Source of the DNA: Nitratiruptor tergarcus DSM 16512
GTDB lineage: Bacteria > Campylobacterota > Campylobacteria > Campylobacterales > Nitratiruptoraceae
Direction of reading: 5' to 3'
DNA: 64,000 bases
Assembly: GCF_027946175.1 (NCBI RefSeq)
Contig: NZ_AP026671.1
Span: 372,001 to 436,000, forward strand
The notes below the pieces were generated by a model, which saw nothing but the letters and a program-made list of their open reading frames with translations, did no database searches and was not told the DNA's origin. The position numbers were made by a program, and so were the translations under genes. Shown piece after piece: positions 1-64,000 of the stretch; within the stretch, counting starts at the first letter, position 1, and every line of letters begins with the position of its first letter.

Positions 1-444
1 AAATCAATGCTCAGTATGCTTCAAGAGCATAGAGAAACAAAGGAACTAGAAAGACTTCTTTATATGCTTGATACCTATGCACTTGTTGCACAGGCTAGTG
101 GAATGATAATGAGTTTTTTGCCGGTGATTTGGGATGAAGTAGAAGAGAGCGAGCTTGTTATAAAAAAACTGACATATGCAAAAGTACATTTTTGCAGACT
201 CTATTTGCGTTTTCATAACAATGATAAAGTACTTGTAAGTCTTATTTTGCATAAAGGCTATTTACAGGTTGTTTTTGGTGTAGAAGAGGATGCATTTAGA
301 GAAAAACTTGCAATGAGTATGCCGCTTTTGAAAAAAAGCTTGGCACATAAAGGCATATATGTGCACTGTTTGGTAAAGGAGTTTTGTAAGCAAGATCTCT
401 TACGTGGTTTTGAAGATGAAAATTTGGTAAATATGAAGTTATGA
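1..444 (+). CDS. Flagellar hook-length control (FliK/YlqG)-like protein, C-terminal part, 5' end outside window
   Basis: The reading frame is open to the first base of the window, so the gene probably starts upstream. The visible residues contain a stretch built like the FliK C-terminal (Flg_hook) domain: alternating hydrophobic strands (LYLRF, VSLILHKGYLQVVF) followed by an amphipathic helix (EDAFREKLAMSMPLLKKSL) and a KGIYV turn. In FliK this domain signals the flagellar export gate to switch substrates once the hook is long enough. The next gene overlaps by four bases and encodes a FlhB C-terminal-like protein, the known partner of FliK, which supports the call. Similarity is structural rather than a strong motif match, so it is tentative; a divergent export accessory protein is the alternative. 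Confidence 0.5.
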   Translation, partial: KSMLSMLQEHRETKELERLLYMLDTYALVAQASGMIMSFLPVIWDEVEESELVIKKLTYAKVHFCRLYLRFHNNDKVLVSLILHKGYLQVVFGVEEDAFREKLAMSMPLLKKSLAHKGIYVHCLVKEFCKQDLLRGFEDENLVNMKL

Positions 445-680
445 AGAAAAAAGCTGTAGCACTAAAAAAAATAACACAAGAGATAAAAGTTGTTGGTAAA
501 GGGGAGGGATATATTGCCAAGAAGATCATAGAAGTGGCTGAAGAACATGATATTCCAATCAAAAGTGATAGAGAGCTTGTAGAAAAACTCTTTGCAGTAG
601 AGTTGTATGATGATGTGCCAGAGGAGCTCTATGAGTATATTGTAAAAGTACTCGATTTTCTATACAATATACGAAAATAA
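441..680 (+). CDS. FlhB C-terminal-domain-like protein (FlhX/YlqH type)
   Basis: This 79-residue protein matches the cytoplasmic C-terminal domain of the flagellar export switch protein FlhB, from the VVGKGEGYIAKKIIEVAEEHDIP block through the ELVEKLFAVELYDDVPEELYEYI block. It lacks the membrane part and the NPTH autocleavage site. Such free-standing FlhB tails can partly replace the cleaved FlhB C-terminus in some bacteria. Its start ATG overlaps the stop of the FliK-like gene (ATGA), so the two are probably translationally coupled and act together at the export gate. Length and motif order fit the family well. Confidence 0.85.
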   Translation: MKKKAVALKKITQEIKVVGKGEGYIAKKIIEVAEEHDIPIKSDRELVEKLFAVELYDDVPEELYEYIVKVLDFLYNIRK

Positions 681-694
681 GATAAGGAGAGCAG

Positions 695-1381
695 ATGTCT
701 CAAATCACCATCAGAGGTGCAGCAAAATCTATTAAAATTTACAATGTAAGTAGGCTTGAAATCGAGGGATTAGATGTAGAGGATTTTAATCTCGATTCCA
801 AAGAGGATGTTAAAGAGCTCTTTGAAATGGTAAACGATTTTGTAGAGACCGCAGAGGCGGACAGTTTTGAGCCTCCTCTTACAATAGATGGAATAGATCC
901 AGAAGAGTGCGCTATCGATATTGATGGTAAGAAAATATATCCTGATGAATTAGAGTTGCGCAATAAAAATATCATAACACTTTTAGAGCCATTACAAGAT
1001 GCAAATGAAGGGGATATTTTCTACATAAGAAGCTATGAAGGAGAGGGTGCATGGACACTTGAGTCTGCAGATGAGATAGAAGATCTAACAAAGCTCTCTA
1101 TCGGTTATGTGGATTGCTCAGTGATGTTTGATCAATATGATGTGCTTAGAGAAGGCTATCTTGATGTTATTTGCGATACCATTATCCCTGGTGATACACA
1201 ATATAATGGTGAAAAGGTAGAAGTAAGTGAATTTCTTTTTCGGCCGCAACAGGTATATGGGCAGCTCTATATACTCAAAAAAGATCCAATAGAAGATTTG
1301 AAGATATTGCAAAAAGTTGATTTTGGTGGGCATAGTTTGGTAGATGCAGATATGGATGTAGATGATTTTGAAGCTAACTAA
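695..1381 (+). CDS. Conserved hypothetical acidic protein
   Basis: I do not recognise a family. The 228-residue product is strongly acidic (many Asp and Glu, with runs such as DVEDF, DEIEDL and DADMDVDDFE), has no signal peptide or membrane segment, and looks like a soluble cytoplasmic protein of alternating strands and helices. A good ribosome site (AAGGAGAG) lies just before the ATG. It follows the two flagellar-type genes by 14 bases and converges with recO, with only three bases between the stops. The position suggests co-transcription with the flagellar pair, but no function can be given from sequence alone. Confidence 0.75.
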   Translation: MSQITIRGAAKSIKIYNVSRLEIEGLDVEDFNLDSKEDVKELFEMVNDFVETAEADSFEPPLTIDGIDPEECAIDIDGKKIYPDELELRNKNIITLLEPLQDANEGDIFYIRSYEGEGAWTLESADEIEDLTKLSIGYVDCSVMFDQYDVLREGYLDVICDTIIPGDTQYNGEKVEVSEFLFRPQQVYGQLYILKKDPIEDLKILQKVDFGGHSLVDADMDVDDFEAN

Positions 1382-1384
1382 GTC

Positions 1385-1996
1385 TCATAGACCTTGGAGT
1401 ATGATATTCCATAACCTCTCTATCTCTTTATCATCAAGGTACTGGGCATCTTTATGAGCAAAGAGGTATGCAAGTCTCTTTTTGCTCAATGCTTCTTGTC
1501 CTACGCAATAAGTATGAGCAGGCAAGAATGAGCGTACTAGTGTAGGTTCATCTATAGGCTGCTCACATACAAAACAGACAAAATCTCGATGGAGCCTTCC
1601 CTCATACTCTAACATTTTTACATACTCTTCTATAATAGCTCTTTTTGGATTTTGTCGCGTAATTTTTTTTGCAAGAGAATCGAGCATCTCCATATAAAAA
1701 CTCTCAATATCTTCTAAGTCACGCAAGTGCAGATAGAGCAGTTTTATAAACTGTTGCCAAAGAAGACTTTTGTGCAGATTTTTAAGCCATGAGTAGCCAA
1801 GATGGGTGATATTGCGGAGTTTTGGAAGGTATCCTAGTTGCTGCTCTATAGTAAAATCTATCTTGTATCCTAAATTGATAGTAGCATGTCTAGCGCCATA
1901 GAAACGATAGAGGGTATAAAGACGTTTATGGGTGAGGACATGGACAATAAGATCTTCATTTTTGGCTTGTGTTATATTGAGAATATAGCCTTGCAT
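1385..1996 (-). CDS. recO: RecO-like recombination mediator
   Basis: The 203-residue protein has the compact RecO layout of Campylobacterota: an N-terminal OB-like fold (MQGYILNITQAKNEDLIVHVL), a helical middle, and a late zinc-binding-like cluster CFVCEQP ... HTYC. RecO helps RecF/RecR load RecA on SSB-coated single-stranded DNA. The frame stays open 38 codons further upstream, but that extension reads as untypical sequence overlapping the divergent DJ-1 gene, and MQGYIL matches usual RecO beginnings, so the ATG at 1996 is preferred. RecO proteins diverge strongly and the call relies on overall pattern plus the Cys/His cluster. Confidence 0.72.
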   Translation of the reverse strand: MQGYILNITQAKNEDLIVHVLTHKRLYTLYRFYGARHATINLGYKIDFTIEQQLGYLPKLRNITHLGYSWLKNLHKSLLWQQFIKLLYLHLRDLEDIESFYMEMLDSLAKKITRQNPKRAIIEEYVKMLEYEGRLHRDFVCFVCEQPIDEPTLVRSFLPAHTYCVGQEALSKKRLAYLFAHKDAQYLDDKEIERLWNIILQGL

Positions 1997-2088
1997 GGTG
2001 TGATTGTAGTATAAATTTACTTGTTTTGTAAGAAGAGCATTTGAATTCGCTATAATTTTTATCAACAAAAGCTTAAAAAGGAGGAGTG

Positions 2089-2646
2089 ATGGCAAAAGTA
2101 TTAGTACCATTGGCAGATGGGTTTGAAGAGATTGAGGCGATGGCTATTATTGATGTGTTAAATCGTGCCGGAAATAGTGTTGTAGTTGCTGGACTTTTTG
2201 ATAATGAGGTAGAGGGAGCAAATACAGGCCTTAAAGTTTTGGTACATGATCTTTTAAAAGATGTGGATCCAGAAGAGTTTGACCTCATGGTACTTCCTGG
2301 AGGACTTCCTGGGGCAGAGCATCTAGCAAAAAGCGAGCTAGTACAAGAGTATATCAAACGCATGAATGAAAAAGGAAAACTTGTTGGAGCAATCTGTGCA
2401 GCTCCTTGGGCTTTGAAAGAGGCTGGAGTGTTAGAGGGCAAAAAGCATACGAATTATCCTGGTTTTGAAGAAAAAACAGGACAAGAGGGATATATTCCAG
2501 ATCAAAAAGTAGTTATTGATGGCAATGTAGTAACATCACGTGGACCTGGTACAGCAATCTGTTTTGCATTGGAGCTAGTCAAACTTCTCAACGGCGAAGC
2601 GATGTATCAACAACTCAAAGAGGGACTTTTAGCAGATTACTGCTAA
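2089..2646 (+). CDS. DJ-1/PfpI family protein (YajL/ThiJ-like)
   Basis: This is a 185-residue DJ-1 superfamily protein. The N-terminal block KVLVPLADGFEEIEA holds the conserved glutamate (EEIE), and the nucleophile elbow GAICAAPWAL holds the reactive cysteine. The late SRGPGTAICFALELV segment is also typical. Members act as glyoxalase III, deglycase-like repair enzymes or chaperones protecting cells from carbonyl and oxidative stress; the exact substrate cannot be read here. The ATG at 2089 follows a strong AAGGAGG site; a GTG one codon earlier is less well placed. It is transcribed divergently from recO and converges with the glycosyltransferase, overlapping its 3' end by four bases. Confidence 0.9.
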   Translation: MAKVLVPLADGFEEIEAMAIIDVLNRAGNSVVVAGLFDNEVEGANTGLKVLVHDLLKDVDPEEFDLMVLPGGLPGAEHLAKSELVQEYIKRMNEKGKLVGAICAAPWALKEAGVLEGKKHTNYPGFEEKTGQEGYIPDQKVVIDGNVVTSRGPGTAICFALELVKLLNGEAMYQQLKEGLLADYC

Positions 2647-3488
2647 TTTTTGCCTGCAAAAACCTTGTGTTTTTGCAGGAGTTGCTCATAGATTGGTATA
2701 AACTCTTCTAAAATCTCTCTATTTTGATGTTTTCTTGCTCCTGTGAGGAGAATTGCACACTTTTTTAAAGCAACTTCTATCACTTTTGGATCATCGCAAA
2801 ATGGTAGCATCGCTCTTATACGCCATCTATCCATACCAAAATATTTTTGTGAGAGTTGATCAGAGTGTCCACCATATTTGATGACAGTAGCTTGAGGAGT
2901 AAATCCTACAGGATACTTTTTTGTAATACGCAGCCATAGCTCATAATCTTCGCAAACTTCAAAATCTTCGCGAAAGAGACCCACTTCATCGAAAAGCTCT
3001 TTTTTTATTGCGACTGCAGAGGGAGAAATGAGACAGAGGTGCAAAGAGTCATAAAATATATTGCCTCCCTTTTTTTGATGAATCTTTTTTTTATTTAAAA
3101 ACTTACCATTACGAATCCATATCTCATCTGTTTGGTGGATTTTGTATGCTGGATTAGCAGCAAAAAATGCAGCATGTGTTGCAAGGTGATCTTGCTTCCA
3201 CTCATCATCACTGTCAAGGAGGGCTATAATTTTTCCCCTTGCAGCTTTGATACCTGCGTTGCGCGCTGCACTTACACCCCTGTTTGATTGGCGTATGATG
3301 GTAATTGGGTATTGCGAGAGAATTTGGGGAGTTTTATCAGTAGATCCATCATCGACTACAATAAGTTCAAAATCTTGAAAGCTTTGCTGCAATACCGATT
3401 CAATAGCTCGAGCGATAGTATGTTCGCGATTATATACAGGTATTATAACACTAAAGAGTGGAGAGGTAGCGCGCAACTGCATCTTCAT
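2643..3488 (-). CDS. Family 2 glycosyltransferase
   Basis: The protein opens with the GT2 nucleotide-sugar binding pattern: FSVIIPVYNREHTIARAI, then VVDDGSTD near residue 48 and the DSDD metal-binding motif near residue 94. The middle holds the acceptor-side ED motif (EDYELWLRI). There is no membrane segment. It probably transfers a sugar to a surface polysaccharide or lipid precursor, but donor and acceptor are unknown. The second of two consecutive ATGs is five bases from GGAG and is taken as the start. The start overlaps the 3' end of the upstream HAD phosphatase gene by about 38 bases, so the two form one transcript. Confidence 0.9.
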   Translation of the reverse strand: MKMQLRATSPLFSVIIPVYNREHTIARAIESVLQQSFQDFELIVVDDGSTDKTPQILSQYPITIIRQSNRGVSAARNAGIKAARGKIIALLDSDDEWKQDHLATHAAFFAANPAYKIHQTDEIWIRNGKFLNKKKIHQKKGGNIFYDSLHLCLISPSAVAIKKELFDEVGLFREDFEVCEDYELWLRITKKYPVGFTPQATVIKYGGHSDQLSQKYFGMDRWRIRAMLPFCDDPKVIEVALKKCAILLTGARKHQNREILEEFIPIYEQLLQKHKVFAGKN

Positions 3489-4251
3489 CATTGCTCCATG
3501 GAAGTACGATATCTGCTTCTTCTTTTACCTTTTGGAGTGCATTGGCAACAGCAACTGCTTTGCCACTCAATCGAAACATTCCAATATCATTGAGGCTATC
3601 ACCAAAGGCTGTAACATCCTTTGGAGAGACACCAACTATCTCTTCAAGTTCTTTTAGGGCGTGAGCTTTATCTCCTTTAGGATGTAAAAATGTTAAAAAG
3701 TGGCAGTTTTGATATGGATCTTTACTGAGTTTACTCTCTACTTTAAAGAGAGATTTTACTTTTTGCTCAATGGATTGCAGCGTTTTTTCATCACCTAAGT
3801 AGACTATTTTAAGATTTTGTTCTAAGCCTTGAAGCCTATCGATGTTGAGTACGCGTTTGTCGTTGTGATAGTTCTGCAGTAGCTCTTTTTGGTGGATATT
3901 GAGTTTTTTTGGATACAAAAAGCGCTCTGTATCTTTATCATATCCTACGATGAGAGGTCTCTCATCAAATTCTTTTTCTATTACTGCGATAATCTCATCT
4001 GTTACTTCTTTACTGAGTGCGTTTATTTTGATAATTTTTCCATCGCTACTTGCTATCATTGCACCATCAAGAAGTATCATCGGATATTGAAGCTGCAGAG
4101 GCGCCAAGAGCTTTTTTGCGCCTGTATAGCTTCTTGCAGTTGCTATTGAAAGAGGTTTTGTAAAACTATTCCAAATCTCTTGTGTGAATTTGCTTACTTT
4201 TAAATCACTGCGCAAGAGTGTTTTATCTACATCACTTATAAAAAATTCCAA
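3451..4251 (-). CDS. HAD superfamily hydrolase, Cof/IIB type
   Basis: The 266-residue protein carries the four HAD motifs: the nucleophile block FFISDVDKTLL, a Thr motif in SIATARSYTGA, a lysine in the KGDKAHALKEL region, and the acidic motif AFGDSLNDIGMF. The insert between the first two and the last two motifs is a type IIB cap, as in sugar phosphatases and mannosyl-3-phosphoglycerate phosphatases. The likely substrate is a sugar phosphate. It shares a transcript with the downstream glycosyltransferase, which hints at a linked role in glycoconjugate or compatible-solute synthesis; that is inference. It is divergent from the methyltransferase at 4292. Confidence 0.88.
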   Translation of the reverse strand: MEFFISDVDKTLLRSDLKVSKFTQEIWNSFTKPLSIATARSYTGAKKLLAPLQLQYPMILLDGAMIASSDGKIIKINALSKEVTDEIIAVIEKEFDERPLIVGYDKDTERFLYPKKLNIHQKELLQNYHNDKRVLNIDRLQGLEQNLKIVYLGDEKTLQSIEQKVKSLFKVESKLSKDPYQNCHFLTFLHPKGDKAHALKELEEIVGVSPKDVTAFGDSLNDIGMFRLSGKAVAVANALQKVKEEADIVLPWSNDEDAVARYLSTL

Positions 4252-4291
4252 ACTACTCCTTTTTTGCTACAATTTTACCAAAAGGAGAGCA

Positions 4292-5170
4292 ATGGAGTTT
4301 TTTGAGCGCGTCAAAAAGATAAATCCGGCTATTTTAGAGGCGAAAAAAGATAGTTTTAGCTTTCGCATCAATCATCATAGAGCCACAATAGATGAGGTTA
4401 TAGAACTTTTGCAAAAAGAGGGGTATACGCCCCAAAAAGTTGATTGGGCTGAAGATGTTTTTACATTGCCGATAGAATATAGAAAACCTCTTGTAAAAAC
4501 GAAAACCTATACAAAAAATCTCATCTATATTCAAAATCTCTCCTCTATTTTTGCAGCATACTCTTTAGATGTTTTACCAACAGACTGGGTGCTCGATCTT
4601 GCTGCTGCTCCTGGTGGAAAGAGTTTGATATTGAGTGAGCGGGCACAAAAGGTGAGTGCAGTTGAGCCAGATAAGAGCCGCTTTTTTCGTATGAAGCGTA
4701 ATTTTAAAGAGCATGGAGCAAAAAATATTCAAACATATAACAAAGATGGACGATTTATTTACAAAAGTTGTCCTGAGTGGTTTGATAAGGTTTTTTTGGA
4801 TGCTCCTTGCAGTAGCGAAGCACATATTGATGGTGAGGTGACGTGGTGGAGCATGCGAAGAGTGAGGCGATTTAGTAAGCTTCAAAAGGAGCTTATTATT
4901 AGTGCCTTTGAGAGTCTCAAGCCAGGTGGCCAGATGATCTATGCGACCTGTACCTATGCTCCAGAAGAGAACGAAGAGGTTATTGACTTTTTACTCCAAA
5001 AAAAGCCAAATGCGAAAGTTTTGCCAGTGGAAGTGCCTTTTACAAACTATCAAGGGGGAATAACCCAGTGGGAAGATAAACATTTTAATAAAGAGGTAAA
5101 AAAGTGTGTACGTATTTTGCCAAGTGGAACGTATAGTGGATTTTTTTTAGCATTAATTAAGAAGAAATAA
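4292..5170 (+). CDS. RsmB/RsmF (NOL1/NOP2/Sun) family RNA m5C methyltransferase
   Basis: The 292-residue protein shows the Sun-family core: SAM-binding DLAAAPGGKS, the DAPCSSEAHIDG motif with the first catalytic cysteine, and YATCTYAPEENEEV with the second. These two cysteines form and resolve the covalent enzyme-RNA adduct during cytosine C5 methylation of rRNA or tRNA. There is no full N-terminal NusB-like domain as in E. coli RsmB; the short N-terminus is closer to RsmF/archaeal forms. The ATG follows AAAGGAGAGCA; the open frame further upstream overlaps the HAD gene and is not coding. A likely -10 (TACAAT) lies at 4268-4273 in the divergent spacer. Confidence 0.9.
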   Translation: MEFFERVKKINPAILEAKKDSFSFRINHHRATIDEVIELLQKEGYTPQKVDWAEDVFTLPIEYRKPLVKTKTYTKNLIYIQNLSSIFAAYSLDVLPTDWVLDLAAAPGGKSLILSERAQKVSAVEPDKSRFFRMKRNFKEHGAKNIQTYNKDGRFIYKSCPEWFDKVFLDAPCSSEAHIDGEVTWWSMRRVRRFSKLQKELIISAFESLKPGGQMIYATCTYAPEENEEVIDFLLQKKPNAKVLPVEVPFTNYQGGITQWEDKHFNKEVKKCVRILPSGTYSGFFLALIKKK

Positions 5171-5223
5171 TTTAAAATTTACTGAAAAGAAAAATTTATA
5201 AATTAATTTCTGGAGAAAATCTA

Positions 5224-6558
5224 ATGATGAAAAAATTTTTTGTGTATATAATGATATTAATTTTACCTTATATAGCTTTGGCCGAAAGTGACTGTAAAAA
5301 AATTACTATCAAAGCTATGATTGATGGAAGAAGTGAACTTATATTAGAGAAGGAGCGTGCATTTCCTTCATTAGACATTGAAATAAGATGGAAACATTAT
5401 GATTTTGCTGCTCCAGGTCTTCATAATAATCACAATGAGCCTACATATATTAATAATGTGCTATGGTATCCTTCATGGCCTTTTGACGGAGAAGGGTATA
5501 ATTGTTCAGAGAGTGGTTGTAAATCTTCGAGTTTCCGTTTTGAATGTGATAGTGATTTTGAAAATGCTAAATTGCATAAGTTAAAAGGCAGAGGGAGTGT
5601 AAAAATTAAATTTAAAGATAAATTTTCATTGGTAATAGAAATTGATGATAATGAATATCCTTCACATGATTGGTATGAATTTGAAATAATTTTTGAACCG
5701 CAAGAATGTGTAAGTGAAGTAAATGGTGTTAATGGTGCTACATGTTATAAAATAGGAGAAACTAATTCAAATGATTCAATGGTGCAAGAACAAATGTATC
5801 GTGAGACACATGGAGGATCATGGGTTGATGGAGTTTGTATGAGTAGTGGCACCACTTCCAATAATATTTCACACTCTAGTTCAGTTTTAAGAGCATGTTT
5901 GCCCGGCCAACCATGTAACCTCGATACTTCATCTTCTAGTTCTCAAAATAATACATCTGGTAGCTCTGAGGATTTTTATTATACTTCTAACATGAAAAAA
6001 GGTTCATTATATGATTATTTTAATAATCGTTGTAGAGTGCCTTATGATTGTGGATATGAACTCGTTTTCGATAGAGCAACAGTTAATGAAATTGTACGCC
6101 AAAAAATAGTACAAAAAAAAGGGAGTATAACTGATTACTACAACCATGAGGAATGTTTGCCTGGCGAACCATGTAATGGAGCAGAGAAATTATTTGATAA
6201 AACTGTAGTACAGCAGATTGTGCAAAGAGAAATTAGTAAATGTAGAACAAATCCAAAATCTTGTGGTATTAATGCAGTTCCAATTATTACTAAAAAAAGT
6301 GATCCAAATGAAATATTAAATCAAATTAAAAATAAAGTTTTTAGTATCAAAGGATATTATATACATTATGGAGATGGTATATTTGAATGGATTTATATTC
6401 CTGTATCTTTGAAATCAGCTATGAAGCTTGAAAAAGGTGTAAAAGAAGATTACTCATTAATCTGGACACGATTACCAAAGAATATTACTATAATAAAAGA
6501 AGGAAATCTGATAAAAATCATTGATCATGAGAGGTTTCCTGGTATTCAGAATAGATAG
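5224..6558 (+). CDS. Secreted cysteine-rich repeat protein with shared C-terminal GYF/WIY domain (unrecognised)
   Basis: I recognise no named family. Residues 1-20 form a signal peptide ending ALA. Residues 25-165 form a strand-rich domain with several cysteines. Around 196-205 is HGGSWVDGVC, followed by a Ser/Thr/Asn-rich linker. CLPGQPCN (225-232) precedes two tandem 40-residue repeats (258-297 and 298-337) with the pattern KKGSxxDYxNxxC ... C ... FDxxxVxxIVxxxI. A CRTNPKSCGI module (340-349) then leads to a C-terminal domain at about 376-435 containing GYYIHYGDGIFEWIYIP. This domain and the cysteine modules recur in the proteins at 25034-25690 and 29686-32046. Base composition looks more A/T-rich than its neighbours, and an IS256 remnant follows, suggesting horizontal acquisition. 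Likely extracellular or cell-surface. Confidence 0.85.
   Translation: MMKKFFVYIMILILPYIALAESDCKKITIKAMIDGRSELILEKERAFPSLDIEIRWKHYDFAAPGLHNNHNEPTYINNVLWYPSWPFDGEGYNCSESGCKSSSFRFECDSDFENAKLHKLKGRGSVKIKFKDKFSLVIEIDDNEYPSHDWYEFEIIFEPQECVSEVNGVNGATCYKIGETNSNDSMVQEQMYRETHGGSWVDGVCMSSGTTSNNISHSSSVLRACLPGQPCNLDTSSSSSQNNTSGSSEDFYYTSNMKKGSLYDYFNNRCRVPYDCGYELVFDRATVNEIVRQKIVQKKGSITDYYNHEECLPGEPCNGAEKLFDKTVVQQIVQREISKCRTNPKSCGINAVPIITKKSDPNEILNQIKNKVFSIKGYYIHYGDGIFEWIYIPVSLKSAMKLEKGVKEDYSLIWTRLPKNITIIKEGNLIKIIDHERFPGIQNR
5995..6235 (+). repeat. Two degenerate tandem repeats (~120 bp, 40 codons) inside the secreted protein gene
   Basis: Codons 258-297 and 298-337 of the gene at 5224 align with each other: KKGSLYDYFNN versus KKGSITDYYNH, then a C-x5-C pair, then FDRATVNEIVRQKI versus FDKTVVQQIVQREI. 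The DNA is well diverged, so this duplication is older than the one at 25.1-25.5 kb. Confidence 0.7.
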
Positions 6559-6689
6559 GGCAATTAGACTATAAATTGTGGTCATTTCATAAATATTTAA
6601 TCAAAAAAGTTGATGATATCAAATCATATTTACATGAAACTTTTGATATAATTTCAGTTTACTTGTACGTAGAAATTTGAATAATAATA

Positions 6690-7526
6690 GATTGGAAAGA
6701 TGGAGTGCTTACACCATTTATTAAACAACTCATAAAAGGCTGCTTTAGAAGTAGAATTTGAATTACATCTATCTAAAGAGATAAAAAACCATAAAAATGG
6801 CAAATCTTCACAAACAATAAAGAGATCATTTGGCGAGTCTGAACTAGAGGTTTTAAGAGAGAAAAGGGATATTTGTCCTCGCTTCATTGCGGAGATGTCG
6901 TTACTTCATTTCTCGGACGGCTATCTGTTTTACAGATTTAAACAATAGAGGGGTCGAAGATATACTCATTGCATCAGTTGATTGCTTAAAAGGTTTTCCA
7001 GAGGTTATCCATGCAATATTTACTAAACAGAAGTGCAACTATGCATTATTTTCCGTCAGAGCAAAGTGACAACCCATAGGCAAAGCCAAGGACAAATAAA
7101 AACTCTTTGAAATACGTAGCTTCAAAAAATCAAAAAGAGTTTATAAAAGGCTTTAAGAAGTGTATTAGCTCATATCCAAAGAGGCTGCTGAAAAGGAATT
7201 GGATTGGCTTGAAGAGAGGTAAAAAGTATCCTATTGTTATCAACTCCTGAAGTAACAAGTAGGAAAACCTCTCTTATTTCAAATATTCTGAAGATATCCG
7301 TCATATAGTCTATACTATAAATATCATAAATCAGTCATTTACAGTTTAGAAAATTAACTAAGACCAAAGGAGCGTCTTCAATGAAAACAGCCTTTTAAAG
7401 CTACTTTATCTTGGCATTCAGAATGTTCAGAAAAAGTGAACAAAACCAGTTAAGAAATTGAAATCTAATGTTTCGCAATTAGCTGTATTTTTTGAAGGGA
7501 GACTCAAGAAAGCTCTCGAGCTATGA
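6690..7526 (+). pseudogene. Decayed IS256-family (mutator-type) transposase
   Basis: No intact gene lies between 6559 and 7572, but pieces of an IS256-family transposase can be read in order across all three plus-strand frames. An N-terminal DGVLTPFIKQL then, after a frameshift, ALEVEFELHLSKEI and NGKSSQTIKRSFGE appear at 6690-6865. The central TDLNNRGVEDILIASVD and KGFPEVIHAIF are at about 6930-7020. LKYVASKNQKEFIKGF is near 7110. The C-terminal ENSLLKLLYLGIQNVQKK and SQLAVFFEGRLKKALEL run to a stop at 7526. Much of the region between the N-terminal part and the central block is missing, including the expected first catalytic aspartate. Several stops and frameshifts make it inactive. IS256 transposases normally have about 400 residues. 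Confidence 0.85.
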
Positions 7527-7542
7527 TATAATCCTATGAACT

Positions 7543-7566
7543 ATCGGTGACACAAAATTATGAACG
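7543..7566 (+). mobile_element. Probable right terminal inverted repeat of the IS256 remnant
   Basis: The sequence GGTGACACAAAATTATGAAC after the transposase remnant resembles IS256-family right ends, which often carry a GACACAAAATT core. It directly abuts the 3' end of aroK. I could not find a convincing left-end partner between 6559 and 6690, so the element boundary on that side is unknown; the 6559-6689 stretch itself shows no gene. Confidence 0.45.
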
Positions 7567-7572
7567 GTCTCA

Positions 7573-8082
7573 CTAAAATTTTATTTTACTAGTTATCTCC
7601 TCTATTAATTCATCTATATTTTTATCTTCAACATTGATAATTATATCTGCAACACTTTTATATTCAGGTACTCTTTGCTCATAGAGCTTTTTTGCATCTT
7701 TGTAAGATTTAAAGAGAGGGCGTTTTTTTATCTTTTTCTTAGCATTTTTACTTTTTGTGATGCGCTCATATATCCAATCAAAATCTGCTTGAAGATAAAC
7801 GATTGTACCAATACTTTTAAGATTTTTGACTTTATAAAAGCCACCTCCAGTAGAGATAATTGAGTTTTGTACACTGCTTGCAAGCCAGTCTGCTGTTTTT
7901 TGCTCCAGCTTTCTAAAATACTCTTCACCCTTTTTTTTAAAAATCTTTTTGATCTTCATATTTGTAAGACTCTCTATTAAGTCATCTGTATCGATTGCAT
8001 AGATATCTGTTTTGCCTGCCATTGCTCTTGCTAATGTCCCTTTTCCCACTCCCATGAAGCCAATAAGTACAATGTTTTTCAT
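7573..8082 (-). CDS. aroK: Shikimate kinase
   Basis: The 169-residue protein phosphorylates shikimate in the common aromatic amino acid pathway. The P-loop is IGFMGVGKGT at residues 7-16, the shikimate-binding DTDDLI follows near residue 32, and the STGGGFY motif is near residue 77. The LID region has an unusually lysine-rich run (KNAKKKIKKRPLF) that retains the conserved arginine before PLF. It is divergent from dnaE; the ATG is preceded by AAAGAGGGG. The gene's 3' end lies only a few bases from the right end of the IS256 remnant, so the element inserted just downstream of it. aroB, another shikimate pathway gene, is at 55.7 kb. Confidence 0.95.
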   Translation of the reverse strand: MKNIVLIGFMGVGKGTLARAMAGKTDIYAIDTDDLIESLTNMKIKKIFKKKGEEYFRKLEQKTADWLASSVQNSIISTGGGFYKVKNLKSIGTIVYLQADFDWIYERITKSKNAKKKIKKRPLFKSYKDAKKLYEQRVPEYKSVADIIINVEDKNIDELIEEITSKIKF

Positions 8083-8106
8083 AGCCCCTCTTTAGCAAAC
8101 TTTTTT

Positions 8107-8112
8107 TATAAT
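8107..8112 (+). promoter_or_regulatory. Probable -10 box for dnaE
   Basis: A perfect TATAAT lies 26 bases before the dnaE ATG in the 56-base spacer between divergent aroK and dnaE. No clear -35 is visible, which is normal for Campylobacterota promoters. The predicted leader is very short. Confidence 0.55.
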
Positions 8113-8138
8113 GGTAGCAAAAAGTTCTTGGAGAGTAT

Positions 8139-11100
8139 ATGAAGCCAAACTTTACCCATCTGCATCTACATACTGAGTACTCCCTCCTTGATGGTGCTAA
8201 TAAAATAAAAGCATTAGCAAAGAAGGCCAAAGAGCTTGGAATGAGTGCAGTAGCCATGACAGATCATGGCAATATGTTCGGAGCAATTGATTTTTATAAA
8301 ACGATGAAGGCTGAAGGGCTCAAGCCCATTATTGGAATGGAAGCTTATTTACATAATTCCGATGAACTTGGCGATAAATCTACAAGACAACGCTTTCACT
8401 TATGTCTCTTTGCAAAAAATGAAACCGGCTATAAAAATTTAATGTTTTTAAGCTCTATGAGCTATATTGAGGGCTTTTACTACTATCCAAGAATAAATAA
8501 AAAACTTTTGGCCAAGCACTCTGAAGGACTTATTTGCACAAGTGCCTGCTTGCAAGGGGAGGTAAATTGGCACCTCAATACCAATGAGCGAAACACCAAA
8601 TTTGGCGCAAAAGGGTATGAAGAGGCAAAAAAGATAGCACTATGGTATAAAGAGGTTTTTGGAGATGATTTTTATTTAGAGCTTATGCGCCATGGCATAG
8701 GCGATCAACAAGCAATCGATGAGCAGATAATTAAGCTTAGTTTAGAAACTGGTATTAAAATTATAGCAACGAACGATACCCACTATTTAGAAAAAGATGA
8801 TGCAGAGCCCCATGAAGCCTTTATGTGTATTGCTATGAACAAGCTCTATGACGATCCAAAGAGGCTTCGCCATAGTGTACATGAGTTTTATCTCAAATCT
8901 CCCGAAGAGATTGCAAAACTCTATGCTGATATTCCAGAAGCTTTGGAAAATACGCAAGAGATCGTAGATAAGTGCAATCTTGAGCTCAACCTTGGAAATC
9001 CAACGCCTCCAAATTTCAAGTTTACAGTAGAGTATGCAAAAGAGTACGGAATTGAGGTTCCAAAAAGCGATCGATATAGCTTTGAAAATGATGAGGTACT
9101 CTTTGAGCATATCTGTAAAGAGGGTTTACAAAAAAGGCTTGAGTATATCCCAAAAGAGGAGCATCAAAAGTATTGGGAGAGGCTCCAACATGAGATTGAT
9201 ATCATAAAGAAGATGAAATTTCCAGGATATATGATAATAGTCTGGGACTTTGTGCGAGAAGCTAAAAAACGGGGTATTCCAGTGGGGCCTGGGAGGGGAA
9301 GTGCAGCAGGAAGCCTTGTGGCTTATGCCATGGGAATTACAGATATAGATCCGCTCAAATATAGTCTCCTTTTTGAGCGGTTTTTAAATCCAGAGCGGGT
9401 AAGTATGCCAGATATCGATATGGACTTTTGTCAAGAGCGTAGAGGTGAAATCATTGATTATGTTGTGCAAAAGTATGGAAGATATAATGTTGCGCAAGTT
9501 ATTACCTTTGGTACGCTGCTTGCAAAAGGAGTAATTCGTGATGTAGCAAGAGTATTGGGACTCAGTTACAATGACGGGGATCGCATGGCAAAGCTTATCC
9601 CTGATAAGCTTGGTATTACTCTCAAAGAAGCCTATGAGCAAGAGCCAAAGATAAAAGAGCTTATTGAAAGTGATCCAAAATTTGAGAGAGTGTGGCGGTT
9701 TGCTCTGGCTTTGGAGGGGCTGAAACGCAATGCAGGAATGCACGCAGCTGGTGTGGTTATCAGTAATGAAGAGCTATGGCATAAAACTCCTCTTTATAAA
9801 CCAGCAGGTGAAGAGACGATTGTGACGCAATATTCACTTAACTTCTTAGAAGATGTGGATTTAATCAAGTTTGACTTTTTGGGCTTGAAGACGTTGACAG
9901 TAATTGATAATGCTGTGAAGTTAGTACAAAAGCGCTATGGCAAAAAGATAGATTGGAATGCGGTTGATCTTAATGATAAAAAAGTTTATGAGCTCATACA
10001 AAGTGGTCATACTTTAGGGCTCTTCCAGATAGAGTCTTCTGGTATGCAGCGTCTTAATGCAAGACTCAAACCGACCACTTTTGAAGATATTATTGCGGTG
10101 CTTGCACTCTATCGTCCAGGTCCTATGGAATCAGGAATGCTTGATGATTTTATTGAGCGAAAGCATGGACGTAAAAAGGTTTACTATCCATTTGAAGAGG
10201 TGAGTTTTGATGAGCTAAAAGAGACGCTCGAGCCAACCTATGGGATGATTGTTTATCAAGAGCAGGTCATGCAGATTGTGCAGACGATTGGTGGATTTAG
10301 CCTTGGTGAAGCAGACATCATACGCCGTGCGATGGGAAAGAAAAAGCGTGATTTGATGGAAGAGTATAAGCGAGATTTTGTCAAAAGAGCAAGTGAACGA
10401 GGGTATGATCCAAAAAAAGCTGAAATACTCTTTGAGCTTATAGAAAAGTTTGCAGGGTATGGATTTAACAAGTCCCACTCTGCAGCTTATGCAATGATTA
10501 CATTTCAAACAGCATATCTCAAAGCTTACTATCCCCAAGAGTTTATGGCAGCACTTCTTACCAGTGAGCAGGATAATACTGATAAGATTGTTAAGTATGT
10601 GGATGAAGTAAGACGCCTTGGCATTAAACTGCTTCCACCTGATGTAAAGAGATCGAGCCTTGAGTTTAGTGCTACTACAATTGATGGAGAAGATGTCATA
10701 CTCTTTGGACTAGGAGCAATCAAAGGTGTAGGAAAAACAGCGGTACTCTCCATCCTTGAAGCAAGAGCAGAAGGAAAGTTTCAAGATATAGACGACTTTT
10801 TGCAGCGTATAGATCCTAATAAAGTGAATAAAAAGGTTCTAGAATCGCTCATAAAATCTGGAGCAATGGATAGCTTTGGCTATAGTCGCAGGACACTTTT
10901 ACTCAATATTGAAAGAATAGTAGAAACATCCCATGAGATTGCAAGAGCTAAAAAAATGGCAGAAAACTCTCTCTTCGGTGATGCACAAGAGCTCATAGAT
11001 ATTAAGTTGGAGCTAGATGATAAGGGAGAGTATGAGCTCAAGCAGATACTTGAATTTGAAAAAGAGACTTTAGGTTTTTATGTATCTGGTCACCCACTTG

Positions 11101-11663
11101 ATGATTTTAGAAAAGAGCTTGAGCAGATAAGTTATACACTCTCAAGTGATCTTGAAAATATTGCTGACTCTTCAGAAGCACTTTTTGTTGGAAAAGTTGA
11201 GGAGATAAAGACAAAAATAAGCAACAAGGGCAATAAGTTTGGTATCGTCAATATTATGGATTTGCACGGTAATATTGAGATAATGCTCTTTAGTGATAAA
11301 CTTGAAGAGCTTGAGCAAATGGATCTGGAAAAACCTGTAGCTTTTAAAGTCTATGTGACGAAGAATGATAGTTTCACACGCATACGATGTGATAAAATCA
11401 TGAGCCTTGAAGAGGCCAAAAGAGAAAAGGTCAATACTACTATAGAAGAGCGGTATGAAGAGCCACTTATTATAAAACTGCAGCTTACACATGAATTGCA
11501 ACGCCTTGAAGAGCTTTATAATCTTGCCATGCGTCACCCTGGCAAAAAACCTCTCAAACTTGTAATTATGTCGAAACTCCAAGAGGTTGAAATAGAGTCA
11601 CAAGTGTGTGTTAATAGTGAGTTTGCTAAAGAGGTACAGAGCTTAGGTATACAGGTGGCCTAA
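8139..11663 (+). CDS. dnaE: DNA polymerase III alpha subunit
   Basis: This 1174-residue protein is the replicative polymerase. It begins with the PHP domain (FTHLHLHTEYSLLDGA). The polymerase palm carries PDIDMDF near residue 427, with two catalytic aspartates, and GPGRGSAAGSLVAY just before it. Finger and helix-hairpin-helix regions follow (GFNKSHSAAYAMI, then FGLGAIKGVGK), and a C-terminal OB domain (FVGKVEEIKTK) ends the conserved part. Length agrees with DnaE1 of related bacteria. The ATG follows TTGGAGAG. It is a single gene, convergent with and overlapping by four bases the DUF234 gene on the other strand. Confidence 0.98.
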   Translation: MKPNFTHLHLHTEYSLLDGANKIKALAKKAKELGMSAVAMTDHGNMFGAIDFYKTMKAEGLKPIIGMEAYLHNSDELGDKSTRQRFHLCLFAKNETGYKNLMFLSSMSYIEGFYYYPRINKKLLAKHSEGLICTSACLQGEVNWHLNTNERNTKFGAKGYEEAKKIALWYKEVFGDDFYLELMRHGIGDQQAIDEQIIKLSLETGIKIIATNDTHYLEKDDAEPHEAFMCIAMNKLYDDPKRLRHSVHEFYLKSPEEIAKLYADIPEALENTQEIVDKCNLELNLGNPTPPNFKFTVEYAKEYGIEVPKSDRYSFENDEVLFEHICKEGLQKRLEYIPKEEHQKYWERLQHEIDIIKKMKFPGYMIIVWDFVREAKKRGIPVGPGRGSAAGSLVAYAMGITDIDPLKYSLLFERFLNPERVSMPDIDMDFCQERRGEIIDYVVQKYGRYNVAQVITFGTLLAKGVIRDVARVLGLSYNDGDRMAKLIPDKLGITLKEAYEQEPKIKELIESDPKFERVWRFALALEGLKRNAGMHAAGVVISNEELWHKTPLYKPAGEETIVTQYSLNFLEDVDLIKFDFLGLKTLTVIDNAVKLVQKRYGKKIDWNAVDLNDKKVYELIQSGHTLGLFQIESSGMQRLNARLKPTTFEDIIAVLALYRPGPMESGMLDDFIERKHGRKKVYYPFEEVSFDELKETLEPTYGMIVYQEQVMQIVQTIGGFSLGEADIIRRAMGKKKRDLMEEYKRDFVKRASERGYDPKKAEILFELIEKFAGYGFNKSHSAAYAMITFQTAYLKAYYPQEFMAALLTSEQDNTDKIVKYVDEVRRLGIKLLPPDVKRSSLEFSATTIDGEDVILFGLGAIKGVGKTAVLSILEARAEGKFQDIDDFLQRIDPNKVNKKVLESLIKSGAMDSFGYSRRTLLLNIERIVETSHEIARAKKMAENSLFGDAQELIDIKLELDDKGEYELKQILEFEKETLGFYVSGHPLDDFRKELEQISYTLSSDLENIADSSEALFVGKVEEIKTKISNKGNKFGIVNIMDLHGNIEIMLFSDKLEELEQMDLEKPVAFKVYVTKNDSFTRIRCDKIMSLEEAKREKVNTTIEERYEEPLIIKLQLTHELQRLEELYNLAMRHPGKKPLKLVIMSKLQEVEIESQVCVNSEFAKEVQSLGIQVA

Positions 11664-12568
11664 AATTCAAAAGAGTAGGGCTTTTTCTCTCTTTTTTTAT
11701 ACGCTTTTTTTTCGCTCCACTCCTTAAAATCTTCAAGATCAAAGAGGAGTAGGTTCTTGTCTTGAGATTTAAGAAGTTCATTGGAAAAGCTGCTTTTTGA
11801 AAAGAGCGCATAGAGTTTTGGTGTAAACCCAGCTATAGCGCTCTTTTTTTGTAAAGCCGTGAGAGTTTTTTTGCAAATTTTACTATTTTTCCATTTGCAT
11901 TCACCAACTATGACTTCGTTGTGTGGGAGTTCAAGTAAAATATCTATCTCTACTTTATGATCCCAGTAGCTTCCAGAGCTGAGAGCTTCAGGAAAACGCT
12001 CAAGCAGGAGTTCATTAGAGAGTTCTTCAAAGGTGAGACTGACAAAGTTGTCTAAATCTCCTAAGATAAACTCCATCACTTTATCATATTTGTGTTGTAT
12101 TATTAAATCAAACGATGGATAGATATAACGATACCAAAAGCGCAAAAAAGGCTTTTGGAAGCGGATTTTATTTTGAATACGGTATCGACGAAGATGCTTT
12201 TTGAGTTTTTGTTTAGGATGGGTTTTTTGAGGAAATTTTTCTCGTGAAACCTCTCTTTTTATAAGATTTTGATTGAATAATTCTTGAAGATTTTTATATC
12301 CCTCTCTTTCATGTGTATAACTTTTTTTAATGGCAGAATCTATTTTGCGATCTCCTGTTGCAAAAAGTGAGAGGAGATGCTCATTTTGTATCTGTAAATT
12401 AGCTGCTATTTTTTCACTGTTGTAGAGTATATGTTCTATATTGTGTATAAGGGGTTTACCAAAATCGATAAAAGATGTATATCCTCCAAATAGAGCATAA
12501 AACTCTATTGCTTTTTCAACTTCATTACGGTCGAAATATTTATAGACTTGCTGAAAAGCTCTTTTTAT
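11660..12568 (-). CDS. DUF234 domain protein with non-canonical (ATA) start
   Basis: The frame is open for 302 codons, with a C-terminal DUF234 nuclease-like region: FLRFWYRYIYP, then GSYWDHKVEIDILLE and IVGECKWKN, a PD-(D/E)XK-like D ... ExK layout, ending FSKSSFSNEL. The N-terminal half (AIEFYALFGGY ... FATGDRKIDSAIKKSYTHEREGY) matches stand-alone DUF234 proteins of Campylobacterota, including a winged-helix-like part. No ATG, GTG or TTG occurs in frame before residue ~142. An AAAGG site at 12575-12579 lies six bases upstream of an in-frame ATA, directly after an in-frame TGA, so ATA is the best candidate start. A mutated start or an undetected frameshift is the alternative. The biological role of DUF234 is unknown to me. 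Confidence 0.7.
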   Translation of the reverse strand: MKRAFQQVYKYFDRNEVEKAIEFYALFGGYTSFIDFGKPLIHNIEHILYNSEKIAANLQIQNEHLLSLFATGDRKIDSAIKKSYTHEREGYKNLQELFNQNLIKREVSREKFPQKTHPKQKLKKHLRRYRIQNKIRFQKPFLRFWYRYIYPSFDLIIQHKYDKVMEFILGDLDNFVSLTFEELSNELLLERFPEALSSGSYWDHKVEIDILLELPHNEVIVGECKWKNSKICKKTLTALQKKSAIAGFTPKLYALFSKSSFSNELLKSQDKNLLLFDLEDFKEWSEKKAYKKREKKPYSFEF

Positions 12569-12615
12569 TGTTCACCTTTAAGTGGTTTGATATAATTATA
12601 ACAAAAAGGTTAAGG

Positions 12616-13278
12616 ATGAAAAAGCTTTTAGCTCTTTTTTTCTTTACTGCATTTGTATGGAGTAGTGAAGATTCAATATTGATAAATGCTGCTAATACCC
12701 TTGATAGATTTATGGCGATTCCAGAAGAGCGTATTCCTCCAAAACTTCTATCACGAGCTCAAGCTATTGCTATTATTCCAAATCTTATTCGAGCAGGATT
12801 TGTAGCTGGTGCGCGATATGGGAAGGGAGTACTATTTTTCAAACAAAAAGATAATTGGAGCGATCCAATATTTATCAAAATGTATGGCGCAAGTTTGGGG
12901 TGGCAGATAGGTTTAGAAAGTATTGATGTGATTTTAGTGTTTGTAGATAGGAGTGCTGCTTCAAAAGTATTGCAAAATGGAATTACATTAGCTGCTGATA
13001 CTTCAATAGCTGTTGGACCGGTTGGCAGAGCAGGAATGGTGGGGGCAGCTACAAAGTTTAAAGCACAAATCTATTCATATTCAAGGAGTATGGGTGCATA
13101 TATTGGTGTAGCATTGGCTGGCTCTACTCTTGAAATAGATTATGATGCAAATCAGCGCTTTTATGGATGTGATCCGCAAAAAATCTACAGCATTATAAAT
13201 GGTGAATGCAATAAAAAGAGTGAATTTGTACGTATACTCAAAAATAAGTTGCGAGAATACAGCTCATGGCAAGAGTAA
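12616..13278 (+). CDS. Secreted SYLF-domain (Ysc84/DUF500) protein
   Basis: A signal peptide (residues 1-17, LLALFFFTAFVWS) precedes a SYLF domain spanning almost the whole 220-residue protein. It has the typical pattern IPPKLLSRAQAIAIIP, GFVAGARYGKGVLF, GASLGWQIGLESIDVILVF and GPVGRAG. SYLF domains bind phosphoinositides in eukaryotes; bacterial members are periplasmic proteins of unknown purpose. The ATG follows AAGGTTAAGG. It overlaps the next gene by 13 bases and so belongs to a three-gene operon with a zinc-ribbon protein and archaemetzincin. The divergent spacer to the DUF234 gene is under 50 bases. Confidence 0.9.
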   Translation: MKKLLALFFFTAFVWSSEDSILINAANTLDRFMAIPEERIPPKLLSRAQAIAIIPNLIRAGFVAGARYGKGVLFFKQKDNWSDPIFIKMYGASLGWQIGLESIDVILVFVDRSAASKVLQNGITLAADTSIAVGPVGRAGMVGAATKFKAQIYSYSRSMGAYIGVALAGSTLEIDYDANQRFYGCDPQKIYSIINGECNKKSEFVRILKNKLREYSSWQE

Positions 13279-13475
13279 AGAGACGAAAACCTTTTGCTCC
13301 TAGATGTAGAGTTTGTCGTACCAATAGATATGTTGTTCCAGTAGTATATGGTTTTGTTAATGATGATCTTATAGAAAAAGAGCATCAAGGACTGCTGAAA
13401 ATTGGAGGAGTGGCAAGAATGGTTGAAGCACCTAATTGGTACTGCAAAGAGTGTGGAAATGAGTTTTTACGATGA
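13266..13475 (+). CDS. Small zinc-ribbon-like protein
   Basis: The 69-residue product has two CxxC pairs, CRVC at residues 14-17 and CKEC near residues 60-63, arranged as a zinc ribbon, and a basic N-terminus (MARVKRRKPF). The middle contains VYGFVNDDLIEKEHQG. It could bind nucleic acid or a protein partner; I do not recognise a named family. The start overlaps the SYLF gene and its stop overlaps the start of the archaemetzincin gene by four bases, so translation of the three is probably coupled. Confidence 0.8.
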   Translation: MARVKRRKPFAPRCRVCRTNRYVVPVVYGFVNDDLIEKEHQGLLKIGGVARMVEAPNWYCKECGNEFLR

Positions 13476-14023
13476 GAGAGTGCAATTTTAAAAGTATAAA
13501 GATAGTAAATTTTGATTGGAAAGATAAAGAGGGTTTAGCGTTTTTGCTTGTAAAACTGCAAGAGATTTTTCGTATACCCGTAACAATTGGTCCTCAAGCT
13601 TCACTTCCGCATAACGCTTTTAATGTTTTGCGAAAACAATACCTTGCTTCATCTTTCTTAGAGACATTGCTTTTATATAAACAAGATAAAGAGATCGTAC
13701 TAGGAGTTACTGCGCAAGATATTTATGAGCCAAACCTCAATTTTGTTTTTGGAGTTGCTACTCCTATCTATGCTGTAGCACTCATTTCCACGGCAAGACT
13801 GCATAATAGCTTTTACGGTTTGCCTGAAGATCGTAATCTTTTCCTCAAGCGTGTTATTACTGAAGCTGTGCATGAAATAGGCCATACATTAGGGCTCAAA
13901 CACTGCCCTAATCCTCACTGTGTAATGCATTTTTCAAATACATTAGCAGATACAGATGCAAAAAGATACAATTTTTGTTCCCAATGTTGGAAGAAAGTAG
14001 AAAAGGCTTTGTGTTTAACATGA
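13472..14023 (+). CDS. amzA: Archaemetzincin-type zinc metalloprotease
   Basis: The 183-residue protein holds the archaemetzincin signature: AVHEIGHTLGLKHC gives HExxHxxGxxH plus the adjacent cysteine, followed by NPHCVMHFS with the Met-turn, and a CSQC pair completing the second, structural zinc site. The N-terminal half has the expected core with LGVTAQDIY. No signal peptide is present, so it should act in the cytoplasm. Archaemetzincins are mostly archaeal with scattered bacterial occurrence; substrates are unclear. Co-occurrence with a SYLF protein and a zinc ribbon in one overlapping operon is notable. Confidence 0.92.
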   Translation: MRECNFKSIKIVNFDWKDKEGLAFLLVKLQEIFRIPVTIGPQASLPHNAFNVLRKQYLASSFLETLLLYKQDKEIVLGVTAQDIYEPNLNFVFGVATPIYAVALISTARLHNSFYGLPEDRNLFLKRVITEAVHEIGHTLGLKHCPNPHCVMHFSNTLADTDAKRYNFCSQCWKKVEKALCLT

Positions 14024-14033
14024 AAGAATTAAT

Positions 14034-14110
<77 letters not shown>

Positions 14111-14124
14111 TCATGAAAGCTATG

Positions 14125-14199
14125 TGGCTGGGGTGGGAGGATTCGAACCCCCGAATGGCGGGACCAAAACCCGCTGCCTTACCGCTTGGCGACACCCCA
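14125..14199 (-). tRNA. tRNA-Gln (TTG)
   Basis: A 75-base cloverleaf on the minus strand with acceptor TGGGGTG/CACCCCA, anticodon TTG, T-loop GTTCGAATC and encoded CCA. It is the first gene of a two-tRNA transcript, 14 bases before tRNA-fMet. Confidence 0.95.
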
Positions 14200-14232
14200 A
14201 TCTTGAAGGCTGTTTCGTTTAATTGCGGTGAA

Positions 14233-14261
14233 ATTATAAACGATTTTTTTTCCTTTGTCAA
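14233..14261 (-). promoter_or_regulatory. Consensus sigma70 promoter of the tRNA-Gln/fMet operon
   Basis: Read on the minus strand, a perfect TTGACA (14261-14256) is followed by exactly 17 bases and a perfect TATAAT (14238-14233), placing the start of transcription about 25-30 bases before tRNA-Gln. A full -35 is rare in Campylobacterota and indicates very strong, stable-RNA-type expression. Confidence 0.9.
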
Positions 14262-14266
14262 GGCTT

Positions 14267-14360
14267 TGTATAAGTCCAATACATATGGCACTCGTTGTAA
14301 TTTTTAAGAAGATATTGTACTAGAGATTTGAGATAAAGTGAATGTATAAGTTCAATACAC
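14267..14360. repeat. Pair of imperfect direct repeats carrying TGTAT-N7-ATACA palindromes
   Basis: The non-coding stretch 14200-14432 holds two similar blocks. The first, at 14267-14284, is TGTATAAGTCCAATACA; the second, at 14343-14359, is TGTATAAGTTCAATACA. Each is a short inverted repeat (TGTAT/ATACA) around a 7-base centre, and each is followed about 26-28 bases later by GTTGTAA and a T-run then AA. One lies directly upstream of the -35 of the tRNA promoter, the other upstream of the ribBA promoter, so they may be operator sites or the product of a small duplication. Confidence 0.5.
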
Positions 14361-14405
14361 AATGAAAAAGAGTTGTAACTGTTTTTAAATCATGTGTTAA
14401 TTGTG

Positions 14406-14411
14406 TATAAT
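14406..14411 (+). promoter_or_regulatory. Extended -10 box for ribBA
   Basis: TGTGTATAAT gives a perfect TATAAT 21 bases before the ribBA ATG, with GGAGG as ribosome site between. There is no room for a structured leader such as an FMN riboswitch between this promoter and the gene. Confidence 0.6.
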
Positions 14412-14432
14412 AAGCGAAAAAATGGAGGTTTT

Positions 14433-15452
14433 ATGCCTATCCAACGTGTCAAAGAAGCAATAGAAGAGATAAAGAAAGGGAATATGGTCGTAATGATAGA
14501 TGATGAAGATCGTGAAAATGAAGGGGATCTTGTCTATGCTGCGACATTTAGTACACCAGAAAAAGTAAATTTTATGGCAAGTGAAGCCAGAGGGCTTATC
14601 TGTGTTGCCATTTCAGATGATATTGCGAAGAGATTAGATTTAACGCCAATGGTTGCAAGAAACGATTCAGCACATGAGACGGCTTTTACAGTGAGTGTAG
14701 ATGCAAAAGAGGCAACAACTGGTATTTCAGCATTTGAGCGGGATATGACTATCAAGCTTCTTGCAAGTCCTCTGAGTACTCCACAAGATTTTGTACGTCC
14801 AGGACATATATTTCCTCTTATTGCAAAAAAGGGCGGAGTATTAGTCCGTACAGGGCATACTGAGGGTTCTGTGGATTTGTGTAAATTAGCAGGATTGCAG
14901 CCAGCTGCTGTGATATGTGAAATCATGAATCCGGATGGTACCATGGCACGAAGGGATAGTTTGGAGGATTTTGCAAGGAGTCACAATCTTAAAATTGTCT
15001 ATATTTCAGATATTGTTGAATATAGATTGCAAAATGAATTGCTCATTGAAGAGATAGCAAGCCAGGAGCTAGAATTTTTTGGTGTGAAGGTGGAAAAGAG
15101 GGATTTTCGTGATCATTTAGGTAATGTGCATACAGCAATCATTTTCTATTCCGCACAAGGAACAGCAAATGTAAAATTTCATAATGTTATGCCAGATCGT
15201 GATATGCTGCTCGATCAAAGACGATACACTTCACTTATCAATGCTATAGAGTTTTTGAAAAAAAACAGTGGCGTTCTCATTTTTCTTGATAGTCAAAGAG
15301 TAAGCGATCAGACAAAAGAGTTTGGAATTGGAGCGCAAATCCTCAAAGCAATAGGGGTGCATAATATTCGGCTCCTTACATCACAAAAGGGAAGAGAATT
15401 TATAGGGCTTGGAGGTTTTGGACTCGATATTGTTGAAGAGATTGAACTTTGA
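14433..15452 (+). CDS. ribB: 3,4-dihydroxy-2-butanone 4-phosphate synthase with decayed GTP cyclohydrolase II domain
   Basis: Residues 1-200 are a complete RibB domain: MIDDEDRENEGDLVYAA, then HTEGSVDLCKLAG, with the acidic and histidine residues needed to convert ribulose 5-phosphate for riboflavin synthesis. Residues 205-339 align in general shape with GTP cyclohydrolase II (FGIGAQILKAIGV, LLTSQKGR). They contain no cysteine at all, so the three zinc-ligand cysteines of the RCDCG region are gone and KFHNVMPDRDM stands there instead. Such decayed RibBA fusions are known in Campylobacterota, where a separate ribA supplies the activity. The ATG at 14433 follows GGAGG; the earlier in-frame ATG lies at the predicted promoter and is rejected. 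Confidence 0.92.
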   Translation: MPIQRVKEAIEEIKKGNMVVMIDDEDRENEGDLVYAATFSTPEKVNFMASEARGLICVAISDDIAKRLDLTPMVARNDSAHETAFTVSVDAKEATTGISAFERDMTIKLLASPLSTPQDFVRPGHIFPLIAKKGGVLVRTGHTEGSVDLCKLAGLQPAAVICEIMNPDGTMARRDSLEDFARSHNLKIVYISDIVEYRLQNELLIEEIASQELEFFGVKVEKRDFRDHLGNVHTAIIFYSAQGTANVKFHNVMPDRDMLLDQRRYTSLINAIEFLKKNSGVLIFLDSQRVSDQTKEFGIGAQILKAIGVHNIRLLTSQKGREFIGLGGFGLDIVEEIEL

Positions 15453-15478
15453 TGAAATAAGAGGTTTAAAGAGAGGAT

Positions 15479-16180
15479 ATGAAGAAAATTATTGGAATTT
15501 TTACTAGTTGTAGCTTGTTTGTAAATGCTGCGGCAATAAAGACCCATACAGAACTTGCGTATATGCAAACAGGTGGAAATACTGATACAAAAACTTTTGG
15601 ACTTAACTTTAAAGGTGAGAAAAAGTTAGGAGTGCACTCTAAATTGTCTTTGAACTTAGAAGCTGCTTATGCTCAAGAGAACGGGGCTGAAACAAAAAAC
15701 TCTTGGCTTATAGAGACAAACTACTACCATATATTATCGCAAAAACTCGATTTTAGCTATTTAGTTGGATACAAAAACGATAGATTTTCAGGCTTTGAGT
15801 ATCAACTCTATACTGGGCCAGGGGTAAATTATAAAGCATGGAAAAATCAAAAAGGCGACTTACAGACCTCTTTGAATATTCTCTATGCCATTGATAGTAT
15901 AGAAAATGGTGAAAAGAACAAATATACATCTGCACGAGCTGGTTTGCTTTTTACATATTACATCTATAAAAATCTCAAATTTGTAGAAGATGCCAACATC
16001 CGTACGCAGTTTTCAGATCTGCAAAACTACTTTTTATATTCAAAATCTTCTATCTATTCAAAAATTAGTACTTTGCTCTCTCTTGGATTAAGTTATAAAA
16101 TAGAATATCAAAATAGAGCGCCAGATGCGCGTAAAAATACTGATACCACATTTATGGTGTCTTTGGTTGTGGATTGGTGA
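15479..16180 (+). CDS. DUF481 outer-membrane beta-barrel protein (YdiY-like)
   Basis: A signal peptide (about residues 1-18, ending NAAA) is followed by amphipathic strands of a small outer-membrane barrel. The N-terminal TELAYMQTGGNTDTKTFGLNFKG matches the DUF481 hallmark TGNT/GGNTxxxTxxL, and the protein ends in an aromatic residue (VVDW), as porin-like barrels do. The family includes salt-induced YdiY; function is unknown. The stop overlaps the ATG of the thioesterase gene, so the two are co-translated. Confidence 0.85.
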   Translation: MKKIIGIFTSCSLFVNAAAIKTHTELAYMQTGGNTDTKTFGLNFKGEKKLGVHSKLSLNLEAAYAQENGAETKNSWLIETNYYHILSQKLDFSYLVGYKNDRFSGFEYQLYTGPGVNYKAWKNQKGDLQTSLNILYAIDSIENGEKNKYTSARAGLLFTYYIYKNLKFVEDANIRTQFSDLQNYFLYSKSSIYSKISTLLSLGLSYKIEYQNRAPDARKNTDTTFMVSLVVDW

Positions 16181-16554
16181 TGAAGTTACGCATATATTAT
16201 GAAGATGTGGATATCGGTGGTATTGTATATCACACTAAATATATCAACTTTTGTGAGAGAGCACGGAGTGAGATATTTTTTGCACAAGGGAAACTGCCTG
16301 TATTTGAAGAGTATCACTTTGTTGTGAAAAACTTGCAAGCCAATTTTTTGCAACCAGCATATTTTGGTGAGGAGATAGAAGTAAAAACGCAGTTAAAGCA
16401 GATGAAACGCACATCTCTTGTGCTTTTACAAGAAATTTATAGAGATCAAGAACTTCTTTTTACAATGGATATTACTCTTGTATGTCTCAAAAAAGATAAA
16501 ATTGCTAAAATTCCGCCATATTTTCTGGAGGTATTTGCTTCTCTTCAAAGCTAA
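16180..16554 (+). CDS. YbgC-like acyl-CoA thioesterase (hotdog fold)
   Basis: The 124-residue protein has the 4-hydroxybenzoyl-CoA thioesterase-like hotdog signature YYEDVDIGGIVYHTKYINFCERAR, with the catalytic Asp in YEDVD. YbgC homologues hydrolyse acyl-CoA or acyl-ACP and associate with phospholipid enzymes and the Tol-Pal system; no tol genes are seen here. In-frame TTG and GTG codons occur just upstream, but the ATG at 16180 overlapping the previous TGA is best. Its last 50 bases overlap the convergent gene at 16505-17686. Confidence 0.9.
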   Translation: MKLRIYYEDVDIGGIVYHTKYINFCERARSEIFFAQGKLPVFEEYHFVVKNLQANFLQPAYFGEEIEVKTQLKQMKRTSLVLLQEIYRDQELLFTMDITLVCLKKDKIAKIPPYFLEVFASLQS

Positions 16555-17686
16555 AAGGTTGAGTGACAAAAATTGTTGTATGTAGTTGAAGTTGATTGTC
16601 TAAGAAATTTTCTTTACATACTCTTGTCTTTTCTCCATGCTCTGCGAGGAATGCATCTATACCGCAAAGTGTTACATAATTGAGCCATTCATAGAAGAGA
16701 TCTTGCTCAAAAAGGGCATTGAGAGCATCTATATCTTTAGGAATAGATGAAGAGATAGCTGCAATGAAGAGATTACTGCGATCTTTTGGTTGTGTAAGTT
16801 TAAAAAGTTTTGGAGAAAAGTTTATCTGTGTAGATAACTTTTTGGCAGGAACAATATCATAGAGGCGCATTTGCGAAAGAGTTAGCGATGTTGTAATGAG
16901 AGGTGTATTAAAGAGTACTGCAGAGCTATTGAGTTCTTCATTGTCTTTGAGAATATTTTTGAGATTGGCATAGCTATTATCTACTGCATAAAGCTCAGTA
17001 CTTTGCATACTTTGCTCTGTTGCTAATGTTGTAAGTAGTTGGGAGAGCGGTGAACGTTCAAGGTAGAATATGGCAAGCTTTTCTTGATTGTTGTGTAAAA
17101 GTTTTTCAAGTTGCTCTGTATAATCAATTCCACCAAAATAAAAATTTTTAGAAGTGTTGATATATTTTTTATTGATAGTAGGAATAAAAAGAGGAGAATT
17201 GGAATCTATCTGTGAAACTTCTTCTTTTTCATCAAAAGTGGCCAATACAATGGTGATTGTATCTTTGTCTTCTGGGATATTTGCAAAACTACTATTGTTG
17301 TCCATAGTAAGAAGATCGATATTAAAATGCTGTTTTGTTTGTAAAAAGTATCCAAGCAAAGATTTCATGATTTTATTTGCAATAGGTGTTGTATGCTTTT
17401 TACAAACAAGACGAATAGAGAAATGTTTTGTAGTTATTGGTTGTACATGGAAAAGTTTTGTTAGTGTAATATATTGATCTTTGTAATTTTCTATGTTCTC
17501 TTTGTTTGCATGTGCCAAAAAAGAGAAGTATTCTTCATTTTGTAGCATGTTAGCAAGACAATAGCTATCACATTTATATGTATCTATATTGATGAATGTA
17601 GTTTTTGGAAGAGGCAGTGGTGATAAATATCTCCCTGATGCCCATAAAACTGTAATTGAAATAAAAAAGATTAAGAGATTTCGCAT
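16505..17686 (-). CDS. Periplasmic protein, possibly type 1 substrate-binding fold (hypothetical)
   Basis: I do not recognise a named family. Residues 1-17 form a signal peptide (LLIFFISITVLWA|SG). The 393-residue product has alternating strands and helices of about 25-30 residues (FSIRLVCKKH, TITIVLATFD, LAIFYLERSPLSQLLTTLA, SSAVLFNTPLITTSL). This resembles the two-lobed fold of LppC/penicillin-binding-protein activator and ABC receptors. Four cysteines occur, two near the N-terminus (YKCDSYC). It starts 16 bases inside the uracil-DNA glycosylase gene and shares its transcript. Confidence 0.8.
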   Translation of the reverse strand: MRNLLIFFISITVLWASGRYLSPLPLPKTTFINIDTYKCDSYCLANMLQNEEYFSFLAHANKENIENYKDQYITLTKLFHVQPITTKHFSIRLVCKKHTTPIANKIMKSLLGYFLQTKQHFNIDLLTMDNNSSFANIPEDKDTITIVLATFDEKEEVSQIDSNSPLFIPTINKKYINTSKNFYFGGIDYTEQLEKLLHNNQEKLAIFYLERSPLSQLLTTLATEQSMQSTELYAVDNSYANLKNILKDNEELNSSAVLFNTPLITTSLTLSQMRLYDIVPAKKLSTQINFSPKLFKLTQPKDRSNLFIAAISSSIPKDIDALNALFEQDLFYEWLNYVTLCGIDAFLAEHGEKTRVCKENFLDNQLQLHTTIFVTQPFSFEEKQIPPENMAEF

Positions 17687-18339
17687 AGCAGCTCTTTTAT
17701 TTTAAGAAGATCTTGATATGCCTCTTTTTTCTTTGACGGGTTTCTCAAAAGAAAACTCGGATGAAAAGTAGGTATGAGAATGCGATTGCGAAACTGAATA
17801 ACCTCCCCTCTAATTTTTGATATAGGAGTATTGTCGCCTGTGAGATGCTTGTAGCTTGTGCTACCAAGTGCTACAATAATCTTAGGATTGATGATTTCTA
17901 TCTGTTTGAAAAGGTAAGGAATACATTTACTCACCTCTTCAGGTGTCGGAACGCGATTATTTGGTGGACGACATTTGACTATATTTGCAATAAAAACATC
18001 GCTTCTTGAGATTTCGAGCACGTTTTCAATCATTTTTGTTAGCAGCTGTCCAGCTCTTCCGACAAAAGGTCTGCCTGTCTCATCTTCAGTTGCACCCGGT
18101 CCTTCACCTACAAACATGAGCTTGGCATGAGGATTGCCTTCGCCAAAAACGACATTTTTTCTTGTTTTACTTAAATCACATAAATGGCATGAAAGAACAA
18201 TTTTTCTGAGCTCTTCTAGATCGTCAGGAAGTTTGTCATGAGATGGTTGTTTGAGAGTTATAGGATTCATATATGTTTCACCTAACCATTGTTGTTGATA
18301 GAGATTATAAAGAATTTTGAGTTTTTGCGTTTGTGCCAT
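17671..18339 (-). CDS. Uracil-DNA glycosylase, family 4 (Fe-S)
   Basis: The 222-residue protein has the family 4 layout. CHLCDLSKTR gives the first two iron-sulfur cysteines, VGEGPGATEDETGRPFVGRAG is the uracil pocket (GEGPG plus GRPFVGRAG), and CRPPNNRVPTPEEVSKC supplies the other two cysteines. The late HPSFLLR block is the leucine-loop motif with catalytic histidine. It removes uracil from DNA, which matters in warm habitats where cytosine deaminates faster. The N-terminal 25 residues before the conserved part may be partly non-coding, as several in-frame starts exist. Confidence 0.93.
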   Translation of the reverse strand: MAQTQKLKILYNLYQQQWLGETYMNPITLKQPSHDKLPDDLEELRKIVLSCHLCDLSKTRKNVVFGEGNPHAKLMFVGEGPGATEDETGRPFVGRAGQLLTKMIENVLEISRSDVFIANIVKCRPPNNRVPTPEEVSKCIPYLFKQIEIINPKIIVALGSTSYKHLTGDNTPISKIRGEVIQFRNRILIPTFHPSFLLRNPSKKKEAYQDLLKIKELLCEIS

Positions 18340-18378
18340 GAAGAAATATTACAAAAGAGGTAATTAAAAAGAGGTTAA

Positions 18379-18394
18379 AGGGGCTTAAGCCCCT
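18379..18394 (-). terminator. Rho-independent terminator after superoxide reductase
   Basis: The perfect palindrome AGGGGCTTAAGCCCCT starts one base after the stop codon of the superoxide reductase gene and is followed on the minus strand by a T-rich stretch ending in CTTTTT. The stem has seven or eight pairs with a minimal loop. Confidence 0.7.
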
Positions 18395-18395
18395 C

Positions 18396-18779
18396 TTATT
18401 CAGTTACTTCTACTTCTACTGGATCGCTTTCCCAAAGACCATGTTTTGTACAGTAACTCATTGCTGTGAGTTTCATCTTTTTTGTTGGAACTACGTAGAA
18501 ATCTACTTCTGTTTGTGAGCATTGATTTCCAAGGCTTCCTGGTGTGAAAGTTGCTTGACCAAGAAGTCTTTCACCATCCCAGAGTTGCACATACGCAATA
18601 TAGTGATCAAAATCATCTGGATGGCAGTACTCATTTCCAACTCTTACTTTTACTGGAAATTTTTCACCTTTTTTTGCTGTACTTTCACAGTGAATAAATG
18701 GTGAATGTCTATCGATGTAGTCCTTTTTTGCTTCTTTATCAACTTGAGAAATGTCTACATATCTATTGATTTTTGGCAT
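18396..18779 (-). CDS. Superoxide reductase (class II, neelaredoxin-like)
   Basis: The 127-residue protein shows the mononuclear iron centre of superoxide reductases: HSPFIHC near the N-terminus, HPDDFDHYI in the middle (two histidines), and YCTKHGLWES near the C-terminus (the cysteine and last histidine). There is no N-terminal desulforedoxin domain. It reduces superoxide to peroxide without making oxygen, the usual choice of anaerobes and microaerophiles. The nearby glutamate or lysine loop cannot be assigned with certainty. The ATG at 18779 is preceded by AAAAAGGAGGCAAGC; an upstream in-frame ATG is rejected. It ends in its own terminator and is probably monocistronic. Confidence 0.93.
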   Translation of the reverse strand: MPKINRYVDISQVDKEAKKDYIDRHSPFIHCESTAKKGEKFPVKVRVGNEYCHPDDFDHYIAYVQLWDGERLLGQATFTPGSLGNQCSQTEVDFYVVPTKKMKLTAMSYCTKHGLWESDPVEVEVTE

Positions 18780-18887
18780 GCTTGCCTCCTTTTTTTGTTT
18801 TTGCACTACTATTTTACACGAAAAAAATTAAAATAGGATAAAATTTATCCTATTTACAGCTAGGCAAGAATAAGATAAAATTTCGTT

Positions 18888-19172
18888 ATGATAAAAAAGG
18901 TGTTAAAAAGTATCAAAAGAAGTTGGAAAAAGCTTGTAATTGTTTTTATTCGTGAGAGCAGGGAAACAAAGAGGATGCTGGAAGTTTATATGTTTCAAAG
19001 AAATAATAAGGAGCTTATGCAGTTTGCAAATAGACAACTTGTAGATATTTTTAAAATTCTCTTTTTGTTTCCAATAACGTTGTTACCTGGATCTGTGATT
19101 ATTGTAACGCTACTTGAGATTATTGCGAAAGCTTTTGGAGCTACTATTTTTCCTAAAAAGACAAAATTTTAA
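18888..19172 (+). CDS. Small membrane protein with LETM1-like segment
   Basis: The 94-residue product begins with a basic amphipathic helix (MIKKVLKSIKRSWKKL) and contains one hydrophobic stretch with an early proline, LFLFPITLLPGSVIIVTLLEIIAKAFG, ending in FPKKTKF. That order resembles the membrane segment and following motif of LETM1-type ion-exchange proteins (F-P-x-LP-G-S-x), of which small relatives occur in bacteria. I assign only a membrane protein with a possible LETM1 relation. No strong ribosome site precedes the ATG. It converges with sdhE. Confidence 0.65.
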   Translation: MIKKVLKSIKRSWKKLVIVFIRESRETKRMLEVYMFQRNNKELMQFANRQLVDIFKILFLFPITLLPGSVIIVTLLEIIAKAFGATIFPKKTKF

Positions 19173-19174
19173 GC

Positions 19175-19190
19175 TCCGGCTTATGCCGGA
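19175..19190 (-). terminator. Hairpin at the end of sdhE, stop codon in the loop
   Basis: TCCGGC-TTAT-GCCGGA forms a six-pair GC-rich stem. On the minus strand it carries the sdhE stop codon in its loop and is followed by AGCTTAAAATTTTG. It lies between two convergent genes and could stop transcription from either side, although the T-run is weak. Confidence 0.5.
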
Positions 19191-20065
19191 ACTTCTGTAA
19201 CGTGATGCTTGAGTCCTAACTCTTCTGGAGTACAGCCTAGAGCAAGACCTATGAGTTGTGGAAGATGGAGGATAGGCATTGGATTTGGTAATTCTCTTCC
19301 AATTGTCTTTACTGCTGCTTTTTGCTTAACATCGAGATTGAGATGGCAGAGTGGGCATGGAGTTACCATGAGATCTGCATTGTTATCAAGAGCATCTACA
19401 ATTGCATTGCCAGTGAGTATGTTGGATGTTTTTGGGGCTTGCAAATCTACATGAAACCCACAGCATTTATTTTTATGCTCATAATCAACACTATTCCCCT
19501 CTAATGCTTGAATGAGCTCATCTAGGGAAGTTGGATTATATGGATTTTCTTTGCTTCTATTAAAATGGTGATGCAATTCGCTTGGGCGAATGTTATGGCA
19601 GCCATAAAATGGAGCGATATTGAGTTCACTAAGTGGTTTGACAACTTTTTTGCGAAGATTATCTAGTCCATAATCTTCAATGAGTGCATAGAGAAAGTGG
19701 CGTACATTACTTGTTCCTTTATAAACAAGTCCTACCTCTTCTAGTTTTTCATTTACTTTTGCTTTGAGTTCTGGATCACTATCGAGTTTATGTTTGGTCA
19801 TTGCGGTATTGAGTTGACAGGTATTACAGATTGTTACCATATCAAGTCCGCGTTTTTCAGCATAGCAGATATTTCTTGCATTGAGCACATAGCTCAAAAA
19901 AGCATCAAAATCTTGCAAATGGCTTGCTCCACAACAGCTTGCTTCATCAAGAAGTACAAGTTCAATGTCGAGTTTTTTAGCAATTGCTAAAGTGGATTTG
20001 AGCAGTTCAGGAGTACTCTCTCTTGCTGTACATCCAGTATAGAGTGCATATTTTAATTTACTCAT
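19181..20065 (-). CDS. sdhE: Succinate dehydrogenase/fumarate reductase subunit E (two CCG domains)
   Basis: The 294-residue protein has two cysteine-rich CCG domains as in heterodisulfide reductase subunit B. The first has YTGCTARES ... CCGASHLQ ... CNTCQLN; the second has YGCHNIRP ... KCCGFHVD ... CPLCHLN. In E-type succinate:quinone oxidoreductases this subunit replaces the haem b anchor, binds iron-sulfur clusters and links to the membrane quinone by amphipathic helices. Gene order sdhA-sdhB-sdhE with 9-10 base gaps makes one operon. In autotrophic Campylobacterota the complex may run as fumarate reductase in the reverse TCA cycle; direction cannot be read from sequence. This is unrelated to the flavinylation factor also called SdhE. 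Confidence 0.93.
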   Translation of the reverse strand: MSKLKYALYTGCTARESTPELLKSTLAIAKKLDIELVLLDEASCCGASHLQDFDAFLSYVLNARNICYAEKRGLDMVTICNTCQLNTAMTKHKLDSDPELKAKVNEKLEEVGLVYKGTSNVRHFLYALIEDYGLDNLRKKVVKPLSELNIAPFYGCHNIRPSELHHHFNRSKENPYNPTSLDELIQALEGNSVDYEHKNKCCGFHVDLQAPKTSNILTGNAIVDALDNNADLMVTPCPLCHLNLDVKQKAAVKTIGRELPNPMPILHLPQLIGLALGCTPEELGLKHHVTEVPA

Positions 20066-20075
20066 AGCCAGTCCT

Positions 20076-21032
20076 TTAAAATTTTACCGTAGAAGATGTT
20101 TTGATAAGTTTTTTGATTTCATCAAGATTTTTTGATTTTGGCATATTCCAAGGCATAACAATTTTACCTTTTTTAAACATTTCCAAAGCTTCAGGAATAT
20201 GTTTTAAAACACCAAAACCTTCACTATAGGCTACAAGATGCCCCTCATCCAAGATTCCATGTTTTTCAATTGATTTTTTAAATCCCACAGCATGGCGCGT
20301 TGCAACATTGTTTTTTGCTACACCTTCTTCAAAGATTTGATTGTGTAGTTTAGTTATTTTACCTATTGGGTCAATCTCTTTAGGACACGCCTCTGCACAC
20401 TCATAGCATTTTACGCAGTCCCAAACACCTTGACCTAATATATCTACAATCTCAAGGCGCTCTTTTTTTGCATTATCTCTTACATCTGCAGTAAAGCGAT
20501 AGGCTTTTTCAAATGCAGCTGGACCAAGATAATCTTCATTTACTTCTACCACAGGACAAGCGTAGTAGCAGCAACCACACTGGATACAGTAGTCTGCTTC
20601 TTCAAGCTGTTCAGCCTCTTTTGGAGAAATGATATTCTCCATTGTTGGATGTTCATCAATCTCTGCTTCGAGCCAAGGTTTAACAGTTTCATACTTTTTC
20701 CAAAAGTCTGCTTTATCTACAACCATATCCTTGATAACACGCTTTTTGCTCACAGGCTCGATTACAAGCTCATTGCCAAAAAGCTCAATCATATCTACCA
20801 TACGCTCTTTACATGCAAGAGTGCTTCTACCATTTACTTTTACAGCACAACTTCCACAAATACCATGGCGGCAACTTCTTCGGTATGTAAAACTTCCATC
20901 GTGCTCCCATTTTATGCGATTGAGTACATCAAGCACTACATCTTTAGGATCGATTTGCATCTCAATCGTATCGTAATGGGGGAGATAATCTGTTTCTGCA
21001 TTAAAACGAAAAACTTTTAGTGTAATTTTCAT
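20076..21032 (-). CDS. sdhB: Succinate dehydrogenase/fumarate reductase iron-sulfur subunit
   Basis: The subunit carries the full set of cluster motifs. The [2Fe-2S] site is CRHGICGSCAVKVNG with a later ACK cysteine. The [4Fe-4S] and [3Fe-4S] sites are built from CIQCGCCYYACPV and CVKCYECAEACPKEIDP. It transfers electrons from the flavoprotein to the CCG subunit. The product has 318 residues from the ATG at 21032, which is six bases from AGAGGGG; an ATG one codon earlier is closer to the site. The C-terminal extension after the last cluster (about 90 residues with GILDEGHLVAYSEGFGVL) is typical of the E-type complexes rather than of E. coli SdhB. Confidence 0.95.
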   Translation of the reverse strand: MKITLKVFRFNAETDYLPHYDTIEMQIDPKDVVLDVLNRIKWEHDGSFTYRRSCRHGICGSCAVKVNGRSTLACKERMVDMIELFGNELVIEPVSKKRVIKDMVVDKADFWKKYETVKPWLEAEIDEHPTMENIISPKEAEQLEEADYCIQCGCCYYACPVVEVNEDYLGPAAFEKAYRFTADVRDNAKKERLEIVDILGQGVWDCVKCYECAEACPKEIDPIGKITKLHNQIFEEGVAKNNVATRHAVGFKKSIEKHGILDEGHLVAYSEGFGVLKHIPEALEMFKKGKIVMPWNMPKSKNLDEIKKLIKTSSTVKF

Positions 21033-21044
21033 CATTGACCCCTC

Positions 21045-22760
21045 TTAATATTTTCTTTCTTGAGGTTCGAATTTACCAAGAACCACTTCACCATATTCGA
21101 GGCTGATATTACCCTCTTTATCCATATATGCATAAGTATGTTTGAGGAAATTTTCATCATCACGTTGTGGATAGTCTTCACGGAAATGTGCCCCACGAGA
21201 CTCTTTTCTTGCTATTGCTCCTTCTACTATGAAGGTTGCATAATCAAGCATATGTCCAAGCTCTATAGCCTCTTGAAGATCTGTATTGAAAGTTTTGGAT
21301 TTGTCATCGATACGAATATTTTTGAAGCGTTCGCGAAGATCTTTTAAAATCTCTTTTTGTTTAAGCAGTGACTCTTCAGTTCTAAATACGCCACAATTTT
21401 CAAACATTGTATCTTGCAATTCTTGGCGAAGTTGTGCACTTGTTTCGTTACCGTTGTTTGTGAGGACAAATTCGATCTCTTTAAGCATGTTTTTTGCTTC
21501 TTCTGGATGTGCAATTTCGCAAGAGATACCTTTTTCAAGATCTTTTACAATGCTCTCTCCTACATGGCGGCCAAAAAAGAGCGCTTCAAGCAAGGAGTTT
21601 GCGCCTAAGCGGTTTGCACCATGAACACTCACACAAGCACACTCACCAGCTGCATAGAGTCCTTCAGTAAGCTCTGTTGGGCTTTTCTTTACATGTCCAT
21701 CAATATCTACTGGGATACCACCCATTGAGTAGTGGGCAGTTACTGTAATCATAATTGGCTCTTTGACCATATCTTGGCCAAGGAATGTAATAGCAAGATC
21801 GCGAAGTTCCGGAAGTCTTTCCATTATTTTTTCTTCACCTAAATGTGTAAGATCAAGATAAACTGCCATACCATCAGGACCTACACCTCTGCCTTCTCGA
21901 ATTTCATTCATAATTGCTCGTGCTACCACATCGCGAGGTGCAAGCTCCATTTTCTCTGGCGCATACTTTTCCATAAAGCGCTCGCCATTTTTATTAAAGA
22001 GTTTTCCTCCCTCACCCCGTGCAGCTTCACTGATTAAGATCCCACTACCAGCAAGGCCTGAAGGGTGGAACTGTACAAACTCCATATCTTCTAATGGAAG
22101 TCCGTGGCGGGCAAAAATACTCAGACCATCTCCAGTGTTTGCATGAGCGTTTGAGTTGATTTTGAAAGCTCTTGCATAGCCGCCCGTTGCAAACATAACT
22201 GCTTTTGCATTAAAAATTGCTGGCTCCATATTGCGTAAATTGAATGCTACCACTCCATACGCTTTACCATCTTTGTAGAGAATATCAGCTACATACCACT
22301 CATCCCAAAACTCAACGCCTTCTCTGTGTGCTTGCTCGTAAATAGTTTGTAAGAGGGTAAGACCTGTTCTATCTTTGGCAAAGCATGCTCTAGGTTTACT
22401 CTGTCCACCAAATGGTCTTTGCGCAATACGTCCATCTTCTCTTCTACTAAAAGCGGCTCCCATATGCTCTATCCAGCGGATAGTTTCTGGTGCTTTAGAA
22501 CACATAAGCTCTACTGCATTTTGATCTGCTAAGTAGTCACTCCCTTTGACAGTATCAAACATATGCAGTTCGACATCATCCTCTTCGCTCAAAGCTGCAT
22601 TTACTCCACCTTGCGCTGCGCCTGAGTGGCTGCGAAGGGGATGAAGTTTAGTTAAAACAACTACGTTTTTTCCTGCTTTTTTGATCTCTCTGGCTGCGGC
22701 ACATCCAGCTAGTCCTGCGCCGACAATAACGACATCATAAGAGTAAATAGGTACTTCCAT
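21045..22760 (-). CDS. sdhA: Succinate dehydrogenase/fumarate reductase flavoprotein
   Basis: The 571-residue flavoprotein shows the FAD-binding DVVIVGAGLAGCAAA, the histidine for covalent FAD in RSHSGAAQGG, the active-site FVQFHPSGL, and the late HGANRLGANSLLEAL region. There is no twin-arginine signal: the protein starts MEVPIYSYDVV directly into the Rossmann fold. This differs from the periplasmic methylmenaquinol:fumarate reductase MfrA of Wolinella, which has a Tat signal. The complex therefore faces the cytoplasm. It is the first gene of the sdhABE operon; AAAGGA precedes the ATG. Confidence 0.97.
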   Translation of the reverse strand: MEVPIYSYDVVIVGAGLAGCAAAREIKKAGKNVVVLTKLHPLRSHSGAAQGGVNAALSEEDDVELHMFDTVKGSDYLADQNAVELMCSKAPETIRWIEHMGAAFSRREDGRIAQRPFGGQSKPRACFAKDRTGLTLLQTIYEQAHREGVEFWDEWYVADILYKDGKAYGVVAFNLRNMEPAIFNAKAVMFATGGYARAFKINSNAHANTGDGLSIFARHGLPLEDMEFVQFHPSGLAGSGILISEAARGEGGKLFNKNGERFMEKYAPEKMELAPRDVVARAIMNEIREGRGVGPDGMAVYLDLTHLGEEKIMERLPELRDLAITFLGQDMVKEPIMITVTAHYSMGGIPVDIDGHVKKSPTELTEGLYAAGECACVSVHGANRLGANSLLEALFFGRHVGESIVKDLEKGISCEIAHPEEAKNMLKEIEFVLTNNGNETSAQLRQELQDTMFENCGVFRTEESLLKQKEILKDLRERFKNIRIDDKSKTFNTDLQEAIELGHMLDYATFIVEGAIARKESRGAHFREDYPQRDDENFLKHTYAYMDKEGNISLEYGEVVLGKFEPQERKY

Positions 22761-22796
22761 TCAGGTTGTCCTTTTATTGAAGTTAGGATTTTTACG

Positions 22797-22802
22797 ATTA
22801 TA
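22797..22802 (-). promoter_or_regulatory. Probable -10 box of the sdhABE operon
   Basis: On the minus strand TATAAT occurs 37 bases before the sdhA ATG within an A/T-rich spacer. No -35 is evident. The 137-base divergent spacer to thiL holds no gene; a TACAAT near 22865 may serve thiL. Confidence 0.5.
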
Positions 22803-22897
22803 TCATTTAAAATACTAAAAAATATTAAAAGCTATCAAAGCTCTTTTTTTAAGGGCTCCTTTGTTACAATATTTACCAAATATTCAAGGATAGAGCC

Positions 22898-23716
22898 TTG
22901 CAAAAAGAGTTTTATTATATAAGTTTGTTTAATAGTAAATTTATAGGGGATGATGGTGCTTACATTGATGGAATGGTCTATAGCGCCGATGGCTTTTGTG
23001 AAGATATCCATTTTAAAAAGGAATGGATGAGTCTAAAGCAGATTGCTAGAAAGGCGATGCTTGTCAATATTTCAGATGTAATTGCTATGAATGCAAAGCC
23101 TCAATTTGCCTTAATAACTATTAAAATCCCTAAAAATTTTACAAATAAAATGTTCCATCAAATACAAGAGGGATTGGCAAAAACTGCACAGGAATATGGT
23201 ATAGAGATAATTGGAGGTGATACAGTAGCTGGCAAAAAACTTGATATTGCCATTACGCTTGTCTCTGCTACCAAAAAGCCCATTTTTCGTAAGCCTTTGC
23301 GCCAGGGATATCTTTTGGCACATACTGGGACACTGGGAAGTGTGAAAAAGGATTTGAGAAAACTTTTAAGAGGTGGAAAAGTCTCCAAAAAATCTAAATT
23401 TATTGCCCCCCAATTGCGAAAAGATTTTATGCATCGTGCAAATAGGTTTATCCAAGCTTGTATGGATATTAGTGATGGGCTTTTTGATGATTTGGAAAAA
23501 ATGACAAGGCTCAACAAAGTTGGCATAAAATTTTTGCGCAAAATTCCAAAAAGGGTAGGGTGTAGTGGAGAGGAGTATGAGCTTCTCTTTGCTTTTGATC
23601 CAAAAGATTACAAAGCCATCGTACGCCGCGCAAAGCAAGCACGAACAAAAATAACTATTTTTGGTAGAGTTACGCGTAGAAGCTATCGCAATATTTGTAA
23701 ACCAAACCATTTTTAA
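22898..23716 (+). CDS. thiL: Thiamine-monophosphate kinase
   Basis: The 272-residue protein matches ThiL of the PurM-like ATP-binding superfamily: FIGDDGAYIDG and SADGFCEDIHF near the N-terminus with metal-binding aspartates, IGGDTVAG in the middle, CMDISDGLFDDL, and the late CSGEEYELLFAF block. It makes thiamine diphosphate from the monophosphate. The start is TTG, supported by AAGGA seven bases before; no ATG is available near the conserved N-terminus. It is a little shorter than usual. It is followed after nine bases by truD. Confidence 0.93.
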   Translation: MQKEFYYISLFNSKFIGDDGAYIDGMVYSADGFCEDIHFKKEWMSLKQIARKAMLVNISDVIAMNAKPQFALITIKIPKNFTNKMFHQIQEGLAKTAQEYGIEIIGGDTVAGKKLDIAITLVSATKKPIFRKPLRQGYLLAHTGTLGSVKKDLRKLLRGGKVSKKSKFIAPQLRKDFMHRANRFIQACMDISDGLFDDLEKMTRLNKVGIKFLRKIPKRVGCSGEEYELLFAFDPKDYKAIVRRAKQARTKITIFGRVTRRSYRNICKPNHF

Positions 23717-23725
23717 AGGCATTGT

Positions 23726-24817
23726 ATGGATAGACTCTTTTTTTTAGATCATGTTCCAATAAATTTCTATTTTCGCCAGAGCCCTGAGACATTTGTAGTC
23801 GAAGAGGTGCCACTCTATCCTTTCAGTGGTGAGGGAGAGCATCTCATTGTACAAATACGCAAAAAAAATCTTACCACATGGCAGATGTTGCAGGTTATTA
23901 GTGAACAAACGGGAGTAAAGGTACGTGATATTGGCTATGCTGGACTCAAAGACAAGAATGCTTTGACTTATCAGTACATCTCTTTGCCAAAAAAATATGA
24001 AAAGCATTTGGACTCTTTTTCTCACCCGCAAATAAAAATTGTGCAGATCACTTATCATAAAAATAAGATTCGCTTGGGACATCTCAAAGGAAACAGATTT
24101 TTTATAAGACTCAAAAAAGTATCACCCGTTGATGCCAAAAAAATATCTAACGTATTAAAAATTATCGAAAAAGAGGGGATGCCAAACTATTTTGGATATC
24201 AAAGATTTGGAATAGAAGGGGATAACTTTCAAAAAGGTTATGATATTGTCCATAATAATCTTCAGATTAAAAATATTAAGAAACGTAAACTTTTTCTTAA
24301 TGCCTATCAAAGTCATCTATTTAATTTATGGTTGAGTAAACGTATAGAGCTGAGTAAACTCTTAGACAGTTTTGCACCAAAAGAGCTTACTAATATCTTT
24401 GATTTACCTTTGGTAATGATAAAAGAGCTTCAATCACAGCAACAGTTTTTTAAAGTTTTCCCTGGAGATATCTGCAAACACTATCCTATGGGAAAGATTT
24501 TTTTTGTTGACGATCCAGTAGGTGAAGCAAATCGATTTATGCAAAGAAGTATTTCTGTAACTGGACTACTACCAGGAGAGAAAACTCCAAGAGCAGAGGG
24601 ACTAGCCAGAGAAATAGAGAAAGATTTTGATGATGCAGCAATCTTTATGAAAGGTGATAGGAGATATGCCTGGGTTTTCCCGCAAGAGATTGAGGGAGTT
24701 TATAAAGAGTCTGAAGCATGGTATGAACTACGCTTTTTTTTACCGAAAGGAAGTTATGCTACAATCTTGCTTGAAGAGATTGCTCATAAAAAATTAAAGG
24801 AAGAGAATGAGAGCTGA
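23726..24817 (+). CDS. truD: tRNA pseudouridine(13) synthase
   Basis: The 363-residue enzyme isomerises U13 of tRNA-Glu. The catalytic block GYAGLKDKNALTYQ (aspartate in LKD) lies near residue 75, preceded by VEEVPLYPFSGEGEHLIVQI, and the PNYFGYQRFG motif near residue 152 is the family hallmark. The long insertion domain characteristic of TruD follows, with GDICKHYPMG and TGLLPGEKTPRAEG. Its end overlaps the next small gene by eleven bases. Confidence 0.96.
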   Translation: MDRLFFLDHVPINFYFRQSPETFVVEEVPLYPFSGEGEHLIVQIRKKNLTTWQMLQVISEQTGVKVRDIGYAGLKDKNALTYQYISLPKKYEKHLDSFSHPQIKIVQITYHKNKIRLGHLKGNRFFIRLKKVSPVDAKKISNVLKIIEKEGMPNYFGYQRFGIEGDNFQKGYDIVHNNLQIKNIKKRKLFLNAYQSHLFNLWLSKRIELSKLLDSFAPKELTNIFDLPLVMIKELQSQQQFFKVFPGDICKHYPMGKIFFVDDPVGEANRFMQRSISVTGLLPGEKTPRAEGLAREIEKDFDDAAIFMKGDRRYAWVFPQEIEGVYKESEAWYELRFFLPKGSYATILLEEIAHKKLKEENES

Positions 24818-25037
24818 ATATAAAGAAGAGTGCAGATATGCAGAAGATATAGCAGAAGATACAAAAGCAGTATTAGAAAAATGGCTTAAACGCTATGGAT
24901 GGGACATTCCTGAACTTGATGAAGATGTTGCAGCTAAACTTATCCTTACACAGATGCGCAAAACTCTTGATGAACTAGAAGTTCAATATTGCGGAGGCTC
25001 CTGTGGTACGGAACCTCCAAGTTGTGAAACTCCTTAG
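24807..25037 (+). CDS. Conserved small hypothetical protein with C-terminal Cys motif
   Basis: The 76-residue acidic protein has a helical N-terminal part (AEDIAEDTKAVLEKWLKRYGWDIP), an LTQMRKTLDELEVQ helix, and a C-terminal CGGSCGTEPPSCETP tail with three cysteines. It could bind a metal, but I do not recognise a family. The ATG has AAGGAAGAG in front and overlaps truD, so it belongs to the thiL-truD transcript. It converges with the secreted protein gene at 25034, overlapping by four bases. Confidence 0.75.
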   Translation: MRAEYKEECRYAEDIAEDTKAVLEKWLKRYGWDIPELDEDVAAKLILTQMRKTLDELEVQYCGGSCGTEPPSCETP

Positions 25038-25064
25038 AGTCCTGGAAAAGGACTCCCTAGAGTT
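25029..25064. terminator. Inverted repeat between convergent genes
   Basis: GAGTCC (25037-25042) and GGACTC (25050-25055) pair around a 7-base loop, and the outer ACTC/GAGT and TA/TA positions extend the stem. It spans the stops of both convergent genes. No T-run follows, so the terminator call is weak. Confidence 0.4.
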
Positions 25065-25690
25065 GAATTACCTATGGCGATTTTTCCTTGTTTTACGGAA
25101 ACAGAAACAAATTTTTTAGTTAAATCTGTCCATTGAAAATAGCCGGTATCTGGATCTAAACCATTAAGTTTATAAAGTCCTCCGCCTACCGGTCTATAAA
25201 TCCAATCATATGCTCCTTGTCCAAAGTTTGCAAAATATCCTTGGATCTTTATTTCTCTGTTTTTTAATGTATTCACTATATTTGAATTTTGATTTTCATT
25301 TGAATCGCCTATAACAATCTTTCCTTGTTTTACGGAAACAGAAACAAATTTTTTAGTTAAATCTGTCCATTGAAAATAGCCGGTATCTGGATCTAAACCA
25401 TTAAGTTTATAAAGTCCTCCGCCTACTGGTCTATAAATCCAATCATATGCTCCTTGTCCAAAGTTTGCAAAATATCCTTGGATCTTTATTTCTCTGCTTT
25501 TTAATGCATAAACTATATTTGAATCGGAGTTATGGTAATTCGGTTGGGAGGAAGTATATGTTTGAGAAAGACAAACTCCATCAGCCCATATACCACCGTG
25601 CTGCTGACAATACTCTTTAGCATTAGAGTCTGCATACACTAATGAAATTGCTCCAATTGCAAGAAGTGTGTAAGCCAATTTTTTTAACAT
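25034..25690 (-). CDS. Secreted protein with two tandem GYF/WIY domains (unrecognised family)
   Basis: No named family is recognised. The 218-residue product begins with a signal peptide (residues 1-20, ending VYA), then EYCQQHGGIWADGVCLS at 27-42, matching HGGSWVDGVC in the protein at 5224. A short polar linker leads to two almost identical domains (about 57-128 and 137-207): GYFANFGQGAYDWIYRP, then LYKLNGLDPDTGYFQWTDL and FVSVSVKQGKI. The same domain ends the proteins at 5224 and 29686. The real start is the second ATG, seven bases after GAGGAG; an earlier in-frame ATG is part of that ribosome site. It may be a small extracellular or periplasmic binding module; function unknown. Confidence 0.85.
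   Translation of the reverse strand: MLKKLAYTLLAIGAISLVYADSNAKEYCQQHGGIWADGVCLSQTYTSSQPNYHNSDSNIVYALKSREIKIQGYFANFGQGAYDWIYRPVGGGLYKLNGLDPDTGYFQWTDLTKKFVSVSVKQGKIVIGDSNENQNSNIVNTLKNREIKIQGYFANFGQGAYDWIYRPVGGGLYKLNGLDPDTGYFQWTDLTKKFVSVSVKQGKIAIGNSTLGSPFPGL
25071..25524 (-). repeat. Recent tandem duplication, 237-bp period
   Basis: Bases 25071-25287 and 25308-25524 are nearly identical at the DNA level, offset by 237 bases (79 codons). Differences are a few scattered changes, several of them silent. The two copies encode the two GYF/WIY domains of the gene at 25034. Such identity implies a recent duplication or ongoing gene conversion. Confidence 0.95.
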
Positions 25691-25750
25691 ATTTTTTCTC
25701 CTCATTTAATTTTTTCGTATTATATTTAATAAAAATTATCAAATCGTTAT

Positions 25751-26425
25751 TCAAAAAAAAAGAGAGCCTATACGGACCATATTTGATCCGCACTCAATAG
25801 CAAGCTCAAAATCGTTGCTCATTCCCATGGAGCAGATCTCGGCTCCATGGGGTTTGAGAGATTCAAATATTTTATAGGTAGTTTCAAAACTCTTTTTGAT
25901 AATTGCTCTATCTTCTGTATGAGCTCCAATAGTCATTACTCCGCAAAGATTGATGTATTTTGTATTTTCTATGATTTTGAGATATTCATCATAAGCAGCC
26001 TCTGGCATTACTCCTGCTTTAGTCTCCTCTTTTGCACTATTTATTTGCAAAAGGCAATCCATCTTTTTCCCTTTTGCGTCTAGCCTTTTATCAAGAGCCA
26101 AAGCAAGTTCATATGAATCGAGAGATTGCATGAGCCATGGTTCAAGATCGATGAGATGATTGATTTTGTTTTTTTGCAGACGGCCAATAAAATGCCACTC
26201 AATTGGCAAATCAGCAAGTGCTTCACTTTTTGCTTTGAGATCTTGTACACGACTCTCTCCAAATGCTCGCTGTCCTAATTCATAGAGAGCTTGGATCTCC
26301 TCAGTTCCTACATATTTCGTAACAGCAACAATTTGTACGATATGATGCTCACTTCTTTTAATCCGTGCAGCCTCTACGCGTTGGATGATTGCATCAAAGT
26401 TATCCCGTAGTCTATATTTATCCAT
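25751..26425 (-). CDS. Pyridoxal phosphate homeostasis protein (YggS/PROSC family)
   Basis: The 224-residue protein has the family's PLP-lysine block IVAVTKYVG, the HFIGRLQKNKINHLI motif, LLQINSAKEETKAGV, and the C-terminal CSMGMSNDFELAIECGSNMVRIGSLFF phosphate-binding region. It binds pyridoxal phosphate without known catalysis and buffers vitamin B6 and amino acid pools. The vitamin B6 synthesis genes pdxA and pdxJ lie at 51-53 kb. Its start overlaps the end of rseP by eight bases, and it is the last gene of the long minus-strand run starting near 40 kb. Confidence 0.95.
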   Translation of the reverse strand: MDKYRLRDNFDAIIQRVEAARIKRSEHHIVQIVAVTKYVGTEEIQALYELGQRAFGESRVQDLKAKSEALADLPIEWHFIGRLQKNKINHLIDLEPWLMQSLDSYELALALDKRLDAKGKKMDCLLQINSAKEETKAGVMPEAAYDEYLKIIENTKYINLCGVMTIGAHTEDRAIIKKSFETTYKIFESLKPHGAEICSMGMSNDFELAIECGSNMVRIGSLFF

Positions 26426-27482
26426 GTGTTACTCCCATAAGACGGTTAATATCGTTATAGAGTCCCAGTCCCATGAGACCAATTAAAAAGACCCAACCCA
26501 TATAGGTAAGACGTAGGAGCATCTCTTCACTAGGAGGGCGTCTTGTAATCCATTCATAGAGATTGAACATAATGTGTCCTCCATCCAGTGCAGGAATTGG
26601 TAAAAGATTGAGAACGCCAAGGTTTACAGATATGAGAGCCGAAAAGCTTAAAAGTGCAATAATACCAGCTTCGCTTGCCTTTGCAGTAACATCCATGATC
26701 GTAATTACCCCACCGATCTCTTTTGGTGAGACTACTCCCTCTATCATTTTTTCGATGCCAAGTACTATAAATTTACTTGCTTGTACTGTTTTGTCCCATG
26801 CAACTTGAATAGCCTGCAGTGGCGTAAGATGGAGTTTTACAAGCTCACCACTAGGTGCGATACCTATCATTGGTCTTGTAACTGTCTCTCCAAAAATATT
26901 TTTTGTTTGTGTAGGTTTTGGAGTGATGGTAAGTTCTATGATTTTTTCTCCTCGTTTGATTTTAAAATGGAGTGGCTCTGGGTGTGAAGAGATAATATGG
27001 CTAAGATCCTCCCATGTTGTAATTTTTTGATTATTAATAGTTACTATCACATCACCTTTTTGCAATCCTGCTTGAGAAGCGGGAGAGTTTGGTACTACCT
27101 TGCCAATTTTAGGTGCAAGTGTACTATATCCTGCAAGAGCAACAATGAGATAGAGAATAAAGGCTAAAAAGAAATTTGCAAAAGGTCCTGCAAGTAAAAT
27201 AATAATACGTTGCCACGGTTTTTTGGAGTTGTAGCTATCTGGATCACTGCTTCTTTTGGTAGGGTCTGTGTCATCTTGCCCTTTCATTTTTACATATCCG
27301 CCAAGTGGAAGGGCACTTATTGCCCATTCTGTACCGCAACACCACTTTTTTGCAACAACTGGACCAAAGCCGATGCTAAATCTCTCAACTGTCACTCCAA
27401 AAAACCTGGCAGCCAAAAAGTGCCCAAGTTCATGGATAAAAATCATAACTGAAAGCGCAATAAGTGCTATAAGAAATCCCAT
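26418..27482 (-). CDS. rseP: Site-2 intramembrane metalloprotease RseP
   Basis: The 354-residue polytopic protein has the zinc site IFIHELGHFLAA in the first membrane segment and the second active-site motif LLPIPALDGGHIMF in the third. One PDZ domain lies between (APKIGKVVPNSPASQAGLQKGDVIVTI). E. coli RseP has two PDZ domains; single-PDZ forms are common in other phyla. It cleaves anti-sigma factors or remnant signal peptides inside the membrane. It overlaps the PLP homeostasis gene and follows pgsA by 12 bases. Confidence 0.96.
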   Translation of the reverse strand: MGFLIALIALSVMIFIHELGHFLAARFFGVTVERFSIGFGPVVAKKWCCGTEWAISALPLGGYVKMKGQDDTDPTKRSSDPDSYNSKKPWQRIIILLAGPFANFFLAFILYLIVALAGYSTLAPKIGKVVPNSPASQAGLQKGDVIVTINNQKITTWEDLSHIISSHPEPLHFKIKRGEKIIELTITPKPTQTKNIFGETVTRPMIGIAPSGELVKLHLTPLQAIQVAWDKTVQASKFIVLGIEKMIEGVVSPKEIGGVITIMDVTAKASEAGIIALLSFSALISVNLGVLNLLPIPALDGGHIMFNLYEWITRRPPSEEMLLRLTYMGWVFLIGLMGLGLYNDINRLMGVTHG

Positions 27483-27494
27483 CTATTTACCTCT

Positions 27495-28028
27495 TTACTT
27501 TAAATACTCTTTGATATATTCATATCCACTATAGAGTGTGATTGCTACTGCTAGCCATAGGAGTGCTTCTCCAAAAGGCCAGTTCATAATCAAAAAGCCT
27601 ATGGCAATCATTTGTACAATCGTTTTTATTTTACCAAGAAAGCTGGCACTTATCTCTTTGCCACTTCCTATCGCACTTACTCGCAGACCAGTGATGAAAA
27701 ACTCCCGAGTCAAGATGAGATAGACCGCCCAAGGATTAGCCCGACCAAGTACTAAAAGTCCTAAAAAACCGGCCAAAGTCAACATTTTGTCTGCGAGAGG
27801 ATCGAGAATTTTTCCAAGTTGTGTGATTTGATCAAATTTGCGGGCGATATAGCCATCAAAAAAATCTGTAATACTAGCTATCACAAACAAAAATGCTGCA
27901 AAATAATCGAGCCAGCTAGGATGAATATGTGGAAAAAGATCTCTTTGCACCAAAAAAAGAAACATTAAAGGCGCTAAAAGTAGCCTTATAAATGCAAGGA
28001 CATTAGGAATATTGATATTGCTACGCAT
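27495..28028 (-). CDS. pgsA: CDP-diacylglycerol-glycerol-3-phosphate 3-phosphatidyltransferase
   Basis: The 177-residue membrane enzyme has the CDP-alcohol phosphotransferase motif DGxxAR-x8-GxxxDxxxD, seen as TDFFDGYIARKFDQITQLGKILDPLADK. The N-terminal NIPNVLAFIRLLLAPL is the usual PgsA start. It commits CDP-diacylglycerol to phosphatidylglycerol synthesis. It overlaps the reductase gene by one base (stop/start), so the two are tightly coupled. Confidence 0.95.
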   Translation of the reverse strand: MRSNINIPNVLAFIRLLLAPLMFLFLVQRDLFPHIHPSWLDYFAAFLFVIASITDFFDGYIARKFDQITQLGKILDPLADKMLTLAGFLGLLVLGRANPWAVYLILTREFFITGLRVSAIGSGKEISASFLGKIKTIVQMIAIGFLIMNWPFGEALLWLAVAITLYSGYEYIKEYLK

Positions 28029-28792
28029 TAGCTAAAACTTGTACCTCCATCAATAACAAGTGTTTGTCCTGTTATCCAACCAGCTTCATCGCTGCACAAA
28101 AACCAGCATGCCCCAGCTATATCTTCTGGGGTTCCCATACGTTCAAGTGGACTTCTTGCAATTGTGGCAGCTTTGACCTCTTCGTAGTTTGGAAATGCGC
28201 GCAGTGCATCTGTATCGATAGGACCGCCACTTACTGCATTGACGCGAATCTGTTTTGGACCCAACTCATGTGCAGCATATTTTACCATGGTTTCAACTGC
28301 AGCTTTTGAGCTTCCATGCCCTGCATAGTTTGGAGTGTAGACGAGATTTCCGGTAGAGCTCAGTGTTAAGATGCTGCCACCTCCGACTTTTTCCATTCTT
28401 TTTGCAGCCTCTTGCGCACCTACTACAAAGGCGAGAACTGTTGCAGTATAGATATTATTGAGTCCTTTGGGGCGCAGTCGCATAAATGGCCCAAAACCAC
28501 CGACTACTGCACGGCCCGAAATAATAGCATTGGATATAAAAAAGTCTACTCTTGAAAAATCCTCATCTATTTTTTTAAAAAGATCTTTATACTGCTCCGG
28601 TTCTAAAACATTGAGCTGATAAGCTTTTGCTTTTATGCCATACATTTTGGTGAGTTTTTGAGCATATTCGTTTGCAATCTCTTCATTGGAGTTATATGTA
28701 AAAGCTACATCTATACCTTCGCGAGCAAATCGCTCTACAATTGCTTTACCAATACCTCTTGTTCCTCCACTAATAACTAATGTTTTACTCAT
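28028..28792 (-). CDS. SDR oxidoreductase, probably FabL-type enoyl-ACP reductase
   Basis: The 254-residue protein has the SDR cofactor motif [11 protein letters not shown] (TGxxxGIG form). Its catalytic pair is Tyr-x6-Lys (YAGHGSSK) rather than the Tyr-x3-Lys of ordinary SDRs. That spacing is characteristic of enoyl-ACP reductases FabI and FabL, and the GGTRGIG form points to FabL, the triclosan-tolerant NADPH enzyme of Bacillus and some Campylobacterota. The late [13 protein letters not shown] and [12 protein letters not shown]-like segments fit. Neighbours pgsA and dapA are consistent with envelope synthesis. An ordinary SDR remains possible. Confidence 0.82.
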
Positions 28793-29676
28793 TGTACCAC
28801 CTTATATTTTGTAAGTGCATTTTCTATTTTTGCCATATTCTCTTTACTTGGTGGTACAAGGGGGAGTCTATACTCAAGCGTATCAAGAAGACCTGCATGA
28901 TACATTGCTGCTTTGATAGGAATAGGATTGCTTTCAATAAAGAGAGCTTTATTTATATCAAAAAGCTCGTCATTGATCATCTTAGCCGTATCAAACTGTC
29001 CTGCAAGTCCTGCATGTACAAGCATACTCATTTTATCTGGAAGTAGGTTTGCTGTTACTGAGATGACTCCCATACCGCCATTTGCGATGATTGGATAGTT
29101 GATAGTATCATCGCCACTAATAACATAAAGCTCTGGACGTTTTGCTAAAAGCTCCACACACCGCTCAATTGAGCCAGTTGCTTCTTTGATTCCATAGATA
29201 TTTTCTACTTCATCAAAGAGGCGAAAAACAGTCTCTGGCTTTATATCGACTCCTGTACGGCCGGGAACGTTATAAAGTAGTACTGGAATATCTACAGCGT
29301 TAGCAAGAGCTTTATAGTGTTGGTAGAGCCCTTCTTGTGTAGGTTTATTGTAATAGGGTGAGACACTAAGAATCGCATCTGCTCCAGCCTTTTGTGCAAA
29401 CTGTGCAAGATCGATTGCTTCATGTGTGGAGTTGCTTCCAGCTCCAGCCATGACTTTTGTACTCGTACCTTTACAAACCTCTACAGCAATCTCTATACAC
29501 TTTTTATGCTCATCATGAGTAAGTGTGGCACTCTCGCCAGTAGTTCCTACAGGAACGACTACATCTATGGCATGGTCTATTTGTCTTTGTATAAGCTTTG
29601 CATACTTTTCTTCATCAACTTTTCCATCTTTAAATGGCGTAATGAGTGCTGTCATTGCACCTTTGAGTTTTTCCAT
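28789..29676 (-). CDS. dapA: 4-hydroxy-tetrahydrodipicolinate synthase
   Basis: The 295-residue aldolase condenses pyruvate and aspartate semialdehyde in lysine and diaminopimelate synthesis. GTTGESATL is the pyruvate-binding block, the [11 protein letters not shown] region carries the catalytic tyrosine, and GIKEATGS holds the Schiff-base lysine. It overlaps the downstream reductase by four bases. Upstream, a secreted repeat protein gene separates it from the M16 peptidase, where I recall direct adjacency in Campylobacter jejuni. Confidence 0.97.
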
Positions 29677-29685
29677 TATTCACCT

Positions 29686-32046
29686 TTATTTGAAAGTTAT
29701 AGATCTTCCATCATTTGATAATTTGATAGAAGAGAAAAGATTAGTTAAGTTTTCACTCCAAGAGAAGCTTCCATCACTTTTCATACCTTGTAATTTTTTG
29801 ACTGTTCTTAGAGTCGATGAAATATATATCCAATCAAATAGGGGATTGGTACTAATAGGATCATTATAGTGTATAAAATAGCCGGTAATATTATAATTAG
29901 ATTTTTTTACTAATATGTTTCTGATATGCTCTTTTGGCGTGGTGAATATCATCTCTTTTGCTCCAGATGTGGTCGTTATGCCACAGCTTACCGGATCTTT
30001 TTGGCAAAGCTGTTTGCCATACTCAATCGCTTCTTGGACGCTTAAATTCTCCACTGTGATGATTTTGAGTGCTTGGGCAACGTTGCCCTGATCGTCGATG
30101 GCTTTGATTTTAATGAGGTGATCTCCAGGAGTATCGAAAGTGAGGGAAACGCTTCGAATTGTCGGATCTATGGATTCGTATCCGTTGCCTTTGTCGATAT
30201 AAAGCTCGGTGATCTCATTGGGTGATTCGATATTGAGATGGATGATGACAGGATGATAGATCTTTGGCTTGCTACTTATTTCGATGGTGATTTTGGGCTT
30301 GTTTCGATGGGCGGGAGGATTGCCATATTCACTGGCACCAATGTCGATCCTACCATTTACAATCCGTGGATTGCCAAAGTAGTCTGTTTTAAGGTATTTG
30401 AGTATCTTGGCGTATTCTTGCGCATTGTCAAAATATCTTTTGAACAGTTCATCGTCAGGATTAAGCCCGGCATCGATTGCAGGAGAATCGCTTTGGAGAG
30501 TGATATTGTCGTCTTTGAGTTTGATATCACCCACGATCGATGGCAGGAGATTGCTTTTTTTGGTGATATCAAAGCCATGTTCATCTATTTTTTCACAGTT
30601 GATGTAATTGTTGTAAAGTTTTGAATCAGCTATAGAATAAATACATTTATTCTGCATTTCATTGCTATCCCATGAAAACTCACTATTCGAAAAAAAATAG
30701 TCTATTGCGCTATTATCTTTAATTTGATTTATGAAAAAAATATTATTAGCAATTAAACCGTTAGAGTGAATTGGATTATTAATGAAATTATTATTAATTA
30801 TAATAGAATTTGAAGATGAAAAAAATCCATAATATCTATTATTTAAAATAAAGGAGTTGATTACCGTTACACTGCTATGTGACGTAAAGCCATTATACCC
30901 ATTTTTTGAAATTTTGGAATTGATTACCGTTGCTGAATGATGATAAGAAGAGGAATAAAATCCGCTTCCTCGATTGCTTGAAATCGTAGAGTTAGTTACA
31001 TATGTCGAACCATAATCTGAAATAAATCCATATCTTCCATTGTTTGAAATTATAGAATTATTCACTTCTACCGTATGTGATGAAGAAAATCCATTTCCTC
31101 CATTGCTTGAAATCGTAGAGTTAGTTACATATGCTGAACCATAATCTGAAATAAATCCATCTCCTCCATTGTTTGAAATTATAGAATTATTCACTTCTAC
31201 CGTATGTGATGAAGAAAATCCGTTTCCTTTGTTATTAGAAATTGTGGAGTTTGTTATTTTTGCAGAACTTGCAGAAAATCCATCTCCTCCATTGTTTGCA
31301 ATTGTAGAATTATTTACTTCTGCAGAACTTGCAGAAAATCCATTTCCTTCATTATTAGAAATTACAGAATCTAAAATCTTCACTAAACCTCTTGAAGTAA
31401 ATCCAATACCTTTATTATAAATAATTTTGGAATTATTTATTTCTACTGATTTATCACAATGAAACCCCTCACCCTCATTGTAAGAAATAATAGAATCGAG
31501 AATTTTTACCCTTCCACCTGCATAAAATCCATTGCTCTCTTTGAAGCTATTAGCGTTATAAGAGATGTTGCAATTCTTGATGAGAACATCTATATCGGTA
31601 TAAAATCCACCACCTTTTGAGTCAGCTTTTCCATATAAGATGGAAAGATTTTTAAGATTTAGAAATGGTCTAGAATATGGTTTTTTGTGATTGGATAAAG
31701 GATTACATTTTTTACCGGGTAAACATATTTGTGGTCGATGGGCATTGGTAAGATTCATCACCTGATCAGTATTATCTCCATTCAAAACGATCTCACTTCT
31801 GTCGTATCCCGCTGCTCCTTGGATGGTGAGGTTGTACTCTTCATCGTCATGGAATGTAAAAGTCCCTTTTCCATCACTCGTCGTCACATATCTGCCCGGT
31901 TGGAGGATGATGGTATCATTTTCTCCATTGTGAGCAGCGTTTTCAAGAGCCTGGCGAAGCTCTGCAGTGTTGCTTACATTGAATGTAGCTGAAAAGATGG
32001 AGAGTGGTAATAGAGTTAATAACGTGATATATTTTTCCGGGTGCAC
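29686..32046 (-). CDS. Secreted right-handed beta-helix protein with Ig-like and C-terminal GYF/WIY domain
   Basis: The 786-residue protein starts with a signal peptide (LLTLLPLSIFSA, residues 9-20). Residues 22-100 are the usual beginning of parallel beta-helix proteins (TAELRQALENA ... IILQPGRY ... LTIQGA). CLPGKKCN (108-115) matches a motif in the protein at 5224. About 20 short PbH1 rungs of the form NSxISNNxGxGF follow. The helix closes with SPAIDAG and a GNPRIVNGRIDIGASEYG segment. An Ig/PKD-like domain follows, then CQKDPVSCGI (681-690) and the shared C-terminal domain (717-786; GYFIHY, FDWIYIS, FSWSENL). The start is GTG, five bases after AAGGAA at the end of the peptidase gene. The rungs and C-terminal domain are clearly more A/T-rich than the flanking parts. 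Confidence 0.88.
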   Translation of the reverse strand: MHPEKYITLLTLLPLSIFSATFNVSNTAELRQALENAAHNGENDTIILQPGRYVTTSDGKGTFTFHDDEEYNLTIQGAAGYDRSEIVLNGDNTDQVMNLTNAHRPQICLPGKKCNPLSNHKKPYSRPFLNLKNLSILYGKADSKGGGFYTDIDVLIKNCNISYNANSFKESNGFYAGGRVKILDSIISYNEGEGFHCDKSVEINNSKIIYNKGIGFTSRGLVKILDSVISNNEGNGFSASSAEVNNSTIANNGGDGFSASSAKITNSTISNNKGNGFSSSHTVEVNNSIISNNGGDGFISDYGSAYVTNSTISSNGGNGFSSSHTVEVNNSIISNNGRYGFISDYGSTYVTNSTISSNRGSGFYSSSYHHSATVINSKISKNGYNGFTSHSSVTVINSFILNNRYYGFFSSSNSIIINNNFINNPIHSNGLIANNIFFINQIKDNSAIDYFFSNSEFSWDSNEMQNKCIYSIADSKLYNNYINCEKIDEHGFDITKKSNLLPSIVGDIKLKDDNITLQSDSPAIDAGLNPDDELFKRYFDNAQEYAKILKYLKTDYFGNPRIVNGRIDIGASEYGNPPAHRNKPKITIEISSKPKIYHPVIIHLNIESPNEITELYIDKGNGYESIDPTIRSVSLTFDTPGDHLIKIKAIDDQGNVAQALKIITVENLSVQEAIEYGKQLCQKDPVSCGITTTSGAKEMIFTTPKEHIRNILVKKSNYNITGYFIHYNDPISTNPLFDWIYISSTLRTVKKLQGMKSDGSFSWSENLTNLFSSIKLSNDGRSITFK
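30958..31230 (-). repeat. Tandem 129-bp repeat in the beta-helix gene
   Basis: Two successive 129-base units (43 codons, two helix rungs each) match almost perfectly; for example ATTGCTTGAAATCGTAGAG starts at 30973 and again at 31102. Shorter, less perfect 66-base units continue toward 31350. Expansion or contraction would add or remove whole helix turns without breaking the frame. Confidence 0.85.
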
Positions 32047-32048
32047 AA

Positions 32049-33371
32049 TTATTCCTTACTTGTTGGTAGATTCCCAATCTCTTTTCTCAATATTACAGTT
32101 GTCGAGTTTTTACGAGTAAAATATTTTTTTGCTGCTTCTTGCAAATCTTTAATCTGTAGTTTATCGATATTTTCTTCGTAATGCAAAAGGGGCTCAATAT
32201 CACCTTTAGCGTAGTAGTCTCCAAAAATACCTGCTAAGTTACTTGAGTTTTCCAAAGAGAAGATGAAATCAGCTTTTGTATTGATTTTGATTTTTGCAAG
32301 CTCCTCTTGCTGTATTTGACCTTTTTTGAGCTTTTCTATTTGCGCCCAAAGCTCTTTTTCGATTGTTTCAGCTTTTATGCCAGGATTTGCCACAGCCAAA
32401 AAGAGAAATATTCCAGGATCGATTGTCTCTATATTATAAGCATAGATTTGATTGACAAGTTTTTTTTCATCTACTAAAGTTTGATAGAGCCAACTTGATT
32501 TTCCGCTGCTAAGAAGCTCGCTAATGGCACTGAGAGCTACTTGATCGCTACTTTGAAAATTTGGTATATGAAATGCAATTGCAATCATTTCTACTTCGCT
32601 ATCGCGATTGATCTCAATGCGTTTTGCACCATCTTGAGGAGGTTCTACTTGGTGTACTTTTGGTATGTCACAGCAGTTTTTGATATGCTCAAAATGCTTT
32701 TTTGCTAGCGCAAATACTTCGTTTTGATCTATGTCTCCAGCGACAACAAGAATCGCATTTTTTGGTTGGTAGTAGGTTTTGTGAAATTTTCTGATATCAT
32801 CGATTGTCCAGTGCAGGATATCTTGCATAAAACCAATCGGCGTCCAATGGTAGGGGTGATAGATAAATGTATTGTTAAAGAGGCGAAAGTAGAGATATCC
32901 TGTTGGATTGTTATCAGTGCGCCATCTGCGCTCTTCTGCTACAACTTCACGCTCTGTTTGAAACTCTTTGTCATCAAGTTTGAGATTTTCCATAAGCTCT
33001 GCAAAGAGCCATAGAGACTTATCAAGATTTTTTGCGCTTGATTTTATGAAGTAGTGGGTATAGTCAAATCCCGTAGAAGCGTTATCTACTCCTCCAAAGC
33101 TCTTGACGATCTCATCAAATTCACCGGCTTTAAGATGTTTAGTAGATTTGAAGTTGAGATGCTCAAGCATATGAGCAATACCACTTTTACCCATTACTTC
33201 ATTGCGACTCCCTACGCGGTAGAATATATCTGTAGAGATAACTCCACTGCCGTTACGCATAGGAATGACAACAACTTTGAGTCCATTTTTGAGTGTTGTT
33301 TCATAATGTTTTGGCAAACTGCTAGCCATTAGTCCTCCAAGTAAAATTAATATGAAAAGAGCTATTCTCAT
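32049..33371 (-). CDS. M16 family (insulinase-like) zinc peptidase, secreted
   Basis: A short signal peptide (ALFILILLGGLMA) precedes an M16 peptidase domain with the inverted zinc motif HMLEH (residues ~66-70) and the downstream glutamate in EREVVAEERRWRTDN. The second, inactive-type M16 half (AILVVAGDI ... SSGKSSWLYQTLV) completes the 440-residue chain. It probably degrades peptides in the periplasm. Its ATG overlaps the pyrD stop by four bases. The order pyrD, M16 peptidase, dapA is conserved in Campylobacter as I recall. Confidence 0.93.
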   Translation of the reverse strand: MRIALFILILLGGLMASSLPKHYETTLKNGLKVVVIPMRNGSGVISTDIFYRVGSRNEVMGKSGIAHMLEHLNFKSTKHLKAGEFDEIVKSFGGVDNASTGFDYTHYFIKSSAKNLDKSLWLFAELMENLKLDDKEFQTEREVVAEERRWRTDNNPTGYLYFRLFNNTFIYHPYHWTPIGFMQDILHWTIDDIRKFHKTYYQPKNAILVVAGDIDQNEVFALAKKHFEHIKNCCDIPKVHQVEPPQDGAKRIEINRDSEVEMIAIAFHIPNFQSSDQVALSAISELLSSGKSSWLYQTLVDEKKLVNQIYAYNIETIDPGIFLFLAVANPGIKAETIEKELWAQIEKLKKGQIQQEELAKIKINTKADFIFSLENSSNLAGIFGDYYAKGDIEPLLHYEENIDKLQIKDLQEAAKKYFTRKNSTTVILRKEIGNLPTSKE

Positions 33372-34429
33372 TTGTAATCTGCTCCAATTGCTTCAGTGAT
33401 GTGAGAAAAACCATCTTGTTGTAAAAGTGTTATAAGTTCTTGATTGATATCGTGAATGAGTTTTGGTCCGCCATAGATAAATGCTGTATAGATCTGCAGC
33501 AGATTTGCTCCAGCTTTAATGCGCTTGTAAGCTTCCTGGGCAGAATCTATTCCACCAACGCTAATAAGCAAAGTTTTGCCAAAAAGCTCTTTTGCAATAG
33601 CTTTGAAGATGGAAAAACTCTTTTGTTGTATTACTTTACCGCTAATGCCACCAAAATCTTTTGCTCCTTTGAGGAGTGAATAGTCAATTGAAGTATTAGT
33701 GGCTATAATACCACTTGCTCCAGCTTCAACTGCTGTGGTGGTTAGCTCTATTGCTTGCTTTTTGCTCATATCGGGAGCGATTTTGAGCAGAATTGGCGTT
33801 GTGGTTATCTCTTTTGCCATAGTAAAGAGATCTTTTATAAATGCTTCATTTTGCAAATCTCTCAGGTTGGGAGTATTTGGGCTAGAAATATTGATGACGA
33901 GATAGTCTCCTAGAGTATGAAACTGCTCAATCAAAAATCTATAATCTTCTAATGCCTTTTCTTGTGGAGTTGTTTTGTTTTTTCCTATGTTGACTCCTAT
34001 TGGAAAATTGGCTGGGTAAATGCGTTGCAATCTTGCTTTGACAACAGCAGCTCCATCATTATTAAAACCCATTGCATTTTGCAACGCTTCGAAGCGAGGA
34101 TAGCGAAAAAGACGTGGACGAGGGTTGCCAGCTTGTGGCTTTGGTGTGACAGTGCCTACTTCTACATACCCAAATCCAAGGGCATGGAGAGTTTTAGTCA
34201 TTGTTGCATTTTTATCAAACCCTGCTGCAATTCCTATGGGATTTTTAAAATCTTTACCAAAAATCTTTTGGGTAAGAATCGGATCTTCAACTTGGTAGCG
34301 TTTTTGCAAAGCTTTGAGAAGAGGTGGGCAAAATCCTGCTAATTCAAAAGCAGTTTCAGCTATATGATGGGCAGTTTCGGGATCGAATTTAAAAAGAATA
34401 TTCTTGATCGTCTGATAATCCATCCGCAT
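33368..34429 (-). CDS. pyrD: Dihydroorotate dehydrogenase (class 2, quinone-dependent)
   Basis: The 353-residue flavoenzyme oxidises dihydroorotate to orotate in pyrimidine synthesis, passing electrons to quinone. The N-terminal helical extension (ETAHHIAETAFELAGF) marks the membrane-bound class 2. IGIAAGFDKNATM, GFGYVEVGTVTPKPQ and VINISSPNTPNLRDLQ contain FMN and catalytic residues (serine in NISSPNT). The C-terminal SVGGIDSAQEAYKRIKAGA binds the FMN phosphate. It lies 23 bases after msbA in the same direction. Confidence 0.97.
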   Translation of the reverse strand: MRMDYQTIKNILFKFDPETAHHIAETAFELAGFCPPLLKALQKRYQVEDPILTQKIFGKDFKNPIGIAAGFDKNATMTKTLHALGFGYVEVGTVTPKPQAGNPRPRLFRYPRFEALQNAMGFNNDGAAVVKARLQRIYPANFPIGVNIGKNKTTPQEKALEDYRFLIEQFHTLGDYLVINISSPNTPNLRDLQNEAFIKDLFTMAKEITTTPILLKIAPDMSKKQAIELTTTAVEAGASGIIATNTSIDYSLLKGAKDFGGISGKVIQQKSFSIFKAIAKELFGKTLLISVGGIDSAQEAYKRIKAGANLLQIYTAFIYGGPKLIHDINQELITLLQQDGFSHITEAIGADYK

Positions 34430-34452
34430 TCCAATTTTTTTTGCAATTATAT

Positions 34453-36165
34453 CTAATTTTTATTGTAGAGTTCTTTGTAGATCGAACAAGTTGCCAGAAG
34501 ATCAGCATGATCTCCTTCGCATACTTTCTTACCGTTTTGCATTACCACAATTTTATCAGCAAATGTAATAGAGCGAATGTTGTGGGAAATAAGTAAAATA
34601 ATGCGCCCCTGTGCAAGCTCTTTGATGGTCTGTAAAATCTGAGCTTCACTTCTTTTATCTAGCGCACTGGTTGCTTCATCAAATATCAAAATTTTTGGAT
34701 CTTTATAGAGAGCTCGTGCAATTGCTAGGCGCTGTCGCTGCCCACCGCTTAAATTCATAGCAGCTTCGGTGAGTTTTGTATGGATACCTTGAGGAAGAGT
34801 TTCGACAAAATCGTAAGCTTTAGCTTTTTTGAGTGCATCTATGACACGTGCTTCATCATACTCTTCTCCACCGATATTGACTGCAATACTCTCTTGAAAA
34901 AGATAGATACGTTGCGTTACAAGTGCGATGGAATTGCGCAGACTTTTAAGATCGAATGATTTGATATTTACGTCATTAATTGTTACTTTTCCTCTTTGAG
35001 GATCGTAAAATCGCACAATGAGATTAATAAGCGAGCTCTTACCACTGCCGCTATCTCCTACAATTGCAGTAATAGCATCTTTATGGGCACAAAAACTGAT
35101 ATTTTGCAGTACCTTTTTGTCTTCATAAGCCAAATCTACACCTTCAAAGCAGATTTTTTCTATATTTGCTGGAACTGCTTTGGTTCCACTTTTGATAGTT
35201 GGAGTAAGCTCGATTATTTGAAAAATTCTCTCAGCTGCAGCGATGGCATCTTGGATCTGGTTGTAGAGTTTGGAGGTGTGCTTAATAGGAGTGTAGAGCA
35301 TAAAAAGGGCAGTCATAAATGAGAAGAATTCCCCTGTAGTCATCTTTCCTTCAATGACTTCCTGCCCGCCGATGAAAATCACTAATGAGACAATAACTGC
35401 ACCCAAAACCTCCATTAATGGGCTTATAATCTCTTGTGTACGTACCTGCTTTATGGTAAGCTCAAAGAAATCTTGGTTATGTTTTTGAAAACGTTTAAGT
35501 TCTTGTGGCTCTCTTGCTTCAGCTTTTATGAGTTCAATGTTGTTAAAAATCTCTGTCAAATGGGTTGTAAGATCAGAAATCTTCTCTTGGGAAGCGTGAG
35601 AGATCTTTTTCATACGCTTTGCTAAGCGAGAAAGTGGATAGATAGCAAGTGGCATAATAAATAAAAAATAGAGCGCAAGCTTTGGACTTTGATAGATGAC
35701 AACAAAAGTGAGAGCAAATATAGTGAGAAGTTCACGAATGAAGCTTGGTATCATATTTGCTACAACGTTTTTTATACGATTGATATCGTTGGTAAGGCGG
35801 CTAATAAGCTCACCTGATGGCTGCTGGACAAAGTAGCCCATCTGCATAGCAAGGATTGATGCAAGCATTCGCTCGCGCACTGCACGAATGACATCTTGGC
35901 CAATATATTCAGTATAGTAGACTTGTATAAATTTTCCAAAACCTTTGAGAAAGTAGAGAAAAATGACAAGTGGTGGGAGGAGTTTGAGCATCTGCTCATC
36001 TTTATTGATAAATATATCATCAAGTATGGGTTTGACTACATAGGCAGATGCACTGGTACCGATTGCGGCCATTATCATGCCAATAATTGCGATAAAAAAC
36101 TTCGTTTTATGCTTGATGATATAGGGCCAAAAGCGTTTGAGTGTGGCTATCAAACCTTCTCCCAC
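34453..36165 (-). CDS. msbA: MsbA-type ABC transporter (lipid flippase)
   Basis: This half-transporter of 570 residues joins six membrane helices (residues ~15-300) to an ATPase domain: Walker A GDSGSGKSS, signature LSGGQRQRLA, Walker B KILIFDEATSALD and the switch histidine in LLISHN. MsbA moves lipid A-core across the inner membrane; exporters of this subfamily also move drugs or peptides. Placement between cysS and pyrD matches the msbA locus I recall in Campylobacter. Its start overlaps the end of cysS by 16 bases. Confidence 0.9.
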   Translation of the reverse strand: MGEGLIATLKRFWPYIIKHKTKFFIAIIGMIMAAIGTSASAYVVKPILDDIFINKDEQMLKLLPPLVIFLYFLKGFGKFIQVYYTEYIGQDVIRAVRERMLASILAMQMGYFVQQPSGELISRLTNDINRIKNVVANMIPSFIRELLTIFALTFVVIYQSPKLALYFLFIMPLAIYPLSRLAKRMKKISHASQEKISDLTTHLTEIFNNIELIKAEAREPQELKRFQKHNQDFFELTIKQVRTQEIISPLMEVLGAVIVSLVIFIGGQEVIEGKMTTGEFFSFMTALFMLYTPIKHTSKLYNQIQDAIAAAERIFQIIELTPTIKSGTKAVPANIEKICFEGVDLAYEDKKVLQNISFCAHKDAITAIVGDSGSGKSSLINLIVRFYDPQRGKVTINDVNIKSFDLKSLRNSIALVTQRIYLFQESIAVNIGGEEYDEARVIDALKKAKAYDFVETLPQGIHTKLTEAAMNLSGGQRQRLAIARALYKDPKILIFDEATSALDKRSEAQILQTIKELAQGRIILLISHNIRSITFADKIVVMQNGKKVCEGDHADLLATCSIYKELYNKN

Positions 36166-37547
36166 AAAGTACCTTGAGGAGTATCCATTATGGATATACC
36201 CATATTTAGCAATTCCTCTCTGATTTTATCTGCAGTTGCAAAATCTTTTTGCTTTTTAGCTTCATTACGTTTTGCTATGAGAGCTTCGATTTTCTCTTTT
36301 GTCGTTTCATCAATTCCAAGCTGAAAATAGGTATAAGGATCTTTTAAGCCTATTCCTAAAACTTCGTTTAAAAATGCGATATTGGCAGCAATCTCTTTTT
36401 TGAGGGCTTTATCTTTTGGATTTTTGTCTAAAGCTTCATTAGAATTTGCTATGAAAGCATCCATAACAGCCAACGCTTTTGAGATATTAAGATCTTCACT
36501 GAGGGCATTGAGTATATTTTCTTTGAACTCTTTTCGTACGGTAGATTGTTTTGTACCATAGATACGTTTTTTGAGACGGTAAAGTTTGTCAAGACGCTTT
36601 TTAGATTGCAAGAGATCCTCTTCATTAAAATTGAGATTTGCTCGGTAGTGGGTGCCAAGAAGATAGAAGCGCAAAATCTCTCCATCATAGACTCTTAGTG
36701 CATCTTTGATAAAAAAGCTGTTTCCCAAAGATTTACTCATCTTTTCACCACTTATAGTGACAAAACCGTTATGCATCCAATATTTTGCTAGCTTTTGCCC
36801 ATAGGCACATCTTGTCTGGGCTGCTTCGTTTTCATGATGTGGAAAAAGAAGATCTGCACCCCCTCCATGAATGTCAATCTGATAAGGTGTATCGTGGTAG
36901 GCAAGATGCTTATCAATCATTGCAGAGCACTCAATATGCCAGCCTGGTCGCCCTTTGCCAAAAGGGGAATCAAAGCAGACATCATCACTTCCTTTGCAAG
37001 CTTTCCACAAAGCAAAGTCTGCTGGGTTTTTCTTGGCTGGATTTGGCTCAATGCGATTGAGGGTCTCTTCATCACACTTTTTGCTCAACGAGCAGTACTC
37101 GCTATCTTTTGCCGTATCAAAGTAGATATCGCCGTTTGGAGTAGTGTATGCGCAACCCTTATCAAGGAGTTTTTGGATCATTGCAAACATCGCTTCAAGA
37201 GACTCTGTAGCTTTTGGTTCAATATCTGCTCGCTCTACGCCAAGGGCATCCATATCTTCTAAATAGCGTTTGATATAGTAGCTCGTAATCTCTTGAAGGT
37301 TTTTTTTCGTTTGGTGCATCTTTTTTATGATTTTGTCATCAATATCGGTGAAGTTTTTCATCATTGTAACTCGAAAGCCAAGAGCTCTTAATGTGCGGCG
37401 CAAGAGATCAAAAGCAATTGCGCTTCTTGCATGCCCTAAATGCGCATCATCATAAACAGTTGGTCCACAAACATATATTTTTAACTGTTTATCTTTGATA
37501 GGAATAAGCTCTACCACCTTTTTTAAAGAACTATCATATATTTGCAT
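36150..37547 (-). CDS. cysS: Cysteinyl-tRNA synthetase
   Basis: The 465-residue class I synthetase has the HIGH-like block YVCGPTVYDDAHLGHARS with the zinc cysteine, further zinc ligands in GWHIECSAM and GGADLLFPHHENE, and the KMSKS loop GEKMSKSLGN. The C-terminal DALR domain and IAKRNEAKKQKDFATADKIREEL tail are standard. It overlaps murJ upstream by 14 bases and msbA downstream. Confidence 0.98.
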   Translation of the reverse strand: MQIYDSSLKKVVELIPIKDKQLKIYVCGPTVYDDAHLGHARSAIAFDLLRRTLRALGFRVTMMKNFTDIDDKIIKKMHQTKKNLQEITSYYIKRYLEDMDALGVERADIEPKATESLEAMFAMIQKLLDKGCAYTTPNGDIYFDTAKDSEYCSLSKKCDEETLNRIEPNPAKKNPADFALWKACKGSDDVCFDSPFGKGRPGWHIECSAMIDKHLAYHDTPYQIDIHGGGADLLFPHHENEAAQTRCAYGQKLAKYWMHNGFVTISGEKMSKSLGNSFFIKDALRVYDGEILRFYLLGTHYRANLNFNEEDLLQSKKRLDKLYRLKKRIYGTKQSTVRKEFKENILNALSEDLNISKALAVMDAFIANSNEALDKNPKDKALKKEIAANIAFLNEVLGIGLKDPYTYFQLGIDETTKEKIEALIAKRNEAKKQKDFATADKIREELLNMGISIMDTPQGTLWEKV

Positions 37548-38946
37548 CGATCCTCCAGAACTCTTTTATAAGTAAAATTATAGCTATTTCAATAGCTGCT
37601 GCAAAGAGTAGCCAAAAAAGTTTGCGACTCTTTGCAATTTGTATAAACTTTGAAAAGCCAAATGCTTTGATACTGAAAAAAAAGAGAACAAATCCAGCAA
37701 TGCTTGAAGCAAGTGCCAAACCAGCAGCTTTGAGTGGAATAATGAGAAGCAGTGAAAAAATGATATTTGTAATGAGTGAATAGCTTGCAATTTTAGCTGC
37801 CTCTTTTTGTCTGTGTGTGGCGTAGAGCCAGAGAGAAAAGAGCTTTGCTAAACCATAAGGGAGGAGACCTAGCATGTACATCGCCAAGACTGATGCAGTA
37901 GCAACTGTATCGCTATGTGTAAAACTCCCCCGCTCAAAAAGGAGCCATATAATCTCTTTTGCAAGGAGTATTCCACCAATAGTTGCAAAGAGCAAAAGCG
38001 CAAAAAGAGCAAAGAAGCTTTGCTCTAAGAGTTTGAGGGCTTTTTGCTTTTCGTTATGTTTGAGACTTTTAGCGATACTTGGAAAAAGAGCGGTAGCAGT
38101 GGCAATGGCAAAGAGTGCAAGGGGGAGTTGTAAGATACGATTGGCGTAGTAGAGGTAGCTAATGGATCCAGCACTCAAAAATGAGGCAAGCCAAGTATCT
38201 AAAAAAGCGCTGATTTGAGCAGTGGAGTTACCCCAGATTGCTGGGAAAAAATTTTTATAGAAATGCTGCAGCTGTTTTTGAATGAGATCTTTTTTTCTCT
38301 TTAATGCAAAAAAACCTGCAAATAGGCGGCTAAGAATATGCAAACGATAGCTCATATACAAATGCAAAATAAACTGCAAAGCCCCTCCGACTAAGACAGC
38401 AATACTCATAGCAAGCACTATTGTCTCTTTTGGAGCTTGCTGAAAGAGTATAAGTGCAATGATAAGCGATAAGTTCAGAAGAGCTGTGGAGAATGCTGTA
38501 GTAGCAAAATGCTCCTTGTGTTGCAGGAGTGCTGCTAAGAAAGTGACACAAAAAATAAAGTCAAGATAGTAAAAATTGATAGCCACGTATGGAGCAGCCA
38601 TATCGATGAGATGCTCGGAAAAGCCAAAGGCGATGAGTTTGGTAAAAAAGGGTGAAAAGATTGTCACTATGATTGAGAAGGAAAAGATGATGAGAAAAAA
38701 TCTTTGAAAAACTGCTGCTGCGAAGAGTGCTTTATTGGTAGAAGCTGTGTAAGATGGCAAAAAACTTTGTACAAAAGCTCCCTCACCAAATATGCGCCGA
38801 AAAAGATTAGGGAGCTTAAAAGCAACAAAGAAAATATCGCTATAGATATTTGCTCCCAAAATCGAAGCAGTGAGAAGATCGCGCAAAAATCCTAAAATGC
38901 GGCTGAGTAAAATTCCTGCACTATTGGTAAATATTTTTTTGAGCAT
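37534..38946 (-). CDS. murJ: Lipid II flippase MurJ
   Basis: The 470-residue protein has about 13-14 membrane segments and the MurJ beginning NSAGILLSRILGFLRDLLTASILGA, which holds the arginines of the central cavity. PNLFRRIFGEGAFVQSFLPSY is a highly conserved family block. MurJ flips the peptidoglycan precursor lipid II to the periplasm. It is immediately upstream of cysS; ddl and murF, also for peptidoglycan, lie in the divergent plus-strand cluster. Confidence 0.96.
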   Translation of the reverse strand: MLKKIFTNSAGILLSRILGFLRDLLTASILGANIYSDIFFVAFKLPNLFRRIFGEGAFVQSFLPSYTASTNKALFAAAVFQRFFLIIFSFSIIVTIFSPFFTKLIAFGFSEHLIDMAAPYVAINFYYLDFIFCVTFLAALLQHKEHFATTAFSTALLNLSLIIALILFQQAPKETIVLAMSIAVLVGGALQFILHLYMSYRLHILSRLFAGFFALKRKKDLIQKQLQHFYKNFFPAIWGNSTAQISAFLDTWLASFLSAGSISYLYYANRILQLPLALFAIATATALFPSIAKSLKHNEKQKALKLLEQSFFALFALLLFATIGGILLAKEIIWLLFERGSFTHSDTVATASVLAMYMLGLLPYGLAKLFSLWLYATHRQKEAAKIASYSLITNIIFSLLLIIPLKAAGLALASSIAGFVLFFFSIKAFGFSKFIQIAKSRKLFWLLFAAAIEIAIILLIKEFWRIDANI

Positions 38947-38952
38947 CTTTAA

Positions 38953-40167
38953 TTATATTCCATTTTGCATATTTTTTAAGCGCATGGCAAAGAAAAGCCC
39001 CAAACTTAGCATAAAAATTGTAAAACTATAAAGGGTTGTATAGTTGAATGTCTTGAGTATAAATCCTCCCGGGATTGCAAAAAAGAGTCCAAGAGATGTG
39101 ATATTGTTTTGTAAAGCGATGTAGATAGGGCGTTTATCTTGCGGTGCTATGGAAAAGAGAAGATTTATTGTGGCTATACGAAATCCATCAATTGCCATGC
39201 CAAGAGTGAAAAAGACAAAAAAATAAGCATATTTATGGTGAGAAAAAAGCAGTACTGTAAAAGAGATGATTGCTAAAATAAAAGAAGTGAGCATAATCTG
39301 CTTATAGTGAGGTGCTATCTTTTTCCAGATGATATTTCCTACCATTGCACCACTCATCTGTATTACAATAAAGCCTCCCACAAGCCAGCCTGAGAGCTCA
39401 ATAAACTGTTTGGCTTGTAAAATGACATACGCAAAGCTAAATAAAAAGGAGTAACTCAAAAGCACAGTTATAATTTGGATCTGTAAAGCTTTGTCACTAC
39501 GTAAAATTTTTGCTGCGTTGCCTAAAAACTCCCAAAAACTCTTCTCTTTTTCAAGAACCTGCTCTTTGACTGGCTCTTTAATGGATGCAAAAGCGATAAG
39601 TCCAAATGCCATTAAAAAGGCACTGACTATAAAGAGATAGGCATAACTTTTTGGAGCTGGAAAATGCTCTAAGATGTATCCAGCTGCTATGCCACTAAGA
39701 ATCGAGCCAATTGCAGCGAAAAACTGGCGGTTTGCCATCGACTTTCCACGGGTTTCTTGTGTAAAGACCTTAGCTAATATCTCATTAAAATAGATGCTGC
39801 CAAATCCGGCACTAAAACTAAAAATAAACAAAAATAGAGCAATAAAAAAGAGCGTTAATTTTGGATGTGCATCACCTATGATATAGATTGCAAGTCCGAT
39901 GCTAAGCCAGCTTAGAAATCTTACTAAAAAAACAAGGCGTAAATATGGCATGACGAGTTTAAAGCTTTGCGCGTAAAATGCAGCAAAGAGCTGTACCACA
40001 ATTGCCCCACCTCTTAGCAAGGATGTATAAAAACCTACAATCATCACATCAGAACTAAAATGGGCAATGATGAGAGGAAGTGTAGTAGATGGTTCAGCTA
40101 CACCAAGTGCTATAGCTAAGAAAAATCCGTGTAAAACGTTTTTGAGATTGTTGCTTGTATAATTCAT
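38953..40167 (-). CDS. MFS transporter
   Basis: The 404-residue protein has about 12 membrane helices in two six-helix halves separated by a charged loop (IKEPVKEQVLEKEKSFWEF). ANRQFFAAIGSILSGIAAGYILE resembles the helix 4/5 region of major facilitator proteins. Substrate cannot be inferred. The ATG at 40167 is chosen since the longer frame runs into ruvA on the other strand. TATAAT on the minus strand near 40176-40181 in the 43-base divergent spacer is a likely -10. It is the first gene of the minus-strand series that continues through murJ and cysS. Confidence 0.88.
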   Translation of the reverse strand: MNYTSNNLKNVLHGFFLAIALGVAEPSTTLPLIIAHFSSDVMIVGFYTSLLRGGAIVVQLFAAFYAQSFKLVMPYLRLVFLVRFLSWLSIGLAIYIIGDAHPKLTLFFIALFLFIFSFSAGFGSIYFNEILAKVFTQETRGKSMANRQFFAAIGSILSGIAAGYILEHFPAPKSYAYLFIVSAFLMAFGLIAFASIKEPVKEQVLEKEKSFWEFLGNAAKILRSDKALQIQIITVLLSYSFLFSFAYVILQAKQFIELSGWLVGGFIVIQMSGAMVGNIIWKKIAPHYKQIMLTSFILAIISFTVLLFSHHKYAYFFVFFTLGMAIDGFRIATINLLFSIAPQDKRPIYIALQNNITSLGLFFAIPGGFILKTFNYTTLYSFTIFMLSLGLFFAMRLKNMQNGI

Positions 40168-40210
40168 GGGCACAATTATATGATAAAATTGCAAAAATTT
40201 TGGAGTGGGG

Positions 40211-40765
40211 ATGATTGTCGGAATAGAAGGCAAGGTGATAAAAAAAGAGCCTACTTTTGTACATATTGGAACAGGTGGACTTATCTATGAGGTGTTTGTT
40301 TCACTCAATGCAAGTAGTGCAATAGAAAAAGATCATATTCGTCTCCATACTACACATATAGTGCGTGAAGATGGGGAGATGCTTTATGGTTTTTTGGATA
40401 TTAATGAAAAAAAGATGTTTGATAGACTCATAAAGCTTAGTGGTGTTGGTCCAAAGGTTGCAATGGCAATTTGCTCTACTTTTAAGCCAGAAGAGTTTGT
40501 CAAAGTAGTGCATGAGCGCAATATCAGTAAACTCAAAAAAGTTCCAGGGATTGGTCCTAAGAGCGCGCAGCGCATACTTGTAGAGTTGGATGAGTTTGAT
40601 ATTGGCGAGCATGCGCCTCTTTCAAGTGCGCACAACGAGGCTATGATGGCGCTAGAGAGTCTTGGATTTAAAAAAGAGCAGATCCAAAAAGTACTTGCTA
40701 CTTGTGAAGCTGCAGATACGGCTGGTCTTGTGAAAGAGGCTTTGAAAAAAATGCAAAAAATTTAA
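40211..40765 (+). CDS. ruvA: Holliday junction DNA helicase subunit RuvA
   Basis: The 184-residue protein has the typical start [17 protein letters not shown] (OB domain), the two helix-hairpin-helix motifs ([12 protein letters not shown] and [16 protein letters not shown]), and a C-terminal RuvB-contact domain ([18 protein letters not shown]). RuvA tetramers hold four-way junctions for RuvB. The ATG at 40211 gives the conserved N-terminus. ddl follows after nine bases. ruvB and ruvC are not in the window. Confidence 0.97.
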
Positions 40766-40774
40766 AGGAAAAGA

Positions 40775-41800
40775 ATGCAATTTGGTGTTATTTTTGGTGG
40801 CGTGAGCTATGAGCATGAGATAAGTATAGTGAGTGCAATAGCTCTCAAAGATATTATAGAAGCAGAGTTTATTTTTATTGATAAAAAGAGAGATTTTTAT
40901 CTCATAGACAAATCAAAACTCAAATCAAAACTCTTTAGCAGTGGTGAATATACAAAAATGCCAAAACTTGAACTTAAAAAGGGAGGATTTTATCAAAAAG
41001 GATTACTCAAAGAAAAAAGAGTGGAGTTTGATGTAGCAATAAATCTTGTGCATGGTGGTGATGGGGAAGATGGAAAACTTGCTTCACTTTTAGAGTTTTT
41101 TGCTATTCCTTATATTGGCCCTCGTATTGAAGGAAGTGTGGTAAGCTACAATAAACTCCTCACAAAACTCTATCTGTATCATTTAGGGATCAATACACTC
41201 GATTTTCAGCTACTCCACAAAGAAAAAATAGAGCCACTTAAATTTGACTATCCGGTTATCATAAAACCTTGCCATCTTGGAAGTAGTATTGGAGTGAGTG
41301 TTGTAAGAGATGAGAGTGAGTTAAGCTATGCACTCGATGTTGCTTTTGAGTTTGATAATGAGGTTATTATAGAGCCTTTTATTGAAGGAGTCAAAGAGTA
41401 CAATCTTGCGGGATGTAAAGCGGGGAATTTCTATCTATCAAAGATAGAGGAGCCAGTAAAAGGTGAATTTTTAGATTTTGAGAAAAAGTATCTCGATTTT
41501 GGTAGGACTGAAGAGGTAAAAGAGGCCGAGCTAGTTCCTGGAATTCGTGAGCAGATGATAGAGTCTTTTAAAAAGCTTTATGAGCCTCTTTTCTATGGGG
41601 CTATAATTCGCGTAGATTTTTTTGTGCATAGAGGGCAAGTATATGTCAATGAAATAAATGCTGTACCTGGAAGTTTGGCAAATTATCTCTTTGAAGATTT
41701 CCTCACTCCACTCCAAGCTTTAGCGAGAAATCTTCCAAAACCTCGTGCCATCCCTATCGATTATCACTATATCAACTCTATCCAATCAGCAAAGAAGTGA
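40775..41800 (+). CDS. ddl: D-alanine--D-alanine ligase
   Basis: The 341-residue ATP-grasp enzyme has GVIFGGVSYEHEISIVSA at the start, NLVHGGDGEDGKLASLLEFF, the KPCHLGSSIGVSVV ATP-binding loop, and the late VNEINAVPGSLANYLFEDF (usual form EINTxPG). It makes the D-Ala-D-Ala dipeptide that murF then adds to UDP-MurNAc-tripeptide; murF is four genes downstream. It overlaps the next gene by four bases. Confidence 0.96.
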   Translation: MQFGVIFGGVSYEHEISIVSAIALKDIIEAEFIFIDKKRDFYLIDKSKLKSKLFSSGEYTKMPKLELKKGGFYQKGLLKEKRVEFDVAINLVHGGDGEDGKLASLLEFFAIPYIGPRIEGSVVSYNKLLTKLYLYHLGINTLDFQLLHKEKIEPLKFDYPVIIKPCHLGSSIGVSVVRDESELSYALDVAFEFDNEVIIEPFIEGVKEYNLAGCKAGNFYLSKIEEPVKGEFLDFEKKYLDFGRTEEVKEAELVPGIREQMIESFKKLYEPLFYGAIIRVDFFVHRGQVYVNEINAVPGSLANYLFEDFLTPLQALARNLPKPRAIPIDYHYINSIQSAKK

Positions 41801-42924
41801 AAGACTTAATTATTTTGGGAGCAGGAGCCTCTGGGCTCTTTTGCGCTCAGTTTTTGCGGACGAAAAACTATCTTCTTCTTGAACACAATCCAAAGCCAGC
41901 AAGAAAAATTGCAATAAGCGGAGGAGGACGCTGCAATGTTACAAATAAAATAGTAAATAGCAGCCACTATCTGACAAAATATCCACAGTTTGTAGAAAAT
42001 GTTTTTACACAGTTTGATAATAGGTCTCTTTTGCAATGGTTAAAAAAGAAAAGATGTGAGCCAGTTTTACGAAAAAAGACGCAATACTTTTGTCCCCATA
42101 GCGCTTATGAACTTATAGAAATTCTTGCAAATCGTAATACACTTTACAATTGTGAAATAAAAGATGTGGAATATAAAAAAGGTATTTTTGTTGTAAAAAC
42201 TTCACAGGGGGTTTTTCGAACTAGATCCTTACTCGTAGCTACTGGTGGTCTAAGTTACAAGAAAATTGGTGCAAGTGGGATTGGGTATGAGATTGCGAAA
42301 AAATTTGGACACACTGTTACTCCTTTGGCTCCAGCACTTGTAGGACTTACTGTACAAAAGGAGCAGTTTTGGTTTAAAAAGCTTAGTGGCGTGACACTTC
42401 CTGCAGTAGTGAGAGTTGGAGAAAAGCAGTTTTGTGACAATATTTTGTTTACTCATAAGGGAATAAGTGGTCCAGCGATTTTAAATGCGTCACTTTATTG
42501 GCAAAAAGGGTATATTACTCTCTCTTTTTTACCACAACTTCCAAAATTTCTTCCCTATAAAAATATTGCTACACAGCTTCCACTGCCAAAGAGATTTACA
42601 ATAGAGTTTTTTCATGCTGTTGGTATAAAAGATAAAAAAGCAAAAGATCTTACGGTGCAAGAGAAGAAAAAACTCCAGTTACTTCGTGCTTATTCCTTTG
42701 CACCAGCAGGTACATTTGGCTATGAGCGGGCTGAAGTGACAAAGGGAGGTGTGGATATAGGAGAGCTTGATGAGAGGATGCAAAGCAAAATCATTCCAGG
42801 ACTCTTTTTTGCAGGAGAGGTTTGTGATGTTACAGGTGAGCTTGGAGGATACAATTTTCAGTGGGCATTTAGTAGCGCATTTGTAGCACAAAGAGGTATT
42901 GATGAGTATCTTAGAGATCACTGA
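41797..42924 (+). CDS. HI0933-type flavoprotein (BaiN/YhiN family)
   Basis: The 375-residue protein has the FAD-binding GAGASGLFCAQFL, the family signature ISGGGRCNVTN near residue 45, the LLVATGGLSYKKIGASGIGYEIAK block and the C-terminal GLFFAGEVCDVTGELGGYNFQWAFSSA. Members are NAD(P)/FAD oxidoreductases, one of which (BaiN) reduces a steroid double bond; most have no known substrate. The start is GTG, overlapping the ddl stop. Its 3' end overlaps the TRIC gene by 23 bases. Confidence 0.93.
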   Translation: MKDLIILGAGASGLFCAQFLRTKNYLLLEHNPKPARKIAISGGGRCNVTNKIVNSSHYLTKYPQFVENVFTQFDNRSLLQWLKKKRCEPVLRKKTQYFCPHSAYELIEILANRNTLYNCEIKDVEYKKGIFVVKTSQGVFRTRSLLVATGGLSYKKIGASGIGYEIAKKFGHTVTPLAPALVGLTVQKEQFWFKKLSGVTLPAVVRVGEKQFCDNILFTHKGISGPAILNASLYWQKGYITLSFLPQLPKFLPYKNIATQLPLPKRFTIEFFHAVGIKDKKAKDLTVQEKKKLQLLRAYSFAPAGTFGYERAEVTKGGVDIGELDERMQSKIIPGLFFAGEVCDVTGELGGYNFQWAFSSAFVAQRGIDEYLRDH

Positions 42925-43507
42925 TTATATTGGAATCATAGCGTTTGCACTCAGTGGATATTGGGTAGCTGCTCAGCACAAACTCGATATCTTGGGAGCT
43001 TTTATCGTAGCTTTTCTCACAGCACTCGGTGGAGGGGTTATTCGCGATATTCTTACAGGAGCTACTCCTTATGCATTTACCCATACACTTCCAGCAGCAA
43101 TTGTTATTGGTGTAGTTGCAAGTGCGTACCTTTTGCGTTTACAGAGATTTTTTGATTACCAAAAAAAGCTTATATTTTTATTGAGTGACGGTTTGGGTCT
43201 TGTCTCCTTTTCTATTAGTGGTGCAATGGCTGCATTGAGTGCACAATTTAATTTTTTTGGAGTGATGCTCGTAGCTCTTATTACAGCTGTTGGCGGTGGA
43301 GTTGTAAGAGATATATTGCTCAATGAGATTCCTTTCATTTTGCGCACAGGATTTTACGGGACTATTGCCATATTGACTGGAGCTTTTATTTTTCTTTTGA
43401 ATGAAATTGGGTTTTTAAATCCATATACTGTTACACTTCTTTTTTTCTTCTCTTTATTCCTGCGTCTTTGGGCGATATTTGGGAAGTGGAGCCTCCCAAA
43501 ATTATAA
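42902..43507 (+). CDS. TRIC-family cation channel (UPF0126)
   Basis: The 201-residue membrane protein is an internal duplication: LGAFIVAFLTALGGGVIRDIL and VMLVALITAVGGGVVRDILL are the two GGGxxRD motifs of the bacterial TRIC/YicG family, each in a three-helix half, with a seventh helix at the end. Trimeric TRIC proteins conduct monovalent cations. The ATG at 42902 directly after GAGGTATTG is within the preceding gene. No obvious functional tie to its neighbours. Confidence 0.93.
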   Translation: MSILEITDYIGIIAFALSGYWVAAQHKLDILGAFIVAFLTALGGGVIRDILTGATPYAFTHTLPAAIVIGVVASAYLLRLQRFFDYQKKLIFLLSDGLGLVSFSISGAMAALSAQFNFFGVMLVALITAVGGGVVRDILLNEIPFILRTGFYGTIAILTGAFIFLLNEIGFLNPYTVTLLFFFSLFLRLWAIFGKWSLPKL

Positions 43508-43588
43508 AATAAATTTATATATCGAATTTGATAAGAGTTTTAACATTTTTATATGACAATAGGTGTATCTCCCAAAAAGGAGGCTCAG

Positions 43589-43798
43589 ATGATCTTCAAA
43601 AAAGAGTATCGCAACATCTATCTCGTCTCAGCGATTTTGGCTGCTTTTGTGCTCTTTATGATTGTGACTACTTACTGGGTTATCAAAGATGTAACTAGCA
43701 AACGCTCCTGTGTTAAGACCTGCTATGGTGAAAAAATGTTAAAATTAGAGCAAAAAAAGGGTATAGTTGGCACAGCGGGAGGTACGCTATCAGGATAG
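43589..43798 (+). CDS. Small single-span membrane protein
   Basis: The 69-residue product has a basic start (MIFKKEYRN), one membrane helix (IYLVSAILAAFVLFMIVTTYWVI), then a short tail with CVKTCYGEKM. I recognise no family. The ATG follows AAGGAGGCTCAG, a strong site; an earlier in-frame ATG (43553) has none. The 3' end overlaps the hydrolase gene by 32 bases. The tail cysteines would lie outside the membrane, where they could form a disulfide. Confidence 0.65.
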   Translation: MIFKKEYRNIYLVSAILAAFVLFMIVTTYWVIKDVTSKRSCVKTCYGEKMLKLEQKKGIVGTAGGTLSG

Positions 43799-44483
43799 AG
43801 ATTTTTCGATCTCCTATACAATAGAAGGGGAGGGTGAAGCTGCTATTATCCTGCATGGATGGGGCAGTAACAAAGAGATTATGCAAAGTGCCTTTAAAGG
43901 GTGCGATGAGTTTAGAAAGATCTATATAGATCTTCCTGGTTTTGGGAAGAGTTCTAATGATTATATTCTTACAACTGCAGATTATGCACAAATAGTAGAA
44001 ATCTTTTTAGATTCATTAAATATCCCGAAAAATATCGTTATTGGACACTCTTTTGGTGGTAAAGTGGCAACACTTTTAAAGCCAAAAATGCTTGTGCTAT
44101 TAAGCAGTGCTGGTATTGTAGAGCCAAAACCGCTGTATATACGCGCTAAAATTGCTCTTTTTAAACTTCTTAAACCCTTTGGAATAGGAAAATTGCGCAA
44201 TCTTTTCGTTGCACAGGATGCAAAAGGAATGAGTCAAAATATGTATGAAACTTTTAAAAATGTTGTCAATGAAGATTTTCGATCCTCTTTTGCTTCTTTT
44301 AATGGGAAAGCTCTCATTTTTTGGGGGAAAGATGATAAGGCAACCTCGCTGCAAAGTGGAAAAGAGATTGCAAAATTAATAAAAAACAGCTCTTTTTACC
44401 CGCTACAAGGCGACCACTACTTTTTTTTACACCAAGCCCCATTTATCTGCCAAACAATAAAGGAAGAGTATGAAAAATTGTAG
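43767..44483 (+). CDS. Alpha/beta hydrolase
   Basis: The 238-residue protein has the alpha/beta-hydrolase pattern AIILHGWGSNKE (oxyanion loop), the nucleophile elbow VIGHSFGGKVA with serine, LIFWGKDDKAT with the acid, and a late GDHYFF histidine. It is a small esterase- or peptidase-like enzyme of unknown substrate. The start is TTG, five bases after AAAGGG. It lies between ddl and murF, a place where I recall a similar hydrolase in Campylobacter, so a role in the cell wall is possible but unproven. Confidence 0.88.
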   Translation: MAQREVRYQDRDFSISYTIEGEGEAAIILHGWGSNKEIMQSAFKGCDEFRKIYIDLPGFGKSSNDYILTTADYAQIVEIFLDSLNIPKNIVIGHSFGGKVATLLKPKMLVLLSSAGIVEPKPLYIRAKIALFKLLKPFGIGKLRNLFVAQDAKGMSQNMYETFKNVVNEDFRSSFASFNGKALIFWGKDDKATSLQSGKEIAKLIKNSSFYPLQGDHYFFLHQAPFICQTIKEEYEKL

Positions 44484-44739
44484 ATGTATCGTTAAAGGGA
44501 GAGTGCAAGGAGTCTGGTTTCGCAGATTTACACAAAATATTGCTAATGAGCTTGGAATTAGTGGATGGGTAAGAAATCTTCCTGATGGAAGCGTAGAGGT
44601 AGAAGCAAGCGTGCCAGATGAGGTATATGAAGAGTTTTTGCAAGCACTCCATGAAGGACCCCCTTTGGCACGTGTTGATGAGGTAGTAGTTGAAGAGATA
44701 GAGCGCAGTTACAGTGGCGCATTTGAGGTTCGCAGATGA
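44470..44739 (+). CDS. acyP: Acylphosphatase
   Basis: The 89-residue protein matches acylphosphatases end to end: CIVKGRVQGVWFRRFTQNIA holds the phosphate-binding arginine and WFR block, and GWVRNLPDGSVEVEA holds the catalytic asparagine. It hydrolyses acyl phosphates such as carbamoyl phosphate. The ATG follows AAGGAAGAGT and overlaps the hydrolase gene; its stop overlaps the murF start by four bases. Confidence 0.96.
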   Translation: MKNCRCIVKGRVQGVWFRRFTQNIANELGISGWVRNLPDGSVEVEASVPDEVYEEFLQALHEGPPLARVDEVVVEEIERSYSGAFEVRR

Positions 44740-46157
44740 GTTGGATTCATCTCTTTGGCCATATCCTTTTTGTTCTGCTATTGGGTTACTATCTTATTAC
44801 CAATCTGCAATGGTACAACTACAAACTTTCTCGTATTCTCTTGCATCACCATGCACCTTACCAGCATATCCTCTTTTTTTTGCTACCACTTTTTGGGTAT
44901 CTTGCTTTACGTGAATGGGTATTGGCTCTCGATCTTGTCTATGGTGCAGTATTCTATTTTTGGCAAAGAAAACTGGATAAAAAACTTGTTTTTACTTCTC
45001 GCGTAAAGCGCTTTTTTGTATTGCTTTTTCTTTTTACCCTTGTTTTAGATATGCTTTTTATGATTAAAGGTATAAAGCTCTACAGCACACTTTTGCCTCT
45101 AGCTGTGACTCTTTTGGTATCAAATATCATCGAAAAATATCTTTTTATGATTTTTTATAAAGAGGCAAAAAAGAAACTAAAAAAGATCGATCCAATCATT
45201 GTGGCTATTACTGCAAGTTACGGAAAAACAAGTATAAAAAATTTCTTGACACAAATTTTACAAGATAATTACCGCGTCTATAAAACACCAAGAAGTGTCA
45301 ATACACTTGCAGGGATAATGAAAGATATTAATGAGTCGCTACCAGAAGATACACAGATTTATATCGTAGAGGCGGGAGCAAGGGAGCGGGGCGATATCGC
45401 TTCTATTGCAAAACTAATAGAGCATCAGTATGCGATAATTGGAAAGATCGGCGAGCAGCACATTGAGTATTTTCAATCTCTTGAAAATATTATACTTACA
45501 AAACTAGAAATTTTACTCTCAAAAAGACTTAAAAAGGCTTTTATTTGGGATGGTTTAGAGATAAAAGATGATGAAAAGTTTGTAAAATATGGAAAAAATA
45601 TCAAAAATATTCAAGCAGATCTTGAAGGCGTGAGCTGGGGTGTAGAACTTGATGGAAAAGAGTACCATTTTTTTGCTCCTGTGTTAGGTGATTTTAATGC
45701 ACTCAATATCACTGCAGCTATTTTAGCAGCGCGTGAAATCGGGCTAGATATGGAAATTATTCAAAAAAGAGTACGCCATCTCAAACCAGTGGAGCATAGA
45801 CTGCAAAAGATAGAAGCTGGCGGGAAGCTCATAATTGATGATAGTTTCAATGGGAATTTGGAGGGAATGGTAAGCTCTTATGAGCTTGTAAAAGGTTATC
45901 CGGGAAGAAAGGTAATAGTAACTCCCGGTATTGTTGAGAGTACTCCACAAGCCAATGAAAAATTGGCACGAAAAATTAATGAAGTTTTCGATCTTGTAAT
46001 CATTACAGGAAAACTCAATAGAGAAATTTTAGACAAAGCTATTACAAAGAAGAAAATTTTACTCGATGATAAGCAGATGTTACAAAATGTATTGGCAGAG
46101 TCAACAAAGGCAGGAGATTTGATACTCTTTAGTAATGATACACCAGCTTTTATGTAA
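44736..46157 (+). CDS. murF: MurF-type Mur ligase with N-terminal membrane domain
   Basis: Residues 1-140 form about four membrane segments, then a Mur ligase core follows: ITASYGKTSIKNFL (P-loop), SVNTLAGIMKDI, IYIVEAGARERGDI, HLKPVEHRLQKIE and LIIDDSFNGNLEGM. MurF adds D-Ala-D-Ala to UDP-MurNAc-tripeptide. The canonical soluble N-terminal domain of E. coli MurF is replaced by the membrane part, as I recall for Campylobacter and Helicobacter. ddl in the same operon supports the assignment. A related amide ligase on another substrate is the alternative. Confidence 0.85.
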   Translation: MSWIHLFGHILFVLLLGYYLITNLQWYNYKLSRILLHHHAPYQHILFFLLPLFGYLALREWVLALDLVYGAVFYFWQRKLDKKLVFTSRVKRFFVLLFLFTLVLDMLFMIKGIKLYSTLLPLAVTLLVSNIIEKYLFMIFYKEAKKKLKKIDPIIVAITASYGKTSIKNFLTQILQDNYRVYKTPRSVNTLAGIMKDINESLPEDTQIYIVEAGARERGDIASIAKLIEHQYAIIGKIGEQHIEYFQSLENIILTKLEILLSKRLKKAFIWDGLEIKDDEKFVKYGKNIKNIQADLEGVSWGVELDGKEYHFFAPVLGDFNALNITAAILAAREIGLDMEIIQKRVRHLKPVEHRLQKIEAGGKLIIDDSFNGNLEGMVSSYELVKGYPGRKVIVTPGIVESTPQANEKLARKINEVFDLVIITGKLNREILDKAITKKKILLDDKQMLQNVLAESTKAGDLILFSNDTPAFM

Positions 46158-46165
46158 GGAAATAG

Positions 46166-46282
46166 ATGCAAGAACTTAAAGAGTTTGGACTTGAATTTTT
46201 AGCTATTGTGGCACTTGTGTTTATTGTTGTACTTTTACAAAAGATTTTTGAGTATTACTTCAAAAGGAAGATGGGTGAATAA
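46166..46282 (+). CDS. Small membrane protein (38 aa) preceding the TRAP permease
   Basis: A short frame begins at an ATG preceded by AAGGAAATAG and encodes MQELKEFGLEF, then a single hydrophobic helix (LAIVALVFIVVLLQKIFEYYF) and a basic KRKMGE tail. Its stop overlaps the GTG start of the TRAP permease by eight bases, so it likely serves coupled translation or is a small subunit. Too short for a family call, but the ribosome site and the overlap make it credible. Confidence 0.6.
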   Translation: MQELKEFGLEFLAIVALVFIVVLLQKIFEYYFKRKMGE

Positions 46283-48122
46283 GATCTCCTACTATATCGA
46301 TAAAATCAATACATTTTTTGGAGGGGTAAGTGCATTTTTCTCCTTTTTATTAGCCTTTTTAGTATTTTACGATGCATCGATGCGCTACCTCTTTCATGAG
46401 GGTTCCATTGCACTACAAGAGCTTGAGTGGTACTTTTTTGATCTTACTTTTTTGCTCAGTGCTGGGTATGCACTCAAACATGATAAGCATGTGAGAGTTG
46501 ATATTTTTTATGAGAAGTTCTCTCCAAAAACTAAAGCTACTATCGCTTTTTTGGATAATTTACTCCTCATTGTACCTTTGGCATTGCTTATTCTTTGGTA
46601 TGGGTACGGTTTTACATTGCAAAGTTTTATGCAAAACGAGGCTTCTAGTGATCCTGGAGGATTGCAACACCGCTGGATTATTAAAGCGATGATAGTTCTC
46701 TTTGCATTTTTGCTGCTTTTACAGGCAATCAGTGAAATGATAAAACATTGGAGTCATATAGATAAAAAGTGGCTTGTAGCAGTGCCCGCAGTAGGTATTG
46801 CAATTGCACTTTTACACTATCTTGATTTTTACTATTTTCTCCATCCTGCTATTTTAATGTTTGCGCTATCTCTTATTCTTTTGATGATTGGTTTTCGTGT
46901 AGCATTTGTTTTTGCAGGTGCTGCGATTGTTTTTGCACTGATTGATGCAGACTTGAGTCTGAATCTTTTTAATCTCTTTCCAATGCGCATATATGGCATT
47001 ATGCAAAACTTTACGCTCATGGCAGTACCACTTTTTATTTTGATGGGGCTCATTTTAGAAAAGAGTAACATTGCAAGAAAGCTTCTAGAAAATCTTGGAG
47101 CATTGTTTGGAGAGGTGCGAGGAGGACTTGCTGTAGGAGTTGTGATAGTAGGAGCAATTTTGGCAGCTGCTACAGGTATTGTGGGTGCAAGTGTAGTGAT
47201 GATGAGCGTGATTACGCTTCCAGTAATGCTTAAATATGGGTATGACAAGTCACTTGCTAGCGGAACGATAGCAGCAAGCGGGACATTGGGGCAAATAATT
47301 CCTCCCTCTATTGTATTGATTGTGTTGGGAGATGTTTTGAGTGTGAGTGTGGGAGATCTCTTCCGCAGTGCAGTTGTGCCGGGACTTTTATTGGTAGCAG
47401 TCTATATTTTTTATATTTTACTCTTTGCACTCTTCAAACCACAATCTGCACCTCCGGTAAAATTAGAGCGAAAGCCTTCACTTAAAGAGATTCTCTTCTC
47501 TTTACTTCCTGCTATACTCTTAATTGTTGCAGTACTAGGATCTATTTTTGCAGGTATTGCAACTCCTACAGAGTCTGCCGCAATGGGTGTGGTTGGTGCT
47601 TTGGTTTTGGCATTTTTCAGTGGCAGTCTCAGTTTTTCAATGCTGCGCTATGTGAGTTTAGAGACAGTTAAACTAAGTGCTATGATTTTTACCATTTTGA
47701 TTGGTGCTACTGCTTTTAGTCTTGTTTTTAACGAAATTGGTGGGGAAGAGCTAGTGCATGACTTCTTTAGTTACCAAATAGGATCTCCAGAACTTTTCAT
47801 TTTTATAGCAATGGCAAGTATCTTTTTGCTTGGATTTTTTATTGATTTTGTGGAGATCTGTTTTGTTGTCATACCGCTTTTTGTACCTGTAATCAAAACC
47901 TTTGGTATAGATCCAATATGGTTTGGCATACTTGTGGCTCTCAATTTACAAGCATCTTTTTTAACGCCACCATTCGGGTTTGCACTCTTTTATCTCAAAG
48001 GGAGTGCCGGTAAACTTGTAACAACAAAAGAGATCTATAGAGGTGTTTTGCCATTTATTGCTTTGCAGATTCTCATCCTTATAATTATCTATCTCTTTCC
48101 AAATCTCATAAAGGTGTTTTAA
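46275..48122 (+). CDS. TRAP transporter, fused small (DctQ) and large (DctM) permease subunits
   Basis: The 615-residue protein joins a four-helix DctQ-like part (about residues 1-175, with YDASMRYLFHEGS and ELEWYFFDLTFLLSAGYALKHDKHVRVD) to a DctM part. The latter has FTLMAVPLFILMGLILE, GGLAVGVVIVGAILAAATGIVGAS and the repeat-like AASGTLGQIIPPSIVLIVLG and TPTESAAMGVVGA. TRAP systems import organic acids using the sodium gradient and a DctP binding protein. No DctP is present in this window, so substrate is unknown. The start is GTG after AAGGAAG. The end overlaps the HIT gene by one base. Confidence 0.93.
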   Translation: MNKISYYIDKINTFFGGVSAFFSFLLAFLVFYDASMRYLFHEGSIALQELEWYFFDLTFLLSAGYALKHDKHVRVDIFYEKFSPKTKATIAFLDNLLLIVPLALLILWYGYGFTLQSFMQNEASSDPGGLQHRWIIKAMIVLFAFLLLLQAISEMIKHWSHIDKKWLVAVPAVGIAIALLHYLDFYYFLHPAILMFALSLILLMIGFRVAFVFAGAAIVFALIDADLSLNLFNLFPMRIYGIMQNFTLMAVPLFILMGLILEKSNIARKLLENLGALFGEVRGGLAVGVVIVGAILAAATGIVGASVVMMSVITLPVMLKYGYDKSLASGTIAASGTLGQIIPPSIVLIVLGDVLSVSVGDLFRSAVVPGLLLVAVYIFYILLFALFKPQSAPPVKLERKPSLKEILFSLLPAILLIVAVLGSIFAGIATPTESAAMGVVGALVLAFFSGSLSFSMLRYVSLETVKLSAMIFTILIGATAFSLVFNEIGGEELVHDFFSYQIGSPELFIFIAMASIFLLGFFIDFVEICFVVIPLFVPVIKTFGIDPIWFGILVALNLQASFLTPPFGFALFYLKGSAGKLVTTKEIYRGVLPFIALQILILIIIYLFPNLIKVF

Positions 48123-48619
48123 TGCGCAAAATTTTGTATGCTCCTTGGCGTAGTGAGTATGTGACAGGCAAAAAAATAGAAGGGTGTGTCTTTTGTTATA
48201 TTGTAGAGCATCCTAAGGAAGATGAGGAGTTGGGAGTACTTTATAGAGCCGAAAACTCTTTTGCTGTGATGAATAAGTATCCCTATTCACCAGGCCACTT
48301 TATGATAATTCCAAACCGCCATATAGATAATCTCGAAAATCTTGAAGAGGATGTATGGCTTGAAATTGCAAAACTTGCAAAAAGAGGGGTGAAACTTTTA
48401 AAAGATGTTTTGGGTGCAGAAGGGGTGAATATGGGTATGAATCTTGGTGCTGCTGCAGGAGCTGGTATTGCTGAACATATCCATCTGCATCTAGTACCGA
48501 GGTGGCAAAGAGATACAAATTTTATCACTACAATTGCCGAGACGAGAGTCTATAGCACCGATTTTTTCAAAATTTATCAAAAGCTGCGTGAATATGCAAA
48601 GGAGTACTTTGAAGGGTAG
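48122..48619 (+). CDS. HIT family nucleotide hydrolase
   Basis: The 165-residue protein has the histidine triad HIHLHLVPRW (HxHxH) and CVFCYIVEHP, a likely zinc-binding CxxC near the N-terminus. VMNKYPYSPGHFMIIPNRHI is the usual substrate-binding strand region. It resembles the Ap4A-hydrolase/phosphorylase branch of HIT proteins. It probably cleaves dinucleoside polyphosphates or adenylylated molecules. It lies between the TRAP permease and a dCTPase-like gene. Confidence 0.92.
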   Translation: MRKILYAPWRSEYVTGKKIEGCVFCYIVEHPKEDEELGVLYRAENSFAVMNKYPYSPGHFMIIPNRHIDNLENLEEDVWLEIAKLAKRGVKLLKDVLGAEGVNMGMNLGAAAGAGIAEHIHLHLVPRWQRDTNFITTIAETRVYSTDFFKIYQKLREYAKEYFEG

Positions 48620-48950
48620 TCTGTATGAGCTGCAAAAGATGCTCGATGAGTTTATAGCGCAAAGGGAGTGGCAAAAGTATCATACACCCAAAAATCTCTC
48701 CATGAGTGTAGCGATAGAGGCAGCGGAACTCATGGAACACTTTCAATGGTGTGATAAAAGAGCTGATCAGTTTAGTAGCGAAGAAAAAGAGGAGATTGCT
48801 GAAGAGATGGCAGATGTACTGCACTATCTTTTACGTTTAGCAACTGTGCTTGAAATTGATCTCTATGAAGCCTCACGAAGGAAAATTGCTAAAAATCAAA
48901 AAAGATTTCCGATTGATAAAGCAAAAAATATGAAAAAAAGTGGATGTTAG
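48609..48950 (+). CDS. MazG-like dCTP pyrophosphatase family protein (RS21-C6 type)
   Basis: The 113-residue all-alpha protein has the metal-binding helices of the MazG superfamily: SMSVAIEAAELMEHFQW and EIAEEMADVLHYLLRLATVL give the ExxE and ExxD patterns. The W after the first helix is typical of RS21-C6 enzymes, which hydrolyse modified or free dCTP and similar nucleotides. The TTG at 48609, four bases after AAGGAG, is preferred; an in-frame ATG five codons earlier lacks a ribosome site. It overlaps the HIT gene, another housekeeping nucleotide hydrolase. Confidence 0.88.
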   Translation: MKGSLYELQKMLDEFIAQREWQKYHTPKNLSMSVAIEAAELMEHFQWCDKRADQFSSEEKEEIAEEMADVLHYLLRLATVLEIDLYEASRRKIAKNQKRFPIDKAKNMKKSGC

Positions 48951-48974
48951 CTATAATGACAAAAAGGAGCTACG

Positions 48975-49736
48975 ATGTTAGAGCACTCTAATAAAACAGC
49001 CATAAATGCTGCATGGTCTTTTTTCAAAGGTAATTATGCTCTCAATTTTGCTGCTATTGCGATTTTGATAGTTCTTAATCTTTTGGGTATGATTCCTGTT
49101 ATTGGGATGCTTTTTATCTTTGCATACTCAATTGTAAGTTTGGCAGTACAGATCTATTTTGGAAGGGCTGTTGCAAAAGTAAATGATCCGCAAGATCTTG
49201 CAGATATAGCCGCCCAGACAAAAATCGGTGATCTTCTCACAACCTATTTACAAACTGCAGCAGGAGCATTCTTAGGTTTTTTTCTTATCTTTTTGCTATT
49301 CTCTTTTCTCTTTGGTATAGCTATTTCAATGTCTATTGATGTAGAGCAGTTGCAAAATGGTATGATGAGTCAAGCGCAGATGATAACTATGATGAGTAGT
49401 GGAGGAGCAGTTGGATTGCTTCTTTTGGTTATTGCTGCTTTTTTCTTCTATTTTGCTCCTGGAGTATTGGGTGAGATTATTAAAACAGATGATTTTACAG
49501 AAGCTTTTAAGAAGAGCTTTTGGATATTTTCGCCTAGCTTTTGGAAACGCTGTTTTAACAAAGAGTATTTTGTTTTGATATTTATATGGTCACTTATTTT
49601 GATTGGTGTTGGTATTGTAATGGTATTGATGGCAAGTTCTATTATTTTACTTCCTGTTGTACTTGTCATAGCTTACATTGTCAGTCTTTATAATGCAGCT
49701 ATCTATGTATTTGCTGCAGATTTAGCCAAGGAATGA
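48975..49736 (+). CDS. Polytopic membrane protein (hypothetical)
   Basis: The 253-residue product has about five membrane helices, including AAIAILIVLNLLGMIP, AGAFLGFFLIFLLFSFLFG and LLLLVIAAFFFYFAPGVLGE. A conserved-looking FKKSFWIFSPSFWKRCFNKEYF segment precedes the last two. The layout resembles the DUF4013/glycerophosphoryl-diester-like membrane proteins, but I cannot name the family with confidence. The ATG follows AAAAGGAGCTACG. It converges with the aminotransferase gene, overlapping it by 15 bases. Confidence 0.75.
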   Translation: MLEHSNKTAINAAWSFFKGNYALNFAAIAILIVLNLLGMIPVIGMLFIFAYSIVSLAVQIYFGRAVAKVNDPQDLADIAAQTKIGDLLTTYLQTAAGAFLGFFLIFLLFSFLFGIAISMSIDVEQLQNGMMSQAQMITMMSSGGAVGLLLLVIAAFFFYFAPGVLGEIIKTDDFTEAFKKSFWIFSPSFWKRCFNKEYFVLIFIWSLILIGVGIVMVLMASSIILLPVVLVIAYIVSLYNAAIYVFAADLAKE

Positions 49737-50834
49737 TTTGAGGCGTTTAACGCCTTGCTCCATCTGCTCGATAGATTTGGTGTACGCAAATCTTACAAAC
49801 TTTTGGGTATTGTTATAGCCAAAGTCTATACCGGGTGTGATTGCAACATGTGTTTTTTGTAAGAGATCATGAGCAAAATGGAGTGCATTATCGCTATATT
49901 TACTTATATCAGCCCAGATATAGAAGGCTCCTTGCGGCTTTTGTGGGATATAGAAAAGTTTGGAAAGTTCTTGGTATAAATAGTCTCTCCTTTTACGATA
50001 TGTCAATGTAACGGATGCAAGATACTCCTCATCAAAAGCTTCCAATGCTGCATATTGGCTCAGTGTCGGTGCAGCTATAAAGATATTTTGCGCAATTTCT
50101 ACTGCTTTTTTGCGCAATTTTGATGGAACAATTATCCAGCCTATTCTCATCCCTGGCATGCAAAAATATTTTGAAAATCCATTTATGACAATAGCTTCTT
50201 CATTGAAAGCAAGAGCAGTTGTAGTGTTTGCATCGTATATGAGGCCATGATAGAGCTCGTCACTAATAAGTATAATATTTTTGTGTAAGCAGTATGTGCA
50301 AAGATCTTTCAAGAGATCTATTTCATAAACATTGCCACTAGGATTTGCTGGATTGGAGATTTGCAGTGCATGAGGTCTATTTTTGTGTAGATGCTCTGGT
50401 GTGATGCAGTAGCTTGTTAAACTATCAACAGGGATAAATCTTGGCTCTATTCCTAGAATGTAGGCAAAATTTTTATAAGAAGGATAGCCTGGATCGCTAA
50501 ATGCCAAAGAGTTACCAAAATCGAGCGTCAATGCATATGCAAGCATAAATGCTCCGCTGGTTCCAGGAGTGATGAGAATATTTTCAGGATTAATGAAGAC
50601 GCTGTATCTTTTTTGATAAAAATCTGCAATTTTTTGACGAAGTGCAGGCAACCCTTCAGAAATAGTATAAGAAAATCGATAATTATCCAGTGCACATTTT
50701 GCAGCCTCTACTACACCAGGTGGTGGAGGAAGATCTGGTTCGCCTATTTCAAAATGGATGGCATCTTTATATTTTGATGCCTCTTTGGCAATTGCCATGA
50801 CCATAAAAGGTGTGAGATTTTTTACTCTTTGCAT
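49722..50834 (-). CDS. Class I/II PLP-dependent aminotransferase
   Basis: The 370-residue enzyme shows the fold type I pattern: HFEIGEPDLPPPP near the N-terminus, TPGTSGAFMLAYAL for cofactor phosphate, ISNPANPSGNVY, LISDELYHGLIY (aspartate to the pyridine nitrogen), and INGFSKYFCMPGMRIGWI with the Schiff-base lysine. It is close to aspartate/aromatic aminotransferases of subgroup I-gamma; the amino donor is not certain. It is read alone, divergent from the thiamine-binding-like gene. Confidence 0.92.
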   Translation of the reverse strand: MQRVKNLTPFMVMAIAKEASKYKDAIHFEIGEPDLPPPPGVVEAAKCALDNYRFSYTISEGLPALRQKIADFYQKRYSVFINPENILITPGTSGAFMLAYALTLDFGNSLAFSDPGYPSYKNFAYILGIEPRFIPVDSLTSYCITPEHLHKNRPHALQISNPANPSGNVYEIDLLKDLCTYCLHKNIILISDELYHGLIYDANTTTALAFNEEAIVINGFSKYFCMPGMRIGWIIVPSKLRKKAVEIAQNIFIAAPTLSQYAALEAFDEEYLASVTLTYRKRRDYLYQELSKLFYIPQKPQGAFYIWADISKYSDNALHFAHDLLQKTHVAITPGIDFGYNNTQKFVRFAYTKSIEQMEQGVKRLKSFLG

Positions 50835-50873
50835 ATTTTTTCCTTTATGAAATTATAGAAAAAGGGAGCTTAA

Positions 50874-51182
50874 ATGAGTGTATTAATGGAGATTGCAATG
50901 TTTCCAACAGATGTAGGAGAGAGCAAAAGCAAGTATGTAGCTGAGGTATTAAAGGTGATTGAGGAGAGTGGACTTCCTTATCAACTTACTCCTATGGCTA
51001 CTATTGTAGAGGGTAAGAGTGTTGAGGAAGTAATAAATCTTATTCCACAGATGTATGCAGCATTAGAGAAAATGGGTGTTGGAAGAGTCTATAGTGTTGT
51101 GAAGTTTGATATTCGACCTGACAAAGAGAATCGTTTACAACAAAAGATTGAGTCTGTACAAAAACATCTTTCTCAAGGATAG
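50874..51182 (+). CDS. MTH1187/YkoF-type thiamine-binding protein (UPF0045)
   Basis: The 102-residue protein has the UPF0045 ferredoxin-like fold: VLMEIAMFPTDVGESKSKYVAEVLKVI, then LTPMATIVEGKSVEEVINLI and RVYSVVKFDIRPDK. Members bind thiamine or hydroxymethylpyrimidine derivatives, or are of unknown use. GGGAGCTTAA precedes the ATG. A small lipoprotein gene follows 20 bases later on the same strand. Confidence 0.93.
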   Translation: MSVLMEIAMFPTDVGESKSKYVAEVLKVIEESGLPYQLTPMATIVEGKSVEEVINLIPQMYAALEKMGVGRVYSVVKFDIRPDKENRLQQKIESVQKHLSQG

Positions 51183-51202
51183 TTAATATGTAAGGAATAG
51201 TA

Positions 51203-51382
51203 ATGAAAAAATTGCTTGTATCTCTAGTTATTGTATTGATGTTTAGTGGTTGTGGCATTGGCTCAATTGTGGCAGCACCTTTTAAAGTAACAGGTGCTGT
51301 GGTAAATATAGTTGCGCCACAAGCTGTAGGAAATACCATTGCAGGAGTGGGTGATGTAGCTGAAGATGCTATTCCTTTTTGA
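51203..51382 (+). CDS. Small lipoprotein (59 aa)
   Basis: The product begins MKKLLVSLVIVLMFSGCG, a lipoprotein signal with lipobox F-S-G-C at residues 14-17, then a short hydrophobic glycine/alanine/valine-rich body (VAAPFKVTGAVVNIVAPQAVG). The ATG follows TAAGGAATAGTA. Its last 14 bases overlap the end of convergent pdxA. Similar tiny lipoproteins occur in many Gram-negatives; function unknown. Confidence 0.8.
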   Translation: MKKLLVSLVIVLMFSGCGIGSIVAAPFKVTGAVVNIVAPQAVGNTIAGVGDVAEDAIPF

Positions 51383-52292
51383 GATGTGAAATCGCATACT
51401 GGCAGGCGTTAAGGTAGCTGGTGTTGTTGGCGAGATTTCTATAGGCTATATCAAATGCGGTACCGTGGTCTACTGATGTACGTAAAATTGGTAAATTGAG
51501 GCTTACATTGATGCTCTCATCAAAATAGAGCGCTTTGAGTGGTGCGAGTCCTTGATCATGATACATCGCTACAATATGTGTGAGATTTTTGCGAAAATTT
51601 GGTGTGAAGGCAATATCTGGAACAACTGGACCAAAGAAGATCTTTGTACTCAAAGCTTTATTTGCATCTTTTATCGCTTGCGTGATAATTTTTTCTTCAT
51701 CTCCTAAAACGCCATTATCACCGGCATGAGGATTGAGCCCAAGGACTGCAATAGGTAATGCAGGCTGAGTCTCTTTGTAAAGTGTTACAAGAAATTTTTT
51801 TAGTTTCTTTGTTTTAATTTCTTTTGGTACTTTTTTGAGTGGAATATGCTCAGTAAAGAGGGCTACAAAGAGTTTTTCGCACCCAAGCATCATAATAGCA
51901 TCTTTTTTGAAGCGTTTGCGGAGGTAGTCAGTATGCCCTTTATATGCTATGCTAGCTTTTTTCCAGGCTTCCTTATTAATAGGAAGTGTGACAAGGGCAT
52001 CACAAATACCGCTATATGTAAATTCTACAGCTTTTTGGAAAGAGCGGAAACTATACTGACCACTTTTTTTGCTAACTTTTCCAGGTTTTATTGTAAAATT
52101 ACCATCAATATATTCTACTTCCATATCTTTTGGCAAAGAGAGTCCAAGTAAATCCGCAGCTTGTTCGAGCATATCTTTGTTAGTAAAATAGAGAGGCTGG
52201 CACCACTTTTTTATCTCATCATGAGATTTTATCGCAATTTCAGCCCCAATGCCATTGAGATCTCCTATACTAATTGCAATTACGGGTTTCAC
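51369..52292 (-). CDS. pdxA: 4-hydroxythreonine-4-phosphate dehydrogenase
   Basis: The 307-residue enzyme oxidises 4-phosphohydroxy-threonine in pyridoxine 5'-phosphate synthesis. [19 protein letters not shown] is the N-terminal block, AYKGHTDYLRKRF carries one metal histidine, LNPHAGDNGVLGDEE another, and AMYHDQGLAPLKAL plus VDHGTAFDIAYR complete the active site. It overlaps pdxJ by 23 bases, so both steps leading to pyridoxine phosphate are made together. Confidence 0.97.
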   Translation of the reverse strand: MKPVIAISIGDLNGIGAEIAIKSHDEIKKWCQPLYFTNKDMLEQAADLLGLSLPKDMEVEYIDGNFTIKPGKVSKKSGQYSFRSFQKAVEFTYSGICDALVTLPINKEAWKKASIAYKGHTDYLRKRFKKDAIMMLGCEKLFVALFTEHIPLKKVPKEIKTKKLKKFLVTLYKETQPALPIAVLGLNPHAGDNGVLGDEEKIITQAIKDANKALSTKIFFGPVVPDIAFTPNFRKNLTHIVAMYHDQGLAPLKALYFDESINVSLNLPILRTSVDHGTAFDIAYRNLANNTSYLNACQYAISHLKKE

Positions 52293-53067
52293 GTAAAAGC
52301 TCCTTCATTTGTGAAACTGCTTGCTCAAAACCAACCCAGATACTTCTTGCGATAATGCTTTGGCCTATGTTAAGTTCTACGATTTGTGGAATTTGAGCTA
52401 TACGGATGACATTTTGGTAATTAAGTCCATGCCCTGCAGCAACGAGAAGGCCTGCCTTTGAGGCATAAATAGCTGAGTTTTCTAGATCTCCTATCGCTTT
52501 TGCAAGTCTTTCTTGAAGTTCAGAGCGAGGGAGTTCAAGATTTTTAATGGAATGGGGGGTAGAGCGAAGATTACTGTAAAGCATTGCATATATATTTGCA
52601 TATTCTCCCGTGTGAAGTTCTACCATATCTGCACCTGTATCGGCACATGCAGCAATTATCTCAAAATCGGGATCGATAAAGAGTGATACATCTATTTCAT
52701 GATTTTTCAACTTTTCTACTACTTGGAGGATTTTATCAAAATTACTTATGACATCAAGCCCCCCTTCAGTTGTAACCTCTTCGCGTTTTTCAGGAACAAG
52801 TGTTGCACGGTGAGGTTTTAAGGCGCAGACAATCTCGATAATCTCTTCGTCGATACTGCATTCCATATTGAGAGGCAAAGGAGAAAGCTGTGCAATTTTT
52901 TTTGCGTCATTGTCATTAATATGGCGTCTATCTTCACGCAGATGAATTGTTATTTGATCTGCGCCTGCTCTTTTCGCAACTCCCAAAGCCTCTATGGGGT
53001 CGGGATCATTGATGCGTCTTGCTTCTCGTAGCACTGCGATATGATCGATATTGACTCCTAGTTTCAT
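52270..53067 (-). CDS. pdxJ: Pyridoxine 5'-phosphate synthase
   Basis: The 265-residue TIM barrel has [16 protein letters not shown] at the start, the [14 protein letters not shown] block, the catalytic glutamate in the LPLNMECSI region, VTLHTGEYA-like [11 protein letters not shown], and [15 protein letters not shown]. It condenses the pdxA product with deoxyxylulose phosphate. Its ATG overlaps the tgt stop by four bases. Confidence 0.98.
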
Positions 53068-54185
53068 TGGCTTCTCCTTGCATAAAAATCTTTTTTAAAT
53101 GTAGCATAATCTCCTTGAATTATGGCTTCTCTTGCATCTTTGGTAAGTTGCAAATAGTAGTGAAGATTGTGAATGGAAGCAAGACGGTAATATGTTAACT
53201 CTTTAGCGCGAAAGAGGTGATTGAGATAGCCTCTAGAGTAGTTTTGGCAAGTATAGCATGAGCAGTTTTCATCAATTGGGCGATGATCTTTTTTAAAGCG
53301 TGCTGCTTTGATATTGAGTCTGCCAAAAGTAGTAAAGATCGTACCATTGCGTGCATTTCTCGTTGGCATAACACAATCAAACATATCTATACCTCGATCA
53401 ATAGCTTCAACTATATCTTCTGGTGTTCCTACGCCCATGAGATAGCGAGGTTTATTGGCTGGCATAAACTGTGTTGTCCAGGCCACTGTATCGTACATTG
53501 CTTGGCTCTCTTCTCCTACACTAAGACCCCCAATGGCAAATCCATCAAAATCGAGTGCTGTAAGCTCTTGTGCACTTTGGCGGCGAAAAGCAGGATCTAC
53601 ACCTCCCTGTATGATTGCAAAGATATTTTGCGTTCTTCCAATACCTCGCTCTTGCATCTTTTTGTGGTAGGTAATGGATGCTTTTGCCCATTTTGTTGTT
53701 CGTACTACAGAGAGTTTGAGACGCTCTTTTGTAGCTGGCAAAGCTATAAGATCATCGAGGATCATCATAATATCACTACCAAGGTTATATTGAATATCGA
53801 GAACCTTTTGGGGGGTAAAGAAGTGGCGTGAGCCATCAATATGGCTTTGAAACTCTATTCCTTCATCATTTGCTTTGCTTATATCACTCAAACTAAATGC
53901 TTGGAACCCTCCGCTATCAGTGAGGAAGCTGCGATTATACTTCGTAAAACCGTGGAGTCCTCCAAACTCTTTGACTATTTCATCTCCCGGACGTAAATAG
54001 AGATGGTAAGTATTTGCAAGAATTATGTGTGTATCAAGTAGATCTATGAGATCTCTTGTATCGAGGGCTTTTACGCTTGCAGCGGTTCCCACAGGCATAA
54101 ATACAGGGGTTTTTATGGTAGAATGATATGTTTTAATTGTAGTGGCACGTGCGTTTCCACACGTTGCATCGAGCGTAAATTCCAC
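53064..54185 (-). CDS. tgt: tRNA-guanine transglycosylase
   Basis: The 373-residue enzyme exchanges guanine-34 for preQ1 in tRNAs for Asn, Asp, His and Tyr. [13 protein letters not shown] contains the general-base aspartate, IGGLSVGEE and [13 protein letters not shown] are family blocks, [17 protein letters not shown] contains the nucleophile aspartate region, and [18 protein letters not shown] gives the zinc ligands. The gene starts 22 bases from the divergent COG3400 gene, the same pairing I recall in Campylobacter. Confidence 0.98.
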
Positions 54186-54207
54186 AAATATCCTTTAAAG
54201 GCAATAT

Positions 54208-55614
54208 GTGCAAGTTGATGTTTTGATTTTGGCTGACGGTATTGTAGCAAAACACCTCTTACAAAGAATTGTCAAAAACTATGTAACAACCAATAGATAT
54301 CATGTTGTCTATATGGATGATAGTATAAAACCAGATATAGATAATGAAAATTTTCTCTTTTATAAATTGGATCCAACCTCTTTTGTAAAACTTTCACAAC
54401 TTTTTAAAAGAAGATTCACAGAAGTTGTTATAGTCCTTGCAAATAAGATTGATACTCTTGCATCATTTGAGAATGTACGTAAACTCGATCCCAATGTTAC
54501 AACAGTCATATTAGATAGATGGGATTTGCAGATTGAAGGGAAGAATTTTATCAGGCTTGATGCCAATGAGATTCTTGCAAATAGAGTTGTAGATCACTTG
54601 CCAAATGTTCCAGTCATTGCCCAAAATGTAGGTTTGGGTGAAGGTGAAATAATGGAGGTGTTGGTTCCATTTGGCAGTGCTTATGTCTATCGCCATGTGG
54701 GATCTATAGAGCAAAAAAATTGGAAAATTGCAGCAATTTATCGCAATAACAAACTCATACTCCCAACACCTGATCTTATGATCTATCCAAACGATCTTTT
54801 GCTGCTTATTGGCGAGCCATCAGTTTTGAAAGAGGTCTTCAAATCGATAAAGAGAGAAGTGGGGCAGTTTCCTATGCCGTTTGGTCTCAACTCCTATCTC
54901 TTTATCGATATGGAGGCACTGAGTACAAAAAGTCTGCGTCACATGGTGCTTGGAGCAATTTATGTCCATAAACGTTTTAAAGATAAAAAACTTATTATTC
55001 GTATCATTAACCCAAATGATTTGGAGTTTTTGGATTTTATACGCAAGTATGATAGTGAAGATGTAGAAGTAATCATAGATTATTATGGTAAAGAGATTTT
55101 TACACTTATGAAAAAAGATATAAAATCGTTTAGAGTTGGGCTCTTTATCACGCATGCTTTTTTATTTGAAAAGAGTAATTTTAGAAAGTTTCTCTACACA
55201 CTCTCTATTCCTGTTTTGGCTCTATCTGATAAGTCGATGGATAATCTTAAAGAGGTGGGACTCATTCTTAGCAAAAACTCAAATGTAGAAAAAATTTCAT
55301 CAATCGTTTTTGATATTGCGATACAGCTCAAACTCTCTTTGAAACTCTTTCAATACAGCGAAGAAGAGAAAAATGAAAAAGTGATAGAGCATTTTGAAAA
55401 TCTCGCTACTATTTTTTCTAAGCCAATAATTATTAAAAAGAGTAAAACAAATCCTATACGAGAAATTATCCAAAACGAAAATAATATTTTAATGGTCTAT
55501 CCATTTAGTAAAAAAGTAGCTGATGCTAAAATATGGAATATATTTTGTACCGATCCCGAAGCTCTTTTTTATAGACTCAATCAGTATCCTCAAATTTTTA
55601 TTCCAACCTCATAA
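54208..55614 (+). CDS. COG3400 protein with TrkA-like (RCK) domains
   Basis: The 468-residue protein begins with a degenerate Rossmann-like RCK_N domain (VDVLILADGIVAKHLLQRI, VVIVLANKIDTLASFENVR) and a TrkA_C-like domain (VIAQNVGLGEGEIMEVLVPFGSAYVYRHVGSIEQ ... LILPTPDLMIYPNDLLLLIGEP). An unassigned C-terminal half follows. TrkA-type domains regulate potassium channels and transporters by binding nucleotides; no channel is encoded nearby except MscS two genes downstream. The start is GTG, six bases after AAAGG. The glycine-rich loop of true NAD-binding RCK domains is incomplete. Confidence 0.82.
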   Translation: MQVDVLILADGIVAKHLLQRIVKNYVTTNRYHVVYMDDSIKPDIDNENFLFYKLDPTSFVKLSQLFKRRFTEVVIVLANKIDTLASFENVRKLDPNVTTVILDRWDLQIEGKNFIRLDANEILANRVVDHLPNVPVIAQNVGLGEGEIMEVLVPFGSAYVYRHVGSIEQKNWKIAAIYRNNKLILPTPDLMIYPNDLLLLIGEPSVLKEVFKSIKREVGQFPMPFGLNSYLFIDMEALSTKSLRHMVLGAIYVHKRFKDKKLIIRIINPNDLEFLDFIRKYDSEDVEVIIDYYGKEIFTLMKKDIKSFRVGLFITHAFLFEKSNFRKFLYTLSIPVLALSDKSMDNLKEVGLILSKNSNVEKISSIVFDIAIQLKLSLKLFQYSEEEKNEKVIEHFENLATIFSKPIIIKKSKTNPIREIIQNENNILMVYPFSKKVADAKIWNIFCTDPEALFYRLNQYPQIFIPTS

Positions 55615-55634
55615 AACTCTTAACAACTTTTCTC

Positions 55635-55640
55635 TATAAT
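55635..55640 (+). promoter_or_regulatory. -10 box upstream of aroB
   Basis: TATAAT occurs 24 bases before the aroB ATG in the 49-base gap following the COG3400 gene, with GAGG as ribosome site. It would let the aroB-to-mogA gene run be transcribed independently. Confidence 0.55.
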
Positions 55641-55663
55641 TAAAGAAAAAGTTGAGGTATTGC

Positions 55664-56713
55664 ATGCAAGTAGATATTTCATTGAAAAAGATAGAAGATA
55701 GAAGTTATACCATTTTTATTGAGCCTATTGAAAAGATTAGAAATCTCTCAAAAGCAGTAATAGTAACCAATCCAAAAGTTGCGGGACTCCATTTGGGCTA
55801 TCTGCTTCCAAAAATTGAAGCAAGCGAGCTCTATATTGTAACGCTGCCAGATGGCGAAGATTACAAAAATGAGCAGGCGTTAAACTATCTACTTGAGAGA
55901 CTTTTTGATCATAAAATTGATAGAAAATCGACGCTTATCGCTTTTGGTGGGGGTGTTATAGGAGATATGACAGGATTTGCTGCTGCGATATATCAAAGGG
56001 GAATCGATTTTATACAGATCCCTACCACATTACTTAGCCAAGTAGATGCAAGTGTTGGTGGGAAAACAGGTATTAATAACCGTTTTGGTAAAAATCTAAT
56101 AGGAGCGTTTCATCAACCAAAAGCAGTCTATATAGATACACATTTTCTTACTACCCTTCCTCAAAGAGAGTTTGCAGCAGGTGTTGCAGAAATTGTAAAG
56201 ATGGCGGTGGTTTTTGATAAAGAGTTTTTTGCTTGGTTAGAAGAGCACGATTTGTATGAGGAAGAGCATCTCAAATATGCAATTAAGCGATCTGTAGAGC
56301 TCAAAGCTGCAATTGTTGCTAAAGATGAGCGAGAAGGGGGTATGCGAGCAAGCCTCAATTATGGTCATACATTTGCACACGTTATTGAGAATGAGACAAA
56401 TTATAAACGATTTTTACATGGTGAAGCGGTTGCAATTGGGATGGTGATGGCTAATGAGCTTGCAAAACTAATGGATCTCATGAGTCAAGAAGATGCTCAA
56501 AGAGTTAAAACTCTTCTTGAAAAATATAACCTTCCTACATGCTATGAAATCAAAGATGTTGATAGTTTTTATGAGCACTTTTTTCTTGATAAAAAGACGC
56601 AAGCAGACAAAATCAAGTTTGTTTTGCCAAGAGGAGTTGGAGACTTTGTGATAACAGACAGCGTACCAAAAGAGAGAGTTTTTGAGGCACTTAAAAGGTT
56701 TACTCGATGCTAA
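55664..56713 (+). CDS. aroB: 3-dehydroquinate synthase
   Basis: The 349-residue enzyme makes 3-dehydroquinate from DAHP. LPDGEDYKN and AFGGGVIGDMTGFAAAIYQRGIDFIQIPTTLLSQVDASVGGKTGIN form the NAD-binding and active-site blocks, with zinc ligands later in AAGVAEIVKMAV, LNYGHTFAHVIE and FLHGEAVAIGM. ATG at 55664 follows GAGGTATTGC; an ATG four codons upstream lies too close to the site. The end overlaps mscS by seven bases. Confidence 0.98.
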   Translation: MQVDISLKKIEDRSYTIFIEPIEKIRNLSKAVIVTNPKVAGLHLGYLLPKIEASELYIVTLPDGEDYKNEQALNYLLERLFDHKIDRKSTLIAFGGGVIGDMTGFAAAIYQRGIDFIQIPTTLLSQVDASVGGKTGINNRFGKNLIGAFHQPKAVYIDTHFLTTLPQREFAAGVAEIVKMAVVFDKEFFAWLEEHDLYEEEHLKYAIKRSVELKAAIVAKDEREGGMRASLNYGHTFAHVIENETNYKRFLHGEAVAIGMVMANELAKLMDLMSQEDAQRVKTLLEKYNLPTCYEIKDVDSFYEHFFLDKKTQADKIKFVLPRGVGDFVITDSVPKERVFEALKRFTRC

Positions 56714-58320
56714 AGTATCTTTTACTATTTCTTTTGCAAGTGCACCTTCTCTTTGCTGGGCAGAGTGTTAAACATGAGACAAATACTACGCTACAAAATG
56801 AGCAAGTAAATCAACAAGAAATAGCAGATTATGAGCAGAAACTAAAAAATCTCAAAAGTGAATTTAAAGAAAATATATGGATTAAAAAATATGAGAACTA
56901 TAAAACGTACTTCAAAATAAAAAAACAACTAGATGTAGTAGAAAAACAGCTCAAAAGAGCAAAAAGATATAGAAAGAAAGAACTTATAAAAGAGCTACAG
57001 AGTAAAAAAGAGACGTTGCAAAATCAGTTAGAGCTTCTGAAGGAGTATCAAGAATCCCCTTTTTTGGAACTTCTCAAACCCCAAGAGATCCCAAAAGCTC
57101 CTGTCATAAAAAATCCCTTCAATTTGATAACAGCATTTTCATATATCAAGCAGCTTAATAGTTCAAAGGAGTATTACAAGCAAAAGCTCAAAGACATGGA
57201 GGCTGCGTTAGAGCTTTTAATAAAAAAATATGAGATTATTGCAAAACTTGCCGAGCTTACTAAAAATCAAAAATATATAAATGAAAAAAAGGAGCTACAA
57301 AAAGAGATTGCTGATTTTCAAGATTCTTTGCATATAGCAAAAGAGACACTTTCGGTTTATACAAGAAAAATTGAGGAAAATATTCTTAAAATTACTGAGG
57401 AGATTAAACTCCAAACAGAAAAAGCAGCATATATAGCTGCAATCATTATTGGTCTTTTACTTCTAAGTCTCATACTCAAATGGATAATTGCACGCTATAT
57501 TCAAGATAATCAGCGTGCATATATGGCAAATAAGATTATCAATTTTAATCTAGCGATTCTTATAATCTTAATTTTACTCTTTGCTTACATAGAAAATGTG
57601 AACTATCTTGTAACCATTTTAGGTTTTGCTTCAGCTGGTATCGCGATTGCAATGAAAGATATGTTTATGAGTCTTCTTGGATGGATGGTTATAGTTTTAG
57701 GAGGCTCTATTCATGTAGGAGATCGCATTAAAGTGACAAAAGAGGGAAGAGATTTTGTTGGTGATGTAATTGATATTTCTTTACTTCGAATTACAATATT
57801 AGAAGATGTGACACTTACAAGTTATCTTCATAATATTCGTTCAGGTAGAATTATTTTTATTCCTAACAACTATGTATTTACAGATTTAATTGCTAACTAT
57901 ACACATATGGGACTTAAAACTGTATGGGATAATATTAATTTTAATATCACTTTTGATTCAAATCATAAGAAAGCAGCCCATATCGCCAAAGAAGTTGCAA
58001 GAAAATATGCTAAAGGATATACAGATATAGCAAGAAAACAGCTTAATAAACTTCGCAGTACCTATCATCTCAAAAATACAAATGTTGATGTGAGAGTCTA
58101 TACCTTTGCGGAGGAGTATGGGATACGCGTGAGTCTATGGTATATGACAAACTCTTATGCTACATTGACTCTGCGTAGTACCATCTCAGCTGAGATTATT
58201 GATACCTATCTTAAAGAGCCTGACATTATCCTTACATATCCTGCACAAAAAGTTCTCTTGACAAAAGAGGATTTTAGTGCTAAAACCCTTCCAAAAAATA
58301 TAAAAGAGGAAGAGGTGTGA
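56707..58320 (+). CDS. MscS-family mechanosensitive channel with periplasmic coiled coil
   Basis: A signal peptide (YLLLFLLQVHLLFA|GQ) is followed by a long charged, coiled-coil region (residues ~25-235) rich in Lys and Glu. Two or three membrane helices come next (IAAIIIGLLLLSLILKWII, FNLAILIILILLFAYI), then the pore helix and MscS beta domain: GFASAGIAIAMKDMFMSLLGWMVIVLGGSIHVGDRIKV. The extended N-terminus makes it an MscK-like or YnaI-like member. It probably releases solutes during osmotic downshift. It is between aroB and mtaB, overlapping both. Confidence 0.94.
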   Translation: MLKYLLLFLLQVHLLFAGQSVKHETNTTLQNEQVNQQEIADYEQKLKNLKSEFKENIWIKKYENYKTYFKIKKQLDVVEKQLKRAKRYRKKELIKELQSKKETLQNQLELLKEYQESPFLELLKPQEIPKAPVIKNPFNLITAFSYIKQLNSSKEYYKQKLKDMEAALELLIKKYEIIAKLAELTKNQKYINEKKELQKEIADFQDSLHIAKETLSVYTRKIEENILKITEEIKLQTEKAAYIAAIIIGLLLLSLILKWIIARYIQDNQRAYMANKIINFNLAILIILILLFAYIENVNYLVTILGFASAGIAIAMKDMFMSLLGWMVIVLGGSIHVGDRIKVTKEGRDFVGDVIDISLLRITILEDVTLTSYLHNIRSGRIIFIPNNYVFTDLIANYTHMGLKTVWDNINFNITFDSNHKKAAHIAKEVARKYAKGYTDIARKQLNKLRSTYHLKNTNVDVRVYTFAEEYGIRVSLWYMTNSYATLTLRSTISAEIIDTYLKEPDIILTYPAQKVLLTKEDFSAKTLPKNIKEEEV

Positions 58321-59549
58321 AAGTCTACTTTAAGACATTTGGATGTAGGACGAATCTCTTTGATACGCAAGTAATGATGAGCTCACTAAGAGATTTTACA
58401 CTCACGCAAAATGAAGAGGATGCTGATATTGTTGTTGTGAACTCTTGCACTGTGACAAATGGAGCTGATGGGAGTGTGAGAAACTATATCAATCGGCTCA
58501 ATCGTAGTGGCAAAAAGATCTATCTTACAGGATGTGGAGCTTTTACAAAAGGCGAAGATCTTTTTAAAACAAAAAAAGTAATTGGTGTCTTTGGACATTC
58601 AGAAAAGACAAAGATAAATGAGCTACTCAAAAAAGAGCACTTCTTTGTGCTCGGTGATTTAGAAAGCGTTGATAAAGCAATTGTCAGTGAATTTGTAGGA
58701 AAGAGCAGGGCATTTATCAAAATTCAAGAGGGGTGTGATTTTCGCTGTAGCTACTGTATTATTCCTTATGTAAGAGGAAATGCAAGAAGCATGGATGAAG
58801 AGCTTATCCTAGAGCAGATAAGACTCTTGGCAGCCAACGGATTTGGTGAATTTATCTTTACAGGTACCAATGTTGGGAGTTATGGTAAAGATAGTGGCAG
58901 TTCTTTAGCAAAACTTTTAAAGAGAGTCTCTCTCATTCGAGGTGTACGTAGAGTAAGAGTTGGTTCTATTGAGCCAGTACAGATTGATGAGGAGTTTAAA
59001 GAGATTTTAGATGAGCCATGGATGGCCAAACATCTCCATATCGCTTTGCAGCATACGAGTGATAGGATGTTAGAGTTCATGAATCGACGCAATCGCGTAG
59101 CAGAGGATTTGCCACTCTTTGAAGAGATAGCATCACACGGGTATGCAATTGGAACAGATTTTATTGTAGGGCATCCTGGGGAGAGTGAAGAGATTTTCAA
59201 AGAAGCTGTGGAAAATATAAAAAAGTTTCCTCTTACTCATATACACCTCTTTACCTACTCTAAGCGCGATGGTACTCCTGCAGCTACTATGAAAGAGCCG
59301 GTGAGAGGAGATGTTGCTAAGGGACGGTATAAAGTTATTAAAGAGATTATTGAGGAGAAAAATAGAGATTTTCGTATGAAAAAATTGCCACTGCAAGTGC
59401 TCATAGAGAGTAAAAAGGGTGATTACTATTTTGGACATGATCAATTTTTTAATCCAGTTTTTGTCCAAAGTGAGCTTGATTTAGAGGGAAACTGGATAGA
59501 GTTGTATGATTATGAAGTCAAAAAAGAGGGGAATTTTGCAAAATTTTAG
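58317..59549 (+). CDS. mtaB: tRNA t6A37 methylthiotransferase MtaB-like
   Basis: The 410-residue radical SAM enzyme has the UPF0004 domain cysteines (FGCRTNLFD, VVNSCTVTNGA, LTGCGAF) binding one cluster, the radical SAM motif CDFRCSYCIIPYVRG for the other, and a MiaB-like layout with GSIEPVQI and GTDFIVGHPGE. The RTN rather than QxN after the first cysteine favours the MtaB over the MiaB subfamily. It adds a methylthio group to t6A at position 37. The start is GTG, overlapping the mscS stop. The C-terminal TRAM domain is short. Confidence 0.9.
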   Translation: MKVYFKTFGCRTNLFDTQVMMSSLRDFTLTQNEEDADIVVVNSCTVTNGADGSVRNYINRLNRSGKKIYLTGCGAFTKGEDLFKTKKVIGVFGHSEKTKINELLKKEHFFVLGDLESVDKAIVSEFVGKSRAFIKIQEGCDFRCSYCIIPYVRGNARSMDEELILEQIRLLAANGFGEFIFTGTNVGSYGKDSGSSLAKLLKRVSLIRGVRRVRVGSIEPVQIDEEFKEILDEPWMAKHLHIALQHTSDRMLEFMNRRNRVAEDLPLFEEIASHGYAIGTDFIVGHPGESEEIFKEAVENIKKFPLTHIHLFTYSKRDGTPAATMKEPVRGDVAKGRYKVIKEIIEEKNRDFRMKKLPLQVLIESKKGDYYFGHDQFFNPVFVQSELDLEGNWIELYDYEVKKEGNFAKF

Positions 59550-61197
59550 AAAAAAATTGTTCATAACACTCTTTTCTTTTTTTATTCTACTCCTTTTACT
59601 CGCTCTATTTGTTTATAAGTATGAAAGAGCATCTACTATCGATTATGCAACATACAAGACCCTTTTACAAAATAAGATGATCGATGAAGCAAAGGTAGGT
59701 GATCGCTATGTCTATATTAAAAGCGGGGGGAGTGAATTTAAACTACCAAAAGAGGCAGTAGATCTTAAAGAGCTTTATAAGATTGCTCCTGTACGAAGTG
59801 AGGATGTTGATTCACAAACGCTCATTGATATTTTTATGCTCGTAATTCTTGGGTTTTTTATTGGATTTATAATCTTTTACTTGCGACGTCAACAGCGTGA
59901 GCCAATTCCTCTCAAGCATGAGATTCAAATTGCGCCAATGGAGCAGCCCGAAGAGTTTAAATCAAAAATAGTACCACAAGTGAGCGATGTAACTTTTAAC
60001 GATGTTGCGGGTATTGATGAGGTCAAAGAGGAGCTTGAAGAGATTATCGATTTTTTGAAAAATCCACAAAAGTATCTCGATTTTGGTGTGCGGATGCCAA
60101 AAGGTGTCTTGCTTGTAGGCCCTCCTGGAGTGGGGAAGACGCTCATAGCAAAAGCTGTTGCAGGTGAAGCTAGTGTGCCATTTTTTTATCAAAGTGGAAG
60201 TGCTTTTGTACAGATTTATGTAGGAATGGGAGCAAAGAGGGTACGAGAGCTTTTTAAAAAAGCAAAAGAGATGGCACCTAGTATCATCTTTATCGATGAG
60301 ATTGATGCAGTGGGAAAAGCACGAGGAGGACTGCGCAACGATGAGCGTGAAGCAACGCTTAATCAACTCCTTACTGAGATGGATGGATTTGAGGGTGCAG
60401 AAGGGGTTATAGTTATTGGGGCTACAAATAAGATTGAAGTGCTCGATGAAGCCCTCTTGCGCCCTGGACGATTTGATAGGCGTATTTTTGTATCGTTGCC
60501 GAATAAGGAGGAGAGAAAAAAGATTTTAGATATCTATTTACAAAAGATTCCTCACAGTGTCGATGTAGAGATTTTAGCACATATGAGTGTGGGATTTAGC
60601 GGTGCTGCCCTTGCAAGTTTTGTCAATGAAGCTGCTTTGCATGCGCTACGAAAAGGAAAAAAGATTGTTGAGCTTGAAGATTTTGAAGCAGTAAAAGAGA
60701 AAGTACTTTTTGGTAAAAAGAAGGTGCTAGCTTATAGTGAGAAAGAAAAAGAGATCCAAAGCATCTATCAAGCAGCAAAAGCGCTAGCAGCCTACTGGTA
60801 TGGGATAGAGTTTGACAAGCTCTCTTTAATAGGCGGATATATCAAAGAGATAGACAAAGAGATCTTATCTAAAAGTGAATATCTTGCAAAAATTAAAGTC
60901 TATTTAGCTGGGTATGCTGCACTGCAAGTTATATATGATGAGGAGTTTTCTAATAGTGCAGGAGATCTCAAAAGTGCAAAATCTTTAGCTGAAGAGATGG
61001 TTACTGTGTATGGTATGGGCGAGCATCTCTATGCAGATATAAATGAAGCAGTTAAAATTATTGAGAGTGCATTGGGTGAACTCAAAGAGTATATACAAAA
61101 TCACAAAAAACTGCTTTTAACACTTGCGCAATATCTACGAAGCAATGAAGCGATAAGCAAAGAGGATATTCAAAGACTAAGCAATGAAATACTTTAG
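59536..61197 (+). CDS. FtsH-like AAA protein lacking the protease zinc motif
   Basis: The protein has FtsH architecture: a membrane helix at the N-terminus, a short periplasmic part, a second helix ([20 protein letters not shown]), and a full AAA module (Walker A GPPGVGKT, Walker [13 protein letters not shown], second region of homology [15 protein letters not shown]). Where FtsH has HEAGH, this protein reads [11 protein letters not shown], so neither zinc histidine nor the catalytic glutamate is present. It should unfold or remodel membrane proteins without cutting them. I recall a similar paralogue beside mtaB in Helicobacter. TTG at 59536 after GAGGGG is the likely start; an ATG at 59512 is the alternative. 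Confidence 0.88.
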
Positions 61198-61702
61198 TGG
61201 CTTTGGATTTAAAAACGAAAAAGTGCTCTTCTTGTCATATTTACAAAGAGGAGATTTTGTTGTAGCTGGTTTTAGCAAAGGTGCACAAAAAGCTGTGCAA
61301 GAAGCTCTAACAATGATAGAGCAGGGTAAGAGAGTTGATACTTTGCAACTGCTCTCTCCGGCATTTTTTAATTATCTTCCAAAAGAGCAAAAGCATAAAG
61401 AGATACTAACTTTTGTGAAAAATAAAGATGCATATCTGCACTTTTTTTACAAAAAAGCTCTCTATCCAGCAAAAGTAGACATCGAAAAGTTTACAACTGA
61501 ACCAAGTTTGGGTGAGCTTAAAGAACTTCTTTTCTATGAATGGAAAGAAGAGGATTTGCAATTATTGCAAGAAAATGGAGTAACAATTGAAGTCTATCTT
61601 GGTGCTAAAGATAAGATTGTAAATGCTGACAAAGCTAAAGAGTTTTTCACTCCATTTGCACAAGTATATCTCATCAATAATGCAGGGCATCTTCTTCGAT
61701 GA
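61184..61702 (+). CDS. bioV: BioV-like pimeloyl-ACP methyl ester esterase
   Basis: The 172-residue protein is a shortened alpha/beta hydrolase. The nucleophile is in VVAGFSKGAQKA, an aspartate sits in YLGAKDKIVNAD, and the final INNAGHLLR carries the histidine. The usual oxyanion strand region is reduced ([13 protein letters not shown]). This matches BioV of Helicobacter, which frees pimeloyl-ACP for biotin synthesis. Other bio genes are not in the window. It overlaps the ftsH-like gene by 14 bases and the vanZ-like gene by four. Moderate length identity is from memory only. Confidence 0.82.
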   Translation: MKYFSGFGFKNEKVLFLSYLQRGDFVVAGFSKGAQKAVQEALTMIEQGKRVDTLQLLSPAFFNYLPKEQKHKEILTFVKNKDAYLHFFYKKALYPAKVDIEKFTTEPSLGELKELLFYEWKEEDLQLLQENGVTIEVYLGAKDKIVNADKAKEFFTPFAQVYLINNAGHLLR

Positions 61703-62142
61703 AAATTTTTAAAATACTCTTTTTTTGCTGTTTGCTTCTCTTTTTACTTCTATCTATTACTCCTCATGCGCAAAGCAGCTATGCAATTCATACGCAGCAT
61801 TTGCAAAAAGAGGTGCTTTTCGTTGAGCATTTTGCATATATGGGAGAGAATATATTAGGTGCCTACAGTGACAAATATCGCCATATTCTAGCTTTTTTGC
61901 TTCTTGGTATACTTTTTGATTTGAGCTACTTTTTCACTGTGTATAAAAAAATAGCATTTCTTATTTCTTATGGGATCTTTATAGAATTCGTACAAGTTTT
62001 TGTACCATATAGAGAAGGGGATCTCTTTGATATAATTATCAACACATCAGCTATACTTTTTTACTTTTTTATAACAAGAGTACTCTTGAAAAACTATTTT
62101 CATAAATGGTACATGGAGTATCAAAGGAGCATAAGTGGATAA
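61699..62142 (+). CDS. VanZ-like membrane protein
   Basis: The 147-residue protein has four membrane helices, with a conserved D-KYRHILAFLLLGILFDLSY segment (usual form DKxxHfxaf), IEFVQVFVPYREGDLFDIIINTSA (usual form ExxQxxxpxRxxDxxDxxaN) and a basic C-terminus. These are hallmarks of VanZ-family proteins, which confer teicoplanin tolerance in enterococci but have no known role elsewhere. It is inserted between bioV and mogA with overlaps at both ends. Confidence 0.87.
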   Translation: MKIFKILFFCCLLLFLLLSITPHAQSSYAIHTQHLQKEVLFVEHFAYMGENILGAYSDKYRHILAFLLLGILFDLSYFFTVYKKIAFLISYGIFIEFVQVFVPYREGDLFDIIINTSAILFYFFITRVLLKNYFHKWYMEYQRSISG

Positions 62143-62668
62143 GATAAAAATTGGTGTTGTAACAGCAAGTGATAGAGCAAGTGCAGGTATTTATGAAGAT
62201 ATTAGTGGCAAAGCAATTATGGATACGATGCAAGAGTATCTTAAAAACGATTTTGAAATTGTTTATCGTTGTATTCCTGATGAATTGGAGGAGATTAAAA
62301 AGGCTTTGAGAGAGCTGTGCGATGAAGAGGAGTGTGCTTTAGTAGTAACTACCGGAGGAACAGGTCCCGCACCAAGAGATGTAACTCCAGAAGCTACGGA
62401 AGCTGTATGTGAAAAGATATTGCCTGGCTTTGGTGAACAGATGCGAGCTGTGAGTTTGCAGTATGTACCTACAGCGATTCTTTCACGCCAGACTGCAGGT
62501 ATTAGGGGAAAGAGTCTTATCATAAATCTTCCTGGAAAACCAAAAAGTATTCGAGAGTGTCTTGATGCAGTCTTTCCAGCTGTTCCATACTGTATCGATC
62601 TTATTGGTGGTCCATATATTGAGACAAATGAGGATGTAATAAAAGCTTTTAGACCAAAGAGTAAATGA
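62135..62668 (+). CDS. mogA: Molybdopterin adenylyltransferase (MogA/MoaB family)
   Basis: The 177-residue protein has IGVVTASDRASAGIYEDISG at the N-terminus, VVTTGGTGPAPRDVTPEAT (the GGTG motif that binds the molybdopterin), and LIINLPGKPKSIRECLDAVFPAVPYCIDLIGG. It activates molybdopterin with AMP before metal insertion. Molybdenum enzymes such as nitrate reductase or formate dehydrogenase are typical of this kind of organism but are not in the window. Confidence 0.95.
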   Translation: MDKIKIGVVTASDRASAGIYEDISGKAIMDTMQEYLKNDFEIVYRCIPDELEEIKKALRELCDEEECALVVTTGGTGPAPRDVTPEATEAVCEKILPGFGEQMRAVSLQYVPTAILSRQTAGIRGKSLIINLPGKPKSIRECLDAVFPAVPYCIDLIGGPYIETNEDVIKAFRPKSK

Positions 62669-62871
62669 TGAAAATCGTTCCAAAGTATAAAGAGTGTATG
62701 GAAAAGCTTTTACAAGAGCTTGAGAATGAGTTCATGCGCATTATAGCAAATCCAAAGCTAGATAAGAAACAAAAAAATATTCTCACAAAACCGCTTGTGA
62801 CAAAAAAGCAGATTCTGCTCAATACTTTAGAGTCATTAACAATGGTAGAGAGGAGAGAGGATGAAGAGTAA
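62665..62871 (+). CDS. Small hypothetical protein
   Basis: The 68-residue product is helical and charged (CMEKLLQELENEFMRIIANPKLDKKQKNILTKPL). No family is recognised. The start ATG overlaps the mogA stop (ATGA), and the end overlaps the next small gene by 11 bases. The tight coupling argues for real coding. Not membrane-associated by sequence. Confidence 0.6.
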   Translation: MMKIVPKYKECMEKLLQELENEFMRIIANPKLDKKQKNILTKPLVTKKQILLNTLESLTMVERREDEE

Positions 62872-63025
62872 ACATTGGCGCCTTATTCCTATGTATCTGC
62901 TTGCAGCCTTTTTAGTGGGCTCTATTCTTTTTATTTTTGTGGCACCTATCTATATGGTCAATAAAGTACAAAGTGATGCCAAAAAACCAAAAGAGCAAAG
63001 AGAGCTTATTTATAAGCCTCATTGA
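62861..63025 (+). CDS. Small single-span membrane protein (54 aa)
   Basis: A frame starting with ATG after AGGAGAGAGG encodes MKSKHWRLIPMYLLAAFLVG followed by SILFIFVAPIYMVNK, one membrane helix, and a charged tail (SDAKKPKEQRELIYKPH). It ends inside the 3' end of convergent fur by seven bases. The strong ribosome site and the overlap with the previous gene support it; function unknown. Confidence 0.7.
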   Translation: MKSKHWRLIPMYLLAAFLVGSILFIFVAPIYMVNKVQSDAKKPKEQRELIYKPH

Positions 63026-63477
63026 TCCTTTTTTTGACACTCCTCACAAATACCATACATGTTCATTTGATGTGTGATAAGTTTGAAATTCTCTTTTTTT
63101 GCTATCTCTTCTTGAAGCCTCTCTAACTCTTCATTGAAAAACTCAATAATTTTTCCACATTTGATACAAATCATGTGATCATGATGCTCTCCGCGATTGA
63201 GCTCATACTTTTTTCCTTCACTGCCAAAAGAGATAGAGCTTACAATATCCTCACTTTCTAAAAAAGAGAGGGTGCGATAGACTGTTGCCAGACCTATGGA
63301 GGTGTTTTCTTTTTTTACCTCTTGGTAGATCTCTTCTGGAGTGAGGTGGTTTTTGGCATTGAAAAGGACTTTGAGAATCTGCTCCCTTTGGGTTGAATAC
63401 TTCAGTCCACGCTTTTTAACGATCGTTTTTAACTCATCAAGGTAGAGTTCAAGATCTTTTTGTTTTTCAGCACTCAT
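63019..63477 (-). CDS. fur: Fur-family transcriptional regulator
   Basis: The 152-residue protein is a metal-sensing repressor: winged-helix part with YSTQREQILKVL and IGLATVYRTLSFLES recognition helix, then the dimer domain with the regulatory HHDHMICIKCGKIIEF and the late CEEC pair forming structural zinc. The spacing fits Fur rather than Zur; PerR is a second choice, as the distinguishing Asp/His cannot be judged here. The ATG overlaps the end of the DksA-like gene by eleven bases, and the two share a transcript starting near 63800. Confidence 0.92.
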   Translation of the reverse strand: MSAEKQKDLELYLDELKTIVKKRGLKYSTQREQILKVLFNAKNHLTPEEIYQEVKKENTSIGLATVYRTLSFLESEDIVSSISFGSEGKKYELNRGEHHDHMICIKCGKIIEFFNEELERLQEEIAKKENFKLITHQMNMYGICEECQKKDQ

Positions 63478-63781
63478 GGAGAGGATTCGCCTTTAAAATT
63501 TCTAATGGAATTTCACTTCCATCGCTACATTTTCCATATTCGCCACGTTCAATTTTTGCAAGAGCTTTTTTGATCTGCTTTTTTTCTTCCATTAATCTTT
63601 TAAGAAGTGCTTTGTCACTGTCATTGAGAGTCTCTAGCTCTGCTAAATCTTCTATATCATCAATATTTTCATATGTAGCGATCTCTTCAAGTTCATTGCA
63701 AAGCATATTTATATCACTCTCTACCTTTTCGAGTCTATTTTCTAATGCTGTTTTTATTTCAAGCAATTCGTTTTGATTCAT
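63467..63781 (-). CDS. DksA/TraR-like protein with truncated zinc finger
   Basis: The N-terminal helical coiled coil (IKTALENRLEKVESDI ... EEKKQIKKALAKIERGEYGKC) matches DksA-type RNA polymerase secondary-channel factors, and ERGEYGKCSDGSEIPLEILKANP follows the standard RGTYGxCxxCGxxIxxxRLxAxP line. Here the second cysteine is replaced by aspartate-glycine, and the chain ends just after the third cysteine (LHEC), so the four-cysteine zinc site is lost. The acidic pair at the tip of the coiled coil (DIEDLAELE region) cannot be mapped with certainty. The ATG follows AAGGAGGGGCA. Confidence 0.8.
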   Translation of the reverse strand: MNQNELLEIKTALENRLEKVESDINMLCNELEEIATYENIDDIEDLAELETLNDSDKALLKRLMEEKKQIKKALAKIERGEYGKCSDGSEIPLEILKANPLHEC

Positions 63782-63801
63782 TGCCCCTCCTTTTTAGAGT
63801 A

Positions 63802-63807
63802 ATTATA
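63802..63807 (-). promoter_or_regulatory. -10 box for the dksA-like/fur transcript
   Basis: On the minus strand GGTTATAATTAC gives a TATAAT 20 bases before the DksA-like ATG. It faces the metK promoter in the 66-base divergent spacer. Confidence 0.5.
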
Positions 63808-63820
63808 ACCAAATTCAAGA

Positions 63821-63826
63821 TATAAT
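63821..63826 (+). promoter_or_regulatory. -10 box for metK
   Basis: TATAAT 21 bases before the metK ATG, followed by AAAAAAGGA as ribosome site. The leader is too short to hold a SAM riboswitch. Confidence 0.55.
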
Positions 63827-63847
63827 TTAAACAAAAAAGGATGATCT

Positions 63848-64000
63848 ATGTATCTCTTTGCATGTGAGTCTGTCTCTGCAGGACATCCTGATAAATGCGC
63901 TGATATTATTGCAGATAGGATTGTGGATAAACTTCTCTCACTCGATCCCAATGCTCGCGTTGCTACCGAAGTTTTTGTAGTAGATAAAAATGTAATCATT
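63848..64000 (+). CDS. metK: S-adenosylmethionine synthetase, 5' part (cut by window end)
   Basis: The 51 visible codons begin [21 protein letters not shown], the ATP-binding N-terminus of MetK (FTSESVxxGHPDK), and continue [13 protein letters not shown]. The gene runs off the window. MetK makes S-adenosylmethionine from methionine and ATP, used by the RNA methyltransferases and radical SAM enzyme in this window. AAAAGGATGATCT precedes the ATG. Confidence 0.95.

Follow-up and report, generated by a model that had tools for sequence, protein, structure and literature searches.

Three genes of the window (i.e., the whole stretch of DNA analysed, 64,000 nucleotides of Nitratiruptor tergarcus DSM 16512) encode proteins whose N-termini are hydrophobic by inspection of the sequence, and their parts are collected in Table 1. 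P0001 can be counted among the right-handed beta-helix proteins by its match to Pfam Beta_helix (E 2.3e-17) and is also matched by the NCBIfam model choice_anch_Q; for P0003, no Pfam or NCBIfam family was found. The AlphaFold2 model of the P0002 domain doublet (pLDDT 87, pTM 0.71) has one helix and, after it, seven strands in each copy; the cysteine module of the same protein is modelled as a helix plus a hairpin with one cysteine in each (pLDDT ~85). Only the C-terminal domain is confidently predicted for P0003, the linker of which is predicted to be disordered (pLDDT below 50), with its cysteine loops being modelled without confidence.

Table 1. Positions of the features in the three window genes (window numbering) and of related loci outside the window.
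Feature	Position	Strand	Remarks
P0003, 444-aa exported protein	5224..6558	+	unique N-terminal region, cysteine-module linker, two repeats, one C-terminal domain
HGGSWVDGVC module, P0003	5809..5838	+	first loop cysteine replaced by arginine
CLPGQPCN loop (C-x5-C), P0003	5896..5919	+	in Ser-rich linker
First ~40-aa repeat, P0003	5995..6114	+	aa 258-297; contains CRVPYDC (6031-6051)
Second ~40-aa repeat, P0003	6115..6243	+	aa 298-340; contains CLPGEPCN (6154-6177)
CRTNPKSCGI module, P0003	6241..6270	+	directly before C-terminal domain
C-terminal GYF/DWIY domain, P0003	6322..6513	+	single copy; profile E 5.5e-24
C-terminal tail ERFPGIQNR, P0003	6529..6555	+	second-best of 578 ORF tails against TM198 tail
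P0002, 223-aa exported protein	25034..25705	-	cysteine helix-hairpin, two tandem domains, tail
C-terminal tail SPFPGL, P0002	25037..25054	-	best of 578 ORF tails against TM198 tail
Domain copy 2, P0002	25058..25270	-	206/216 nt identical to copy 1
Domain copy 1, P0002	25295..25507	-	first of tandem pair
HGGIWADGVC module, P0002	25571..25600	-	both cysteines present, YCQQHGGIWADGVC
P0001, 786-aa beta-helix protein with C-terminal domain	29686..32046	-	
C-terminal GYF/DWIY domain, P0001	29689..29913	-	profile E 1.4e-22
CQKDPVSCGI module, P0001	29977..30006	-	before C-terminal domain; kept in ortholog
CLPGKKCN, P0001	31702..31725	-	in ~26-aa segment missing from ortholog of other Nitratiruptor species
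Tail-sharing loci	C2 (L047, L048); NZ_AP023064.1; NZ_AP023066.1; G013:C200		
Phage domain gene NrS4_55	L194:7881-8228		phages NrS-4/NrS-5, temperate

A sequence-only reading had drawn attention to short cysteine strings in these proteins, all of which are indeed present, with their coordinates in P0003, P0001 and P0002 now being established; the interval proposed for them, 5995-6360, does hold the repeats, CLPGEPCN and CRTNPKSCGI, whereas CLPGQPCN and HGGSWVDGVC lie upstream of it. The tandem repeat of about 40 residues claimed for P0003 stands as well (alignment score 70, reached by 0/500 shuffles), and each of its copies carries a C-x5-C pair, CRVPYDC and CLPGEPC, respectively. When the whole 1.94 Mb genome, consisting of the chromosome C1 and the 34,983-bp contig C2 (a plasmid), was searched with degenerate DNA patterns, CLPGxxC was found seven times (twice in P0003, once in P0001 and four times in a 790-aa C2 protein), GGxWxDGxC likewise seven times (in P0003, in P0002 and five times in a 956-aa C2 protein), and CxxxPxSCGI only in P0003 and P0001 (two matches), while the reversed control patterns of all three motifs had no match in the whole genome. 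Background occurrence in unrelated secreted proteins had been named as the observation that would speak against the motifs; none of the three was encountered among the 357 ORFs of 20 background stretches of 20 kb, of which a crude rule classed 86 as exported-like. The motifs are thus real and specific to one set of exported proteins. In the other genomes of the genus, single CLPGxxC matches mean little, since the background there is about one match, and up to a few, per genome; phage proteins gave no convincing match to CxxxPxSCGI.

Two further observations concern the surroundings of these features. The beta-helix part of P0001 (30400-31600, - strand) contains near-identical internal repeats (NGGNGFSSSHTVEVNNSIISNN), and as their number differs from that in the ortholog L177, a repeat expansion is suggested. 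Directly downstream of the P0003 gene, the window holds a decayed insertion sequence (6600-7570) with no intact ORF, one fragment of which matches Transposase_mut (Mutator family) with an E of 6.9e-05.

The C-terminal domain and its distribution

As judged by BLASTP, the main similarity among P0001, P0002 and P0003 resides in their C-terminal ~70 residues, and it is this domain, rather than the cysteine loops, which are minor parts, that makes up the main unit common to the three proteins. Its pattern reads I-x-G-Y-F-x-x-[YF]-G-x-G-x-[FY]-D-W-I-Y ... K-L-x-G-[ML]-D ... G-Y-F-x-W, where the first position may also be [IVL], and the CRTNPKSCGI and CQKDPVSCGI modules do stand just before it in P0003 and P0001, as had been stated. 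A profile built from 17 copies and counted at E below 1e-12 retrieved 27 copies in 19 exported-protein genes of the genome, on both the chromosome and the plasmid, with one to four copies per protein and with partners as different as subtilase (Peptidase_S8), DUF285 (BspA-like) repeats, a PQQ_2 beta-propeller, LVIVD-like repeats, the beta-helix and RCC1, to which CAP is added in other species. The earlier observation was right, and its frame too small: it had missed this domain as the main unit, and a network that takes in a plasmid and a phage besides about 19 genes.

Searches of Pfam-A and NCBIfam with the domain returned only sub-threshold, mutually inconsistent matches, none above the curated cut-off, those of PHROGs no match, and those of the PDB sequences (with the profile) no credible match; the fold of the P0002 doublet likewise found no counterpart at E<=0.001 among PDB and BFVD structures (Foldseek). 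The domain is present in 11/15 other genomes of the genus and in 0/6 genomes of the sister genera of the family, with one weak match in the rest of the 150 relatives searched, and the independent matches came from Nitratiruptor, Campylobacterales and one Sulfurovum MAG. By these searches, the domain family is undescribed and nearly confined to Nitratiruptor.

It is also encoded on named Nitratiruptor plasmids and by the phages NrS-4/NrS-5, which have, between the tail fibre and lysozyme genes, a gene for a 115-aa single-domain protein with a hydrophobic N-terminus; a role of this NrS4_55 product in superinfection, or as a surface decoy, is possible. A viral origin of the domain was considered and rejected, with the peptide pattern finding no relatives in IMG/VR, though NrS-4/NrS-5 do carry one copy.

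Seven genes of the genome have DUF285-type repeats behind the same ~70-aa domain, which makes the BspA-like DUF285 surface proteins a natural comparison, although the three window genes themselves lack such repeats. These seven (C1 1829586-1842602 and 1186475-1189260; L050, L051) are near-identical in sequence and all have the same N-terminal domain, and five of them are clustered, with a gene of PQQ type in their midst; together they make up an expanded and probably recombining array. The profile search also picked up a divergent, longer form of the domain, which stands N-terminally in at least seven further exported proteins of the genome (C1 68887, 125768, 522440, 1440548, 1550391 and similar positions), RCC1 and LVIVD proteins among them; its pattern, YDFxxDGxxxxxDWLY ... 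YRLMGxxPTxxAFGW, is reminiscent of a calcium loop, and the profile scores tie it only weakly to the short form.

The plasmid T2SS and the C-terminal tails

A type II secretion system (T2SS) is encoded by the very cell that carries the three genes, namely on C2, the T2SS genes of which comprise those for a GspC-like PDZ protein, the secretin GspD, GspE, GspF, GspG and three further prepilin-like proteins, accompanied by two PPIase-like proteins, a PMT-type protein O-mannosyltransferase, GT2 and GtrA. Genes of exported proteins are found on the same plasmid: a subtilase with a domain doublet, and Ser-rich proteins of 956, 948 and 790 aa, the first of which has five identical HGGTWADGTC modules. 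The 790-aa protein (C2:27667-30039, L048:9667-12039) is lipoprotein-like, with CLPGxPC occurring four times, and its Ser-rich region contains internal motifs resembling both plasmid tails (DFPSIGGGE three times and GGLPHTG twice).

The plasmids of strains YY08-26 and YY09-18 follow the same plan as C2, and that of YY08-14 has no T2SS genes; the paper describing these strains reports one 24-35 kb plasmid per isolate, and the word "secretion" is absent from it. In the few complete genomes, the two features agree: the T2SS plasmid and the domain co-occur in our strain, YY09-18 and YY08-26, and two complete genomes without GspG are also without the domain. Over 16 genomes of the genus, however, the association of GspG with the domain is loose (seven with both, five with the domain only, one with GspG only and three with neither), which does not support the domain as a strict T2SS tag. 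A graded version of the idea is nevertheless retained, because plasmids are often lost from MAGs (three near-complete genomes of the domain-only class being MAG-like in appearance), and because some of the GspG matches (those of G007 and G012) come from another kind of locus, of chromosomal type.

A more particular connection concerns the extreme C-termini. Ser-rich plasmid proteins and ~200-aa single-pass membrane proteins, the latter forming one family, end in common peptides when encoded by the same plasmid: on C2, NSALPHL (790 aa) and NGAIPHV (948 aa) against SALPHI of the membrane protein; on pNitYY0826, GAFEGLGG (516 aa) and GAFGGIA (857 aa) against GAFEGIQ; on pNitYY0918, LPAGPGA (428 aa) against LPTGPGS; and in G013, GAFVGISR (468 aa) against GAFVGIKR (all written up to the stop codon). 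The peptide differs from plasmid to plasmid, and the true within-plasmid pairing had the best score of all 24 permutations, where four plasmids set the limit at 1/24. A C2 membrane protein encoded next to gspG, TM198, ends in ERSPFPGIR, and the two tails most similar to it among 578 ORF tails of the genome were those of P0002 (SPFPGL) and then P0003 (ERFPGIQNR), with shuffled tails reaching the best score in 0/2000 and the second-best score in 7/2000 cases. As the comparison is post hoc, uses a hand-chosen tail length and an ORF pool enriched for this very network, and covers four plasmids, the tail matching, that of P0002 and P0003 to TM198 included, is to be taken as a strong lead, not a result. 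A matching tail is absent from P0001. Recent copying of DNA can be dismissed as the source of the matching tails, since these are written in different synonymous codons, with divergence of the DNA setting in directly after the stop.

Such tails might represent a strain-specific C-terminal address code, in which the tail pairs a cargo with the secretion machine of its own plasmid (e.g., via the GspC PDZ domain or a common processing enzyme), a proposal that we regard as tentative and somewhat short of an even chance. The chromosomal P0002 and P0003 would then bear the tail that belongs to the second membrane protein of the resident plasmid, an idea offered just as tentatively.

The domain could instead be a surface adhesion or cell-envelope module having no link to the plasmid T2SS, which binds envelope polysaccharide or matrix and so retains enzymes and adhesins at the surface, by whichever route they are exported. 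This would sit well with the fusion partners of the domain, most of which are parts of extracellular enzymes, repeats or adhesin-like, with its presence in near-complete genomes where no GspG was found, and with the small single-domain protein (hydrophobic at its N-terminus) encoded by phage NrS-4/NrS-5, yet it leaves unexplained both the tail matches with a T2SS-linked membrane protein and the co-location of the domain with T2SS genes on several plasmids/contigs. We consider it a possibility to be taken seriously, if a rather doubtful one.

Module shuffling, descent and the cysteine loops

The sequence-only reading had suggested that the modules are exchanged between the three genes, a view that is supported in part. 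In a tree of 87 domain copies, which is based on a short alignment and has many unresolved forks, the P0001 domain groups with that of its beta-helix ortholog from a different species (support 99), the P0003 domain with the protein L054 of the same genome and with four other species, and the P0002 copies with other copies of the same genome. Recent exchange among P0001, P0002 and P0003 is consequently not supported, as their domains fall into three different subfamilies. The two domain copies within several proteins are each other's nearest relatives, and those in subtilases are old and distinct.

Recombination of modules between genes is, on the other hand, borne out when the genus as a whole is considered. 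A P0003 relative on plasmid pNitYY0826_PLS (WP_199201757.1) has in common with P0003 the HGG module, the CxxxPxSCGI module (as CRQDPKSCGI) and the domain, the final 272 bp being 76% identical at the nucleotide level, and has another N-terminal domain; L054, too, combines the C-terminal half seen in P0003 with a different N-terminal domain. In one other species (L174b), the VSDGWVL domain, which the plasmid CLPGQPC protein has at its N-terminus, is found fused to CxxxPxSCGI and the ~70-aa domain. Together with the CLPGKKC segment of P0001, these cases support shuffling at the genus scale, not among the three.

Might plain paralogy, i.e., the inheritance of the motifs from ancestral secreted genes through duplication and divergence, suffice without any exchange of modules? 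In the tree, the window genes do each group with orthologs from other species or with near paralogs, and P0003-type genes with their modules in the same order exist in at least six other species. We still deem it unlikely, as it has to cope with the same C-terminal half following different N-terminal domains (P0003 versus its plasmid relative, and L054), with a CLPGKKC segment of P0001 that is lineage-specific, with the same cysteine module in otherwise unrelated proteins, and with a VSDGWVL fusion confined to a single species.

Regarding the cysteines themselves, the correspondence proposed between HGGSWVDGVC and HGGIWADGVC holds insofar as both modules are present, but the P0003 copy has lost the first cysteine (YRETHGGSWVDGVC, with arginine at the position where YCQQHGGIWADGVC of P0002 has cysteine) and its loop therefore cannot close; the cysteine total of P0003 is 15, an odd number. 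Cysteine pairs are present at all CLPG sites of this genome, in contrast to the partnerless HGGSWVDGVC of P0003. At the CLPG site of P0003 relatives, the cysteine is optional (NLPGTP, VPGQEP and EMPGAS occur there), so the conserved core is a hydrophobic-P-G (L/V/M-P-G) turn, and the cysteine pair an optional staple. Disulfide-stabilised modules, as had been envisaged, are plausible. CLPGxxC does not resemble an LPXTG sortase signal, being internal and having no transmembrane helix after it. That the two-cysteine loops bind metal instead of forming disulfides is very improbable: the vent setting, the metal-tolerant genus and the conceivable affinity of C-x5-C for soft metals would suit the idea, whereas the CLPG-site cysteines are lost together in relatives with the LPG turn staying, no His/Met enrichment surrounds the sites, and a publication on how strain SB155-2 resists metals, in the part consulted, does not point to such proteins.

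A proposed modular set of exported proteins

The reading that we favour, at a probability of about 0.55 when taken as a whole, is that P0001, P0002 and P0003 are members of a modular set of exported proteins specific to Nitratiruptor, with shuffling at the linkers, a tie to the T2SS plasmid and an export route as follows. Each member would combine a hydrophobic signal at its N-terminus with a variable "business" part, a linker and one to four of the ~70-aa domains. The "business" part would be a beta-helix or a unique domain and, in relatives, a subtilase, BspA-like repeats, a beta-propeller or CAP, while the linker, flexible and often Ser-rich, would accommodate small optional loops, namely C-L-P-G-x-x-C turns and a C-x11-C helix-hairpin. 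The set may have grown by gene duplication, tandem domain copying and recombination at the linkers, on both the chromosome and the T2SS plasmid. Its products would be exported by Sec, after which the cysteine pairs could close in the periplasm, stapling the otherwise disordered linkers against heat and proteases, and the PMT-type transferase of the plasmid may attach O-glycans to the Ser-rich linkers. The proteins would then reach the cell surface via the plasmid T2SS, the address presumably being the C-terminal domain and, in some of them, also the short tail at the C-terminus.

Known systems offer partial parallels. The GlyGly-CTERM/rhombosortase proteins of T2SS bacteria (of the VesB type; PMC3237569, PMC12369372) are likewise diverse exported proteins with a common C-terminal module, whereas the Nitratiruptor module is a domain of ~70 aa, often doubled, plus a soluble, strain-specific tail. 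The C-termini of P0001, P0002 and P0003 are soluble beta-domains with a short tail, and lack the GlyGly-CTERM combination of the motif, a transmembrane helix and basic residues (PMC3237569). In V. cholerae VesB, an Ig-like C-terminal domain carries T2SS information that depends on, and is read by, the GspC PDZ domain (PMC12369372). Small disulfide hairpins (C..GG.W....C / CPxGYxYNxxxGxC, half of a CBM_14-like unit) are alike in that an aromatic residue within a linker is enclosed by a loop of two cysteines, and one relative has a sub-threshold CBM_14 match; the modules described here differ in their cysteine count (two, not six), in the absence of a chitin-binding domain and in their placement in Ser-rich linkers, in places as identical tandem copies. 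Choice-of-anchor families (NCBIfam) are exported proteins with a common module paired with different sorting tails, and their domains are similar in this sharing of a module (choice_anch_Q itself being present in P0001), although the new domain matches no such NCBIfam model.

How the T2SS recognises folded cargo is a long-standing open question, and the genus offers a gene-by-gene test of it, having a compact plasmid T2SS, a domain on the likely cargo and tails that co-vary with a T2SS-linked protein. Through a domain that is still nameless in the databases searched, one can see a vent chemolithoautotroph that maintains a shuffling repertoire of exported proteins across chromosome, plasmid and phage.
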